NCBI GenBank assembly: GCA_944376425.1
Contig: CALWCS010000060.1
Span: forward strand, 1-52,213
Source: an uncultured Lachnospiraceae bacterium
GTDB taxonomy: Bacteria; Bacillota; Clostridia; Lachnospirales; Lachnospiraceae
DNA: 52,213 nt
Reading direction: 5' to 3'
The position numbers were made by a program, and so were the translations under genes. Within the stretch, counting starts at the first letter, position 1; each line of letters begins with the position of its first letter. Positions 1-52,213 of this stretch are shown piece after piece. The notes below the pieces were generated by a model that did no database searches, was not told the DNA's origin, and saw nothing but the letters and a program-made list of their open reading frames with translations.

Positions 1-10
1 GAGAGAAAAA

Positions 11-58
11 AACAGCTGTCATACGCATCCTTAAGAAGTTCTGCGTATGGCAGCTGTT
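11..58 (-). terminator. Intrinsic terminator downstream of the YitT-family gene
   Basis: A 17-bp inverted repeat with one mismatch (11-27 against 42-58, 14-nt loop). The A-run at 4-12 becomes a T-run on the minus strand, so it best serves the leftward gene ending at 115. A T-run also follows on the plus strand (56-61), so it may work in both directions. Confidence 0.8.
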
Positions 59-114
59 TTTATCAAATGTGTCGGAAAATTCCCTGCTTTCTTTATAGGG
101 AGTGTCAAAGAAAT

Positions 115-957
115 TTAATGATAACGAAATCCTTTTCCGATAATCTCACTTGTATTGGAAATAAGAACAAAAGCGCAAGGATCCTGATGATGAATAAAAG
201 TACGAAGACGTACAGCCTGTGCACGGCTGACGACTGTATAAATCACATATTTTTTATCATGGGAAAAAGCCCCCATTGCTTCACATACAGTTGCACTTCT
301 GCTTAAATCAAGCGTGATAAAATCACAGATCGGTTCCGGGTCGCTGCATACAACTGTAAAATATTTGCGCAGATTAATATTTTCAATGACACCGTCAATC
401 ATGAAAGAGCGAACGAAAAGACCAAGCGTTGAGAGAAGTCCTGTCTTAATATCAAAAACAAAAAATGTAGCGGCAACAATCAGACAATCAGTCAAAAGAA
501 GCGCATTGCCAATATTAATGCTGGTATACTTTTTTAAAATCATTGCTACAATATCTGTTCCTCCGCTTGATGCTCCGATATTAAAGAGGAGCGCTGAACC
601 GACAGCAGGCAGAAAAATACCGAATGCAAGTTCTAAAATGACTTCATCTGTAAGTGGTCGTGTCATAGGACAGATTTTTTCAAGAAAGGATAGTCCGAAT
701 GACATCAGAAGACTGGTATAGACGGTTTTTATTCCAAAACCTTTTCCAAGAAGAAGAAATCCCAGAATCAAGAGAGCAATATTAATGATAGTGGTAATCA
801 CACCCCTAGAAGCAGAAGTATATTCCGAGGCAACAACTGCAATACCTGTTACTCCTCCAAACGAAAAGTTGTTTGGAAATTTAAAAAAATAGGTTCCCAC
901 GACCATAATCAGAACACCGATCGTTAGAAGAAAAAATTCTTTTATTTTGTTTTTCAT
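115..957 (-). CDS. YitT family membrane protein (DUF161/DUF2179)
   Basis: A 280-residue protein with about five to six hydrophobic segments in the first 200 residues and a soluble C-terminal DUF2179 domain of about 80 residues. This is the usual YitT arrangement and length. The segment around GASSGGTDI is typical of the family. Members sit in the cytoplasmic membrane and their substrate is unknown. The ATG at 957 is preceded by a run of G residues as ribosome binding site. A sigma-A promoter lies upstream at 994-1022. The gene is divergent from the split amidase gene. Family assignment is firm; function is not. Confidence 0.88.
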   Translation of the reverse strand: MKNKIKEFFLLTIGVLIMVVGTYFFKFPNNFSFGGVTGIAVVASEYTSASRGVITTIINIALLILGFLLLGKGFGIKTVYTSLLMSFGLSFLEKICPMTRPLTDEVILELAFGIFLPAVGSALLFNIGASSGGTDIVAMILKKYTSINIGNALLLTDCLIVAATFFVFDIKTGLLSTLGLFVRSFMIDGVIENINLRKYFTVVCSDPEPICDFITLDLSRSATVCEAMGAFSHDKKYVIYTVVSRAQAVRLRTFIHHQDPCAFVLISNTSEIIGKGFRYH

Positions 958-993
958 TGGAATCCCCCTTACAATTTGAGGATTTTTGATTTT

Positions 994-1022
994 ATTATAT
1001 CATTTCCATATGGGGTTCTCAA
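994..1022 (-). promoter_or_regulatory. Sigma-A promoter of the YitT-family gene
   Basis: On the minus strand TTGAGA (1022-1017) and TATAAT (999-994) are separated by 17 bp, and the start codon lies about 37 bp downstream. Confidence 0.7.
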
Positions 1023-1134
1023 GTATTTCATTGAAAATGTCGAAAAGAAGCAAGAAAAATAGAACAAAAATGATGTGATAAATTGAAAAAATTTAGGATA
1101 AACTAGAAAGAAGAAAAAGAGAGGAGAAAGGGCT

Positions 1135-1305
1135 ATGAAAGACAAGAAAAAATGGGAAGTGTGGATGGGAACTTTTTTACTGATTGCCGTTTTGCTTTTA
1201 TCCACAATGGGAATCAAAAAAACGGTTCAGGATACCATGGCACAGAAAGAGGAACAAAAAATTGTTGTGTTAGATGCAGGACACGGTGCGTATCCGTTGC
1301 GTTAA
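1135..1305 (+). pseudogene. cwlD: 5' fragment of a CwlD-type N-acetylmuramoyl-L-alanine amidase gene, cut by an insertion
   Basis: The open frame gives 56 residues: a basic start, one membrane or signal segment (about 10-26), and the first strand of an Amidase_3 domain ending VVLDAGHG, where the His is the first zinc ligand. The frame then runs into unrelated sequence (AYPLR) and stops. The missing part, beginning HGGADPGKIG, is found in frame at 7866-8420. CwlD-type amidases remove peptides from spore cortex muramic acid as a step toward muramic delta-lactam. The ribosome binding site GAGGAGA precedes the ATG at 1135. Joined with the right-hand fragment the protein would be 233 residues, the normal CwlD length. 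The fragment alone cannot be active. Confidence 0.85.
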
Positions 1306-1365
1306 AAATTGTGTGAATAATCTGATAAATTTATAGAAAAGATCCTTCTTGTATGTAAAAAATAC

Positions 1366-1394
1366 TTGACCCAACGAAAAGATTACTATATAAT
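1366..1394 (+). promoter_or_regulatory. Sigma-A promoter for the first esterase
   Basis: TTGACC (1366-1371) and TATAAT (1389-1394) with a 17-bp spacer. Transcription would start near 1401, leaving a 5' leader of about 345 nt before the ATG at 1748. Confidence 0.7.
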
Positions 1395-1397
1395 TAA

Positions 1398-1482
1398 AAT
1401 ACGGTATAAGACGGAAAACAAGAATGCCTGAAATCTATATATTGTCAGGCATGTTTTCATGTTAAGGTCTTATTCGGTTACC
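1398..1482 (+). promoter_or_regulatory. Structured RNA leader of the first esterase
   Basis: Starting just after the predicted transcription start there are nested inverted repeats: ataagac/gtcttat on the outside, then gaaaac/gttttc, then atgcctga/tcaggcat with a 13-nt loop. The innermost arm is followed by only a short T-run. A 13-codon ORF (ATG at 1424) lies in the inner hairpin, with a weak ribosome binding site. The rest of the gap (1483-1747) is A-rich, with no gene seen. I cannot match this leader to a known riboswitch. Confidence 0.45.
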
Positions 1483-1747
1483 TATTATCATCTGTACCAT
1501 ATGATGTTATTCTTAGTTCACATAAATAGAATTTAGAATCACGTTTTTGTTTTTGAAAATGTGAAAAAGGAAAAGCAAATATGAGATACAGCGATATGGT
1601 GTCTTTAAAAGAACTTGACTGATAAAAACACAGAAAAGTAATTTTAAAGAAAAAGAGAGATTCTGAAAAGTTTTAGGATGGACCCAAAATAGTATTGACA
1701 ACCAAAAAGATCAGAAGAATTCATAGGATTCAAAGGGGGATTACAAG

Positions 1748-3244
1748 ATGAAAAGAAAGAAAGTCTTAGCTGTTTTGGCGGCAGGATGTCTGACACTGGG
1801 AATGACGTCTATGGTATCTTTTGCTACGGAGGCAGAAGCAACGCAGGCGGAAGCGACAGGAGCAGAAGCCTCCTACGAAAACGTAGTAGGTACTTCTATT
1901 TTTGTACAAGGATATGAATGGGGACCAGGTGTTCCAAAAATCATTTTAGAACTTGCAAATGAAGTGTCTTCTGTCAGTGCACAGAATTGCATTGTGACAA
2001 CGGCAGGAACAGAACGTACTGTGACGGACATTTATCCATGTGACGAAAATGGTGAGAGAACAGAAGGTTCTTCCAAATATATAGCGATTGAGATGGAGAC
2101 AACATCAGAAGTATCGGGTTCTCCATTTACATATGATATGTCTGTTATGATGAATAAATGGGCAGAGACTTATGAAGTAAGCGTAAATTGTTCTGATTTT
2201 ACGGTAGATGGAGAGGCATATCCTCTTGCTGTTAATGAGGACTGCATTAACAGCCGTATCTGCCCGGATACAGAGAGATTTTCGAATAGAGGTTCCTTTA
2301 CCGGAACATATATGAATAACTTTACAGGAGAAGAAGAAGAAGTAACGCTTCGGACAGCTGCTTATGAACCGCAAGATATTGCAGACGGAGAACAAAATCC
2401 ATTAATTATCTGGCTGCATGGACAGGGCGAAGGCGGTACAGATCCTGATATTGAAATTCTCGGAAATGAAGTTTGTGCGTTGGCAAGAGAAGAAATTCAG
2501 TCCTACTTTACGGCAGGAGATGAAGTTGGAGCATACGTTCTTGCTGTTCAGTGCGAGACATACTGGATGGATGAAGGCGACGGAACAAACGGAAGCGGAA
2601 GCGGTGTTTCCAGATACACAGAGATTTTAATGGATACGATTGAAGATTATGTCGCATCAAATCCGGATGTAGATCCAAATCGTATTTATTTAGGCGGATG
2701 CTCGAACGGCGGCTATATGACAATGAATATGTTAGTCAACTATCCGGATTATTTTGCAGCTGCTTATCCAATCTGCGAGGCATATGCATTTAACGAATAT
2801 GCAAGAAATGAAGATGGAACTTATAAACAAGGCGAAAACGGAGTAGAGAAGACAGAAACTCGTTGGATGACGGATGAAAAGATTGAATCGATCAAAGATA
2901 TTCCGATCTGGTTCGTATTATCAGTAGATGACTTTGTAGTTGACCCGGCATCTTATGAACTTCCAACTTACCGAGCACTGGTACAGGCAGGAGCAGAAAA
3001 CTGCTGGCTGTCTCTGTATGAATCTATCGTTGGAACTGACAGTCCAGGATCAACCTATATGGGACACTTTGCATGGGTTTATGTACTGAACAATCAGGTA
3101 ACAGGCGTTCAGGATAAAGAAGCGATTGCAGCGTCTACAGATAATGAGACATTTGGAACAACTCCGACAAACGATGGCGGCGGAACACTGCCGGCTGGAG
3201 AGTATACAAATATCTTTGCATGGATGAATGCACAGTCAAAATAA
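1748..3244 (+). CDS. Secreted serine esterase with N-terminal Ig-like domain (feruloyl/acetyl esterase-like alpha/beta hydrolase)
   Basis: A 498-residue protein. Residues 1-26 form a Sec signal peptide, followed by a low-complexity Glu/Ala/Thr linker (about 27-42). Residues 45-185 resemble the EstA-type Ig-like esterase N-domain, and about 190-498 form an alpha/beta hydrolase of the PHB-depolymerase/prolyl-oligopeptidase-like type. Visible catalytic elements are the oxyanion region WLHGQGEGG, nucleophile Ser319 in GGCSNGG, Asp395 in SVDDFVV and His440 in GHFAW. It probably removes acyl or phenolic esters from plant polysaccharides outside the cell; the substrate is inferred only. The ribosome binding site is AAAGGGGG. 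It is the first gene of the inserted island, ends in a strong terminator at 3288, and is paralogous in layout to the next gene. Confidence 0.85.
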   Translation: MKRKKVLAVLAAGCLTLGMTSMVSFATEAEATQAEATGAEASYENVVGTSIFVQGYEWGPGVPKIILELANEVSSVSAQNCIVTTAGTERTVTDIYPCDENGERTEGSSKYIAIEMETTSEVSGSPFTYDMSVMMNKWAETYEVSVNCSDFTVDGEAYPLAVNEDCINSRICPDTERFSNRGSFTGTYMNNFTGEEEEVTLRTAAYEPQDIADGEQNPLIIWLHGQGEGGTDPDIEILGNEVCALAREEIQSYFTAGDEVGAYVLAVQCETYWMDEGDGTNGSGSGVSRYTEILMDTIEDYVASNPDVDPNRIYLGGCSNGGYMTMNMLVNYPDYFAAAYPICEAYAFNEYARNEDGTYKQGENGVEKTETRWMTDEKIESIKDIPIWFVLSVDDFVVDPASYELPTYRALVQAGAENCWLSLYESIVGTDSPGSTYMGHFAWVYVLNNQVTGVQDKEAIAASTDNETFGTTPTNDGGGTLPAGEYTNIFAWMNAQSK

Positions 3245-3287
3245 AAGAGAATAGGTATTAGGATATCGGAAGAATTCCTGAAAAGAT

Positions 3288-3337
3288 AAGGAGCTTTTGC
3301 ATAAACTGTGAAAACGGAGTGCAAAAGCTCCTTTTTT
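3288..3337 (+). terminator. Terminator after the first esterase
   Basis: AGGAGCTTTTGC at 3289-3300 pairs with its complement at 3320-3331, followed by a T-run. The two esterases are therefore probably separate transcripts. Confidence 0.85.
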
Positions 3338-3452
3338 GAAAAAAGATCGAAAAGATCTAAAAAAATGAGAAATATTTGATAAAAAAAAGAGAAGAATTAT
3401 GGTATCGTAAAAATATCATAAAAAACGGAAAAATACACGAAAGGAGTAATCT

Positions 3453-4703
3453 ATGAAAAGGAAACTGACAGGATGCCTTTTGCTGGCTTTGACAATTTCA
3501 AGTACAGCAATGGCAAGTGAAGCTACAAAAGCAGAAGCAGTGCCGTCGGAGGCGACTGCTTCAGAGGCAGAGTCATCGGTCGTAACTGATATTTTAATGG
3601 AAACAGTCATCGGAGATAATGGACGGGAAGTAAAAAGTATCGTATATGAAGTGACCGATATGGAACAGGCAGAAAATTTGTCGCCGGAGGATTTTTATAT
3701 TACATTGGGCGAAACTGTGTATGCAGTAGAAGAAATAAAGACAGAAGGCAATACTGTGACCATTGTTCCCGAGACATTCAGCTATGCAGGGACAGACGAT
3801 TTTACAACAGGGGAACATTACGACTTCTTTGTAGACTGTACGAACAATGACTTTGACTGTACAAAGGAGCAGGCAAAACTTAAGACAGAATGGATAGATG
3901 ATTTTGAACATGGAAGTTTTACGGCAAGCAACAAAGAAGAATTAAGTTATTGGCTGTATATGCCGCAGGATGCAGAAAATGTGCCTTTAATGGTATGGGA
4001 ACATGGAGGAGGAGAGGTGCTGGATTCTTCTTATGAAGGCGCTAATCTGGATAAAAACAAAGGTGCTGTGACATGGATGCAGCATGGAAAAGAGACGGCC
4101 GTTTTATCTGTACAATATCCAACTAATTATTCGTTTGGTATTTCAGAAAAAACAGAAGAATGGGAACAGATGTGTGCTTATAATGACGCAAAATATGAAC
4201 TAATTCAAGAATTAATTGAAAATGGTCAAATAGATGAAAACCGGATTTATATTTCTGGAGCTTCATCCGGAGGCGGCGGAGTATTGAGCTTTGTGACACA
4301 GTATCCAGATCTTTTCGCAGCAGCCCTTCCCATTTGTGCGAAGGATGTGATCGTTCCGATGTCTGAGACATATGGTCTTGCGTATAAGTTTGACGGAGAA
4401 TTGACAATCAGCGATGAAGATTATCAAGAATGTTATCAGAAAATGGCTGACTATATTGAAAAACATGATATCACAGAAGTTCCGATCTGGTTTGTTCATG
4501 CAGAAAATGATCCTGTTTGCACGAGTTATACTTCCACAATTTTATATCAAGTACTGGAAGATATGGGAGCAAAAAACAATAAGATGACATTATATACAGA
4601 TGCAGAAATGCTGGAGGCAGGTCAGACATTTTTCCATAGTTCATGGGTTTTGGCATTTAATAATCAGGAAATGATTGACTGGATTTATGATCAGGTAAAG
4701 TAA
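3453..4703 (+). CDS. Secreted serine esterase, paralogue of the preceding gene
   Basis: A 416-residue protein with a signal peptide (1-22 or so), then a Ser/Glu/Ala-rich linker (about 22-45) similar in style to the neighbour. An Ig-like N-domain follows to about residue 150 and an alpha/beta hydrolase to the end. The triad is visible as Ser271 in GASSGGG, Asp353 in HAENDPV and His395 in FFHSSW; the oxyanion region is WEHGGGE. It probably acts on esterified polysaccharides outside the cell. The ribosome binding site AAAGGAG precedes the ATG at 3453. Only a weak promoter candidate (TTGATA near 3376) is visible. No own terminator is clear on the plus strand; the hairpin at 4722-4753 has its T-run on the other strand. 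Confidence 0.84.
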   Translation: MKRKLTGCLLLALTISSTAMASEATKAEAVPSEATASEAESSVVTDILMETVIGDNGREVKSIVYEVTDMEQAENLSPEDFYITLGETVYAVEEIKTEGNTVTIVPETFSYAGTDDFTTGEHYDFFVDCTNNDFDCTKEQAKLKTEWIDDFEHGSFTASNKEELSYWLYMPQDAENVPLMVWEHGGGEVLDSSYEGANLDKNKGAVTWMQHGKETAVLSVQYPTNYSFGISEKTEEWEQMCAYNDAKYELIQELIENGQIDENRIYISGASSGGGGVLSFVTQYPDLFAAALPICAKDVIVPMSETYGLAYKFDGELTISDEDYQECYQKMADYIEKHDITEVPIWFVHAENDPVCTSYTSTILYQVLEDMGAKNNKMTLYTDAEMLEAGQTFFHSSWVLAFNNQEMIDWIYDQVK

Positions 4704-4710
4704 AAGAATA

Positions 4711-4753
4711 AAAAAAAAGAGACTGCCGTAGAAGATATTATTTCTGCGGCAGT
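4711..4753 (-). terminator. Terminator of the leftward regulator operon
   Basis: Inverted repeat ACTGCCG (4722-4728) / CGGCAGT (4747-4753). The A-run at 4711-4719 gives a long T-run on the minus strand, just past the kinase stop codon. Confidence 0.75.
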
Positions 4754-4757
4754 AAGA

Positions 4758-6077
4758 TTAAAGCTCCGGAGTATCAGAATCATCCTGATTAGGAATAGGA
4801 AGAAGGATTTTGAGTGAGAAAATATGATTTTGAACTTCAACTGTCATACAGCCACCGTATTTTTCAGCAATATATCGAATACTTTTCAGACCGAAACCAT
4901 GAAATCCGTTTTGCTCTTTTGTAGAAAGCGGCATTCCGTTTTCAAATGCTAGATTTTTCTCACAGTAATTTTCAATACAGATTCGAAGCAGTTTCTGCTC
5001 TGTATATACTTTAACGTCAATGGCACGCAGACTTGGCTCTTGGATTTGTCTGACACTTTCTATTGCATTTTCTAATGCATTTCCGAATATGGAATAGATA
5101 TCCACAACATTCATAAATTTTAACGGTTTTCCGTCAGCTACACAGAGCAGACGGATCTTTTTTTTGTCACAGTACAAACTTTTTTCTGTAAGTACTGTAT
5201 CTAAAACAGCATTACCAGTTTGAACAATACAATCATAAATTTGAATAGAATGCTGAATTTCGTGAAAAAATTCTGCCTGTTGTTTTTGCGGAATCATATA
5301 CTGCAATGCCAAAATCTGATGACGAAGATCATGACATTTTTGATTGATCAAAGCAATATTTTCTTCAGAGATTCGATATTGTTGCTGCTCTTTATACCAG
5401 AGTTGACGGATCAGATATAATTCCTGTTCTAATTCATGGCGTTGTGTCTGATTTCTCTGTAAAAAAAGCGCACAGATGCAGCACAGGAGTGAGAAAATTT
5501 GAAAGAGAAAAATAACAATACCACCAGTTCCATCCCACTGATAAATATGATTATTAAACACAATGACCGGGATTACTGTGACAGCAGCAAGCAGTGTCTG
5601 TTTGGGTCTTACACAAAACATACCATTTGTCTGAATTTTAGGAACGATTAGAAAGAAAACAAGGCAAAAAGTAACTGCCGAAACGGGAAAACGCAGAATA
5701 TAGGTTATGTGCCAAAAATTACATGACAAATACAGCAGCAGAAAACTACGGAAAAGTCCGACAAGCTGCAGATTAAAAAAGTAAATGGTATAGCACCATA
5801 AGGCACAATAGAACGCACTGCAGACAGTATCACAGATACAAAAAAAGCAAAATGCAAATAAAAGAATAAAATTGACAAAAAATAACAAAAACCAAGCAAA
5901 CTTGGGCAGTGCCATATAAATGAGATATTCCGGAAATAATATACAAAACAGAATATAAATTCCAAGACATAATAAGAACCTGCAAACGGGATGAGAACGT
6001 TTCTTAGAACGTATAAAAAAAGCAATCCACGGCAACAGAATACGGCATATACTTCCAGATAAATTGATCCATTCCAT
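4758..6077 (-). CDS. GHKL sensor histidine kinase (AgrC/LytS-like)
   Basis: A 439-residue membrane kinase. The start is the ATG at 6077 (MEWINLSG), preceded by AAGAAGGG; the frame is open further upstream into the AraC gene but without a ribosome binding site. About six hydrophobic segments fill residues 1-200, followed by a coiled linker. The phosphoacceptor region is CHDLRHQI, the N-box NALENAIE, and the ATP-binding G-box GFGLKSIRYIAEKYGG. This is the architecture of peptide- or small-molecule-sensing kinases paired with LytTR regulators. It begins 16 bp after the AraC gene and is the last gene of the leftward operon. No AgrB/AgrD-like genes are nearby, so its signal is unknown. Confidence 0.87.
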   Translation of the reverse strand: MEWINLSGSICRILLPWIAFFIRSKKRSHPVCRFLLCLGIYILFCILFPEYLIYMALPKFAWFLLFFVNFILLFAFCFFCICDTVCSAFYCALWCYTIYFFNLQLVGLFRSFLLLYLSCNFWHITYILRFPVSAVTFCLVFFLIVPKIQTNGMFCVRPKQTLLAAVTVIPVIVFNNHIYQWDGTGGIVIFLFQIFSLLCCICALFLQRNQTQRHELEQELYLIRQLWYKEQQQYRISEENIALINQKCHDLRHQILALQYMIPQKQQAEFFHEIQHSIQIYDCIVQTGNAVLDTVLTEKSLYCDKKKIRLLCVADGKPLKFMNVVDIYSIFGNALENAIESVRQIQEPSLRAIDVKVYTEQKLLRICIENYCEKNLAFENGMPLSTKEQNGFHGFGLKSIRYIAEKYGGCMTVEVQNHIFSLKILLPIPNQDDSDTPEL

Positions 6078-6093
6078 CCATAAACCCTTCTTT

Positions 6094-6855
6094 CTACCAG
6101 TGAGAATGGAAATACAGCTTTCGATAACGATTCGGAGAGAGTCCGTTATACTTACGAAAAATTTCAGTAAAATGACTTTGACTGCAAAATCCCAAGTATT
6201 GTGCAATTTCATTCAGACTATATTCAGAATAACGCAGAAGACGTTCGGCTTCTCTGACACGATTTCTATGAATAAATTCCCGAAAAGAAAGACCAGTTTC
6301 TTTTTTAAAGAGAGTACTGAAATATGGTTCAGAGAAGCCGGTTTTTTCTGCAACTTCTTTAAGAGTCAGATCACAGTGCAGATGCTGAAGAATATAATCT
6401 TGCGCATAGCGTATGGAAGTAGAATACTTTGGATTTTGACGAACAAGATGTACCTCTTGAGAAAAATCTAAGAGCATCTGGTGATGGATAGACTGAAGAT
6501 TGGAAATGGTAGAAGCAGCATATGTCTGACGAATATAGACTTCACCAAGAGAATATGCTTCATCCTCTGTCATGCCTGCCTCGACGGCGGCGTGAATTGC
6601 CGTCGAAATCTCAACGATAACGAGAAATAAAAGGGAATGATAAAGAGAAGAAGCCTCAAGAGAGTTAGAAAAATAACCGGATAAAGATAACGGCACTATA
6701 TTTTCTAAACATCCGTCTAGGATTAACTGACGAATTTTTTGATCTCTTAACTGACGATTATGTCCTGACAATAACTCACGGCTTTTAAATAAGGCATGAG
6801 TATAAGTCTGCTCCTGAAAAACAGAACGTTTCACAGATTGTTTTAATGGTTTCAT
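6094..6855 (-). CDS. AraC-family transcriptional regulator
   Basis: A 253-residue protein. Residues 1-140 form a helical N-domain not tied to a known ligand. About 150-250 form the double helix-turn-helix of AraC/XylS, with the family signature around NEIAQYLGFCSQSHFTEIFRKYNG. The start chosen is the ATG at 6855 (MKPLKQ), preceded by a seven-G ribosome binding site; a TTG six codons upstream lies in that tract and is less likely. It sits between the LytTR regulator and the kinase in one operon, an unusual place for a stand-alone AraC protein, and may control the two divergent esterase genes. That target is inferred from position only. Confidence 0.86.
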   Translation of the reverse strand: MKPLKQSVKRSVFQEQTYTHALFKSRELLSGHNRQLRDQKIRQLILDGCLENIVPLSLSGYFSNSLEASSLYHSLLFLVIVEISTAIHAAVEAGMTEDEAYSLGEVYIRQTYAASTISNLQSIHHQMLLDFSQEVHLVRQNPKYSTSIRYAQDYILQHLHCDLTLKEVAEKTGFSEPYFSTLFKKETGLSFREFIHRNRVREAERLLRYSEYSLNEIAQYLGFCSQSHFTEIFRKYNGLSPNRYRKLYFHSHW

Positions 6856-6956
6856 TTTGATTTTCCCCCCCAAAAATCAATTTTTTTTATTATAAAAGAT
6901 AGAGTCAGTAAATACGACATTTTTTGCAAAATCGGTTCTTAGGAGTGCATAATCGG

Positions 6957-7655
6957 TTACAGAGAAAAACGGGTCAAGTCCATCATAAAGTTTTTGCGGT
7001 TGCGGCGACTCATCTGAAGCTCATGACCGGCAACAAGAATAGAATCCTTTTTTACTTCCTGAACATGACGCAAATTGACAAGATAGCAGCTGTTACATTT
7101 TGAAAAACTGCATCCTTTCAATAACTGTTCCATTTTTTTTAGAGAACTGCTGCATTTATATGTTCCTTCACTGGAATAAAAATAAATATGATGCTGAATG
7201 ACTTCCAGATAATAAATTTGATTTATATAGAGACGTTTCCAACCGCTGCCCTGAGGAATAACAAGAGACTGATTCTGTTCTGCCTCTAAACAGCGGATAT
7301 ACCGATCTAATTTTAAAGAAAAAGAAGGATATAAAATCGGCTTTAAAATAAAATCCATAGCTCTTACTTCATATCCGTTAATTGCATACTGAGCCATACA
7401 TGTTGTAAAAACTAACATGACCTGTTTATCTTTTTCACGGATTTGCCTGGCAATCGTCATACCGTCTATTTTGGGCATACTGATATCTAAAAAAATGATA
7501 TCGTATCTGGGAATGTACTGATTCAGAAATGTCATTCCATCTGAGAAGTCAGAATACTGAATGGATTTTTTACTTTCTTTAGAATAACGATCCAGACATT
7601 TTTCAAATTGAAGAAGATCATTGCAGTTATCTTCTACGACAGCAAAATGAAACAT
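6957..7655 (-). CDS. LytTR-family response regulator
   Basis: A 232-residue protein. Residues 1-120 form a receiver domain with the acidic pair in VVEDN, phospho-acceptor Asp in FLDISMPKIDG, and the conserved Lys in DFILKP. Residues about 130-232 form a LytTR DNA-binding domain (YINQIYYLEVIQHHIYFY..., NLRHV). It pairs naturally with the GHKL kinase at 4758-6077. First gene of the leftward operon; the ribosome binding site is GAGGTGGG. The gap to the AraC gene is about 100 bp. It is probably autoregulated or cross-regulated through the palindrome at 7703-7723. Confidence 0.88.
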   Translation of the reverse strand: MFHFAVVEDNCNDLLQFEKCLDRYSKESKKSIQYSDFSDGMTFLNQYIPRYDIIFLDISMPKIDGMTIARQIREKDKQVMLVFTTCMAQYAINGYEVRAMDFILKPILYPSFSLKLDRYIRCLEAEQNQSLVIPQGSGWKRLYINQIYYLEVIQHHIYFYSSEGTYKCSSSLKKMEQLLKGCSFSKCNSCYLVNLRHVQEVKKDSILVAGHELQMSRRNRKNFMMDLTRFSL

Positions 7656-7702
7656 CGTCCCACCTCATTTTTGAAAAATTGATAGTTTATAGTCAGTCGA
7701 TC

Positions 7703-7723
7703 AATACGATTTTATATCGTATT
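7703..7723. promoter_or_regulatory. Palindrome upstream of the response regulator
   Basis: AATACGAT (7703-7710), 5-nt spacer, ATCGTATT (7716-7723): a perfect 8-bp dyad 48 bp upstream of the regulator start. Likely a protein binding site; the binder is unknown. Confidence 0.5.
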
Positions 7724-7856
7724 CGTATACTCGGACATAAGATCAAGTACAAATTTGAAAATCTGCTTTTGTATAGAGAGCCTTTAAACTGTGCTATCAT
7801 TGATGAAAATATTGTATCATAAAAAGAGAGATCTTTCTATTTTTTTCCGCAGAAAA

Positions 7857-7876
7857 GCTCCGCCCCACGGCGGAGC
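7857..7876. repeat. Perfect palindrome across the right island junction
   Basis: GCTCCGCC (7857-7864), loop CCAC, GGCGGAGC (7869-7876). The left arm belongs to the island and the right arm to the amidase gene. Confidence 0.7.
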
Positions 7877-8420
7877 GGATCCCGGCAAAATTGGAGTTAA
7901 CGGAGCGGAGGAAAAAGATATTAATCTTGCAATTGCAGAAAAGCTAAAGAAACTTCTGGAAGAAGAAGGATTTTTAGTTGTGATGACGAGAGAAGGAGAT
8001 GAGGGATTGTATGACGAAGGGTGCAGCAACAAAAAGCAGCAGGATATGAAAAGAAGATGCGAAAAAATTGATGAAGCGGAGCCGATTTTTACGGTCAGTA
8101 TTCATCAAAACAGTTATACAGATGAAAGTGTCAGAGGACCTCAGGTATTTTATTATTCCCAGTCTGAACAGGGACAAAAACTGGCGAGAAGTATTCAAGA
8201 TACTTTAAATACAGAGCTGGAAGTGGCAAAACCAAGAGAAATCAAAGAAAATGATACGTATTATATTTTGAGAAAAACGGAAAGTCCTATCGTAATTGTA
8301 GAGTGCGGATTTTTAAGTAATCCGGAAGAAGCTGATCTTTTGATCACACAAGAATATCAGGAAAAAGTAGCAGAGGCAATTAAAAATGGAATGATCTCTT
8401 ATGCAGAATCGATAGAATAA
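7866..8420 (+). pseudogene. cwlD: 3' fragment of the CwlD-type amidase gene
   Basis: This segment codes 184 residues beginning HGGADPGKIG, colinear with the fragment at 1135-1305. It keeps all expected Amidase_3 catalytic residues: His in HGGADPG, Glu in GAEEKDIN, His in SIHQNS and Glu in VECGF. The frame is open upstream to 7791 and could start at the ATG at 7803, adding 21 foreign residues. There is no good ribosome binding site there, and such a product would lack the first core strand and the membrane or signal segment. It is therefore most likely inactive unless the island is removed. The following HAD gene is 100 bp away and not overlapping. Confidence 0.82.
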
Positions 8421-8520
8421 ATAAAAAAAGATTCAGACAGAAAATAAAAGAAAATAGACAGAAGATCAGGATCGTATTAGAATAAACGACAGATTAAAGA
8501 TAAGAGAATGGAGAAATAAA

Positions 8521-9312
8521 ATGTTAAAGGACAAAAGACTGTTTTTATTTGATATTGATGGAACTATTGCTACAGGAGAAAAATTGTATGATGGCACAAA
8601 GGAACTGTTGGACTATATTGAAGAGATCAAAGGAAAGGCAATCTATATCACAAACAATTCAACGAAAAGTCTTTCCGATTATGTAAAAAAATTTTCTATT
8701 TGGAATATTAAAACAGAAGAATCTCAGTTTGTGACGTCAGGATTTATGGCGGTCAGATATTTAAAAGAGCATTTTCCGGAAAAAAAGATTTTTGTTATGG
8801 GGACACAATCATTTTTAAAGGATTTAAGACAACAGAGAATTCAAGTGACAGAAAGTGTAGAAAAAGATATTCAGTGTGTGCTGGTAGGATACGACAGTGA
8901 ATTAAATTATTCAAAACTGGAGCATGTATGTGAAATTTTGTCTACCACAGAGGCAGAATACCTTGCGACAAATCCAGACCTTTGCTGTCCGGCTCCATTT
9001 GGTTTTATACCAGACTGCGGATCTATCTGTCAGATGATTCAAAATTCAACCGGAAAAGTTCCAAAATATCTGGGAAAACCTGCAAAAGAGATTATAGATT
9101 ACTGTAGAAATCTTACCGGATTTTCGAGAGAGGAAACATTGGTGGTGGGAGATCGGCTGTATACAGATATTGCATGCGGAATTGCGGCAGATGTAGAGAC
9201 GTGTGTGGTCTATACGGGAGAGGCGACAAGAGAAGAAGTAAAAAATACAAAGTATATGCCGACGTACGAATTTGACAATATTCAAAAGTTGTTTGAAGCA
9301 GTAAGAGGATAA
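8521..9312 (+). CDS. HAD-IIA family phosphatase (NagD/4-nitrophenylphosphatase-like)
   Basis: A 263-residue cytoplasmic hydrolase. Motif I is FLFDIDGTI (nucleophile Asp11 and Asp13), motif II is ITNNST, and motifs III/IV are a Lys in LGKPAKEI and VGDRLYTDI. A C2-type cap fills the middle. The length fits NagD/AraL enzymes that dephosphorylate sugar or glycolytic side-product phosphates. The start ATG at 8521 follows GAATGGAG. It is followed by a long A-rich gap. The exact substrate cannot be read from sequence. Confidence 0.88.
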   Translation: MLKDKRLFLFDIDGTIATGEKLYDGTKELLDYIEEIKGKAIYITNNSTKSLSDYVKKFSIWNIKTEESQFVTSGFMAVRYLKEHFPEKKIFVMGTQSFLKDLRQQRIQVTESVEKDIQCVLVGYDSELNYSKLEHVCEILSTTEAEYLATNPDLCCPAPFGFIPDCGSICQMIQNSTGKVPKYLGKPAKEIIDYCRNLTGFSREETLVVGDRLYTDIACGIAADVETCVVYTGEATREEVKNTKYMPTYEFDNIQKLFEAVRG

Positions 9313-9636
9313 ACAAACGATCGGGCTCAAAGCGCAAAATAGGGCAAAGTGTTGATAAAGATTTTTATTCTTTTGTTTCAAAATAGAAAGTAGAAAGAAC
9401 TGCAAGAAATGGAAACTAAAAAATAAAATTTGTTATAAAATCATAAAAAACAGAGAAAAATATAAATAGAAAGATACAAAATATACAATTTTGATACTGA
9501 AAACATACGATTTTGATAGAATCCCAGAATAAGAAAGATTAATATAAAAATAACAGGAATCAACAGTGTTTTGCTTAGAAAATTACAAGATAAGATTAGA
9601 AAAGGCAGAATCGCAATCAGGTTGGGAGGATTAGAC
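9313..9636. other. A-rich gap with no gene seen
   Basis: 324 bp of very A-rich DNA between the HAD gene and the GH3 remnant. Short frames here have no ribosome binding site or family resemblance. No clear terminator for the HAD gene was found. Confidence 0.5.
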
Positions 9637-10249
9637 ATGAAACAAAGAAAAAGAAAATCAACCGATCCTTCGATTCCTGCTGTCTATGTAATTAACAAAA
9701 CATCAGCAGAAGGCAATGATCATGAACTGGAACAGAAGATATCTATGTAGGATACCGTTACTTTGATACATATGGAATCGAACCGGCTTATCCTTTTGGA
9801 TACGGACTGACTTATACAGATTTTACGATCAATGTTGACAGTGCAGAAGCAACAACAGATCAGATTACAGTCAATGCAACTGTTACAAATACAGGAGATA
9901 CCCAGGGCAAAGAAGCAGTAGAAGTTTACTTCTCAGCTCCTGAGGATACTGATCTTGACAATCCATATCAGGAACTTGCAGGCTATACAAAGACAGAAAA
10001 TCTGAAACCGGGAGAAAGCCAGCAAGTTACAGTAACGTTTGATACAACAGAGCTTTCAAGTTATTATAAGGATCTGCTTGTACAGACTGGCCGTCTTGGT
10101 ATGGTTCTGGAAACTGTACAGCGGCTGCAACCTCTTCAACGACACCGGGAACCAATGCAAAAGCATATGATTCCGGAAGCGCATATGGCTTCAGCGGAGA
10201 CGAGGCATATAAGACACAGTTATGGCAGCTGGAAGCAGCAGGTAAATAA
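9637..10249 (+). pseudogene. Decayed GH3 beta-glucosidase (internal deletion and frameshifts)
   Basis: A start with a good ribosome binding site (GGGAGGA) at 9637 opens 37 codons including PAVYVINKTSAEGND, which resembles the central (alpha/beta)6 domain of GH3 enzymes. It stops at 9750. In another frame from 9729 the DNA encodes GTEDIYVGYRYFDTYG, then PAYPFGYGLTYTDF and a fibronectin-III-like domain, the classic GH3 C-terminus. Hence a large internal deletion plus a frameshift. After LSSYYKD (about 10072) the GH3 resemblance ends. A different frame then reads WYGSGN to a stop at 10249; I do not recognise that tail. It is not functional. It may be the relic of a regulated partner of the adjacent ROK regulator. 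Confidence 0.75.
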
Positions 10250-10303
10250 AAACAGAACATTGAAATAAAGCAAGCTAGAAACATTTCGATAGACAGTACA
10301 TTT

Positions 10304-10349
10304 ACAAAAAGGGAGATCAGCAGATTTCTGTCTGATGTCCCTTTTTGTA
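10304..10349 (+). terminator. Terminator after the GH3 remnant
   Basis: ACAAAAAGGGA (10304-10314) pairs with TCCCTTTTTGT (10338-10348), with an inner ATCAG/CTGAT stem. Confidence 0.8.
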
Positions 10350-10401
10350 GCAGGAAAAAGCGAAAAATGTAAAAAAAAGAAAAAAATGTAAATTTTCCCT
10401 C

Positions 10402-10462
10402 TTTACAAAACAGAATTTTTATATTAAAATAAAGACACTTTATAAAGCGTGTTTATAAAGTG
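10402..10462 (+). promoter_or_regulatory. ROK regulator promoter with overlapping palindromic operator
   Basis: TTTACA (10402-10407), 17-bp spacer, TAAAAT (10425-10430). Right behind it, over the predicted transcription start, lies a perfect 11-bp dyad: CACTTTATAAA (10436-10446) and TTTATAAAGTG (10452-10462), with a 5-bp centre. The position suits repression, probably autoregulation by the ROK protein. Confidence 0.65.
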
Positions 10463-10533
10463 CGATGATTAGTTCACAGAATTGCCTGTCTAGAAAGAGA
10501 ATACCGAAAGAAAAAAACGGAGGGAAAGAAGAG

Positions 10534-11589
10534 ATGCGTGCCGATAACCAGCTGATGAAGAAAATCAATCGGGAAACACTTCGAGAAGTTCTTCAGAAGT
10601 GTCAAAAAGCGACAAAGCCGGAACTTGCTGCGAAAACAGGATTGAGTGTGGTTACGATTAACGCATTGATTACAGATTTGATACAGAGGCAGGAAGTGGA
10701 AGAAAATGGATTGGTTCCTTCAGAAGGAGGAAGACCATCTATGCAGTATCGGTATAACAACAATTTTTGTCACGCGGCAGTTTTATACTGTTACCAAAAA
10801 GAGGAGCAGACCTATGCACATTGTCTCGTGATAGATCTGTCGGGAAAAGTGATATGGAGACAGGAAAAGTTTTATACAGAAGTTGAGATGGAGAGTTTTA
10901 CAGAACTTTTAGATCAAGCTTTTCAGACGGTAGAAAAGATCAAAGTCATTGCTTTTGGACTTCCAGGAGAAGCGAATGAACATACAGTGCTTATCAATGA
11001 CTATGAAAAATTGATTGGCAAAGAATTTTTTTCTTACTACAAAGAACGATATCACGTCCCGATTTTATTTGAAAATGATGTCAACGCAATGACTTATGGA
11101 TATTACTGCAGTAATCGCAGTAAAAAGGAAGACATTGTAGTAGGAGTTTATTTTCCAAAACGATATATTCCCGGAGCCGGGATCATTTTAAATCAGAAAA
11201 TTTATTATGGAACACAGCATTTTGCAGGAGAAATGAAAAGACTTCCTGTACCGATTCCATGGGAACAGCTTAATTATGATGATGAAGAAGAAGTTTTTAA
11301 AGAATTGAAGACGATTCTTGAGATTTTTGGATGTACGTTTGCACCTGCAAAGTTTATCTTATATGGAGATTTTTTTACACTTTCCCTCATAAAAAAACTA
11401 AAAGAGTTCACACAGAATTTTTTTGGACAGAGTTTCTGCATAAACATAGAGATCACGGAAAACATAGAAAAAGATTATGAGACGGGAATGATCAGTCTGG
11501 TTTTAGAAAAACTGAAGCAGAAAATTGAAGATCTGGAGGAAAACCTAAATGAATCAGAAGGAAAGAATGCTTGCAGAGCTTCCGTATAA
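10534..11589 (+). CDS. ROK-family transcriptional regulator
   Basis: A 351-residue protein. Residues about 10-75 form a winged helix-turn-helix (KPELAAKTGLSVVTINALITDLI, GRPS) typical of NagC/XylR repressors. The remainder is a degenerate ROK domain containing NDVNAMTYG. The ATP-binding DxGxT and zinc-site cysteines of ROK kinases are absent, so it is a regulator rather than a sugar kinase. The start is the ATG at 10534 (MRADNQ) behind CGGAGGG. It overlaps the acetyltransferase gene by 41 bp, so the two are co-transcribed. The adjacent GH3 remnant suggests a glycoside-responsive regulator; this is inference. Confidence 0.85.
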   Translation: MRADNQLMKKINRETLREVLQKCQKATKPELAAKTGLSVVTINALITDLIQRQEVEENGLVPSEGGRPSMQYRYNNNFCHAAVLYCYQKEEQTYAHCLVIDLSGKVIWRQEKFYTEVEMESFTELLDQAFQTVEKIKVIAFGLPGEANEHTVLINDYEKLIGKEFFSYYKERYHVPILFENDVNAMTYGYYCSNRSKKEDIVVGVYFPKRYIPGAGIILNQKIYYGTQHFAGEMKRLPVPIPWEQLNYDDEEEVFKELKTILEIFGCTFAPAKFILYGDFFTLSLIKKLKEFTQNFFGQSFCINIEITENIEKDYETGMISLVLEKLKQKIEDLEENLNESEGKNACRASV

Positions 11590-12187
11590 GCCATGGATGG
11601 ACGGTTTAAGAGAACTGCGCTTAGAAAACAGAAAAAGAGTTTATCAATATAATCAGCTTTCCCCTGACAAGAGAGAAGAAAGAAATAGTTTAATCCGTCA
11701 GATCCTTGGAAAATGCGGAGAGAGCATTATCATAGAGCAGCCATTTCGATGTGATTATGGAAAAAATATTGAAGTGGGAAATAATTTTTTTGCAAATTAT
11801 AATTTGACAATTTTAGATACGGCAAAAGTAATAATCGGAGAAAATGTACAGATTGCTCCTAATGTATCGATCTACACAGCAGGTCATCCGATTCATCCGG
11901 ATTCGCGAAACTCTGGATATGAGTACGGCATAGGAATTACAATCGGAGATAATGTATGGATCGGAGGAAATACGGTAATTAATCCGGGTGTACACATTGG
12001 CAGCAATGTTGTGATCGGTTCGGGCAGTGTAGTGACGAAGGATTTGCCCGATTATGTGATTGCTGCCGGAAACCCGTGCAGAATACTGCGCAGGATTACA
12101 GAAAAAGACAGAGAATATTATTATAAAGATCGTAAGTTTGATATAGAAGACTATAGAGAAGGGATATTGAACATCAATGATTTTTAA
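11549..12187 (+). CDS. maa: Sugar O-acetyltransferase (maltose/galactoside acetyltransferase family)
   Basis: A 212-residue LacA/Maa-type left-handed beta-helix enzyme. The N-terminal Mac domain reads MNQKERMLAELPYKPWM. The hexapeptide repeats run from about residue 70 to 175 (IGENVQIAPNVSIYTAGHP, IGDNVWIGGNTVINPGVHIG). The catalytic His is in YTAGHPI. It transfers acetyl from acetyl-CoA to sugars, thought to detoxify non-metabolised sugars. It overlaps the 3' end of the ROK gene, fitting a sugar-responsive two-gene operon. The ribosome binding site is TGGAGG. Confidence 0.9.
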   Translation: MNQKERMLAELPYKPWMDGLRELRLENRKRVYQYNQLSPDKREERNSLIRQILGKCGESIIIEQPFRCDYGKNIEVGNNFFANYNLTILDTAKVIIGENVQIAPNVSIYTAGHPIHPDSRNSGYEYGIGITIGDNVWIGGNTVINPGVHIGSNVVIGSGSVVTKDLPDYVIAAGNPCRILRRITEKDREYYYKDRKFDIEDYREGILNINDF

Positions 12188-12474
12188 AGTACTGCTGCCG
12201 TAATCTGCAAACAGTAGCACCTGATTTAGCGCTCTTTTGGATGGTATTATTGTAATCATATTGATCGGAAAAAAGATCTGAACAGGTGATAATTATTTTA
12301 TATTACGGCAGCGTCCCCCCTTATAAATGCAACTTTCACAGGTAATTCTTATTCCCCCCAGGAACAGCGTCCTGCTGATAGTTGGATTTTAGGCGAATGA
12401 AAGGGGTGTTTCTGATTTGTCTCTCAATTTTATCAGAAACACAGAAAATTCGCCGGACAGATTTCAAAGCTATA
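12188..12474. other. Hairpin-rich gap, possible structured RNA
   Basis: Two strong structures. One: GCTGCCGTAAT (12194-12204) pairs with ATTACGGCAGC (12302-12312), enclosing CACCTG/CAGGTG (12218 / 12283) and a GATC...GATC arm. Two: GGCGAAT (12392-12398) pairs with ATTCGCC (12448-12454), enclosing the perfect 11-bp arm GTGTTTCTGAT / ATCAGAAACAC. CCCCCC occurs twice between them (near 12314 and 12354). No coding potential was seen. I do not recognise it as 6S, SRP, RNase P, tmRNA or a known riboswitch. Confidence 0.45.
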
Positions 12475-12534
12475 CAAAAACAGCGCCTGTTCTCAAAAGT
12501 ATAAAAGCTTTTGAGACAATAGGTGCTGTTTTTG
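12475..12534 (+). terminator. Strong terminator before sua5
   Basis: AAAAACAGCGCCT and the loop-proximal CTCAAAAG pair with CTTTTGAG and AGGTGCTGTTTTT; about 20 paired bases with T-runs on both strands. Confidence 0.85.
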
Positions 12535-12649
12535 CTATATGTCTGGCAGTAGGAGAAAGAAAAGAGGTTTTATTTTTCTAGCTCAGGTGTTATAATAAAA
12601 CCAAATGGGATGAAAAAAGATTCGCCGGAAAGGGTTGGGTACAGTCATT

Positions 12650-13696
12650 ATGAATACAAAAATAGTGCGAATAAGTGAAGATCGCGAAGAAAAATGGGTG
12701 GAACAGTCAGGAGAAATTTTACAACATGGAGGGCTGGTAGCGTTTCCGACTGAGACCGTATACGGTCTGGGAGCCAATGCTTTGGATGAGAAAGCAGCCG
12801 CAAAGATTTACGCTGCAAAAGGGAGACCGTCGGATAATCCTTTGATTGTACATATTGCAGATTTTTCAGCCCTGGAAAAAATTGTAGAAAAAATTCCAGA
12901 AGAAGCATTAAAACTGGCAGAAGCGTTTTGGCCCGGACCTCTGACTATGATTATGAAAAAAAGCAAACTGGTGCCTGATGGAACGACAGGCGGATTAGAT
13001 ACAGTGGCAGTACGAATGCCAAAACATGAGATTGCTTTAAAGATGATACGTGCAGGGGGAGGATATATTGCAGCGCCAAGTGCCAACACATCAGGGCGCC
13101 CAAGTCCGACGGCAGCGGAACATGTGATAGAAGATATGGACGGGAAGATTGACATGATTCTGGATGGAGGGAGTGTAGGAATTGGTCTGGAGTCTACGAT
13201 CATTGATCTAAGTGAAGGGACTCCTGTCATCTTGCGCCCGGGATTTATCACACAAAAAATGGCAGAACAGGTCATAGGAAAAGTAGAGATGGATGCGGGA
13301 CTGATCCGACCTGATGCGAATATTCGCCCTAAGGCGCCTGGGATGAAATATCGTCATTATGCTCCGAAAGCGAGCATGATTCTGGTTCGGGGAGAAAGAG
13401 AACAGGTATCAGAAAAAATCAGACAGCTTGTCTATGAAGAATTGAAGCAAGGGAAAAATCCGGGGATTTTATGCGCGGAGGAGACAGCGGATACTTATAC
13501 AGAAGGGATTGTAAAAAAAATTGGCACACTCCATGATGAAATGACAATCAGCAGGCATTTATATGGGGTATTACGTGAATTCGACCAGGAAGGGGTTACT
13601 TCTATTTTTTCAGAGACATTTGAAACTCCCGTTCTTGGAACGGCAATTATGAATCGGCTGATGAAAGCTGCCGGCTATCAATTGATTGAAGTATGA
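12650..13696 (+). CDS. sua5: L-threonylcarbamoyladenylate synthase, two-domain Sua5 type
   Basis: A protein of about 348 residues. The YrdC domain (about 10-195) shows FPTETVYGLGANA, KGRPSDNPL, FWPGPLT and PSANTSGRPSPT; the Sua5 C-domain follows the linker with APGMKYRHYAPKA. It makes threonylcarbamoyl-AMP from threonine, bicarbonate and ATP, the first step of tRNA t6A37 modification. The start is uncertain: ATG 12650 has GGAAAGGG 15 bp upstream, while TTG 12635 lies too close to it. It heads a tight operon with the phosphatase homologue, rpiB, upp and the deaminase, in the order of the B. subtilis ywlC-ywlE-ywlF-upp region. Confidence 0.92.
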   Translation: MNTKIVRISEDREEKWVEQSGEILQHGGLVAFPTETVYGLGANALDEKAAAKIYAAKGRPSDNPLIVHIADFSALEKIVEKIPEEALKLAEAFWPGPLTMIMKKSKLVPDGTTGGLDTVAVRMPKHEIALKMIRAGGGYIAAPSANTSGRPSPTAAEHVIEDMDGKIDMILDGGSVGIGLESTIIDLSEGTPVILRPGFITQKMAEQVIGKVEMDAGLIRPDANIRPKAPGMKYRHYAPKASMILVRGEREQVSEKIRQLVYEELKQGKNPGILCAEETADTYTEGIVKKIGTLHDEMTISRHLYGVLREFDQEGVTSIFSETFETPVLGTAIMNRLMKAAGYQLIEV

Positions 13697-13708
13697 GGAG
13701 AAAAACAT

Positions 13709-14170
13709 ATGAAACGCTATGATAGATTAATCTTTGTAAGTACTAGCGATACCTGCCGCAGTCCTATGGCAGAGACTATTTTGAAGAGCAAATTTCTTTT
13801 GGAAGAGCTGGAGATTGATTCGAAGGGATTGATTGTATTATTTCCTGAACCAGTGAATCCTAAAGCAGAAGAAATCCTGCAAAAAAGAGGACTGTCGATG
13901 CAGAATCATGCTTCAGCCCATCTGGAAGAATCGGATATTGGCGAGAGAACTTTAATACTTACGATGGAATTGGCGCAGAAATTGAAGATTCTAGAAGAAT
14001 ACGAGCATTATGAAAATGTTTATACACTTGCAGAATTTGTCGGATATCAGGGAGATATTACAAATCCCTATGGGGGAAAGATGGAAATCTATGAAGAATG
14101 CTATCAGAGACTGGAAGAGTTTATTACACGTCTCGTAGTGATTTTAAACGAGGAGGAATTGTTATGTTAG
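13709..14170 (+). CDS. Low-molecular-weight phosphatase homologue (YwlE position) lacking catalytic Cys and Asp
   Basis: A 153-residue LMW protein phosphatase fold. The P-loop reads FVSTSDTCRSPMAE where active relatives such as YwlE have FVCTGNTCRSPMAE, so the nucleophilic Cys is Ser11. The general-acid loop reads GDITNPYGG where YwlE has GDVLDPFGG, so the catalytic Asp is Asn119. The rest of the fold is well kept (LTMELAQKLK, YTLAEFVGYQGD, MEIYEECYQRLEEF). By position between sua5 and rpiB it is the YwlE (protein-arginine phosphatase) counterpart, but it should be inactive or binding-only. It overlaps rpiB by 7 bp. Confidence 0.85.
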   Translation: MKRYDRLIFVSTSDTCRSPMAETILKSKFLLEELEIDSKGLIVLFPEPVNPKAEEILQKRGLSMQNHASAHLEESDIGERTLILTMELAQKLKILEEYEHYENVYTLAEFVGYQGDITNPYGGKMEIYEECYQRLEEFITRLVVILNEEELLC

Positions 14171-14592
14171 CACTTGGATGTGATCATGGCGGATATGAAT
14201 TAATGCAAGAGATCAAGCATTATCTGGATGAAAGGAAAATTGCATATCAGGATTTCGGATGCTACAGCATGGAGGCGGTAGACTATCCGGTCTATGCCAA
14301 AAAAGTTGGAAAGGCAATTCAAGATGGAGTTTGTGACAGAGGAATTTTGATCTGTGGAACAGGAATTGGGATTTCGATTACTGCAAATAAGATGAGAGGA
14401 ATCCGCGCAGCTTTATGTACAGACTGTTTCTGTGCAGAAGCAACACGGCTGCACAATGATGCAAATGTGCTTGCGTTGGGAGGAAGAGTGGTAGGACCCG
14501 GACTGGCAGTTAAGATTGTAGACACGTTCTTAAATACCCCATTTTCCGGTGAAGAGCGGCATAAACGCAGAATTGCAATGATAGAGGAATAA
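14164..14592 (+). CDS. rpiB: Ribose-5-phosphate isomerase B
   Basis: A 142-residue RpiB/LacA-B family enzyme interconverting ribose-5-phosphate and ribulose-5-phosphate. The start ATG at 14164 follows GAGGAAT inside the end of the preceding gene. Motifs are [15 protein letters not shown], the active-site Cys in [13 protein letters not shown], and [28 protein letters not shown]. It supplies PRPP precursor, consistent with upp next in the operon. Confidence 0.94.
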
Positions 14593-14626
14593 AATCCGGA
14601 ACAGACCCGGAAGAAAAGAGGAAGAT

Positions 14627-15256
14627 ATGGGAAATGTGTATGTAATGGATCATCCGTTAATTCAGCATAAAATTGGGATCATCAGAAGAAAAGACACAAG
14701 TTCTAAGGAATTTCGGGAAATGATAAAAGAGATTGCAATGCTGATGTGTTATGAAGCGACAAGAAATCTGAAACTGTCAGATGTGGAGATTGAAACTCCG
14801 ATTGCAAAAATGATGGCGAAAGAGCTGACAGGGAAAAAATTAGCAATTGTTCCTATTCTGCGTGCAGGTCTGGGAATGGTAGAAGGAATGCTTGCGATGA
14901 TTCCGGCTGCAAAAGTAGGACACATTGGATTATACCGCGATCCTCAGACACTAAAGCCGGTAGAATATTACTGCAAATTGCCGGCAGATTCCTCAGAAAG
15001 AGAAATTTATGTGGTAGATCCGATGTTAGCCACAGGAGGGTCTGCCGCTGCCGCAATCGAGATGCTAAAAGAAAAAGGTGTAAAAAATATCCACTTTATG
15101 TGTATTATTGCAGCTCCGGAAGGAGTAAAAAAGATGCAGCAAGAACATCCGGAAGTAGATTTATATATCGGAGCACTGGATCAAAGGCTAAATGAGCACG
15201 GGTATATTGTACCGGGACTTGGGGATGCGGGAGACCGCATTTTTGGGACGAAGTAG
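14627..15256 (+). CDS. upp: Uracil phosphoribosyltransferase
   Basis: A 209-residue enzyme of full family length. It converts uracil and PRPP to UMP. Key segments are the N-terminal [36 protein letters not shown], the PRPP loop [11 protein letters not shown], and the uracil-binding C-terminus [17 protein letters not shown]. The ribosome binding site GAGGAAG precedes the ATG, and the gene lies 34 bp after rpiB in the same operon. Confidence 0.96.
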
Positions 15257-15273
15257 GAAGTTGGAGGAAAAAG

Positions 15274-15759
15274 ATGAGCGGAAAAAGAAAAGATTATATC
15301 TCATGGGATGAATATTTTATGGGAGTGGCAATGTTATCAGGAATGCGTTCCAAAGATCCGAGTACACAGGTAGGAGCGTGTATTGTAAGTCCGGATCATA
15401 AGATCCTCTCAATGGGATATAACGGATTTCCAATCGGTTGTTCAGATGATGAATTTCCCTGGGAAAAAAACGGAGAAGAGTTGGATCAAAAATATTTGTA
15501 TGTAACTCATAGTGAATTAAATGCAATCTTAAATTACCGCGGTGGAAGCTTGGAAGGATCTACTTTATATGTATCGTTGTTTCCGTGCAATGAATGTGCA
15601 AAAGCGATTATCCAATCAGGAATCCGACACATCGTCTACAGCTGTGATAAATATGCTGATCAGCCGTCTGTCATGGCATCTAAGAGAATGCTGGATGCAG
15701 CAGGAGTGACGTATAAAAAATATGAAAAGACAAATCGAAAAATAGAATTAGATTTATAA
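15274..15759 (+). CDS. comEB: Deoxycytidylate (dCMP) deaminase family protein
   Basis: A 161-residue zinc deaminase. The zinc and proton-transfer residues are in THSELNAIL (His and Glu) and FPCNECAKAI (two Cys). The N-terminus SWDEYFMGVAMLSGMRSKDPSTQVGACIV is typical of ComEB/dCMP deaminases. It makes dUMP from dCMP for dTMP synthesis. The ribosome binding site GGAGGA is 18 bp after upp; last gene of the operon. No clear terminator was seen behind it. Confidence 0.92.
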   Translation: MSGKRKDYISWDEYFMGVAMLSGMRSKDPSTQVGACIVSPDHKILSMGYNGFPIGCSDDEFPWEKNGEELDQKYLYVTHSELNAILNYRGGSLEGSTLYVSLFPCNECAKAIIQSGIRHIVYSCDKYADQPSVMASKRMLDAAGVTYKKYEKTNRKIELDL

Positions 15760-15923
15760 AAAGGATATCAGATTCAGATGGGAGATTCCGGTTTCAAGAA
15801 AGATTGTATCTTGGCAGACGGAAAACCTCCCAACTGATCAGAAGTACAGAGATATGCGAAGAAAGATTTCAGAAAACATAACGTACGGTTATGACAGAAA
15901 TCAGTCTAAGCTGTGAGAGTTTT

Positions 15924-16403
15924 TCATCTGTCGAAATGATTCAACAATTCCTGATAAACATTAAAAGATCCATCTTCAATCATTTTAAGAAGCTGATCTA
16001 ACTGACGCAGTGATAAGATAAGCTGTTTGGAGGTAATCAGATTTTGTTCACAGGCATCTGCGAGCTCATCAAGATCAACGACTTTGGGAGATTTACCGGG
16101 TTTGATAATGACATCGGCGAGTAAATCGGTAAAAATATAGGTGTTTGTCTCAGAATTAAAAGTATAAGAGATAATATCACAGTACCAGCACAGTAAACGA
16201 TTATCTGCATCAAGAAACTTACTGATTTTTATCCCTTTGTCCAGACAATAGCAGGAATAGCCGTGATGAAGATCTTTTTTGGGATGGAGGGTATGCCATT
16301 TGGTGATCAATTTTTGACTGTCCTGAAAAAGAATGATATCATCTGCTAATAAAACACATTCCTGAGGAATCAGACGTTTGCGGTAAAGGATAGGATGTTC
16401 CAT
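15924..16403 (-). CDS. DUF402 domain-containing protein
   Basis: A 159-residue protein. The central part (YCLDKGIKISKFLDADNRLLCWYCDIISYTF...YIFTDLLADVIIKPG) matches the DUF402 beta-barrel seen in the FomD/Ntdp-type phosphohydrolase superfamily. The C-terminal helix pair is also typical. DUF402 proteins act on nucleotides or related phosphates in the cases studied; this one's substrate is unknown. It is a single leftward gene, divergent from proS; the ribosome binding site is AAAGGAGG. Confidence 0.8.
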   Translation of the reverse strand: MEHPILYRKRLIPQECVLLADDIILFQDSQKLITKWHTLHPKKDLHHGYSCYCLDKGIKISKFLDADNRLLCWYCDIISYTFNSETNTYIFTDLLADVIIKPGKSPKVVDLDELADACEQNLITSKQLILSLRQLDQLLKMIEDGSFNVYQELLNHFDR

Positions 16404-16493
16404 AAAATGCCTCCTTTGTATTTTAGATTATTTAACCTGATAATAGTAAGAATAATTATAGCAAAAGAGACAGAATTTATCCATAGCAAGAAC

Positions 16494-16522
16494 TTGACAA
16501 AAGCAGAATTGTAGCATAAAAT
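16494..16522 (+). promoter_or_regulatory. Sigma-A promoter of the proS T-box leader
   Basis: TTGACA (16494-16499), 17-bp spacer, TAAAAT (16517-16522). Confidence 0.75.
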
Positions 16523-16529
16523 AGCCTAC

Positions 16530-16768
16530 AAGTAAATGAGATGAGACGACGAAGAAGAGGAATAGTACATAGGGATCAATCTACAGAGAGAAAATCGAAC
16601 GGTGAGAGATTTTTGAAAGAGAAATATGGAACCTACCTTGGAGTCCCGTATGAAAATACGGCGTAATTTCGGCGATAACGGAAAAGAGGAGAACTGTAGA
16701 AGATTACAGTTAATCAGGGTGGTACCGCCGAGCTTTTCGGTCCCTTTTGGGATGAAAAGCTTTTTTTT
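16530..16768 (+). promoter_or_regulatory. T-box leader controlling proS (Pro specifier)
   Basis: The invariant T-box AGGGTGGTACCGC occurs at 16716-16728. It is followed by a terminator hairpin AGCTTTTC (16731-16738) / GAAAAGCT (16754-16761) and a T-run. Upstream lie the Stem I distal-loop GGTGAGAG, small hairpins CCGTAT/ATACGG and ACTGTA/TACAGT, and a specifier region with CCT at 16632-16634. Uncharged tRNA-Pro would favour the antiterminator and raise proS expression when proline is short. Confidence 0.88.
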
Positions 16769-16900
16769 TATTTCAAAAAAAGTCCGTTGGTCTTTTTTGA
16801 AGGAATAAAACTGAGCAGGATGTGCACTCGCGCGATCGGATCTCATTTTAGAAATGAAAACTTGAGGCAGGTTTGACTGTAGAAAGAGAAGGAGAAGCAG

Positions 16901-18334
16901 ATGGCAAAAGAAAAGAAGTTAGTTCAGGAAATCACTTCTATGGAAGAAGATTTTGCACAGTGGTATACGGATGTTGTAAAGAAAGCGGAACTGATCGACT
17001 ATACGAGCGTAAAAGGATGTATGGTAATTAAACCGGCAGGGTATGCGATCTGGGAAAATATTCAGCATGAACTGGATCGAAGATTTAAAGAAACAGGAGT
17101 GGAAAACGTATATCTTCCAATGTTTATTCCAGAGAGTCTTCTTCAAAAAGAAAAAGACCATGTAGAAGGATTTGCTCCGGAAGTGGCATGGGTGACACAT
17201 GGAGGAATGGAGCCGTTACAGGAAAGATTGTGTGTCAGACCGACTTCGGAGACACTGTTTTGTGATTTTTATCAAAAAGAAATTCAGTCTTATCGGGATC
17301 TTCCAAAGATCTATAACCAGTGGTGTTCTGTTGTCCGCTGGGAGAAGACGACAAGACCGTTTTTGCGTTCCAGAGAATTTTTATGGCAGGAAGGACATAC
17401 TGCACATGCTACGGCAGAAGAAGCGGAGCAGAGAACAATTCAAATGCTGAATCTATACGCAGATTTCTGCGAAGAAGTACTTGCTATTCCGGTTATTCGC
17501 GGACGCAAGACAGATAAAGAAAAATTTGCAGGCGCAGAGGCAACGTATACGATTGAAGCTTTGATGCATGACGGAAAGGCACTGCAGTCTGGAACCAGCC
17601 ATAATTTTGGCGATGGATTTGCAAAAGCATTCGGTATTCAGTTTACGGATAAAGACAATCAGTTAAAATATGTTCATCAGACGTCATGGGGAATGACAAC
17701 ACGTATGATCGGTGCGATCATTATGGTTCACGGAGATAATAGCGGTCTGGTGCTTCCGCCGAGAATTGCTCCGACACAGGTTATGATTATTCCGATCCAG
17801 CAAAAGAAAGAGGGAGTTCTGGAAAAAGCATATGAAGTAAAAGGAATGCTTTCCGGATACCGCGTAAAGGTAGACGATACAGATAAGAGTCCGGGATGGA
17901 AATTTTCTGAACAGGAAATGCGGGGAATTCCGGTTCGTATTGAATTAGGTCCAAAGGATATAGAAGCAAATCAGGCAGTGATTGTCCGCCGCGATACGAG
18001 AGAAAAGATTGTCACACCGATTCCTGAATTGGAACAAAAAGTCGCAGAAGTGTTGGAGACAATGCAAAAAGAGATGCTTGAGCGTGCAAGAAAACACAGA
18101 GATGCACACACTTATACAGCAAAGACACTGGATGAATTTAAAAAGATTGCAGAGGAAAAGCCAGGATTTATCAAAGCAATGTGGTGCGGCTGTCAGGAAT
18201 GTGAAGATGCGCTCAAGGAAGAGGCAGGAGTTACTTCGCGCTGTATGCCGTTTGAACAAGAAGAAATCACAGGAACGTGCATCCATTGCGGCAAACCTGC
18301 GAAACATATGGTTTACTGGGGAAAAGCGTATTAA
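16901..18334 (+). CDS. proS: Prolyl-tRNA synthetase, archaeal/eukaryotic-like type (ProS type 3)
   Basis: A 477-residue class II synthetase without the bacterial INS editing insertion. Class II motifs are visible in [58 protein letters not shown] and [14 protein letters not shown]. An anticodon-binding domain and a C-terminal zinc-like domain ([10 protein letters not shown]... [18 protein letters not shown]) follow. It charges tRNA-Pro. It is controlled by the T-box upstream and is adjacent to a ProX-type deacylase, consistent with the lack of a cis editing domain. The ribosome binding site is AAGGAG. Confidence 0.95.
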
Positions 18335-18336
18335 TG

Positions 18337-18882
18337 ATGGAAGAGAAGATGAAATTATATGAAGGGCGTCCAAAAGATGAGAGCGGACGCGCGGAAAAAG
18401 AAATTCGGGTGTATGACGTTTTAGACCGGCTGAAAATTCCGTTTTTAAGAGTAGATCATGAGGTAACACCTACGATTGAATCGTGTAAAGGGGTCGATGA
18501 GCTGCTTGAGATAGAGATTTGTAAAAATCTGTTTTTATGCAATGCACAGAAGACAAAATTTTATCTTCTGATGCTTTCCGGTGATAAAAAATTTAAGACG
18601 AAGGACTTGTCTCATCAGATTGGAAGTGCAAGACTATCTTTTGCTGATGCGCAGCACATGGAACAGTATCTGGGAGTGACTCCGGGATCGGTCAGTGTAC
18701 TGGGACTGATAAATGATACTGATCACAAAGTGAGATTACTGATTGAAAAAAATGTGCTGGAGAGTGAAATGTTTGGCTGTCATCCGTGTGTCAATACGAC
18801 AAGCCTGAAAATGAAAATGAAAGATCTGCTGGAAAAATTTCTGCCTTATACGGGACATGAATATACCGAAGTACAGCTATAG
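18337..18882 (+). CDS. ProX/YbaK-type prolyl-tRNA editing factor
   Basis: A protein of about 181 residues of the YbaK/ProX trans-editing family. It hydrolyses mischarged aminoacyl-tRNA-Pro (for example Ala-tRNA-Pro). Visible family segments are VYDVLDRLKIPF, ICKNLFLCNAQKTKFYLLML, LSHQIGSARLSFAD, LGVTPGSVSVLGL and the C-terminal GCHPCVNTTSLKM. ATG codons at 18334, 18337 and 18349 are all possible starts; the first overlaps the proS stop codon, so translation is coupled. It lies in the same T-box-controlled unit as proS. Confidence 0.87.
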   Translation: MEEKMKLYEGRPKDESGRAEKEIRVYDVLDRLKIPFLRVDHEVTPTIESCKGVDELLEIEICKNLFLCNAQKTKFYLLMLSGDKKFKTKDLSHQIGSARLSFADAQHMEQYLGVTPGSVSVLGLINDTDHKVRLLIEKNVLESEMFGCHPCVNTTSLKMKMKDLLEKFLPYTGHEYTEVQL

Positions 18883-18957
18883 GGACAATTGAGAAATTTT
18901 TTATGATCAAAATCTGTAAAAAATACTTTGATAAAAAATATATTTTTCACAGAGAAA

Positions 18958-19022
18958 AACGGCGGCAAAAAGGAGATTTTGAAGATCAAAACGATCTGAT
19001 AAGAGCCTTTTTGCTGCCGTTT
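18958..19022. terminator. Terminator between the convergent ProX and phosphofructokinase genes
   Basis: AACGGCGGCAAAAAGG (18958-18973) pairs, with one G-U, with CCTTTTTGCTGCCGTT (19006-19021). It serves both directions. Confidence 0.8.
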
Positions 19023-19079
19023 ATATTGTACAGGGAAAATTTTTATAGAGTCCTCAAGATGACAGACCCTTGTAGAAGC

Positions 19080-20297
19080 TTATTTTCGATAAGCATAATT
19101 TGGCAGTCCATTTTTCATCGGAATTGCCGGATTTCCCTGAATCAGAGGAAGCGCATATGCGATAAATTCATCGCTGATATCGCAGCCATCTGCTGTAATC
19201 CAGTTCAGCGGAACCGGTTTTTCCTTGTTGCAGACTTCATTGACATCAACAAGATCACAGGAAAGATCGTAACCGGGTCCTTCCTCTCTGACAAAAGAAA
19301 CCATTTTTCCAGTAGCGCCTTCCAAAGCGGCCGATACTGCAAAAGAACCGGCAAGAGAAGCTTCTTTGGCATCAGTCAGAGACTGGGAAAACGTAGAACA
19401 GCGCTGATTGACGTTTAATTCTACAGAACGTACCTTGACATTCATATGGCTTTTTACATAATTTTCAAGATATTTTCCGCATCCTGTAAGCATCTTATGT
19501 CCAAAGGTGTCAACCCCGGCTTCACCGGCATATTCACAAATAAAAGTACCGTCTTTATCATGAATTCCTTCAGAGACACAAACAACCAGATTATTTCGCT
19601 GCGTGAAAGCTTTCTCCAAATCTTTCATAAAATTTTCAAGACAGAAAGGCACTTCGGGAAGATAAATCAAAACCGGATTATCTTCTTTAAATTTTCGTGC
19701 CAGAACGCTTGCGGCAGTCAGCCATCCGGCATGGCGCCCCATAATCTCAATGATAGTGACAGATTTTGCCTCATATACAGAAGCATCTATGCCAATTTCC
19801 GCAACGGAAGCAGCAACGTATTTTGCAGCACTGCCAAAACCTGGCGTATGATCAGTCAGAACCAGGTCATTGTCAATTGTCTTTGGAATACCGACAATGC
19901 GTATAGATTCTCCATGTGATTCGGCATAGCGGGAGAGCTTGCTGACTGTGTCCATGGAATCATTTCCTCCGATGTAGAAAAAGTAACCGATATTCAGGGC
20001 GTTGAATTTTTGAAATAATTTCGGATAAACAGGATCGGACAGATCTTCAGGAAGTTTATAACGGCAAGAACCAAGAAAAGCACCGGGAGTCGTGCGCAGA
20101 CATTGCAGCTGTTCAGGTGTCAGTTCCTTTTCAAGGTCCATGTACCGGTCTTTTAAGAATCCTTCGATCCCATTAATCATGCCATAGATATGGTCAATGT
20201 GTTTTTCCTGTTTCATGCCTTCTCTTATGACTCCAAAAAGACTGCTGTTGATTACGGCAGTAGGTCCGCCGGATTGTCCAACGATTAAATTCTTCAT
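19080..20297 (-). CDS. 6-phosphofructokinase, pyrophosphate-dependent type
   Basis: A 405-residue PfkA-superfamily enzyme. The N-terminus is VGQSGGPTAVIN. The phosphoryl-donor loop reads YIGGNDSMDT, with Asn-Asp in place of the Asp-Gly of ATP-dependent enzymes, which marks PPi use. The catalytic loop PKTIDNDL and MGRHAGWL are intact. It phosphorylates fructose-6-phosphate, reversibly with PPi. PPi enzymes are common in anaerobic clostridia. It is a single leftward gene; the ribosome binding site AAAGGGG precedes the ATG at 20297. It shares the upstream region with livJ. Confidence 0.9.
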   Translation of the reverse strand: MKNLIVGQSGGPTAVINSSLFGVIREGMKQEKHIDHIYGMINGIEGFLKDRYMDLEKELTPEQLQCLRTTPGAFLGSCRYKLPEDLSDPVYPKLFQKFNALNIGYFFYIGGNDSMDTVSKLSRYAESHGESIRIVGIPKTIDNDLVLTDHTPGFGSAAKYVAASVAEIGIDASVYEAKSVTIIEIMGRHAGWLTAASVLARKFKEDNPVLIYLPEVPFCLENFMKDLEKAFTQRNNLVVCVSEGIHDKDGTFICEYAGEAGVDTFGHKMLTGCGKYLENYVKSHMNVKVRSVELNVNQRCSTFSQSLTDAKEASLAGSFAVSAALEGATGKMVSFVREEGPGYDLSCDLVDVNEVCNKEKPVPLNWITADGCDISDEFIAYALPLIQGNPAIPMKNGLPNYAYRK

Positions 20298-20469
20298 CCA
20301 TTAATACCCCTTTCATTTCAATGAAGAGTACAAAGCACTCTATTTCTATTCTACAACAAATTAAATAAAATTGTACAGAAAAATTCACAATTAAACAAGA
20401 AAATATTTTGCACATAAAAATTAAACATGAGATTTTCCAGAAAAGCCCTAAAATTAAGCAAATCTATGA

Positions 20470-20515
20470 TTGACAAAGAAAATATTTAGGTTTATGATAA
20501 ATTTCATAATTTATC
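20470..20515 (+). promoter_or_regulatory. livJ promoter with palindrome over the -10 box
   Basis: TTGACA (20470-20475), 17-bp spacer, TATGAT (20493-20498). A perfect dyad GATAAATT (20496-20503) / AATTTATC (20508-20515) overlaps the -10 box and start site, fitting a repressor site, plausibly amino-acid responsive. It does not match the CodY consensus well. Confidence 0.65.
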
Positions 20516-20563
20516 AGTGTATTCTGCTGGAAAAGAGCAGAAAAATGAAGGAGGAAGATAAAT

Positions 20564-21793
20564 ATGAAAAAATTTGGCAAGTTTATGGTTAGCGCTGTAG
20601 CAGCTACTTTAGTTGTATCTTCTTTGACCGGATGCGGAAGTAAAGAAGACGAGACGGAAGCACCAACAGAGACATCGGCAGAGACTGATGACGCATCCGT
20701 AGAGACTAACGAAGAAGAAACAACAACATCTGGCGAGACAGCAGAGTTTTTGATTGGAGGTACAGGTCCTCTGACAGGACCAAACGCATCTTATGGTACT
20801 TCTGTAAAACAGGGTGCAGAGATTGCAATTCAGGAAATTAATAATGCAGGCGGAGTGACTGTGGGAGATACGACATATACGCTTGCTCTGGCTTTTGAGG
20901 ATGATGAAGCAACAGAAGACAAAGCAATCCAGGCTTATAATACGTTGATGGATCAGGGAATTCAGGTCTTAATGGGAGGAACGACAAGCGGAGCTACGAT
21001 CGCAATCACAGATTTAACAGCAGAAGATGGAATTTTACAGATTACACCGTCAGGATCTGCTCCAGAATGTATTCAGTATGACAATGCATTCCGTATCTGC
21101 TTTAGCGATCCGGAACAGGGTACTGCAATGGCTGATTACGCAGTCGATGTATTAGGATACACAAAAGTTGCAGTGATCTATGACAATGCAAGTGATTACA
21201 GTGCAGGAATTGCAGAGGCATTTGAAGAAGAAATTGCAGCAAAAGGCGGAGAAGTTGTAGCAAGTGAATCCTTTACAACTGGAGATACAGATTTTAATAC
21301 ACAGCTGACAAAAATTAAAGGAACCGATGCAGAAGTTATCTTTATCCCGGCATATTATCAGGACGTTACCTATATTACAAAACAGGCATCTGATATGGGA
21401 ATGGAACTTCCATTTATCGGAAGTGACGGATGGGACGGAGTTCTTGCTACTGTTTCCGATCCGGCAACGGTAGAAGGAGCAATCTTTGCAAGTCCATTCT
21501 GTGCAGCAGTTGATGATCCTAATGTAGTAGCTTTTGTAGAAGCTTATGAGGCAGCTTACAGTGCAACTCCGGATCAGTTCGCAGCAGATGCCTACGATGC
21601 AATCTATACGATTAAAGCAGCTATGGAACAGGCAGGTTCTACTGAAAGTGAAGATCTGATTGCGGCAATGACAGAGATCACAGTTAACGGACTGACAGGC
21701 GAAAGCATTACATTCTCTGCCGAAGGTGCTCCAAATAAAGAGATTAAATATGTAGAAATCAAAGACGGTCAGTATCAGTACGTAGAAGAATAA
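20564..21793 (+). CDS. livJ: Branched-chain amino acid ABC transporter, substrate-binding lipoprotein
   Basis: A 409-residue lipoprotein. The lipobox SLTGC puts the lipidated Cys at about residue 26, followed by an acidic Glu/Thr/Ser linker to about 60. The periplasmic-binding type I fold then begins (IGGTGPLTGPNASYGTSVKQGAEIAIQEINNAGGV...). FRICFSDPEQGTAMADYA and the C-terminal ITFSAEGAPNKEIKYVEI are family features. It captures Leu/Ile/Val or related amino acids outside the membrane for livHMGF. It is separated from livH by a terminator, so it can be expressed in excess of the membrane complex. The ribosome binding site is AGGAGG. Confidence 0.92.
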   Translation: MKKFGKFMVSAVAATLVVSSLTGCGSKEDETEAPTETSAETDDASVETNEEETTTSGETAEFLIGGTGPLTGPNASYGTSVKQGAEIAIQEINNAGGVTVGDTTYTLALAFEDDEATEDKAIQAYNTLMDQGIQVLMGGTTSGATIAITDLTAEDGILQITPSGSAPECIQYDNAFRICFSDPEQGTAMADYAVDVLGYTKVAVIYDNASDYSAGIAEAFEEEIAAKGGEVVASESFTTGDTDFNTQLTKIKGTDAEVIFIPAYYQDVTYITKQASDMGMELPFIGSDGWDGVLATVSDPATVEGAIFASPFCAAVDDPNVVAFVEAYEAAYSATPDQFAADAYDAIYTIKAAMEQAGSTESEDLIAAMTEITVNGLTGESITFSAEGAPNKEIKYVEIKDGQYQYVEE

Positions 21794-21813
21794 AAAATAA
21801 ATAAGTTTCAAGG

Positions 21814-21849
21814 AGGAGCTGTAGCTTTTGAGCGAAAGCTCCTTTTTTT
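21814..21849 (+). terminator. Terminator after livJ
   Basis: AGGAGCT (21814-21820) / AGCTCCT (21837-21843) with an inner AGCTTTTG...CGAAAGCT arm and a T-run. Confidence 0.82.
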
Positions 21850-22009
21850 CTGTTTGTTTTGAAAAATAGCCTTTTGGAAGCGGAATTTTACCTTATATAC
21901 AACTTTTTCTGCGAATTCATCCTTGTCAGAAAGAATGAAGTATATTAGAATAAAAATAACCTGGCGAGAGAAAAAATAAAAAATTACTTTTGGAGAAAGG
22001 TGGAAAGAA

Positions 22010-22897
22010 ATGAGCCTATTAAACAGTATTTTAGAGCAGTTAATTAACGGGCTGAGAACAGGGAGTATCTATGCGCTGATTGCGATTGGATATACCATGG
22101 TGTATGGTATTGCGAAGATGATCAACTTTGCTCATGGAGATATTATCATGGTAGGAGCCTATGCTCTCTATGTGTATAGCTCGATATTAAAACTGCCCCT
22201 GGTTGCGGCAATTATTCTGACAGTGGTTACCTGTTCGGTGTTAGGAATCATCACAGAAAAAATAGCTTATAAACCGCTTAGAAATGCACCGTCACTTGCG
22301 GTTTTAATTACAGCGATCGGTATGAGCTTTCTGCTCCAGAATGTTGCACTTTTGATTTTTAAAGCGACGCCGATTCCATTTGCGTCTGTTGTAAATGTAT
22401 CCGGAATCCGTCTGGGAAGTCTGTATCTTTCAGGAACTACTCTTGTTACATTGGGTGTAACAGTCATTGCTATGGTTGCTTTGACTTTATTTGTCAATAA
22501 AACGAAAGCAGGAAGAGCTATGCGAGCTGTCTCAGAAGACAGAGGAGCAGCAGAACTTATGGGAATCAGTGTAAATGCGACGATCTCTTTGACCTTTGCG
22601 ATTGGATCAGGATTAGCAGCAGTTGCAGGAATTTTGTACATCTCTCAATACGAAACATTAATGCCTACATTAGGAGCACTGCCAGGTATCAAGGCATTTG
22701 TTGCGGCTGTTTTGGGAGGAATCGGAAGTATCCCGGGAGCAATGTTTGGCGGAATTATTCTTGGAATTATTGAGAGTTTATCAAAAGCATATATCTCTAC
22801 ACAGCTTTCAGACGCAATCGTGTATGGAGTGCTTGTTGTTGTACTGTTAGTCAAACCTTCCGGATTGCTTGGAAAACTGAAGATAGAGAAAGTGTAG
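22010..22897 (+). CDS. livH: Branched-chain amino acid ABC transporter permease LivH
   Basis: A 295-residue permease with about eight membrane segments. The N-terminus LINGLRTGSIYALIAIGYTMVYGIAKMINFAHGD is diagnostic, as is RAMRAVSEDRGAAELMGISVNATI, the coupling segment that contacts the ATPases. It forms the membrane channel with LivM. The ribosome binding site GAAAGGTGG is present. First gene of the livHMGF operon. Confidence 0.94.
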   Translation: MSLLNSILEQLINGLRTGSIYALIAIGYTMVYGIAKMINFAHGDIIMVGAYALYVYSSILKLPLVAAIILTVVTCSVLGIITEKIAYKPLRNAPSLAVLITAIGMSFLLQNVALLIFKATPIPFASVVNVSGIRLGSLYLSGTTLVTLGVTVIAMVALTLFVNKTKAGRAMRAVSEDRGAAELMGISVNATISLTFAIGSGLAAVAGILYISQYETLMPTLGALPGIKAFVAAVLGGIGSIPGAMFGGIILGIIESLSKAYISTQLSDAIVYGVLVVVLLVKPSGLLGKLKIEKV

Positions 22898-22906
22898 GTG
22901 TAAAAG

Positions 22907-23872
22907 ATGGAAAACAAGAAAAAACTCTTGATCAACGTGGTGATTGCCATCGTAGTTTACGCAGCAGTGATGATTTTACTCAACAGCGGACTTTTAAATC
23001 GTCAGATGAGATCATTGATTACGCCCATCTGTACCAATGTAATGCTTGCGGTTTCTCTATGCCTGATTGTCGGATTCCTGGGAGAACTGACACTAGGACA
23101 CGCAGGATTTATGTCACTGGGAGCTTATACGGGAGCATTGTTAAGCTTGAATCTTCCATTTCCGCCTTATGTTTCTCTATTTATCGCTATCATTGCCGGT
23201 GGATGTGTTGCGGCAGTTGCAGGAGCGATCATCGGTATTCCGGTTTTGCGATTAAGAGGAGACTATCTTGCAATTGTCACACTGGGATTTGGAGAGATTA
23301 TCCGATCTGTCATCAATGCACTCGATATTACAGGCGGAGCAAGAGGATTATCAGGAATTGAGAGATTGACAAACTACAATCATTTTACTCTTGTCTTCGT
23401 ATTAACATTAATTGTGATTGTGGTTGTGAGCAATCTGATCAACTCCAGACATGGACGCGCAATCTGTGCGATTCGCGACAACTATATTGCGGCTGAAGCA
23501 TGTGGAATTCCTGTCAGCAGATTTAAAATTATGGCTTTTATTATTTCAGCATTTCTGGCTGGAATTGCAGGAGTCGTCTATGCACACAATATCGGTATTT
23601 TAAAACCGGCAAATTTTGATTATAATACATCGATTGAAATTTTAGTTATGGTAGTGTTAGGCGGTATGGGAAGCATTAAAGGAAGTATTATTGCGGCTGT
23701 TATTTTGACGGCACTTCCGGAACTGCTGCGCGGAGCTGCAGACTACCGTATGTTAATCTATTCGATTGTATTGATTGCAATGATGCTGTTTAGAAATTCT
23801 AATTTTAATGCAGCGCTGATAGAAAAGAAAAATTTAAAGGCAATGCAAAAACTGCAAAAGGAGGGAAAGTAA
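22907..23872 (+). CDS. livM: Branched-chain amino acid ABC transporter permease LivM
   Basis: A 321-residue permease with about nine hydrophobic segments. Family segments are LTLGHAGFMSLGAYTGAL, LRLRGDYLAIVTLGFGEIIR, the coupling stretch GRAICAIRDNYIAAEACGI, and VMVVLGGMGSIKGSIIAA. It pairs with LivH. It starts 9 bp after livH and ends 1 bp before livG, so the genes are translationally close. Confidence 0.94.
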   Translation: MENKKKLLINVVIAIVVYAAVMILLNSGLLNRQMRSLITPICTNVMLAVSLCLIVGFLGELTLGHAGFMSLGAYTGALLSLNLPFPPYVSLFIAIIAGGCVAAVAGAIIGIPVLRLRGDYLAIVTLGFGEIIRSVINALDITGGARGLSGIERLTNYNHFTLVFVLTLIVIVVVSNLINSRHGRAICAIRDNYIAAEACGIPVSRFKIMAFIISAFLAGIAGVVYAHNIGILKPANFDYNTSIEILVMVVLGGMGSIKGSIIAAVILTALPELLRGAADYRMLIYSIVLIAMMLFRNSNFNAALIEKKNLKAMQKLQKEGK

Positions 23873-23873
23873 G

Positions 23874-24632
23874 ATGGCTTTATTAGAAGTAAAAAATCTT
23901 GGAATCTCCTTTGGAGGACTGCGTGCAGTTGACAATTTAAATATGAGTCTGGAAAAAGGAAGTTTGGTCGGGCTGATCGGACCTAACGGCGCTGGCAAAA
24001 CAACGGCATTTAACCTTTTAACTGGCGTATACCGTCCGACAGACGGGACAATTACTCTGGAAGGAAGCAGCATTGTCGGCAAGACACCGTCTGAAATCTG
24101 TAAAGCAGGAATTGCCAGAACGTTCCAGAACATACGTCTTTTTCAGAAGATGAGCGTAAAGGATAATGTAAAAGCGGCACTTCACAATCAGTTTCAATAC
24201 AGCCTTTTGGAAAGTATCTGTCATGTGGCTTCCTATAAAAAGAAAGAAAAAGAGATGGATGAGAAGGTAATGGAAATCCTGAAGGTATTCGATTTGGATG
24301 TATACGCCGATACCTTTGCATCCAATCTTCCTTATGGAAAACAGAGAAAATTGGAAATTGCCCGCGCTCTTGCCACGGATCCAAAACTATTGCTCCTCGA
24401 TGAACCTGCCGCAGGAATGAACCCGAATGAGACAGCCGAATTGATGGAAACGATAGAACTGATCCGGAAAAAGTTTGATATCACGATTTTATTGATTGAA
24501 CATGATATGAAGCTAGTGTCTGGAATCTGCGAATATTTATATGTGCTGAACTTTGGAACTGAGCTGGCAAATGGCACGCCGGATATTGTCTTGAATGACC
24601 CGAAAGTAATCACGGCATATCTTGGCGAGTAG
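23874..24632 (+). CDS. livG: Branched-chain amino acid ABC transporter ATPase LivG
   Basis: A 252-residue ABC ATPase. Walker A is GPNGAGKTTAFNLLTG; the signature is the LivG-type NLPYGKQRKLEIARAL; Walker B is LLLLDEPAAGMN; the switch His is in LLIEHDMKLV. It drives transport with LivF. The ribosome binding site AGGGAAAG lies inside the end of livM. Confidence 0.95.
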   Translation: MALLEVKNLGISFGGLRAVDNLNMSLEKGSLVGLIGPNGAGKTTAFNLLTGVYRPTDGTITLEGSSIVGKTPSEICKAGIARTFQNIRLFQKMSVKDNVKAALHNQFQYSLLESICHVASYKKKEKEMDEKVMEILKVFDLDVYADTFASNLPYGKQRKLEIARALATDPKLLLLDEPAAGMNPNETAELMETIELIRKKFDITILLIEHDMKLVSGICEYLYVLNFGTELANGTPDIVLNDPKVITAYLGE

Positions 24633-24644
24633 GAGGGACCTATC

Positions 24645-25355
24645 ATGGCAATGTTAAAAGTGACTGATTTAAAAGTATATTATGGTGTGATTCAGGCAAT
24701 CAAGGGAATTTCTTTTGAAGTCAATCAAGGAGAAGTAATCGCACTGATTGGAGCAAACGGTGCAGGAAAAACGACAATACTTCATACTGTGACTGGACTT
24801 TTGAAACCAAAATCTGGTAAAATAGAATTTGAAGGAACCGATATTACAAAGATGCCGGGACATAAAATTGTAGCGCTTGGAATGGCTCATGTTCCGGAAG
24901 GAAGAAGAGTATTTGCAGATTTGACTGTGTATGAGAATCTGATGCTTGGAGCTTATACAAGAAAGAACAAAGATGAGATTGCAGAGACACTTCAGATGGT
25001 ATATACCAGATTTCCAAGACTGCAGGAACGAAAGACACAGCTTGCGGGAACATTAAGCGGCGGTGAACAGCAGATGCTGGCAATGGGACGTGCGCTGATG
25101 TCTCATCCGAAGATCATCTTGATGGATGAACCTTCTATGGGACTCTCACCGATCTTTGTAAATGAGATTTTTGATATTATTAAACAGGTAAGTGCCAGCG
25201 GAACGACGGTTCTTCTTGTAGAACAGAATGCAAAAAAAGCATTGGAAATTGCAGATCGTGCATATGTCCTGGAGACGGGAAATATCGTTAAGAGTGCGTC
25301 GGCAAGTGAACTGATGAATGATGATTCTATCAAGAAGGCATATTTAGGAGAATAA
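24645..25355 (+). CDS. livF: Branched-chain amino acid ABC transporter ATPase LivF
   Basis: A 236-residue ABC ATPase. Walker A is GANGAGKTTILHTVTG, the signature LSGGEQQMLAMGRAL, Walker B IILMDEPSMGLSP and the switch LLVEQNAKKAL. The segment HVPEGRRVFADLTVYENLMLGAY is LivF-specific. The start is the ATG at 24645 behind AGGAGGG. A cytidylate-kinase-like gene follows 53 bp later without an obvious terminator between. Confidence 0.95.
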   Translation: MAMLKVTDLKVYYGVIQAIKGISFEVNQGEVIALIGANGAGKTTILHTVTGLLKPKSGKIEFEGTDITKMPGHKIVALGMAHVPEGRRVFADLTVYENLMLGAYTRKNKDEIAETLQMVYTRFPRLQERKTQLAGTLSGGEQQMLAMGRALMSHPKIILMDEPSMGLSPIFVNEIFDIIKQVSASGTTVLLVEQNAKKALEIADRAYVLETGNIVKSASASELMNDDSIKKAYLGE

Positions 25356-25408
25356 AATTTGACCGACGCTCCTGTCAGGACAGAAAAATGAAATGGGGGT
25401 GTAAAAGG

Positions 25409-26032
25409 ATGGATCAGAAAGTAATTATCACAATTGCACGTCAGTATGGAAGCGGTGGAAAGACAATCGGACAGATGTTAGCTGAAGATCTGGGAATTTC
25501 ATGTTATGGAAGGGAAATTCTGCGAATGGCATCCGAGGACAGCGGAATCAGCGAAATGCTGTTTAATCAGGCAGATGAAAAATTAAAGGGAATCCGCTTG
25601 TTTGGAGCTGCCAAAGGAGCTTACAAAGGAAAAATCATTCCTCCTGAAAGTGATGAATTTGTTTCTAATGATAATTTATTCAATTATCAGGCCAAGATCA
25701 TAAAACAGCTTGCAGAAAAAGAATCCTGTGTCTTTATCGGACGATGTGCTGATTTTGTCCTGAAAGATAATCCGAATGTAGTGAGTGTATTTGTCCATGC
25801 ACCAAAAGACTACTGTCTGCAAAGAGCAATGGAGCGTTCTTCCATGAGTGAAAAGGAAATGTTAAAGTTTATGGCAAAGACGGATAAATTCCGCAGCGAT
25901 TATTATCAGTATTATACGGGAAGAAATTGGATGAATGTGCAGAATTATGATTTATGTCTCAACAGCAGTAAATTGGGATTTGAGAAATGTGTAGAAGAGA
26001 TTAAAGCATATATTAAAGTGCGTTTCTCATAA
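25409..26032 (+). CDS. Cytidylate kinase-like family protein
   Basis: A 207-residue P-loop protein of the cytidylate_kin_2 group. The N-terminus ITIARQYGSGGKTIGQMLAEDLGI carries a modified P-loop (GSGGKT). FIGRCADFVL and the C-terminal DYYQYYTGRNWMNVQNYDLCLNSS are also typical. Members are small nucleotide or metabolite kinases of unproven substrate. The start chosen is the ATG at 25409 (MDQKVI) behind GGGGGTG. It probably shares transcription with livHMGF and ends at a terminator. Confidence 0.85.
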   Translation: MDQKVIITIARQYGSGGKTIGQMLAEDLGISCYGREILRMASEDSGISEMLFNQADEKLKGIRLFGAAKGAYKGKIIPPESDEFVSNDNLFNYQAKIIKQLAEKESCVFIGRCADFVLKDNPNVVSVFVHAPKDYCLQRAMERSSMSEKEMLKFMAKTDKFRSDYYQYYTGRNWMNVQNYDLCLNSSKLGFEKCVEEIKAYIKVRFS

Positions 26033-26054
26033 AAGAATAAAATCGGATGATAGA

Positions 26055-26091
26055 AAGAGGCAGTGCGTCTACAGATGCGCTGCCTCTTTGT
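26055..26091 (+). terminator. Terminator after the cytidylate-kinase-like gene
   Basis: AAGAGGCAGTGCGTC (26055-26069) pairs with GATGCGCTGCCTCTT (26074-26088), 4-nt loop, T-run. Confidence 0.85.
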
Positions 26092-26355
26092 GTACGATAG
26101 AATATAGATTGATACATTAATAAAAACATTTTGGTATGATATAAAATACTCTGCCCGGTGAAACAGCTGCGCAGAGAAAAACTAGTCCTGGAACAGTCTT
26201 GTCAAAGAAGATTGTACCATAGACAGAATCTTTTGAGTATGGTAAGATGAAACGCAGAAAAAGAGAGAAATTGAAACGATTGAGGAAAAAGAAAAATTGC
26301 CAGAATTGCCGTTTAAAATAGTTCAGAGAAAATACAGAAAGGAAGAAGAGCAGAG
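26092..26355 (+). other. Gap before the TtcA-like gene with two small hairpins
   Basis: Contains CTCTGC/GCAGAG (26149-26176) and ACCATA/TATGGT (26216-26243). No ORF or recognisable RNA family was seen. The promoter of the following operon should lie here, but no convincing -35/-10 pair was found. Confidence 0.4.
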
Positions 26356-27234
26356 GTGGAACGATATCAGGAAATTGAGAGAAGCATTATTAAGAAATAC
26401 AGAAAACAGCTATGGCGTCCATTTATCAGAGGAATTCAGGACTATGAACTGATTCAGGAGGGAGATAAGATTGCAGTTTGTATCTCCGGAGGAAAAGATT
26501 CCATGCTGATGGCAAAATTGATACAGGAACTGCAGCGTCATGGGAAATTTCCGTTTGAAGCAGTCTTTCTTGTGATGAATCCAGGATATAATATTGCAAA
26601 TAAACAGAGAATTATCGACAATGCTCAAATTTTGCATGTACCGATTGAGATGTTTGAATCTGAAATTTTTGATACAGTTGTCAATATAGAAGATTCCCCT
26701 TGCTATCTCTGTGCAAGAATGCGGCGCGGATATCTGTACAGTAAGGCACAGGAATTAGGGTGTAATAAAATTGCACTGGGACATCATTTTGATGATGTGA
26801 TTGAGACTATTTTGATGGGGATGCTCTATGGAGGACAGATTCAGACTATGATGCCGAAACTGCACAGCACAAACTTTAAGGGAATGCAGTTAATCCGGCC
26901 GATGTATCTGATAAAGGAAGAGGATATCATAGAATGGGCACGTTATAATGAACTTTTTTTTATACAGTGCGCATGCCGTTTTACAGAAAAATGCACAGTG
27001 GATGAAGAGGGAGTCAGCAATTCAAAGCGGCAGGAGATGAAAGAACTGATTAAAAAATTCAGGACAATTAATCCCCATATTGAATCGAACATTTTTCGAA
27101 GTGTGGAAAATGTAAATTTAAACACTGTGATTGCATATAAACAAAATGGAAAGACACACCATTTTCTGGAAACATATGAGAAAGAGGAGAAGAAACAGTC
27201 GGCTTTTAGAGAGCAGGAGATAAAAAATGGATAA
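26356..27234 (+). CDS. TtcA-like tRNA thiolation protein (PP-loop ATPase)
   Basis: A 292-residue PP-loop enzyme. The ATP-binding loop is CISGGKDSMLMAKL. A CxxC pair (SPCYLCARMRRG), followed by LGHHFDDVIETILMGMLYGG and a later CACRFTEKC, matches the TtcA family, whose cysteines hold an Fe-S cluster used for 2-thiocytidine at tRNA position 32. Exact tRNA position is inferred. The start is GTG at 26356 after GGAAGAAGAG. It overlaps the next gene by 8 bp. Confidence 0.84.
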   Translation: MERYQEIERSIIKKYRKQLWRPFIRGIQDYELIQEGDKIAVCISGGKDSMLMAKLIQELQRHGKFPFEAVFLVMNPGYNIANKQRIIDNAQILHVPIEMFESEIFDTVVNIEDSPCYLCARMRRGYLYSKAQELGCNKIALGHHFDDVIETILMGMLYGGQIQTMMPKLHSTNFKGMQLIRPMYLIKEEDIIEWARYNELFFIQCACRFTEKCTVDEEGVSNSKRQEMKELIKKFRTINPHIESNIFRSVENVNLNTVIAYKQNGKTHHFLETYEKEEKKQSAFREQEIKNG

Positions 27235-27607
27235 AAAACGAAGAAATAGTCTGATTTTAGCGATAGGATGTATTGTTTTTGCCGGGATTGCCGGGATTGC
27301 GATCAATATGACAAGACAGAGAGGAAGTCAGATTATTGTTTGGGCGGACGGAACACAGTGGGGGATTTATCAGCTGAATCAGGAACAGGAGATTGAAATT
27401 AAAACAGAAAACGGCAGAAATATTTTGAGAATACAAGATGGCAAGGCAAAAATGACAGAAGCAGACTGTCCTGACGGACTCTGTATCAGACAGCGGGAGA
27501 TCGACAAAATAGGAGAGAGCATTATCTGCCTTCCGCATAGAATTGTGGTTGAGGTAATAGGAGATGCACAAGAAGATCAAAATTCACTGGATGCAGTTGT
27601 AAATTGA
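27227..27607 (+). CDS. NusG domain II-containing membrane-anchored protein
   Basis: A 126-residue protein. One N-terminal membrane segment (about 8-27) is followed by a NusG-II domain: IIVWADGTQWGIYQL, MTEADCPDGLCIRQREI and ESIICLPHRIVVEV. The two Cys in CPDGLC are conserved in this family, which often sits beside Gx transporters and flavin-transfer or Rnf-type genes. Function is not established. It overlaps the TtcA-like gene and precedes the Gx transporter. Confidence 0.83.
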   Translation: MDKKRRNSLILAIGCIVFAGIAGIAINMTRQRGSQIIVWADGTQWGIYQLNQEQEIEIKTENGRNILRIQDGKAKMTEADCPDGLCIRQREIDKIGESIICLPHRIVVEVIGDAQEDQNSLDAVVN

Positions 27608-27695
27608 AAGAGAAAAAGAAGTCAGATGAAAATTGTATGCTAAGGGATAAAAAATATCAAAAAATTAAAAAATACAGAGAAAGAAAGGAAAAAAC

Positions 27696-28190
27696 ATGTC
27701 AGTAAAAAAAATGACAGGATTTGGAATGCTGACAGCATTGGCATTTATTCTCAGTTATGTAGAATCGATACTGCCGTTACAGTTTCCGGTTCCAGGAATG
27801 AAATTAGGTCTTGCTAATGTTGTAGTGGTTACGGCATTATATTGCTGGGGAGAAAAAGAAGCACTGGCTCTGTCTATCATTCGTATCGTATTAGTCAGTT
27901 TTACATTTGGAAATATGACAGCCTTAATTTATAGTTTTGCAGGGAGCCTTCTCAGCTGGACTATGATGACGGTCATAAAAAAAACACAGTGGTTTGATGT
28001 GACAGGAGTCAGTATTGTAGGCGGAATTTTTCATAATGTCGGACAGATTATCGTAGCGATGATTCTTCTGGAAACAGAAACTTTGATTTACTATTTGCCA
28101 TTTTTGATGATAAGCGGAGTTGTGACCGGCGCCTTGATCGGAATTGCAGGAGGCGAAATGGCAAAGCGACTGAAAAAAATCACATTTTAA
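27696..28190 (+). CDS. Gx transporter family protein (heptaprenyl diphosphate synthase component I-like)
   Basis: A 164-residue protein with about five membrane helices. The segments MLTALAFILSYVESILP, PGMKLGLANVVVVTALY and GGIFHNVGQIIVA match the Gx transporter/Hpre_diP_synt_I family, which resembles ECF substrate-binding components. The substrate is unknown; the older synthase name is probably misleading. It is in line with the NusG-II gene; the ribosome binding site is AAAGGAAA. Confidence 0.84.
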   Translation: MSVKKMTGFGMLTALAFILSYVESILPLQFPVPGMKLGLANVVVVTALYCWGEKEALALSIIRIVLVSFTFGNMTALIYSFAGSLLSWTMMTVIKKTQWFDVTGVSIVGGIFHNVGQIIVAMILLETETLIYYLPFLMISGVVTGALIGIAGGEMAKRLKKITF

Positions 28191-28312
28191 CGATTTTGCA
28201 TAATAGGAAAACGAATCTTTTGTAAAGCAGGATTGCTGGTTACGATACCGTATAGGGATTCTTTTTTACAGGAAAGCTGAATATAGTAAAAGAAAAAGTA
28301 AATGGACCGTGT

Positions 28313-30043
28313 ATGCAGGATCAAAAAATTGAAAATTTGTTAAATCTGGCGTTAGATGCGACAGAGGAGGAAAGGGAACGTTCTTTAGAATTAAATGTCG
28401 GATATGAAAAAGAAAGTAAGATGTGGGATGTGATTGTACGATATCATGGAGATTTGATGAGACTGGCAAATGAGGAAATCAAAATTTCAGAGTTAAGTGC
28501 AGGATATGCCATTGTAACACTTCCGGAACATGCGATTGAATATTTTGCACAGCAGCCGGAAGTTGAATATATGGAAAAACCAAAGAGGCTGTTTTTCGCT
28601 GTGAATCAGGGAAAAGCAGCCTCTTGCATCAATCCTCTCCAGTCAGGAAGTGAACCGTTAAATGGCAGGGGAATTCTAGTAGCGGTGATTGACTCAGGAG
28701 TAGACTATTTTCATCCTGACTTTCGAAATTCAGATGGAACAACGAGAATTTTGGACATTTGGGATCAGACTATCAATGGAAATCCTCCAAAAGGATATCA
28801 AAACGGCACAGAATATACAAGAGAACAGATCAATCAAGCCTTACGGGAACAAAATGAAGAAGAAGGAAGAAAGATTGTACCCACGACAGACATTAGCGGA
28901 CACGGTACACAGGTACTTGGGATTGCAGCGGGCAATGGACGTGCTTCTGAGGGAAGATACAGAGGGGTGGCATGGGAGAGCGATATTTTAGTTGTAAAAC
29001 TGGGGCAGCCCCGCCCTGATTCTTTCCCCAGAACGATAGAATTGATGCAGGCATTGGATTATGTGACAAAGAAAGCAGCACAATACCAGATGCCATTTGT
29101 CATCAATTTAAGTTTTGGAAATGTATATGGATCTCATGACGGGCTATCTCTATTGGAGACTTATTTGGATAATATATCACAAATAGGAAAATCTGTGATT
29201 GTGACAGGAACAGGAAATGAAGGAGCAACAGGAGGTCATACGTCCGGAATGTTGCAGATGGAACGAACTGAGATTGTAGAATTTGGTGTGTCCAATTATG
29301 AACTTTCGTTAAATTTACAGCTCTGGAAAGAATACGAGGATGATTTTGACGTGATTTTGGTTCATCCTTCCGGAGAAAAGGCAGGACCATTTCAAAAGCG
29401 GCTCGGTGCACAGCGGTATATTTTGGGAGATACAGAAATTTTACTCTATTATGGCACTCCCAGTCCTTACAGTGCAGCCCAGGAAATTTATTTTACTTTT
29501 TTGCCGATTCACACATATGTTGACAGCGGAGTCTGGAGTATACAGCTTATTCCAAGAAATATTGTGGTGGGACGGTATGATATGTGGCTTCCGGAAGAGG
29601 GAATGTTAAACGAACAGACACGTTTTTACAGTCCAGTTCCTGATACAACACTGACAATTCCTTCTACAGCACGGGGGACAATCGCAGTCGGAGCATATGA
29701 CTCGAGACTGCTCAGCTATGCTCCATTTTCCGGACGAGGATATACAAGAGACAATGCTCAGATAAAGCCGGATCTTGTTGCCCCCGGAGTCGATATTATG
29801 ACAACAGCAGTTAACGGAGGATATACCAGAGTAACTGGAACTTCTTTTGCGGCACCGTTTGTGACAGGGGCAGCAGCTATGCTAATGCAGTGGGGAATTA
29901 TAGATGGAAATGATCCCTATTTATATGGACAGAAGGTAAAAGCATATTTAAGAAAAGGAGCAGTTCATTTGCCGCGGTTTCAACAATGGCCAAATCCTAC
30001 CGCAGGATATGGCAGTCTCTGTGTAAAAAACAGTCTGCCATGA
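28313..30043 (+). CDS. Subtilisin-like serine protease of the Csp (germination) type
   Basis: A 576-residue S8 protease. There is no signal peptide. A short prodomain-like region (1-95) precedes the catalytic domain. The triad is intact: Asp127 in AVIDSGVD, His197 in SGHGTQV, Ser511 in GTSFAAP. The jelly-roll-like insertion between His and Ser (about 330-450) is the feature of CspA/B/C proteases of Clostridia, which activate the cortex hydrolase SleC. An intact triad argues for a CspB-like active form. It starts with ATG at 28313; the ribosome binding site is weak. It is single, with no sleC nearby. A role in germination is likely but inferred. Confidence 0.82.
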   Translation: MQDQKIENLLNLALDATEEERERSLELNVGYEKESKMWDVIVRYHGDLMRLANEEIKISELSAGYAIVTLPEHAIEYFAQQPEVEYMEKPKRLFFAVNQGKAASCINPLQSGSEPLNGRGILVAVIDSGVDYFHPDFRNSDGTTRILDIWDQTINGNPPKGYQNGTEYTREQINQALREQNEEEGRKIVPTTDISGHGTQVLGIAAGNGRASEGRYRGVAWESDILVVKLGQPRPDSFPRTIELMQALDYVTKKAAQYQMPFVINLSFGNVYGSHDGLSLLETYLDNISQIGKSVIVTGTGNEGATGGHTSGMLQMERTEIVEFGVSNYELSLNLQLWKEYEDDFDVILVHPSGEKAGPFQKRLGAQRYILGDTEILLYYGTPSPYSAAQEIYFTFLPIHTYVDSGVWSIQLIPRNIVVGRYDMWLPEEGMLNEQTRFYSPVPDTTLTIPSTARGTIAVGAYDSRLLSYAPFSGRGYTRDNAQIKPDLVAPGVDIMTTAVNGGYTRVTGTSFAAPFVTGAAAMLMQWGIIDGNDPYLYGQKVKAYLRKGAVHLPRFQQWPNPTAGYGSLCVKNSLP

Positions 30044-30161
30044 ATTTTTTTAAGTCATTTTCTGTATAATAGAAATAAATAGTTACTAAAATAAGAAGGA
30101 ATACGATGTTAATATATGAACCATTTGTTGCTATGATAGTAACTGAAATGGAGTGATAACG

Positions 30162-30482
30162 GTGAAGAAAAAAGAACTATATGTTGCTATGGGAGAACGA
30201 CTGAGACGTCAAAGGAATAAAAAGGGACTGACACAGGAGAATGTGGCAGAAATGCTGGGCATCTCTTTGACGTATTACGGAAAGATAGAAAGAGGGATAA
30301 ACGGACTTTCTTTGGAAAAACTTCTGCTGGTAAGTGAACGGCTCGATATGGATCCCACCTATCTGCTGACAGGAGAAAAACGGACGGTAGTTAATTTTGA
30401 TCTTGTGATAGAGCAATGTCCAAAGACAAAACAACATGATATGAATCAGCTGATTCAATATGCGTTAAAACTGGCGAAGTAA
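30162..30482 (+). CDS. XRE-family transcriptional regulator
   Basis: A 106-residue protein. Residues 5-65 form a Cro/C1-type helix-turn-helix (MGERLRRQRNKKGLTQENVAEMLGISLTYYGKIERGINGLSLEKL). The short C-terminal tail has no known domain. The start GTG at 30162 is 8 bp after GGAG; a GTG at 30153 is less well placed. It is alone, with a terminator behind it. Its targets are unknown. Confidence 0.87.
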   Translation: MKKKELYVAMGERLRRQRNKKGLTQENVAEMLGISLTYYGKIERGINGLSLEKLLLVSERLDMDPTYLLTGEKRTVVNFDLVIEQCPKTKQHDMNQLIQYALKLAK

Positions 30483-30496
30483 CGTTGCAGTTTTAG

Positions 30497-30543
30497 AAAA
30501 AGCATTTCTATCTTTTTTGCAGAAGTAGAAATGCTTTTTTTTG
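30497..30543 (+). terminator. Terminator after the XRE regulator
   Basis: AAAAGCATTTCTA (30498-30510) / TAGAAATGCTTTT (30526-30538) with a T-run. Confidence 0.85.
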
Positions 30544-30700
30544 TACAGAAAATATTGCTTCCTATACAAAAATTAGACGTTTATGAGCGAGATTTTAAAG
30601 GGATTGCTGTATCATAGAAAAAAATTAAGGAAAAAAGCTGACAGAAAGGGGGAATGTTTGATATACTAATCCGAGAATAAGATTGCGGAGGAAATCAGTC

Positions 30701-31744
30701 ATGAAAAAGCGGAAAATAGTTTTGATACTGGCATGTTGTCTGACGCTGTCAGGTTGTACAAGAACAGAAAAAAGCACGGTGAATATTGATCAGGGAAATG
30801 TCTCACTGGAACAAGGATACTATCAGGAGGCGCTTGGAAGCTTTCAGACGGCACTGGACGCCGGAGAGGATTTAGTGCAGTCTTATCGCGGAGAAGGAAT
30901 TGCCTATATGGGGATTGAAAATTATGCGGCAGCCATTCAGTCTTTTACGAATGCATTAAATGCGGCAAAATCAAATCAGGTAGAGATGATTCAGGATATA
31001 CGCCTGTATAAGGCAACAGCTGAATATAAGATGGAGGATTATGAAAGCTGTACTGTAACTTGTGCAGAAATTTTAGCAACAGAGGAAAACGCGGATGCTT
31101 ATTATTTAAGGGGAGCATGCGAGATGGAAAACGGACAGGGAGATCAGGCGGAGGCAGATTTTGACCAGGCTGTCAGATTAAAACCGGATGATTATCGTTT
31201 ATATTTAAACATTTATGAAGTGTACAGGGAAAAAAATCTTTCTTCTGATGGAGGAAAGTATTTAGAACAGGCACTTGCAATCGGAGGAAGCGATGCGGAA
31301 TCTACGTATCAAAGAGGAAGAATTTATTACTACCTTGGAAACTATGAAAGAGCAAAAGAAGAGCTGGCAAATGCGGCACTTCAGAGTCATGGACCTGCTA
31401 TTCTTTTACTGAGTCAGGTTAATATTGAAACAAATGATATGGAAAGTGCACAGAGTCTTGCGCAGCAATATTTAAGCGAGATCGGAGAGACGCCTCAAGT
31501 CTATAATGTGATGACACTGGTATATATCGCCCAGGAAAACTATGATGCGGCCCTGGAGCAAATTAACAGAGGTCTTGCGCTTGGAACAGAGGAAGGCAGA
31601 CAAGATCTGCTTTTTAATGAGATTGTAGTTTATGAGAGAAAACTTGACTTTGAGACAGCAAAAGCAAAAGCGGAGGAATATGTCAGTCTGTATCCGTCAG
31701 ACCAGCAAGGACAGAAGGAGTATGAGTTTTTAAAGACGAGATAG
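30701..31744 (+). CDS. TPR-repeat lipoprotein
   Basis: A 347-residue lipoprotein. The lipobox LTLSGC gives lipidated Cys near residue 18. The remainder is seven or more tetratricopeptide repeats (for example NVSLEQGYYQEALGSFQTALDAG, YYLRGACEMENGQGDQAEADFDQAV, STYQRGRIYYYLGNYERAKEEL). It would act as a protein-binding scaffold on the outer face of the membrane. The start ATG at 30701 lies behind GGAGGA. It is 12 bp before hflX, so probably the same transcript. Confidence 0.88.
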   Translation: MKKRKIVLILACCLTLSGCTRTEKSTVNIDQGNVSLEQGYYQEALGSFQTALDAGEDLVQSYRGEGIAYMGIENYAAAIQSFTNALNAAKSNQVEMIQDIRLYKATAEYKMEDYESCTVTCAEILATEENADAYYLRGACEMENGQGDQAEADFDQAVRLKPDDYRLYLNIYEVYREKNLSSDGGKYLEQALAIGGSDAESTYQRGRIYYYLGNYERAKEELANAALQSHGPAILLLSQVNIETNDMESAQSLAQQYLSEIGETPQVYNVMTLVYIAQENYDAALEQINRGLALGTEEGRQDLLFNEIVVYERKLDFETAKAKAEEYVSLYPSDQQGQKEYEFLKTR

Positions 31745-31756
31745 AGAGGTGAAGAA

Positions 31757-33004
31757 ATGGCAGAAATGTATGAAATAAAAGAGACTCAGGAGAGAGTTAT
31801 TTTAGTAGGAGTCAATACCTCAGACGGCGATGAAGCAAGAGAATCCTTAGAAGAACTGAAGGAACTTGCCGATACGGCAGGCGCAGTGACAGTTGGAAAA
31901 GTGATTCAAAATCTGCCTCAGATTCAGCAGGCAACGTATATTGGAAGCGGAAAAATAGCAGAAATCAGCAATTTAATCGCTGATACGGGAGCTACCGGAA
32001 TCATCTGTGACGATGAGCTTTCACCGGCACAGTTAAAAAATCTGGAAGAAGGACTGGGAACGAAAGTAATGGATCGTACTTTGCTGATTCTGGATATTTT
32101 TGCAGCCCGTGCCACTACAAGTGAGGGAAAAATACAAGTAGAGCTTGCCCAGCTGAAATATCGGCTGGCAAGACTGGTCGGACTGCGCAGTTCTCTTTCT
32201 CGGCTTGGAGGAGGAATCGGGACAAGAGGTCCCGGAGAGAAAAAGCTGGAGATGGACAGGCGGCTGATTAAGGATCGAATTGCCCAGCTTAACCGGGAAC
32301 TGACAGAAGTGAAACGCCACAGAGAAGTGATCCGGTCAAAAAGGAGCAGAGACCATATCTCAGTTGCAGCAATTGTGGGATATACAAACGCTGGGAAATC
32401 AACACTTTTAAACAAAATGACAGGAGCACAGGTACTTGAAGAAGATAAGCTGTTTGCGACTTTAGATCCCACAACACGTATGCTGGAACTAGAAAGCGGT
32501 CAGGAACTTCTTCTGACAGATACAGTCGGTTTTATCCGTAAGCTGCCGCATCATTTAATTGAAGCATTTCGAAGTACTTTAGAAGAAGCAAAATATGCGG
32601 ATATGATCTTACATGTCGTTGATGCTTCGAATCCCCAGATGGAAACACAGATGGCTGTTGTATACGAGACGTTACAAGATCTGGGAGTAGCAGATAAGCC
32701 TGTGATCACAGCATTTAATAAGCAGGACAAAATTGAGGAAAAGGAAGCACTCCGAGATTTTCATGCAGATCATACGGTAGAAATTTCGGCAAAGACGGGA
32801 GAAGGATTAAAAGAATTAAGCAAGATTCTAGAACAAGTACTCAAGGAAAAGCAGATTTTGATTGAACGGATCTATCCATATGAAGAAGCCGGAAAAATTC
32901 AGCAGATCCGGAAATTTGGACAACTTCTTACAGAAGAATACCGCCAAGAGGGAATTTATGTGAAGGCTTACGTTCCAACTGAAATTTATGGACGTGTATG
33001 TTAA
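31757..33004 (+). CDS. hflX: Ribosome-associated GTPase HflX
   Basis: A 415-residue enzyme. The N-terminal HflX domain includes YIGSGKIAEI. The glycine-rich linker LGGGIGTRGPGEKKLE is followed by the GTPase domain with G1 GYTNAGKST, G3 DTVGF, G4 NKQD and G5 SAKTGEG. HflX splits stalled or hibernating ribosomes. The ribosome binding site GAGGTGAAG precedes the ATG at 31757. It follows the TPR lipoprotein closely. Confidence 0.95.
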   Translation: MAEMYEIKETQERVILVGVNTSDGDEARESLEELKELADTAGAVTVGKVIQNLPQIQQATYIGSGKIAEISNLIADTGATGIICDDELSPAQLKNLEEGLGTKVMDRTLLILDIFAARATTSEGKIQVELAQLKYRLARLVGLRSSLSRLGGGIGTRGPGEKKLEMDRRLIKDRIAQLNRELTEVKRHREVIRSKRSRDHISVAAIVGYTNAGKSTLLNKMTGAQVLEEDKLFATLDPTTRMLELESGQELLLTDTVGFIRKLPHHLIEAFRSTLEEAKYADMILHVVDASNPQMETQMAVVYETLQDLGVADKPVITAFNKQDKIEEKEALRDFHADHTVEISAKTGEGLKELSKILEQVLKEKQILIERIYPYEEAGKIQQIRKFGQLLTEEYRQEGIYVKAYVPTEIYGRVC

Positions 33005-33139
33005 GAGGAAAAATATAAGATCACTTTTTGTATGGAATAAAATGGAAATAAAATAACAATCCCGGATTTTCAATAAAAATACCCACTTCTTTTTCAGGAG
33101 AAATGATACAGAAATAAGAAAACATCAAAATGAAATGAG

Positions 33140-33186
33140 ACACTATATATTGTGTGATATTTTGATAAGAAAACAATATCTTGTGT
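33140..33186 (+). promoter_or_regulatory. Two NrdR boxes upstream of nrdD
   Basis: Box 1 ACACTATATATTGTGT (33140-33155) matches the NrdR consensus completely. Box 2 AAACAATATCTTGTGT (33171-33186) differs at two positions. Their starts are 31 bp apart, three helical turns, as expected for co-operative NrdR binding in response to dATP/ATP. Confidence 0.85.
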
Positions 33187-33193
33187 TTTGCGA

Positions 33194-33222
33194 TTGACGG
33201 GCTGCCAAAAGTTTGCTAAAAT
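33194..33222 (+). promoter_or_regulatory. nrdD promoter
   Basis: TTGACG (33194-33199), 17-bp spacer, TAAAAT (33217-33222), directly after NrdR box 2. Confidence 0.75.
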
Positions 33223-33227
33223 GGAAG

Positions 33228-33379
33228 CAGTCATCAGCAGTTGCTTTACAGATGCTGATAAATACTGTGCGAGGATGAGCAGGGATATTATGATGAATAG
33301 AGCCGATTAAGATCCCGTGCCAAGACTTCTGGGAAGAGCCTTGAATGGACACAGAAATGGAAAAGAAGGAAGTGGAAGA
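33228..33379 (+). promoter_or_regulatory. Structured 5' leader of nrdD
   Basis: About 150 nt between promoter and ATG with ATCAGCA/TGCTGAT (from 33235) and GGGAT/ATCCC (33281-33315) hairpins. Not matched to a known riboswitch. Confidence 0.35.
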
Positions 33380-35743
33380 ATGTTTCATGTAATTAAAAGA
33401 GATGGAGAAATTGCGGAGTTTGATTTAAATAAGATTGGTGCTGCGATGGAAAAAGCATTTAATGCCACAGGGATGAATTACACTCCGGATATGATTAGTT
33501 TACTCTCGCTTAGAGTAACGTCTGATTTTCAGCCTCAGATTAAAGACAATGCAATTGGAGTAGAAGCGATTCAGGACAGTGCGGAGCGTGTCCTTGTGCA
33601 GGTAGGATATGCAGAGGTTGCAAAAGCATATATTCTTTACAGGAAACAAAGAGAAAAGATCAGAAATATGAAGGCGACCTTTTTAGACTACAGAGATATT
33701 GTAAACAGCTATGTAAAAGTGGAAGACTGGAGAGTAAAAGAAAATTCTACCGTCACTTATTCGGTTGGAGGATTAATTTTAAGCAATTCTGGAGCTGTCA
33801 CTGCAAACTATTGGTTGTCAGAACTTTATGATGAAGAAATTGCAAATGCGCATCGAAATGCTGATCTGCATCTGCACGATCTGTCTATGCTGACTGGATA
33901 CTGTGCAGGATGGTCCTTAAAACAGCTGATTCAGGAAGGACTTGGAGGAATTCAGGGGAAGATTACTTCCTCTCCTGCAAAACATCTGTCAGTTCTGTGC
34001 AATCAGATGGTAAATTTCCTTGGCATTATGCAGAATGAATGGGCCGGAGCACAGGCATTTTCCTCTTTTGACACGTATCTTGCTCCGTTTGTAAAGGCAG
34101 ATCATCTGTCTTATCCAGAAGTAAAAAAATGTATCGAATCTTTTATTTACGGGGTAAATACACCGAGCAGATGGGGAACGCAGGCACCGTTTTCCAATAT
34201 TACACTAGACTGGACGGTACCGGATGATCTGGCAGAACTTCCGGCAATTGTAGGCGGCAAAGAGATGAATTTTTGCTATAAAGACTGTAAAAAAGAGATG
34301 GATATGATCAATCGTGCGTTTATAGAAACGATGATAGAAGGAGATGCGAACGGAAGAGGGTTCCAGTATCCGATTCCGACCTATTCGATCACAAAAGATT
34401 TTGACTGGTCAGATACAGAAAACAATCGTCTGCTGTTTGAAATGACCTCAAAATATGGAACACCTTATTTTTCAAACTATATCAACAGTGATATGCAGCC
34501 AAGCGACGTGCGCAGTATGTGCTGCCGGCTGAGGCTTGATCTGAGAGAATTGAGAAAAAAGACAGGAGGATTTTTTGGCTCAGGAGAAAGTACAGGTTCT
34601 ATAGGAGTGGTGACAATCAATATGCCGAAAATTGCATATCTGTCAAAGACACCGGAAGAATTTTATCAAAGACTGGATCATATGATGGACATTGCAGCAC
34701 GTTCTTTAAAGATCAAGAGAACTGTAATCAGCCGGCTTTTAGAAGAGGGGCTGTATCCTTATACGAAGCGGTATCTGGGAAACTTCGACAATCATTTTTC
34801 AACGATCGGACTGGTAGGGATGAATGAGGTGGGTTTAAACGCACCATGGCTTGGAAAAGATATGACTGATCCAAAAACACAGGAATTTACAAAAGACGTC
34901 TTAAATCATATGAGAGAACGGCTGATTCAATATCAGGAAGAATACGGAGATCTGTATAATCTGGAAGCAACTCCGGCTGAATCGACAGCATACCGGCTTG
35001 CAAAACATGATCGGAACAAATATCCGGATATTAAAACGGCAGGGGGAGACAATGACGTTCCTTATTATACAAACAGTTCCCATTTACCGGTTGGCTATAC
35101 GGAGGATATTTTTACAGCACTCGACATACAGGATGATCTGCAGACACTCTATACATCGGGAACCGTATTCCATGCATTTTTAGGTGAAAAACTTCCAGAC
35201 TGGAAGGCGGCGGCAACCCTTGTGAGAAAAATTGCAGAAAATTATAAACTGCCGTATTATACCCTTTCTCCGACCTATTCTGTGTGCAGAGAACACGGTT
35301 ACCTTGCAGGAGAACATTTTACATGTCCAAAATGCGGAAAACAGGCAGAAGTTTACAGCAGAATCACAGGTTATTATCGGCCGGTTCAAAATTGGAATGA
35401 TGGAAAAACACAGGAATATAAAGACAGAAAAGTATATGACATCACACATTCTCAGCTGAAACGTATTCCAAGAAGTATGGTAACGATGAAAGAAAATGAG
35501 ATTGAAATTAAACCAGTACATTCTATGAAGTATCTGTTTACGACAAAGACATGTCCAAACTGTAAGATTGCAAGACAGATGCTAAAAGATGAAAACTATC
35601 AGGTTATCGATGCAGAAGAAAATCAGGAGCTTGTCTCAAAATATGGAATTATGCAGGCACCTACACTTGTCGTAATAGAAGACGGAAATATAAAGAAATA
35701 TGTCAATGCTTCTAATATCAAGAGATATATCGACAGAAAATAG
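33380..35743 (+). CDS. nrdD: Anaerobic ribonucleoside-triphosphate reductase with C-terminal thioredoxin-like domain
   Basis: A 787-residue class III reductase. An ATP-cone (residues 1-90, FHVIKRDGEIAEF...) is followed by the glycyl-radical barrel. The glycyl-radical loop is RITGYYRPVQNWNDGK with Gly664. A zinc site uses the Cys of CREHGYL and CPKCG. After residue about 710 comes an extra thioredoxin/glutaredoxin-like domain, FTTKTCPNCKIARQML... APTLVVIEDG, likely an attached electron donor. It makes dNTPs without oxygen. The start chosen is ATG 33380 behind GGAAGTGG. The activase gene nrdG is not next to it. Expression is under two NrdR boxes. Confidence 0.93.
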   Translation: MFHVIKRDGEIAEFDLNKIGAAMEKAFNATGMNYTPDMISLLSLRVTSDFQPQIKDNAIGVEAIQDSAERVLVQVGYAEVAKAYILYRKQREKIRNMKATFLDYRDIVNSYVKVEDWRVKENSTVTYSVGGLILSNSGAVTANYWLSELYDEEIANAHRNADLHLHDLSMLTGYCAGWSLKQLIQEGLGGIQGKITSSPAKHLSVLCNQMVNFLGIMQNEWAGAQAFSSFDTYLAPFVKADHLSYPEVKKCIESFIYGVNTPSRWGTQAPFSNITLDWTVPDDLAELPAIVGGKEMNFCYKDCKKEMDMINRAFIETMIEGDANGRGFQYPIPTYSITKDFDWSDTENNRLLFEMTSKYGTPYFSNYINSDMQPSDVRSMCCRLRLDLRELRKKTGGFFGSGESTGSIGVVTINMPKIAYLSKTPEEFYQRLDHMMDIAARSLKIKRTVISRLLEEGLYPYTKRYLGNFDNHFSTIGLVGMNEVGLNAPWLGKDMTDPKTQEFTKDVLNHMRERLIQYQEEYGDLYNLEATPAESTAYRLAKHDRNKYPDIKTAGGDNDVPYYTNSSHLPVGYTEDIFTALDIQDDLQTLYTSGTVFHAFLGEKLPDWKAAATLVRKIAENYKLPYYTLSPTYSVCREHGYLAGEHFTCPKCGKQAEVYSRITGYYRPVQNWNDGKTQEYKDRKVYDITHSQLKRIPRSMVTMKENEIEIKPVHSMKYLFTTKTCPNCKIARQMLKDENYQVIDAEENQELVSKYGIMQAPTLVVIEDGNIKKYVNASNIKRYIDRK

Positions 35744-35757
35744 AGACGTTAAAAAGA

Positions 35758-35803
35758 AACATACCGCAGGATCACTCATTGAAAGATCCTGCGGTATGTT
35801 TTT
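35758..35803. terminator. Terminator between nrdD and the cold-shock gene
   Basis: A 16-bp perfect inverted repeat around ACCGCAGGATC / GATCCTGCGGT with T-runs on both strands, serving convergent genes. Confidence 0.88.
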
Positions 35804-35828
35804 ACGCTAGAAATTATTTATCTGAAAA

Positions 35829-36029
35829 TTATTCTTTAACTACATTGACTGCCTGCATTCCGCGCGGGCCTTCTGTTAAATCATAAGTAACAGCCTGTCC
35901 TTCTTCAAGAGATTTGAAGCCTTCACCAGCAATACCTGAGAAATGTACGAATACATCTCCTCCATCTTCTCCTGTGATGAATCCGTATCCTTTTTCTGCG
36001 CTAAACCATTTTACTGTACCTTTGTTCAT
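35829..36029 (-). CDS. CspA-family cold-shock protein
   Basis: A 66-residue single-domain cold-shock protein. RNP1 is KGYGFIT and RNP2 is VFVHFSGI. It binds single-stranded nucleic acid as an RNA chaperone. The start ATG at 36029 (MNKGTVKWF) follows TGGAGG. The mRNA has a leader of about 135 nt with a long hairpin, which fits cold-shock autoregulation. Confidence 0.95.
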
Positions 36030-36068
36030 TGTGGTACCTCCATTCAAATAATAAAACTGATGATAAAA

Positions 36069-36138
36069 AATTCACTAGCTATCAGAGATTACATAGGTTT
36101 AAGGAAATGTCCATATAATCTCTAATAACTAGTGAATT
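36069..36138 (-). promoter_or_regulatory. Long hairpin in the cold-shock gene leader
   Basis: AATTCACTAG (36069-36078) pairs with CTAGTGAATT (36129-36138), and AGAGATTA (36084-36091) pairs with TAATCTCT (36116-36123); an ACAT/ATGT arm is at the top. It lies between the promoter and the ribosome binding site. Confidence 0.7.
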
Positions 36139-36170
36139 ATCTAACATCCAATAAATCTTGTTGCATTTTT

Positions 36171-36200
36171 ATTATAGCTGTTGATGATACCATTTGTCAA
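36171..36200 (-). promoter_or_regulatory. Cold-shock gene promoter
   Basis: On the minus strand TTGACA (36200-36195), 18-bp spacer, TATAAT (36176-36171). Confidence 0.75.
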
Positions 36201-36237
36201 GGAATTTATTGACTAACTATAAGTGAAAGCATCTTAG

Positions 36238-36266
36238 TTGAGTTTAAAAAATGGATATGATATGAT
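36238..36266 (+). promoter_or_regulatory. cca promoter
   Basis: TTGAGT (36238-36243), 17-bp spacer, TATGAT (36261-36266). Confidence 0.55.
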
Positions 36267-36354
36267 GAACAAATAAAAAATAATTTTTTGAGCAGAAATC
36301 AGTCGTGGAATAAGAAAGAAACGGGAACAAAAATCCAAAGAAAGGAAGAAAGAG

Positions 36355-37644
36355 ATGAGGGTACAGATACGGCTGCCGGAAAAGGTAAAAAAGATCTTGA
36401 AGAAGTTGCAAGAGGAAGGATATGAGGCATATGCAGTAGGAGGATGCGTTCGGGACTCTCTGCTTGGCAGAGTTCCCGACGACTGGGATATTACGACGTC
36501 GGCAAAGCCTATGGAGATAAAAGAGATTTTTGAAAGAACGATTGACACGGGAATTCAGCATGGAACAGTGACCGTTTTGATGGAACATGAATGTTTTGAA
36601 GTGACAACTTATCGAATTGACGGAGAATATACAGATAACCGCCATCCAAAAGAAGTAGTGTTTACCTCAAAACTCAAAGAAGATTTAAGGAGAAGAGACT
36701 TTACCATCAATGCGATGGCTTATAATGAGACGCAGGGGATGGTAGATGAGTTTGACGGAATGGGGGATTTGGAAAAAAAACAGATTCGGTGCGTGGGAAT
36801 GGCAGAAGAACGGTTTGAGGAAGATGCTCTGCGTATGCTGCGTGCGGTTCGTTTTTCTGCTCAGCTTAGCTTTCAAATTGAAAAAAATACAAAAATGGCG
36901 ATCAAAAAACTTTCTGAGAATTTAAGAAAAATCAGTGCAGAGAGAATTCAAACAGAGCTTATAAAATTATTGCTTTCTTCTAATCCTGAAACAATACAAG
37001 AAGCGGTAAACTTAGGAATCACACGGGTAGTTATGCCAGAACTCGATAACGCTTTGGAGGCAGGAAATTTTCCGATGCACACGATGAATGGAATACAACG
37101 ACCGTGTTTCTGTGTGCTGTCGCACTGTGAAAAAGAAAAAAGTATGCGCCTTGCAGCCTTAATGCAGTACTTTGACGAAGAGGAAGAAGAAAGAGTGAAA
37201 AAGACAAAGAGCCTCTTAAAGAGACTCAAATTTGATAACCATACGATAGAAAAAACAGTTCGGCTGGTCCGCTTTTGCAAAATATCTTTAAAAGCTGATA
37301 AGAGATTGATTCGAAAGGCAATTCATACAATCGGCGAAGAGATTTTTCCGATGCTGCTGAAACTTTGGAAAGCAAATTTCGATGCAGAAGAGAAAAAAGA
37401 AGAGAATAATTGGAAAGAAAGACAAGATAATATAAGAAAGATACAGACACTTTATGAAGAAATCTTAAAAGATGGCGACTGCCTGTCTTTAAAAACACTT
37501 GCAGTAACCGGAAATGATCTGATTGAGGCAGGAATGAAGCCGGGAAAGGAGATTGGATTAAAACTGGAACAACTACTTGAGGATGTTTTGGAACATCCGG
37601 AACATAACACCAGAGAATACCTGTTATATTCTGTTTTATCGTGA
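36355..37644 (+). CDS. cca: CCA-adding tRNA nucleotidyltransferase
   Basis: A 429-residue class II nucleotidyltransferase. The active site is AVGGCVRDSLLGRVPDDWDITTSA (GG motif, then Asp-x-Asp). The base-recognition region is RRRDFTINAMAY, and the neck is FEEDALRMLRAVRFSAQL. An HD-like C-domain extends to the end. It adds or repairs the CCA end of tRNAs. This is needed here, as the tRNA-Met gene in this window has no encoded CCA. The ribosome binding site GGAAGAAAGAG precedes ATG 36355. Confidence 0.93.
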   Translation: MRVQIRLPEKVKKILKKLQEEGYEAYAVGGCVRDSLLGRVPDDWDITTSAKPMEIKEIFERTIDTGIQHGTVTVLMEHECFEVTTYRIDGEYTDNRHPKEVVFTSKLKEDLRRRDFTINAMAYNETQGMVDEFDGMGDLEKKQIRCVGMAEERFEEDALRMLRAVRFSAQLSFQIEKNTKMAIKKLSENLRKISAERIQTELIKLLLSSNPETIQEAVNLGITRVVMPELDNALEAGNFPMHTMNGIQRPCFCVLSHCEKEKSMRLAALMQYFDEEEEERVKKTKSLLKRLKFDNHTIEKTVRLVRFCKISLKADKRLIRKAIHTIGEEIFPMLLKLWKANFDAEEKKEENNWKERQDNIRKIQTLYEEILKDGDCLSLKTLAVTGNDLIEAGMKPGKEIGLKLEQLLEDVLEHPEHNTREYLLYSVLS

Positions 37645-37682
37645 CATAAGATAGAGGGAACAGTCAAACAGGGGGAATTGGA

Positions 37683-38663
37683 GTGAACGAAAAGGGACTG
37701 AAAATCTTAGAGCAGTATGATTTAACGGTATATAGCAGCAGAAGAGGAAGAAATTCCTGGATCTGTGAGACAGACCGGGGGCTGAAGATTTTAACGGAAT
37801 TCTCAGGAGCACCGAAAAAACTGGAGTTTCAAAATCAGATCCTTGCTCACTTAAAAGAAAAAGGATATGTCCGTGTGGACCTTGCTTTGGAAAACAAAGA
37901 AGGAGAGCTGTTTTCACAGGATCGGGAAGAGACGAGATACATTGTAAAAGATTGGTTTGAAGGAAAAGAATGTGACACAAAAAATGAAGAGGATATTTTA
38001 AAAACGGTTCAGAATCTTGCCAGGCTCCATCAAATTCTTTCTTATATACCTCAGGAAGAAGCTCTTCGGTATGCACAGGAACCATTAGAGGAAGAAATGA
38101 AAAAACATAACCAGCAGCTGAAAAAAGTTTATGGATTTGTCAGAAAAAGAAGAAAGAAAAATGCGTTTGAAGAATGCTTTTTAAACAGTTTTCCGATATT
38201 TTTTGAACAAGCAGCCGACACAGCGGAACAGGCAAAGAACAATCAAAACAGAGCCTATCTGGAGAAGTGCATGAAAGACGGACAGCTGTGTCATGGAGAG
38301 TATAATCAGCACAATGTGATCCTAAACGGACAACAGATTGCAACAACAAATTTTTATAAATGCTGTTATGGAATACCGATCAGTGACTTTTATCAGTTCC
38401 TGAGAAAGATTATGGAAAAACAAAACTGGAATATAAGATTGGGCATAAATATGATTGAAACATATGATCGTGTACGCACAATTCCGAAAGAAGAAAGAGA
38501 ACATTTAAAACTTCAGATGAAGTATCCGGAAAAATTTTTTAAACTGGTCAACTGTTATTATAATACAAATAAAGCATGGGTTCCGGATAAAAACACAGAA
38601 AAATTAGAACTTTTAATCAGACAGCAGGAGAAAAGAAAAACGTTTTTGAAATTATTAGAATAA
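37683..38663 (+). CDS. CotS-family spore coat protein (kinase-like fold)
   Basis: A 326-residue protein of the CotS/YutH/CotI group with an aminoglycoside-phosphotransferase-like fold. It keeps the catalytic-loop region CHGEYNQHNVIL (HGDxxxxN form with Asp replaced by Glu), while the later metal-binding DFG-like Asp is not obvious (ATTNFYKC). Activity is therefore doubtful. Members are made in the mother cell and deposited on the spore coat. It starts with GTG at 37683 behind GGGGGAATTGGA, 38 bp after cca. Confidence 0.83.
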   Translation: MNEKGLKILEQYDLTVYSSRRGRNSWICETDRGLKILTEFSGAPKKLEFQNQILAHLKEKGYVRVDLALENKEGELFSQDREETRYIVKDWFEGKECDTKNEEDILKTVQNLARLHQILSYIPQEEALRYAQEPLEEEMKKHNQQLKKVYGFVRKRRKKNAFEECFLNSFPIFFEQAADTAEQAKNNQNRAYLEKCMKDGQLCHGEYNQHNVILNGQQIATTNFYKCCYGIPISDFYQFLRKIMEKQNWNIRLGINMIETYDRVRTIPKEEREHLKLQMKYPEKFFKLVNCYYNTNKAWVPDKNTEKLELLIRQQEKRKTFLKLLE

Positions 38664-38731
38664 ATATTCCCTTTTAAAAAGATTTATTATATAATTAAGA
38701 TATGAAAAAAATACATTCGGGAGGTAGTGTA

Positions 38732-40465
38732 ATGGACTATAAGGATACTTATCAGGAATGGCTGAAAAATCCATATTTTGATGAGACAACCAAGGAAGAG
38801 CTAAGAAAAATTGCAGACGATGACAATGAGATAAAAGAACGTTTTTACACAGATCTGGAATTTGGCACAGCAGGACTGCGCGGGGTGATCGGAGCCGGAA
38901 CGAACAGAATGAATGTCTACACGGTCAGAAAAGCGACACAGGGACTTGCAAACTATATTGCAAAAGTAGGACAGAAGGAAAAAGGAGTGGCAATTGCTTA
39001 TGACTCCAGAAGAATGTCTCCGGAGTTTGCGGATGAAGCGGCTCTTTGCCTCGGAGCAAACGGTATCAAGGCATATGTATTTGAAAGTTTAAGACCAACC
39101 CCAGAGTTATCTTATGCTGTCAGAAAATTAGGATGTATTGCCGGAATTAATATTACAGCAAGTCATAATCCGCCGGAATATAACGGATACAAAGTATACT
39201 GGGAAGACGGAGCACAGATTACTCCGCCTCATGATACGGGAATTATGGCAGAAGTAAAAAATGTCACAGATTATGCGACGGTTAAAACGATGGACAAGGA
39301 AGCAGCAAAAGAAGCTGGACTTTATGAAGTGATCGGAAAAGCAATTGATGATGCCTATATTGAAGAGCTGAAAAGTCAGGTACTTCATTGGGATGCAATT
39401 AAAGAAGCACAAAAAGATATCAAAATTGTGTATTCTCCTTTGCATGGAACAGGAAATATACCGGCAAGAAGAGTATTAAAGGAAATCGGGTTTGAAAATG
39501 TCTATGTTGTAAAAGAGCAGGAATTGCCAGACGGAGAGTTCCCGACAGTAAGTTATCCAAACCCGGAAGCAAAAGAGGCATTTGAACTTGGATTAAAACT
39601 GGCAAAAGAGATCGATGCGGATTTGGTTCTTGCGACAGACCCTGACGCTGACCGCCTTGGAGTTTATGTAAAAGATACAAAGAGCGGAGAATATATTTCT
39701 CTTACAGGAAATATGTCAGGCTGTCTCCTTGCAGATTACGAGATCGGACAAAGAAAAGAATTAAAAGGACTTCCGGAAGACGGAGCGTTAATTAAGACAA
39801 TCGTTACGACAAATATGGCAGATGCGATTGCAAAAGCATACAATATCAGACTGATAGAAGTTCTGACAGGATTTAAATTTATCGGACAGCAGATTCTTAA
39901 TTTTGAGCAGAGCGGAAAAGGAACGTATCTGTTTGGATTTGAGGAAAGTTATGGATGCCTGATCGGAACTCATGCAAGAGACAAAGATGCAATCGTGGCT
40001 ACGATGGCTCTTGCTGAGGCTGCTGCATATTATAAGACAAAAGGAAAAACATTATGGGATGCCATGATTGATATGTATGAAAAATACGGATATTACAAAG
40101 ATGATATCAAATCGATTACATTAAAAGGCATCGAGGGACTGGAAAAAATTCAGTCGATTCTGGAGACTTTGCGCAATGATCCGCCGGTACAAATCGGAGA
40201 CTATAAGGTAATCTCAGCAAGAGACTACAAGAAGGATACGATTAAAAATCTGGAGACAGGAGAAGTGACTCCGACCGGACTTCCGAACTCAAATGTCCTT
40301 TACTATGATCTGACAGACGATGCATGGCTTTGTGTAAGACCTTCTGGAACAGAACCGAAGGTAAAATTCTATTATGGCGTAAAAGGAACGTCCCTGGAAG
40401 ATGCAGATCAGAAATCAGCAGCTCTTGGAGAGAAAGTATTGGAGATGATCAATGCAATGCTCTAA
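38732..40465 (+). CDS. pgcA: Phosphoglucomutase (alpha-D-phosphohexomutase family)
   Basis: A 577-residue enzyme. The phosphoserine loop is TASHNPPEYNGYK, the metal loop DPDADRLG, the sugar loop GFEESYGC, and the phosphate-binding C-domain RPSGTEPKVKFYY. It interconverts glucose-1- and glucose-6-phosphate, linking glycogen and cell-wall sugars to glycolysis. The start chosen is ATG 38732 (MDYKDTYQ) behind GGGAGG. Its 3' end overlaps mazG by 14 bp. Confidence 0.93.
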   Translation: MDYKDTYQEWLKNPYFDETTKEELRKIADDDNEIKERFYTDLEFGTAGLRGVIGAGTNRMNVYTVRKATQGLANYIAKVGQKEKGVAIAYDSRRMSPEFADEAALCLGANGIKAYVFESLRPTPELSYAVRKLGCIAGINITASHNPPEYNGYKVYWEDGAQITPPHDTGIMAEVKNVTDYATVKTMDKEAAKEAGLYEVIGKAIDDAYIEELKSQVLHWDAIKEAQKDIKIVYSPLHGTGNIPARRVLKEIGFENVYVVKEQELPDGEFPTVSYPNPEAKEAFELGLKLAKEIDADLVLATDPDADRLGVYVKDTKSGEYISLTGNMSGCLLADYEIGQRKELKGLPEDGALIKTIVTTNMADAIAKAYNIRLIEVLTGFKFIGQQILNFEQSGKGTYLFGFEESYGCLIGTHARDKDAIVATMALAEAAAYYKTKGKTLWDAMIDMYEKYGYYKDDIKSITLKGIEGLEKIQSILETLRNDPPVQIGDYKVISARDYKKDTIKNLETGEVTPTGLPNSNVLYYDLTDDAWLCVRPSGTEPKVKFYYGVKGTSLEDADQKSAALGEKVLEMINAML

Positions 40466-40958
40466 GACGGACAAGTCTCTAACAGAGGCGATTGAGGAGC
40501 TTTGCGATCTTGTATCAAAACTCAGAAGTGAAGAAGGATGTCCTTGGGACAGGGCTCAGACTCATCAGAGTCTGAAGCCCTGTATTGTCAATGAGGCGGC
40601 AGAAGTACTGGCAGCGGCAGATTTGTGCGAGAAATTGAAAGATGCCGAAAATTTATGTGAGGAATTGGGAGATTTGCTTTTCTTAATTGTTTTGCAAAGT
40701 CAGATTGCAAAAGAGGAAGGACTTTTTACATTTACCGATGTGATTCAAAGAATTAATGAAAAAATGATCAGACGTCATCCACATGTTTTTCACGATGAAA
40801 ACAGCAGGGGAAAAAATCCAGGCTGGGAAGAGATCAAAAGACAAGAAAAGAGCAGAAAAGAAGAGTCATTTTTTGAAGAACAGAAAAAAGCGCTTCACAC
40901 AGCGCAGGAGGAAATGATCGATCATTTAAAAAAAGAGATAGAAAAGGGAAAACATTAA
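40452..40958 (+). CDS. mazG: MazG-type nucleoside triphosphate pyrophosphohydrolase
   Basis: A 168-residue single-MazG-domain protein. RSEEGCPWDRAQTHQSLKPCIVNEAAEVLAA contains the first Glu cluster, and CEELGDLLFLIVLQSQIA contains the second (ExxD). It hydrolyses NTPs to NMP and PPi, cleaning abnormal nucleotides. Canonical long MazG has two domains; this short version is common in Clostridia. It overlaps the phosphoglucomutase gene. Confidence 0.91.
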   Translation: MQCSKTDKSLTEAIEELCDLVSKLRSEEGCPWDRAQTHQSLKPCIVNEAAEVLAAADLCEKLKDAENLCEELGDLLFLIVLQSQIAKEEGLFTFTDVIQRINEKMIRRHPHVFHDENSRGKNPGWEEIKRQEKSRKEESFFEEQKKALHTAQEEMIDHLKKEIEKGKH

Positions 40959-41006
40959 GATTTTCCTTGGTTTTTTTAAAAGCATGTCAGAAATTTTGAA
41001 ATGTCC

Positions 41007-41035
41007 TTGACAAACAATAGGGAAGAGGTTATAAA
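41007..41035 (+). promoter_or_regulatory. Promoter of the HU gene
   Basis: TTGACA (41007-41012), 17-bp spacer, TATAAA (41030-41035). The leader of about 165 nt has a GAGTTTC/GAAACTC hairpin (from 41047) and an AGAACA/TGTTCT hairpin near 41146. Confidence 0.72.
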
Positions 41036-41208
41036 TAGACGTAAGAGTTTCAGAACTGAAAAAGTGCTGGAAACTCAAAACTTGATGAATATTGTCGAGC
41101 TTGAAAAAGCGGCAGGCAGACTCAGAAGATTTCGCTTTGACCCACAGAACAATGACATGTTCTGATATCAGGCATGACTAAGAGAGAAATAAGAGGAGGA
41201 AATAATCC

Positions 41209-41484
41209 ATGAACAAAACAGAATTAATTGCAGCAGTTGCCGGAAAAACAGAGTTGACAAAGAAAGATACCGAAAAAGTATTGAAAGCATTTACAGATGT
41301 AGTTGCCGAAGAGTTAAAAAAAGGCGAAAAAGTACAGCTGGTTGGATTCGGAACCTTTGAAGTATCCGAGAGAGCAGCAAGAGAAGGAAGAAATCCTCAG
41401 ACTGGCGAAACTATGACTATTGCAGCATCAAAAGCTCCTAAGTTTAAAGCTGGAAAAGCTTTAAAAGACATGATCAACGCATAG
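41209..41484 (+). CDS. hup: HU-family DNA-binding protein
   Basis: A 91-residue histone-like protein. [25 protein letters not shown] forms the helical body, and [28 protein letters not shown], with its beta-arm, is the HU signature. It compacts the nucleoid as a dimer. The ribosome binding site GAGGAGG is strong. It stands just upstream of rqcP, as in many Firmicutes. Confidence 0.96.
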
Positions 41485-41646
41485 GAACAAGCATTGATTT
41501 CATAACTTTTTGGAAACCGAAGATAAATAGTAATCGAAAATAGAGAAAGAAAAGGGCTGTTGCAGAATCATTTGCAGCAGCCCCTTTGTCTGATACGATA
41601 TTTGTACGGTTATTATAAAGAAGGAAACACAAAAAAGGAGGCAAAC

Positions 41647-41886
41647 ATGAGACTTGATAAATACTTAAAAGTATCTCGCTTAATAAAAAGAAGAACCGTA
41701 GCAAATGAAGCGTGCGACGCAGGAAGAGTACTGATCAATGATCGGACGGCAAAAGCATCAGCTGATGTCAAAGAAGGGGATATCATAGAAATTCAATTTG
41801 GTACGAAGTCTGTCAAAGTGGAAGTAGTCAGTGTCCAAGAGACAGTAAAAAAAGACGAAGCAAAAGAAATGTACCGATATCTCTAG
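41647..41886 (+). CDS. rqcP: RqcP, S4-domain ribosome-quality-control factor
   Basis: A 79-residue S4 RNA-binding protein (B. subtilis YabO/RqcP). MRLDKYLKVSRLIKRRTVANEACDAGRVLINDRTAK covers the S4 motif. It helps RqcH add Ala tails to stalled nascent chains on 50S subunits. The start ATG at 41647 follows AAAGGAGG; the frame is open upstream but without a ribosome binding site. Its position between hup and yabP is conserved. Confidence 0.92.
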   Translation: MRLDKYLKVSRLIKRRTVANEACDAGRVLINDRTAKASADVKEGDIIEIQFGTKSVKVEVVSVQETVKKDEAKEMYRYL

Positions 41887-41947
41887 AAGCATAAATGGGA
41901 TCTGAAAAGCATAGATTACAAGTAAGAATATGCGGCAGGAGGAAACC

Positions 41948-42229
41948 ATGGAAGAGAAGCAGAGTTTGCAAAACCACCGGATCTCTCTGGCAAGCAGGCA
42001 GTTTGGAATAATTACAGGCGTTTCGGATGTAGTGTCTTTTGATGTGACGGAGATTGTACTGGAGACAGAGATGGGAATGCTGATGATTAAAGGAAAAGAT
42101 CTTCATGTTAACCGGCTGACTCTAGAAAAGGGAGAAGTAGACATTGAAGGAATGATCGACAGCTTTACGTACTCAGAAGGAGGACACCGAAAACAAGGAG
42201 ACTCTCTGCTTGGAAGGCTGTTTAAATAA
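41948..42229 (+). CDS. yabP: Sporulation protein YabP
   Basis: A 93-residue YabP-family protein; key segment LASRQFGIITGVSDVVSFDVTEIVLETEMGMLMIKGKDLHVNRLTLEKGEVDIEG. It is required for spore cortex formation in B. subtilis together with YabQ. The start ATG at 41948 lies behind GGAGGA. It directly abuts yabQ (next codon after its stop). Confidence 0.92.
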   Translation: MEEKQSLQNHRISLASRQFGIITGVSDVVSFDVTEIVLETEMGMLMIKGKDLHVNRLTLEKGEVDIEGMIDSFTYSEGGHRKQGDSLLGRLFK

Positions 42230-42895
42230 ATGGCAGTCAGCCATGTGATCAGTCAGGAAGCCATCCTTTTTTTGCAGTCGGTGGCGGCAGGGGGAGTGAT
42301 CTGGCTCTTCTACGACTTTTTGATTGTTTTTAGAAAAGTAATTTCCCACAATATTCATGTAGTGAACCTGGAGGATTTTTTCTATTGGATTTTGACAGGC
42401 ATTTTTATCTGCTATTTGATTTTCCGAAGCAATGAGGGAATGATCAGAGGATTTTCTATCGTAGGTATATGCCTGGGAGCGTTTTTTTATCATGAGACAG
42501 TCAGCAGATTTGTACTAAAAGGAATGACATGCTTCTTCCTATGGCTGAAAAAGATTATTTGCAGAGTTTTTCTGATAATAGGAAAATTGTTTTTCTGGAT
42601 AAAACCATTGCGAAAAAAAATAAAAAACGCTAAAATAAAGAAAAAGCGAAAGAAGGAACAGGATGGCAACAAGAAGAAAACAAAAAAGAAGAAAAAGAAT
42701 ACGCATAGCGGATCGATTCACTGTAGTCGGAATCTCGACCGTGGCGGGAATTCTGATCGTGGCTGTTCTGATTTTGACACACCAGGAACAGCAGATTTAC
42801 AGTGCAAACAGCGCAAGAGATCAGGAACTCCAGGCAGAGAGCGAAAAAGAAAGCGAACGGACAAAAGAAATCGAAGAATTAAAAGAAAAGATTAA
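42230..42895 (+). CDS. yabQ: Sporulation membrane protein YabQ with long Lys/Arg-rich extension
   Basis: Residues 1-125 form the YabQ membrane domain (SQEAILFLQSVAAGGVIWLFYDFLIVFRK, then three further hydrophobic segments). After residue about 125 the chain is almost all Lys/Arg, then compositionally odd (GTADLQCKQRKRSG...) to the stop at 42895. The last 233 bp overlap divIC in another frame. In most relatives YabQ should end near the divIC start. An eight-A run at 42614-42621 lies at the transition; a one-base slip there meets a TAA at once. The tail may therefore be an artefact of a sequence slip or real read-through. It is needed for spore cortex and coat assembly. Confidence 0.85.
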   Translation: MAVSHVISQEAILFLQSVAAGGVIWLFYDFLIVFRKVISHNIHVVNLEDFFYWILTGIFICYLIFRSNEGMIRGFSIVGICLGAFFYHETVSRFVLKGMTCFFLWLKKIICRVFLIIGKLFFWIKPLRKKIKNAKIKKKRKKEQDGNKKKTKKKKKNTHSGSIHCSRNLDRGGNSDRGCSDFDTPGTADLQCKQRKRSGTPGRERKRKRTDKRNRRIKRKD

Positions 42896-42980
42896 AACAG
42901 ATGAGTACATAGAAGAAATTGCAATTGAAAAATTAGGACTCGTGCCGAAAGACGAAATTATTTTTGAAGAGGAAAACTAA
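42663..42980 (+). CDS. divIC: Septum formation initiator protein (DivIC/FtsL family)
   Basis: A 105-residue small division protein: basic cytoplasmic head (ATRRKQKRRKRIRIADRF), one membrane helix (about 20-39), coiled coil (about 45-75) and a C-terminal DivIC box (EYIEEIAIEKLGLVPKDEIIFEEE). It recruits septal wall synthesis with FtsL and DivIB. The ribosome binding site AAGGAACAGG precedes ATG 42663. Its position between yabQ and spoIIE matches B. subtilis. Confidence 0.92.
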   Translation: MATRRKQKRRKRIRIADRFTVVGISTVAGILIVAVLILTHQEQQIYSANSARDQELQAESEKESERTKEIEELKEKIKTDEYIEEIAIEKLGLVPKDEIIFEEEN

Positions 42981-42983
42981 TGC

Positions 42984-43012
42984 TTGACAGAAAAAAAGAA
43001 GTCGGGTATAAT
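42984..43012 (+). promoter_or_regulatory. tRNA-Met promoter
   Basis: TTGACA (42984-42989), 17-bp spacer, TATAAT (43007-43012): consensus sigma-A. Confidence 0.82.
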
Positions 43013-43024
43013 AAACAACTGTGT

Positions 43025-43098
43025 GGCGGAATAGCTCAGTTGGCTAGAGCACACGGTTCATACCCGTGGTGTCGAGAGTTCAAATCTCCCTTCCGCTA
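43025..43098 (+). tRNA. tRNA-Met (CAT), elongator
   Basis: Full cloverleaf: acceptor GGCGGAA / TTCCGCT (G1-U72 wobble), D arm GCTC/GAGC, anticodon arm CACGG TTCATAC CCGTG with anticodon CAT, T arm around TTCAAAT with one A-C mismatch. The pairing at 1-72 argues against an initiator. A tRNA-Ile2 is possible in principle, but a tRNA-Met at this site (between divIC and spoIIE) is conserved. CCA is not encoded. Confidence 0.9.
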
Positions 43099-43106
43099 TT
43101 TGAGTG

Positions 43107-43155
43107 AAAAGTAAAGGATGCTGTGATGTTTGACACAGCATCCTTTACTTTTTTA
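43107..43155 (+). terminator. Terminator after tRNA-Met
   Basis: A 19-bp perfect inverted repeat (43107-43125 / 43134-43152), 8-nt loop, T-run. Confidence 0.9.
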
Positions 43156-43256
43156 TTTTCAAAGGAAAAGATTACGACAGCTGCAAAAAATAGAGAGGTC
43201 GATGCAAAAGAGGATGCAGATTTTGTCAATAAATTTATAGAAAGGACTGCCTGTTT

Positions 43257-43289
43257 TTGACAGATATTTCATGAAAAAAGAAGTATAAT
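43257..43289 (+). promoter_or_regulatory. spoIIE promoter with 21-bp spacer (Spo0A type)
   Basis: TTGACA (43257-43262) and TATAAT (43284-43289) are both consensus but 21 bp apart. This is the hallmark of Spo0A-activated sigma-A promoters such as B. subtilis spoIIE. Candidate 0A-box-like sequences are TTTGACA overlapping the -35 and TGTCAAT at 43224. Confidence 0.75.
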
Positions 43290-43325
43290 ACCCCATTGAT
43301 AACCGGATTGTCAGGAGGGGAAAAC

Positions 43326-44807
43326 ATGGGGATATGGATTGCTGTTTTGATGATTTTCTTTGTGGGAAGCACCCTTTGGTCTTACCATAGAGGAAAAACT
43401 CAGGAAGAAATTGATCAGGAACAGACCGCTGCAACTCTGGCAGGACCCGGCAGAGAACTGATCTTGAAATATTCAGATTCTTTTCAGCAGCTTGCAGAGA
43501 CTTTTCGGGAAATGCCGACAAAAAAAGAAAGATTATCCGAAGAAGAGGTTCAAGAGATTTTTCGAGAGGTGGAAAATCACCTGTGCAGAAAATGTGAGCA
43601 TTGGGGAGAATGCTGGAAGAGAGAATATTATCAGACATATCGAATGCTCTATGAGATGTTAAGTGCAGCGGAGGAAGAAGGAGAATTATCGGGAGCTGAA
43701 AAAGTAGAAGGATTTCAGGATCGCTGTCTTTATGTAGATCAGATGCTGGAAGAAATGACACAGCTGTTTTATCGTGCAAAGCTAAATCTGATGTGGAGCA
43801 ACAGAATGTTGGAAAACCGATCTATTATTGCTTCTCAGCTCTATGAGACAGCACAGTTGATGAATGGACTTGCCTCTAGAATTTACAGCGTCGAGGAACC
43901 GGACGACTGGCAAAAACAACAGATCCGTCTTCGAATGAAAATGAAAAAAGTACATGTTCGGGACATTTTGGTTCAGAATCAGGAACATAAGAAAATTTAT
44001 ATCACGATGAGAACAGTAAGAGGCTGCTGCATATCGACAAGAGAAGCAGCAAGTATCCTTTCAGAAGTATGCCACAGGGAAATGATACCGGCGCCTGAGA
44101 GCAAACGGATTGTAAATAAAGAATACAGTACCATACTGTTTGTAGAGGATACCGTTTATTATATGCTAAACGGAGTAGCAAAGGCGACAAGAGACGGAGA
44201 GATCATTTCAGGAGACAACTTTACATTTCTGACGAAAGATAATGGGCAGATGATTATGAGTCTCTGTGATGGAATGGGATCAGGAATTGGAGCAAGCAAA
44301 GAGAGTGAGACCGTAATAGAATTGCTGGAACAATTTCTGGATGCAGGATTTGGAATGGAGACAGCTGTGCGTATGATTAACTCTGTCATGGTATTAAGAG
44401 AAGACGAGGCGATTTTTTCCACAATCGATTTATGTGCAATCGATTTATATACGGGAAGCTGTGAAATGCTGAAAATAGGTGCGTCGACAACCTTTATCAG
44501 ACGTGACGATCAAGTGGAAATGGTCCGCTCTACAAGTCTTCCGATCGGTGTTATGCAAAATGTAGACTGTGAACATACACAGAAAAAACTGAGATCCGGA
44601 GATTTTATTGTGATGGTTTCCGACGGTGTGCTTGACGCATTACCTTCTGGAAAAGCAGAGGAGATTATGGGAGAATGGATTTTACAGTCTCAGACGATGA
44701 ATGCAAAAGAACTGGCAAGCGAACTTCTGGACTGTGTTTTGGCGCAGAGAAGTCATAGAGCAGAAGATGATATGACAATTTTGGTCGGATCAATATGGAA
44801 AAAATAG
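43326..44807 (+). CDS. spoIIE: SpoIIE-type PP2C phosphatase, short form
   Basis: A 493-residue protein. The start ATG at 43326 lies behind CAGGAGGGG. One N-terminal membrane helix (about 2-19) replaces the ten-helix region of B. subtilis SpoIIE. The central SpoIIE domain contains the Cys motif CRKCEHWGECW. The C-terminal PP2C domain has LCDGMGSGIGASKES, VSDGVLDAL and AEDDMTILV. The full enzyme dephosphorylates SpoIIAA to release sigma-F in the forespore. The genomic position (tRNA-Met, spoIIE, tilS, hpt, ftsH) and the promoter support orthology. About 230 bp separate it from the tRNA, so no upstream exon-like part is missing. Confidence 0.87.
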   Translation: MGIWIAVLMIFFVGSTLWSYHRGKTQEEIDQEQTAATLAGPGRELILKYSDSFQQLAETFREMPTKKERLSEEEVQEIFREVENHLCRKCEHWGECWKREYYQTYRMLYEMLSAAEEEGELSGAEKVEGFQDRCLYVDQMLEEMTQLFYRAKLNLMWSNRMLENRSIIASQLYETAQLMNGLASRIYSVEEPDDWQKQQIRLRMKMKKVHVRDILVQNQEHKKIYITMRTVRGCCISTREAASILSEVCHREMIPAPESKRIVNKEYSTILFVEDTVYYMLNGVAKATRDGEIISGDNFTFLTKDNGQMIMSLCDGMGSGIGASKESETVIELLEQFLDAGFGMETAVRMINSVMVLREDEAIFSTIDLCAIDLYTGSCEMLKIGASTTFIRRDDQVEMVRSTSLPIGVMQNVDCEHTQKKLRSGDFIVMVSDGVLDALPSGKAEEIMGEWILQSQTMNAKELASELLDCVLAQRSHRAEDDMTILVGSIWKK

Positions 44808-44936
44808 AAAGCGAGAAAGAGACTTGCTTTTTAAGAGGAAAGTTTGTATAGTAAAAAAAGAAGATAAAAAATGAAAGGACTTTCCTTTAAAATAAAAGAA
44901 AGGAACTGTACAAAAGGAGAAAAGAATACAAAACGT

Positions 44937-46325
44937 ATGAAAAAAGGAATAGAAATGATCCGCCAATATCATATGATTCAGGAAGAAGACCATATTATAG
45001 CAGGTGTATCAGGAGGACCTGACTCGGTATACCTGCTTTTTCTGTTGTTAGAGTATCAAAAACAGAAACCGTTTTCTATCAGCGTGGTTCATGTAGAACA
45101 TGGGATACGGGGCGAAGAAAGCAAAAGAGATGCAGAATTTGTCAGACAGCTCTGCAAAAGAGAAAAAATTCCGTTCTTTTTATTTGAGGTAGATGCGAGA
45201 AAAGAGGCAAAAGAAAAAAGACTTTCTCTGGAAGAGGCATGCAGAGTGCTGCGGTATCGTTCTTTTGAAAAAGCAATGGAGCAATATAAGGGAGACAAGA
45301 TTGCCATAGCCCATAATGAAGAAGACCAGGCCGAGACGATGGTGTGGAATTTAGCGCGAGGCAGCGGACTGACCGGACTTTGCGGGATCTGGCCCGTAAG
45401 AGGCAGAATTATCCGCCCATTGCTTACGACAAGCCGTCGAGAAATAGAAGGATGGCTAAAAAAAAATCAGATAGAAACATGTCAAGATATCACAAATACG
45501 CAGGATATTTATACAAGAAATAAGATCAGAAGAAAGATTTTGCCAAAGCTGCAAGAGGAAATCAATGTACAGTCTTCCAGACATATCGCACAGGCATGCT
45601 ATAAAATACAAAAAGCAGAGTGTCTGCTGCAAAAAATGACGGACATAGCTCAAAAGGAATGCGTGGAACAAAAAGAGAATCAGATTCTAATTCAGATAGA
45701 AAAGTTTGAGAGACAAGAAGAGATTATTCAGGAATATCTGCTGCGCCGTTGCGTGGAAATATTAACAGGAAGCCTCAAAAATGTGACGCAAAAACATATT
45801 GAAAATCTGAGGAATATTTCCAAGAAAGCAGACGGACGCCAGATTAGCCTTCCTTTTGATGTGGTGGGAAAAAAAGAAAATGGGAATCTGATTCTTTGCA
45901 CAGCAGAAAGCCTGAAAAAGAGAAAAAATAAAAAGATACACAAGACATATGCTGAAATTACTGCGCCTTGTCAAATGAACTTAGGGAATGTTACAGTGGA
46001 ATGCTGTATAGAGGAGAGCAAAAGTCAAATAATTCCAGAAAAATCATATACGAAATGGATAGATTATGATACAATAAAAGATAAATTGATTTTACGCAAC
46101 AGGCTTCCGGGAGATTATCTGATTATTAATCGATCAGGAGGAAAAAAGAAACTAAAGGACTACTTTATTGACCAAAAAATTCCAAAAGATCAGAGAGATT
46201 CTGTACTGCTGCTTGCAGATGGCTCCCATATCCTGTGGGTAGTCGGATATCGGATCAGTGAAGCGTGTAAAGTAAAAGAAAATACAAGAAAAATATTAAA
46301 AATAAAAATCACAGAGGAGAATTGA
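44937..46325 (+). CDS. tilS: tRNA(Ile)-lysidine synthase
   Basis: A protein of about 462 residues. The PP-loop is GVSGGPDSVYLL, VHVEHGIRGEESKRDAEFV is typical, and IAHNEEDQAETMVWNLARGSGLTGL is the tRNA-binding/catalytic segment. A TilS C-domain ends at LPGDYLIINRSGGKKKLKDYFIDQKIPK. It converts C34 of tRNA-Ile(CAU) to lysidine. The start is uncertain: ATG 44937 gives the usual N-terminal length, while ATG 44955 has the better ribosome binding site (AAGGA). It ends just before hpt. Confidence 0.92.
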   Translation: MKKGIEMIRQYHMIQEEDHIIAGVSGGPDSVYLLFLLLEYQKQKPFSISVVHVEHGIRGEESKRDAEFVRQLCKREKIPFFLFEVDARKEAKEKRLSLEEACRVLRYRSFEKAMEQYKGDKIAIAHNEEDQAETMVWNLARGSGLTGLCGIWPVRGRIIRPLLTTSRREIEGWLKKNQIETCQDITNTQDIYTRNKIRRKILPKLQEEINVQSSRHIAQACYKIQKAECLLQKMTDIAQKECVEQKENQILIQIEKFERQEEIIQEYLLRRCVEILTGSLKNVTQKHIENLRNISKKADGRQISLPFDVVGKKENGNLILCTAESLKKRKNKKIHKTYAEITAPCQMNLGNVTVECCIEESKSQIIPEKSYTKWIDYDTIKDKLILRNRLPGDYLIINRSGGKKKLKDYFIDQKIPKDQRDSVLLLADGSHILWVVGYRISEACKVKENTRKILKIKITEEN

Positions 46326-46326
46326 G

Positions 46327-46848
46327 ATGGAACATAAGATTAGAGAATTACTAAGTGAATCAGAAGTAAATCACAGAATCAGAGAAATCGGAGAACAAAT
46401 CAGTCAGGATTTTGCAGGAAAAAAAGTACATTTAATCTGTGTGTTAAAAGGCGGTGTGTTTTTTACGTGTGAATTGGCAAAACGTATCACGATTCCTGTG
46501 TCGATGGATTTTATGTCTGTCAGCAGCTATGGAGCTGGAACAACCTCAAGCGGAATAGTAAAAATTGTAAAGGATCTGGATCAGCCTTTGGAAGGAAAAG
46601 ATGTTATTATTGTGGAGGATATTATTGACTCCGGAAGAACTTTAAGTTATCTGATGGAGATTTTGAAAAAAAGAAAGCCAAATAGTATGACAATTTGCAC
46701 TTTGCTCGATAAACCGGAGAGACGGGTAGCAGATGTGGAGGTAAAATATGTCGGCTTTAATATTCCAGATGAGTTTGTTGTCGGATATGGTCTTGACTAT
46801 GATCAGGAATACAGAAATCTTCCTTACATCGGAGTAGTAGAAGTGTAG
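46327..46848 (+). CDS. hpt: Hypoxanthine phosphoribosyltransferase
   Basis: A 173-residue purine salvage enzyme. The PRPP motif is VIIVEDIIDSGRTLSYL; LKGGVFFTCELAK and GFNIPDEFVVGYGLDYDQEYRNLPYIGVV are also typical. It converts hypoxanthine or guanine with PRPP to IMP or GMP. The conserved tilS-hpt-ftsH order supports the call. The ATG lies 1 bp after the tilS stop, so translation is coupled. Confidence 0.95.
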   Translation: MEHKIRELLSESEVNHRIREIGEQISQDFAGKKVHLICVLKGGVFFTCELAKRITIPVSMDFMSVSSYGAGTTSSGIVKIVKDLDQPLEGKDVIIVEDIIDSGRTLSYLMEILKKRKPNSMTICTLLDKPERRVADVEVKYVGFNIPDEFVVGYGLDYDQEYRNLPYIGVVEV

Positions 46849-46865
46849 AAAGGAGAAAATAGGAA

Positions 46866-48695
46866 TTGAAAAAAAGTTCAAGAGGTCCGGGTTTTTATCT
46901 GATGCTGATTGCTATCGTGATCCTGGCTTTTATCGTATTAAAAATAGGATTTACGCCGCGCAACAATTATACGTACCAGCAGTTTAATCAGGCGGTGGAA
47001 GATGGACAGGTGGAGCAAGTAGATATTCACCCAAATCAGCAGGTTCCTACAGGACGGATTATCATTTATATGAAAGATGGTTCTTACCAGGATCTGAATG
47101 TGACAGATATCAATGACGTGGAAGAAATTTTAGGAACAGCAGGGATTCCGTTTTACGTATTTGATATGGAGAGGGACAATGTCTTCTGGACTTCCATTTT
47201 CCCGATTATTATGATGGGAATTTTAATCATCTTCCTGTTTATTTTTATGAATCGGCAGTCAAACGGAGGCGGTTCGAATAATCGGATGATGAACTTTGGA
47301 AAAAGTCATGCTAAAATTATACTTCCGGATGTAAAGAAAATTACTTTTAAAGATGTAGCAGGTCTTCAGGAAGAAAAAGAGGATCTGGAAGAAATTGTAG
47401 ATTTTTTGAAGTCTCCGAAGAAATATCTGGAAGTAGGAGCAAGAATTCCAAAGGGAGTTCTTTTAGTAGGACCGCCTGGAACAGGAAAGACCCTTCTTGC
47501 AAAAGCAGTTGCCGGAGAGGCAGGAGTACCGTTCTTCAGTATCTCGGGTTCCGATTTTGTAGAAATGTTTGTAGGAGTAGGAGCCTCAAGAGTACGTGAC
47601 TTGTTCAGTGAAGCAAAGAAAAATGCACCATGCATTATTTTCATTGATGAAATTGATGCAGTTGCACGCAGAAGAGGAACAGGACTTGGAGGCGGTCATG
47701 ATGAAAGAGAACAGACTCTGAATCAATTGCTGGTGGAAATGGACGGTTTTGGAGCGAATGAAGGCATTATTGTGATGGCTGCGACAAACCGTGTCGATAT
47801 TCTAGACCCGGCTATTTTAAGACCCGGACGTTTTGACAGAAAAGTAGGAGTAGGAAAACCGGACAGAAAAGGCAGAAAAGAAATTTTGGAAGTTCATGCA
47901 AAAGGAAAGCCTCTGGGAGATGATATTAATCTGGATGAAGTTGCTCAGACAACAGCAGGATTTACAGGCGCAGATTTAGAGAATCTTCTAAACGAAGCAG
48001 CGATCTATGCAGCGAAAGATGGAAGAGTTTATCTGCTGCAAAAAGACATCAATCTTGCCTTTATTAAAGTTGGAATCGGCGCTGAAAAAAGGAGCAAGAT
48101 CGTATCGGAAAAAGAAAAACGCATTACAGCTTATCATGAGACGGGGCATGCTATTTTGTTCCATGTGCTGCCTGATGTAGGACCGGTTCACACAGTGTCA
48201 ATTATTCCGACAGGAATGGGAGCAGCAGGCTATACCATGCCGATGCCGGAAAAAGATGAAATGTTCCGCACGAAGGGACAGATGATTCAGGAGATTATCG
48301 TAGATCTGGGCGGACGTGTGGCAGAGGAAATGGTAATTGGCGATATTACAACAGGAGCGTCTCAGGATATTAAACAGGCGACGGCTCTGGCCAGAGCAAT
48401 GGTGACAAAGTTTGGAATGTCTGACAGTATAGGCTTGATTCACTATGCGGATGATGAGGACGAAGTGTTTATCGGGAAAGATCTTGCCCATACAAGAGGA
48501 TACGGAGAAGAAGTAGCGACGAAGATTGATCAGGAAGTAAAACGTATTATTGATGAGGCATATCAGGAAGCCAAAAGAATTATTTCAGAACATGAAGACG
48601 TTCTGCATAGAAGTGCAAAATTGCTGATGGAGAAAGAAAAAATCAGCGGAGAAGAGTTTGAAGCACTTTTTGTGGCGGAGAATGAAGCAAATTGA
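46866..48695 (+). CDS. ftsH: ATP-dependent zinc metalloprotease FtsH
   Basis: A 609-residue membrane protease. There are two membrane helices (about 8-25 and 102-123) with an external domain between. The AAA domain has Walker A GPPGTGKT, Walker [10 protein letters not shown] and the SRH around [19 protein letters not shown]. The zinc motif is HETGH; the C-terminal metal ligand Asp is in [18 protein letters not shown]. It degrades membrane and regulatory proteins and is needed for sporulation in B. subtilis. It starts with TTG at 46866 behind AGGAG. Confidence 0.96.
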
Positions 48696-49154
48696 CGAGA
48701 AGAAAAGGAAATATGATGTCGAAAATACACAAAAAAGGTTCTAAAGAAAACAGAAGTTTGTGCACACTTAAATGGGTACCGATGATATACTATACATCGT
48801 AAAAACCCCCCCCAATACATTATATAGTTTTTGCTACACCCCATAAGAAGAAATACCTTCTCCGAAAAAAGACAGCGAGTACGTGCTGTCTTTTTTCATT
48901 TATATAGGCAACTGCTTCTCCTATAGGATGAAAAAATTGATAGGATCGTATTCTTTCAGAAAATAAAAAATTGAGATGACAAAATAAAAAGAAATATTTT
49001 AAAATTGGATGGTTTATAATATAATAGGGGAAAGGGAGGATACTTTGCAGTGGGAGTATGAAACAGGCGGGCACAAAGAGGTTCTGATACTTGTAAAAGT
49101 CAGAAAGATAGTATAAACTAAAATAAGCGAAGCAGAGAAAAAAGGAGAACGCAC
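48696..49154 (+). other. Gap between ftsH and the GH13 gene
   Basis: Holds an intrinsic terminator: AAAAAAGACAGC (48865-48876) / GCTGTCTTTTTT (48885-48896), and an eight-C run at 48806-48813 with a small CGATG/CATCG arm before it. No gene seen. A promoter for the GH13 gene probably lies at 49000-49030 (TATAATATAAT) but its -35 is unclear. Confidence 0.55.
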
Positions 49155-51311
49155 ATGGATCCCAAACGACTGGACAAGGTATTGAAGACTCAGAAATATA
49201 TCATGGATATGCGTCCGATTTTTAATATGGATGCTTTATTCAGCGATCAGACGAAAAATTACATGGACCCGATTGAACCAAAGCCGGGGCAGAAAGTAAC
49301 GATTCGATTTCGAGCTGCAAAAAATAATGTAGATGTTGTATTTTTTATCAGCGGAGCAATCCGTCAGGCAATGGAATACGAAAAAACAGTGGGGAGATTT
49401 GTTTATTATAAGATTGAAATTGAAGTAGGTACAGAAACAATACGGTATTATTTTGAAATCAGAGCAGGAAAATTGAGATGCTTTTATAATAAGAAAGGAA
49501 TCTCACAAAACCTTCAGGACTATTATGCATTTACGATTGTTCCGGGATTTTCAACACCTGACTGGGCAAAGGGCGCTGTGATGTACCAAATTTTTGTGGA
49601 TCGTTTTTATAACGGAGATACCGCAAACGATGTAGAGGACAATGAATATTATTATATTGGCGGTATGACAAAGAAAATAGAAGACTGGGATCAGTACCCC
49701 GCAACTTCTATGGCAATCCGTGAATTTTACGGAGGAGATCTCCAGGGAGTCATAGACAAACTGGACTACCTTCAGGATCTTGGCATAGATGTAATCTATA
49801 TGAATCCGATTTTTGTATCACCGTCAAATCATAAATATGATATACAGGATTACGATTATGTAGATCCGCACTATGGAAAGATCGTAAAAGACGGGGGACA
49901 TACATTAGATCATGGGGATCATGATAACCGTCATGCTACGAAATATATTCAGCGCGTTACAGATAAAGAAAATCTGGAAGCAAGCAATCAGCTTTTTATC
50001 CGGCTTGTTGAAGAAGTACACAGACGGGGAATGAAAATCATTTTAGACGGAGTATTTAATCATTGTGGATCTTTCAATAAATGGATTGACAGAGAACGGA
50101 TTTATGAAAAACAGGAAGGTTATGAAAAAGGCGCTTATATTGCGGCGGACAGTCCTTACAGAAGTTTCTTTAAATTTAACAATGAACATGAGTGGCCATA
50201 TAATCCCTACTATGATGGATGGTGGGGACATGACACGCTGCCAAAACTCGTCTATGAGACGTCTCCAAAACTGGTAGAGTATATTATGGAGATTGGACGC
50301 AAATGGGTATCACCCCCGTTTAATGCAGACGGATGGAGGCTGGATGTGGCAGCCGACCTTGGTTTTTCCAATGAATATAATCATAAATTCTGGAAGGAAT
50401 TTCGAAAAGTTGTAAAGAAGGCGAATCCAAATGCGATTATTCTTGCGGAGCATTATGGAGATGCAGGAAGCTGGCTTAGAGGCGATGAATGGGATACTGT
50501 GATGAATTACGATGCCTTTATGGAGCCTTTGACATGGTTCTTTACAGGAATGGAAAAACACAGTGACAATTACAGAGAAGATATGCTGGGAAATGCCAGA
50601 TCTTTCGTAGATGCAATGAATCATCACATGTCGAATTTCCTGACGCCGTCTCTTCAGACAGCGATGAATGAACTTTCTAATCATGATCATTCCAGGTTTC
50701 TGACAAGAACAAATCATATGGTAGGGAGAGTAGATAAACTAGGACCTGAGGCAGCAGCGGAAAATGTCAGTATTCCGGTGATGCGAGAAGCAGTGGTAAT
50801 GCAGATGACATGGCCTGGAGCGCCTACCATCTATTACGGAGACGAAGCAGGACTGTGCGGTTTTACAGATCCTGACAACAGAAGAACATATCCTTGGGGA
50901 AAAGAAAATACAGAATTGATTCGCTTTCATAAAGAAATGATTCTGATTCATAAAGCACATACAGTGATCACTCATGGCAGTCTGAAAATACTGAGTGCAG
51001 ACTATAACTGTTTAAGTTACGGACGCTTCAGTCTGGAAGAGCAGATTTTGGTTGCATTTAACAATAATAAAGAGCAGAAGACTATGGTAATTCCGGTATG
51101 GCAGCTTGGAGTGGAAGAAAACGCACAGATGGTGCGTCTGATGGTCACAGACGAAGAGGGATTTTCTACAAAAGCTCAGATTTTTAATGTGGAGAAAGGG
51201 CATGTCAGACTGGAAATGATGCCGCTTTCGGCAGTAGTATTGAAAAAAATTATAGATACAGACAGACAAAAAAATAATGTGACAAAACAAGAGAAACAAA
51301 AAGAAAATTAG
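49155..51311 (+). CDS. Cytoplasmic GH13 enzyme (cyclomaltodextrinase/neopullulanase-like)
   Basis: A 718-residue glycoside hydrolase with no signal peptide. Residues 1-130 form a CBM34-like N-domain, typical of GH13_20-type enzymes. The catalytic barrel follows, with MYQIFVDRFYNGD, GGDLQGVIDKLDYL, the region-I DGVFNHCG, nucleophile Asp in DGWRLDVAAD, acid/base Glu in IILAEHYGD and the transition-state Asp in LSNHDHSRF. A beta-sandwich C-domain ends in a charged tail. It cleaves imported alpha-glucans, cyclodextrins or maltodextrins. The ribosome binding site is AAAGGAG. It probably supplies glucose-1-phosphate/glucose metabolism together with the phosphoglucomutase in this window. Confidence 0.9.
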   Translation: MDPKRLDKVLKTQKYIMDMRPIFNMDALFSDQTKNYMDPIEPKPGQKVTIRFRAAKNNVDVVFFISGAIRQAMEYEKTVGRFVYYKIEIEVGTETIRYYFEIRAGKLRCFYNKKGISQNLQDYYAFTIVPGFSTPDWAKGAVMYQIFVDRFYNGDTANDVEDNEYYYIGGMTKKIEDWDQYPATSMAIREFYGGDLQGVIDKLDYLQDLGIDVIYMNPIFVSPSNHKYDIQDYDYVDPHYGKIVKDGGHTLDHGDHDNRHATKYIQRVTDKENLEASNQLFIRLVEEVHRRGMKIILDGVFNHCGSFNKWIDRERIYEKQEGYEKGAYIAADSPYRSFFKFNNEHEWPYNPYYDGWWGHDTLPKLVYETSPKLVEYIMEIGRKWVSPPFNADGWRLDVAADLGFSNEYNHKFWKEFRKVVKKANPNAIILAEHYGDAGSWLRGDEWDTVMNYDAFMEPLTWFFTGMEKHSDNYREDMLGNARSFVDAMNHHMSNFLTPSLQTAMNELSNHDHSRFLTRTNHMVGRVDKLGPEAAAENVSIPVMREAVVMQMTWPGAPTIYYGDEAGLCGFTDPDNRRTYPWGKENTELIRFHKEMILIHKAHTVITHGSLKILSADYNCLSYGRFSLEEQILVAFNNNKEQKTMVIPVWQLGVEENAQMVRLMVTDEEGFSTKAQIFNVEKGHVRLEMMPLSAVVLKKIIDTDRQKNNVTKQEKQKEN

Positions 51312-51314
51312 ATA

Positions 51315-51419
51315 AAAAAGATCTCCTAAATTTAGAGAAAATGTCTGAAAGCAAAGAGGTAAGAAAGAAATGACTTCTGAAGATGCAGACAAATTTTCCG
51401 GTTTGGAGATCTTTTTTTA
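51315..51419 (+). terminator. Long terminator after the GH13 gene
   Basis: AAAAAAGATCTCC (51315-51327) pairs with GGAGATCTTTTTT (51406-51418). Inside, GAAAATGTCT pairs with AGACAAATTTTC (2-nt bulge), making an unusually long hairpin of about 105 nt. Confidence 0.75.
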
Positions 51420-51445
51420 GAAAAAAATACAGATGTTATTAAAAT

Positions 51446-51485
51446 AACGTAGTTGGCGACAAAACAACGTAGTTGACGACAAAAA
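51446..51485 (+). repeat. Tandem 20-bp direct repeats upstream of the GH3 promoter
   Basis: AACGTAGTTGGCGACAAAAC (51446-51465) is followed immediately by AACGTAGTTGACGACAAAAA (51466-51485), 18 of 20 identical. Two-turn spacing right before the -35 box suggests an activator site. Confidence 0.75.
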
Positions 51486-51487
51486 AC

Positions 51488-51516
51488 TTGAACTGGTCAA
51501 AATGATTAATTATAAT
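51488..51516 (+). promoter_or_regulatory. Promoter of the GH3 gene
   Basis: TTGAAC (51488-51493), 17-bp spacer, TATAAT (51511-51516), 2 bp after the tandem repeats. Confidence 0.78.
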
Positions 51517-51608
51517 AAAAATGTCTAATAAAAAATATATATAATTACTAAAGGGGTTTTGAAAAAATATGTAATTATATATAAAAAAAGATAATGGAGG
51601 AGACAAAT

Positions 51609-52213
51609 ATGAAAAGAAGTAGTAAAAAAAGACTGCATAAGACTGTGACAGCCGCAATGGCAGTTGCAATGGTTGCGTCTTCTATGACCACTGCTTTTGC
51701 AGAAGAAGCAACAGATGCATCTGCTGCAAAATATGAAGTGATTGAGACAGAGTGGGGTTACAATGAAGTAGTTCAAGATGGAGGAAAAACATTAACATAT
51801 TCTCCAACATCTGGAGTTACTTTACTGGAAGATGACGGGTATGCATTCAAGGATTTGAACCAGAATGGTCAGCTTGATACATATGAAGACTGGCGTCTGA
51901 GTACAGAAGAAAGAGCACAGGCTCTTGCTGATATGATGGTAGCAGACGGACGGGAAGGCATTGAATCGATCGCAGGATTAATGCTTTACAGTGCTCATAC
52001 AGCAGTTACTTCTGAAACTGTTTCCGGAACTGAGATTGACGCTCGTGCACGTACACAGGACGGAACAACGACAATGGACGCTATCACAGAGAACAAACTG
52101 CGTCACGTTCTTGTCACATCAGTTGCAAGCCCTGAAATCGCTGCAAAATGGAGCAACAATCTGCAGTCTATCGTAGAAGGTATGGAATATGGAATTCCAT
52201 GTAATAACAGTTC
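51609..52213 (+). CDS. Secreted GH3 beta-glucosidase, N-terminal part (runs off the window)
   Basis: 201 residues are visible. Residues 1-33 form a Sec signal peptide ending at AFAEE, followed by a short Thr/Ala linker. FKDLNQNGQLDTYEDWRLSTEERAQALADMM is the usual start of secreted Lachnospiraceae GH3 enzymes, followed by KLRHVLVTSVASPEIAAKWSNNLQSIVEG, part of the first (beta/alpha)8 domain. The catalytic Asp would lie beyond the window. It is probably extracellular and releases glucose or xylose from beta-linked oligosaccharides. The ribosome binding site is GGAGGAG. The decayed GH3 piece at 9637 carries C-terminal domains absent from the visible part, so the two cannot be compared here. Confidence 0.88.
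   Translation, partial: MKRSSKKRLHKTVTAAMAVAMVASSMTTAFAEEATDASAAKYEVIETEWGYNEVVQDGGKTLTYSPTSGVTLLEDDGYAFKDLNQNGQLDTYEDWRLSTEERAQALADMMVADGREGIESIAGLMLYSAHTAVTSETVSGTEIDARARTQDGTTTMDAITENKLRHVLVTSVASPEIAAKWSNNLQSIVEGMEYGIPCNNS

Follow-up and report, generated by a model that had tools for sequence, protein, structure and literature searches.

A recombinase-less element splits cwlD in three Lachnospiraceae species and may be excised in trans by a recombinase housed in a second amidase gene

The cwlD gene in the window (the whole stretch of 52,213 bp analysed here, from an uncultured Lachnospiraceae bacterium) is interrupted by an insertion that carries no recombinase, and the same codon is split in two congeners. 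We consider it probable that the insertion is an old, domesticated element of the sigK-skin kind, which would be excised in the sporulating mother cell, in trans, by a large serine recombinase (LSR) resident in a CwlC-like amidase gene. The initial annotation had described a precise 6.58-kb insertion in cwlD, giving 49 + 184 codons on joining, and had left open a developmentally removed element or a recent disruption. The repeat positions and frames were confirmed. To that reading we add that the insert lacks a recombinase and that the candidate enzyme is housed in another split amidase gene.

Structure and age of the interrupted cwlD

The N-terminal frame starts at 1135 and reads ...KIVVLDAGHG; its homology is lost at a CACGG (1282-1286), and a stop follows at 1305. 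The C-terminal part runs from a second CACGG (7866-7870; HGGADPGKIG...) to its end at 8420. The two copies lie 6,584 bp apart, the break falls inside the codon of the zinc-binding histidine (DAG|CAC GG), and joining at this short repeat restores cwlD precisely and in frame. Against the NCBIfam profile TIGR02883 (CwlD), the joined protein scored 217 bits, slightly below the cut-off of 221.6, with the whole profile aligned, and by this alignment the split gene is cwlD. CwlD has its role in the mother cell, and the insertion interrupts a mother-cell sporulation gene. Upstream of cwlD in all three species lies a conserved pair, GTGATAAAT and GATAAACTA, which we take to resemble a promoter of the sigma-E/K type and which is a possible candidate for the mother-cell sigma promoter of cwlD. 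The initial annotation had raised the possibility of a second cwlD copy; none was found in the window's genome (G000; 3.14 Mb in 190 contigs, 96% complete), where the remaining Amidase_3 proteins are only 30-40% identical to CwlD.

Table 1. Coordinates of the split cwlD, its insert and the pdaB loci (plain positions are those of the window; others are given by contig).
Feature	Position	Strand	Basis or remark
Conserved upstream pair GTGATAAAT (1075-1083) and GATAAACTA (1097-1105)	1075-1105	+	Same pair, similar spacing 5' of cwlD in G000, G001 and G002
cwlD N-half, 49 codons to DAG	1135-1281	+	pN/pS 0.26-0.39 (three species compared)
Left junction: inner att arm CGGTGCGTATCCGTTGCG after the core CA (1282-1283) of the histidine codon	1282-1305	+	Motif match moderate in G000, strong in G001
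Intervening element, 6,584 bp, without recombinase	1282-7865	.	Frames, Pfam, Rfam
Cargo: EstA-like secreted esterase	1748-3244	+	In inserts of all three species; dN/dS about 0.10
Cargo: second secreted alpha/beta hydrolase	3453-4703	+	Only in G000
Cargo: GHKL sensor kinase (frame open to ATG 6212)	4758-6077	-
Cargo: AraC-family regulator	6094-6855	-
Cargo: LytTR response regulator	6957-7655	-
Right junction: core CA (7866-7867), preceded by inner att arm TTTCCGCAGAAAAGCTCCGCCC (7844-7865)	7844-7867	+	Weight matrix 18.5 bits
cwlD C-half (184 codons, beginning at HGG; holds the remaining zinc and catalytic residues)	7866-8420	+	dN/dS 0.06-0.11 where computable
pdaB locus of G000 (L246)	C164:22000-36463
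pdaB locus of G001 (L248)	C37:1-9000
pdaB locus of G002 (L247)	C14:18000-36000

The same codon of cwlD is split in both congeners examined, G001 (Robinsoniella sp. SUG377 in GenBank) and G002 (isolate S23M_St_10), with about 2 kb and about 3 kb between the halves, respectively. In all three species the EstA-like esterase comes after the N-half; G001 has nothing more, and G002 also carries an XRE regulator and a Spo0A_C protein (L022:2685-3131, minus strand), which consists of the Spo0A C-terminal domain only. Neither a site-specific recombinase nor transfer genes were found in the cwlD inserts of the three species. By Pfam, the window's insert holds hydrolases and regulators only and no phage genes, and a prophage was rejected on this ground. 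A self-splicing intron was likewise rejected, with no Rfam match in 900-8700 and no reverse transcriptase.

Selection on the halves was assessed by the Nei-Gojobori method across the three species. The C-half gave a pS of 0.65-0.77 and a pN of 0.14-0.16, and the N-half gave the pN/pS listed in Table 1; synonymous sites are near saturation among G000, G001 and G002, so the dN/dS values are approximate. Intact neighbour genes gave like values (HAD, dN/dS about 0.09-0.12), and neither half contains a stop or frameshift in G000, G001 or G002. Purifying selection acts on both halves in all three. These ratios, together with the open frames, indicate that cwlD has not been dead since the common ancestor, and a dead pseudogene was rejected on the dN/dS. 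Judged from these comparisons, the insertion is ancestral to the three species and a recent disruption is excluded, while a removed element fits. The relatives thus share the split with halves that are not decayed, and cwlD is uninterrupted in most other Lachnospiraceae genera searched, so empty sites, another point raised by the initial annotation, do exist.

Independent translation of the C-half was rejected, as in G001 the stretch from the upstream stop to HGG contains no start codon. Among 46 comparable loci, the C-half frame is full length in 45 and lacks a start codon before HGG in 30; with G001, this argues that the C-half alone is not the product in general. Possible start codons do lie 5' of the C-half in G000 and G002.

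Of other sporulation genes, spoIVA and sigK were found. In G000, spoIVA is in two pieces (C117:8-937 and C3:3-527), each at a contig end, and since it is whole in G001 and G002 this is probably a contig break; an insertion may be an alternative cause.

The recombinase in a second amidase gene, its targets and the attachment sites

The LSR adjoining the split cwlD of Hominisplanchenecus faecis (L052) was used as the query to search the three genomes. The best match in each lies within a second amidase gene, CwlC-like (Amidase_3 + SPOR; contig C17 in G000), which is split at the same DPG|CAY GG codons in all three species by an insert of about 1.6 kb holding little beyond the LSR. In G001, the amidase start codon runs directly into the LSR (MAKIVIDPGHGEGKMRKMDARVAAYVRLSREDGDK...). 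Both the CwlC-like gene (C-half dN/dS about 0.1) and its LSR (pN/pS 0.24-0.26; three species) are under purifying selection. Intact versions of the gene occur in other genera, for example in G030, G017 and G028. A simple pattern search found no clear mother-cell promoter 5' of the CwlC-like gene, and no recombination directionality factor (RDF) was recognised; both points weaken the case for excision by this LSR. LSRs from viral contigs (n = 72) were at most 49% identical, by protein identity alone. A separate locus in G001 (L077, C44:1550-5812) carries three LSR-type genes in tandem.

GTDB genomes were then scanned with an LSR alignment, and the best 80 of 529 matches were kept; similarity to the CwlC-resident LSR defined this sample, which is not representative of LSRs at large. 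In 46 of these 80 loci, an Amidase_3 C-half starts exactly at HGG 3' of the LSR (29 labelled cwlD-like, 17 CwlC-like). In a further 15, from other Lachnospiraceae (L088, L092, L107, L113, L131, L153 and nine loci with one junction), a PdaB-like deacetylase is split at FDA-A|W by an LSR element in the opposite orientation; one joined PdaB-like gene scored 219 bits against TIGR02764 (cut-off 237). At three more loci the LSR has an amidase N-half for its neighbour, and at two an amidase lying on the opposite strand. Together, no fewer than 66 of these 80 closest LSRs lie in or at Amidase_3 or PdaB-like genes. LSRs that are 94-98% identical occupy a cwlD-type gene in one genome and a CwlC-like gene in another; as some cwlD-labelled targets elsewhere are only 26-39% like CwlD, we single out L123/L133 and L081 or L084/L082 as the clearest such pairs. 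Two LSRs that are 95% identical reside in cwlD (L087) and pdaB (L086).

The 22 bases 5' of CAYGG carry a common motif, approximately TTtgCGCAAnTtAcatCCgcCa. A weight matrix was built from 24 non-redundant loci, all outside the window's genus, and with it none of the window's 104,382 positions scored higher than the right junction of the insert, which ranked first on its own. The cwlD right junctions of G001 and G002 scored 14.1 and 25.4, and the three CwlC-like junctions 15.1-15.5, against -9 to -29 at the same place in intact genes. That the two congeners share the codon of the split, and that the right junction scores highest for a motif derived from other genera, argues that the split of cwlD is more than chance. 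The left arm in G000 has diverged, with 57 of 104,388 window positions scoring as high.

Both gene halves are visible at 14 loci, 1.6-9.5 kb apart, one of them (L137) in Sellimonas caecigallum. The attP rebuilt from these outside loci is an imperfect inverted repeat, with 10-16 of 21 positions paired and its best centre between C and A of the histidine codon in 14 of 14, and CA is therefore predicted to be the crossover dinucleotide. The left copy in the CwlC-like gene of G002 fits this prediction, having drifted to CAG with CA kept. Within the window's genus the attP symmetry is weak (8-10 of 21 pairs); this and the diverged left arm leave excision activity in G000 specifically unsure. Elsewhere, at L097:4600-4820, a complete attP-like inverted repeat surrounds a CATGG just 3' of an LSR and outside any amidase, and 5' of the repeat a pdaB C-half adjoins another LSR; the site does not clearly represent an excised circle.

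A third spore cell-wall gene, pdaB, is split at FDAAW in G000, G001 and G002 by an insert without a recombinase, carrying exporter genes that resemble ThrE (identified by eye). The arms scored 13.9 and 4.8 in G000, 16.2 and 13.7 in G001, and 15.6 in G002. A different LSR element splits pdaB a second time, at RPPYG|DY, in G000 and G001; G002 is continuous there. In pdaB, pN/pS was 0.19-0.25 (middle piece) and 0.25-0.42 (C piece).

Proposed excision and competing explanations

Building on the same-codon split in three species, the selection on the halves, the shared att motif and targets, and the LSR in the second gene, we infer an excision event, its timing in sporulation and its action in trans. 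In vegetative cells and the forespore lineage, the block would stay within cwlD with its cargo genes. During sporulation, the LSR resident in the CwlC-like gene would recombine attL and attR of cwlD in the mother cell, across the CA of the histidine codon; the block would leave as a circle and cwlD would be restored. The same LSR would also free its own CwlC-like host gene, and would probably excise the recombinase-less FDAAW insert from pdaB. Excision would cost the progeny nothing because the mother cell dies, as has been argued for such elements (PMC6957869). Whether this extends to a multi-gene programmed rearrangement is, in our estimate, an even question: one LSR, housed in and released with the CwlC-like gene, would reconstitute no fewer than three interrupted genes for the spore cell wall (CwlC-like, cwlD, and pdaB at FDAAW) in mother cells of this genus. 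It would act in trans on the elements that lack a recombinase, and its family would be specialised for the active-site codons of enzymes of the spore cell wall.

Excision by a recombinase other than the CwlC-resident LSR is rather unlikely. G000 does contain further LSRs (C164, C141 and C83), and the divergence of its left cwlD arm would suit such an enzyme, but the CwlC-resident LSR alone recurs in G000, G001 and G002 with both target and arms in agreement; those ranked next share 28-41% identity with the query, and the pdaB-borne LSR occupies another sequence, RPPYG|DY. It is quite improbable that cwlD is not rebuilt at all and that a stranded mobile element separates halves that decay or are used separately. 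The lack of a recombinase in the insert and the possible start codons upstream of the C-half in G000 and G002 would agree with this, but purifying selection on both halves is seen in three species, no start codon precedes the zinc ligand of the G001 C-half, and the N-half alone would be a short peptide.

Random or stress-driven excision, as in a conjugative element and not tied to sporulation, is very unlikely: related LSRs do lie in conjugative-element-like DNA (for example L052 of H. faecis), but the inserts of the genus lack transfer genes and the targets throughout are spore cell-wall genes. An assembly join error or chimeric contig, which the initial annotation had also considered, is scarcely credible even for a window from a 190-contig assembly, as three separate assemblies agree on the junction and the first cargo gene, and equivalent splits occur in the isolates Sellimonas caecigallum SW451 and Hominisplanchenecus faecis CLA-AA-H246. 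We retain excision in trans by the CwlC-resident LSR as the preferred reading.

Comparison with known intervening elements

The recombinase and the split gene are separated here, an arrangement kept since the common ancestor of the three species, and several spore genes would consequently depend on one enzyme. The arrangement offers a way to test directly whether genome editing in the mother cell is coordinated between loci. Moreover, sporulating cells may hold intact versions of cwlD, pdaB and CwlC-like genes that seem disrupted in Lachnospiraceae assemblies, and seemingly disrupted copies are thus no basis for predicting that sporulation is absent. A full-text literature search, with subscription papers outside its scope, found no published split of cwlD, cwlC or pdaB.

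The split mother-cell genes sigK, spsM, spoVFB, spoVR, gerE and yabG each have a recombination unit in the same gene (PMC6957869, PMC5595907, PMC10747680). The cwlD element is skin-like in its proposed working but fails this usual feature, an internal recombinase. As with skin in sigK, which is served by SpoIVCA in Bacillus subtilis and occurs with its RDF in Clostridioides difficile (PMC5025042), a mother-cell gene is split at a precise site, a serine recombinase is proposed to rebuild it, and the element would be carried through the spore; unlike skin, the target is cwlD and the candidate enzyme resides in another split gene. The gin element in gerE of Bacillus cereus (PMC5595907) is likewise a non-phage intervening element in a mother-cell gene. 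Its LSR, inverted-repeat att sites and 2-bp core are paralleled by those predicted for the cwlD element, but it has recombinases GirA-C and the RDF GirX of its own. The clostridial element yin, in yabG of Clostridium botulinum, is excised as a circle, as is only proposed for the cwlD insert; yin is prophage-like, has its own recombinase and is reported from one strain (PMC10747680), whereas the cwlD insert has neither phage genes nor a recombinase and occurs in three species. For multi-targeting LSRs, close relatives have been described in different target genes, with no amidases or deacetylases in the main text (PMC10083194); the classifiable targets here are active-site codons of spore cell-wall enzymes. 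Finally, work on the SP-beta, skin and ICEBs1 units of B. subtilis established that a supplied integrase unit can serve a different element (PMC6957869). Those were engineered swaps, whereas the cwlD case is a proposed natural separation kept in three species.
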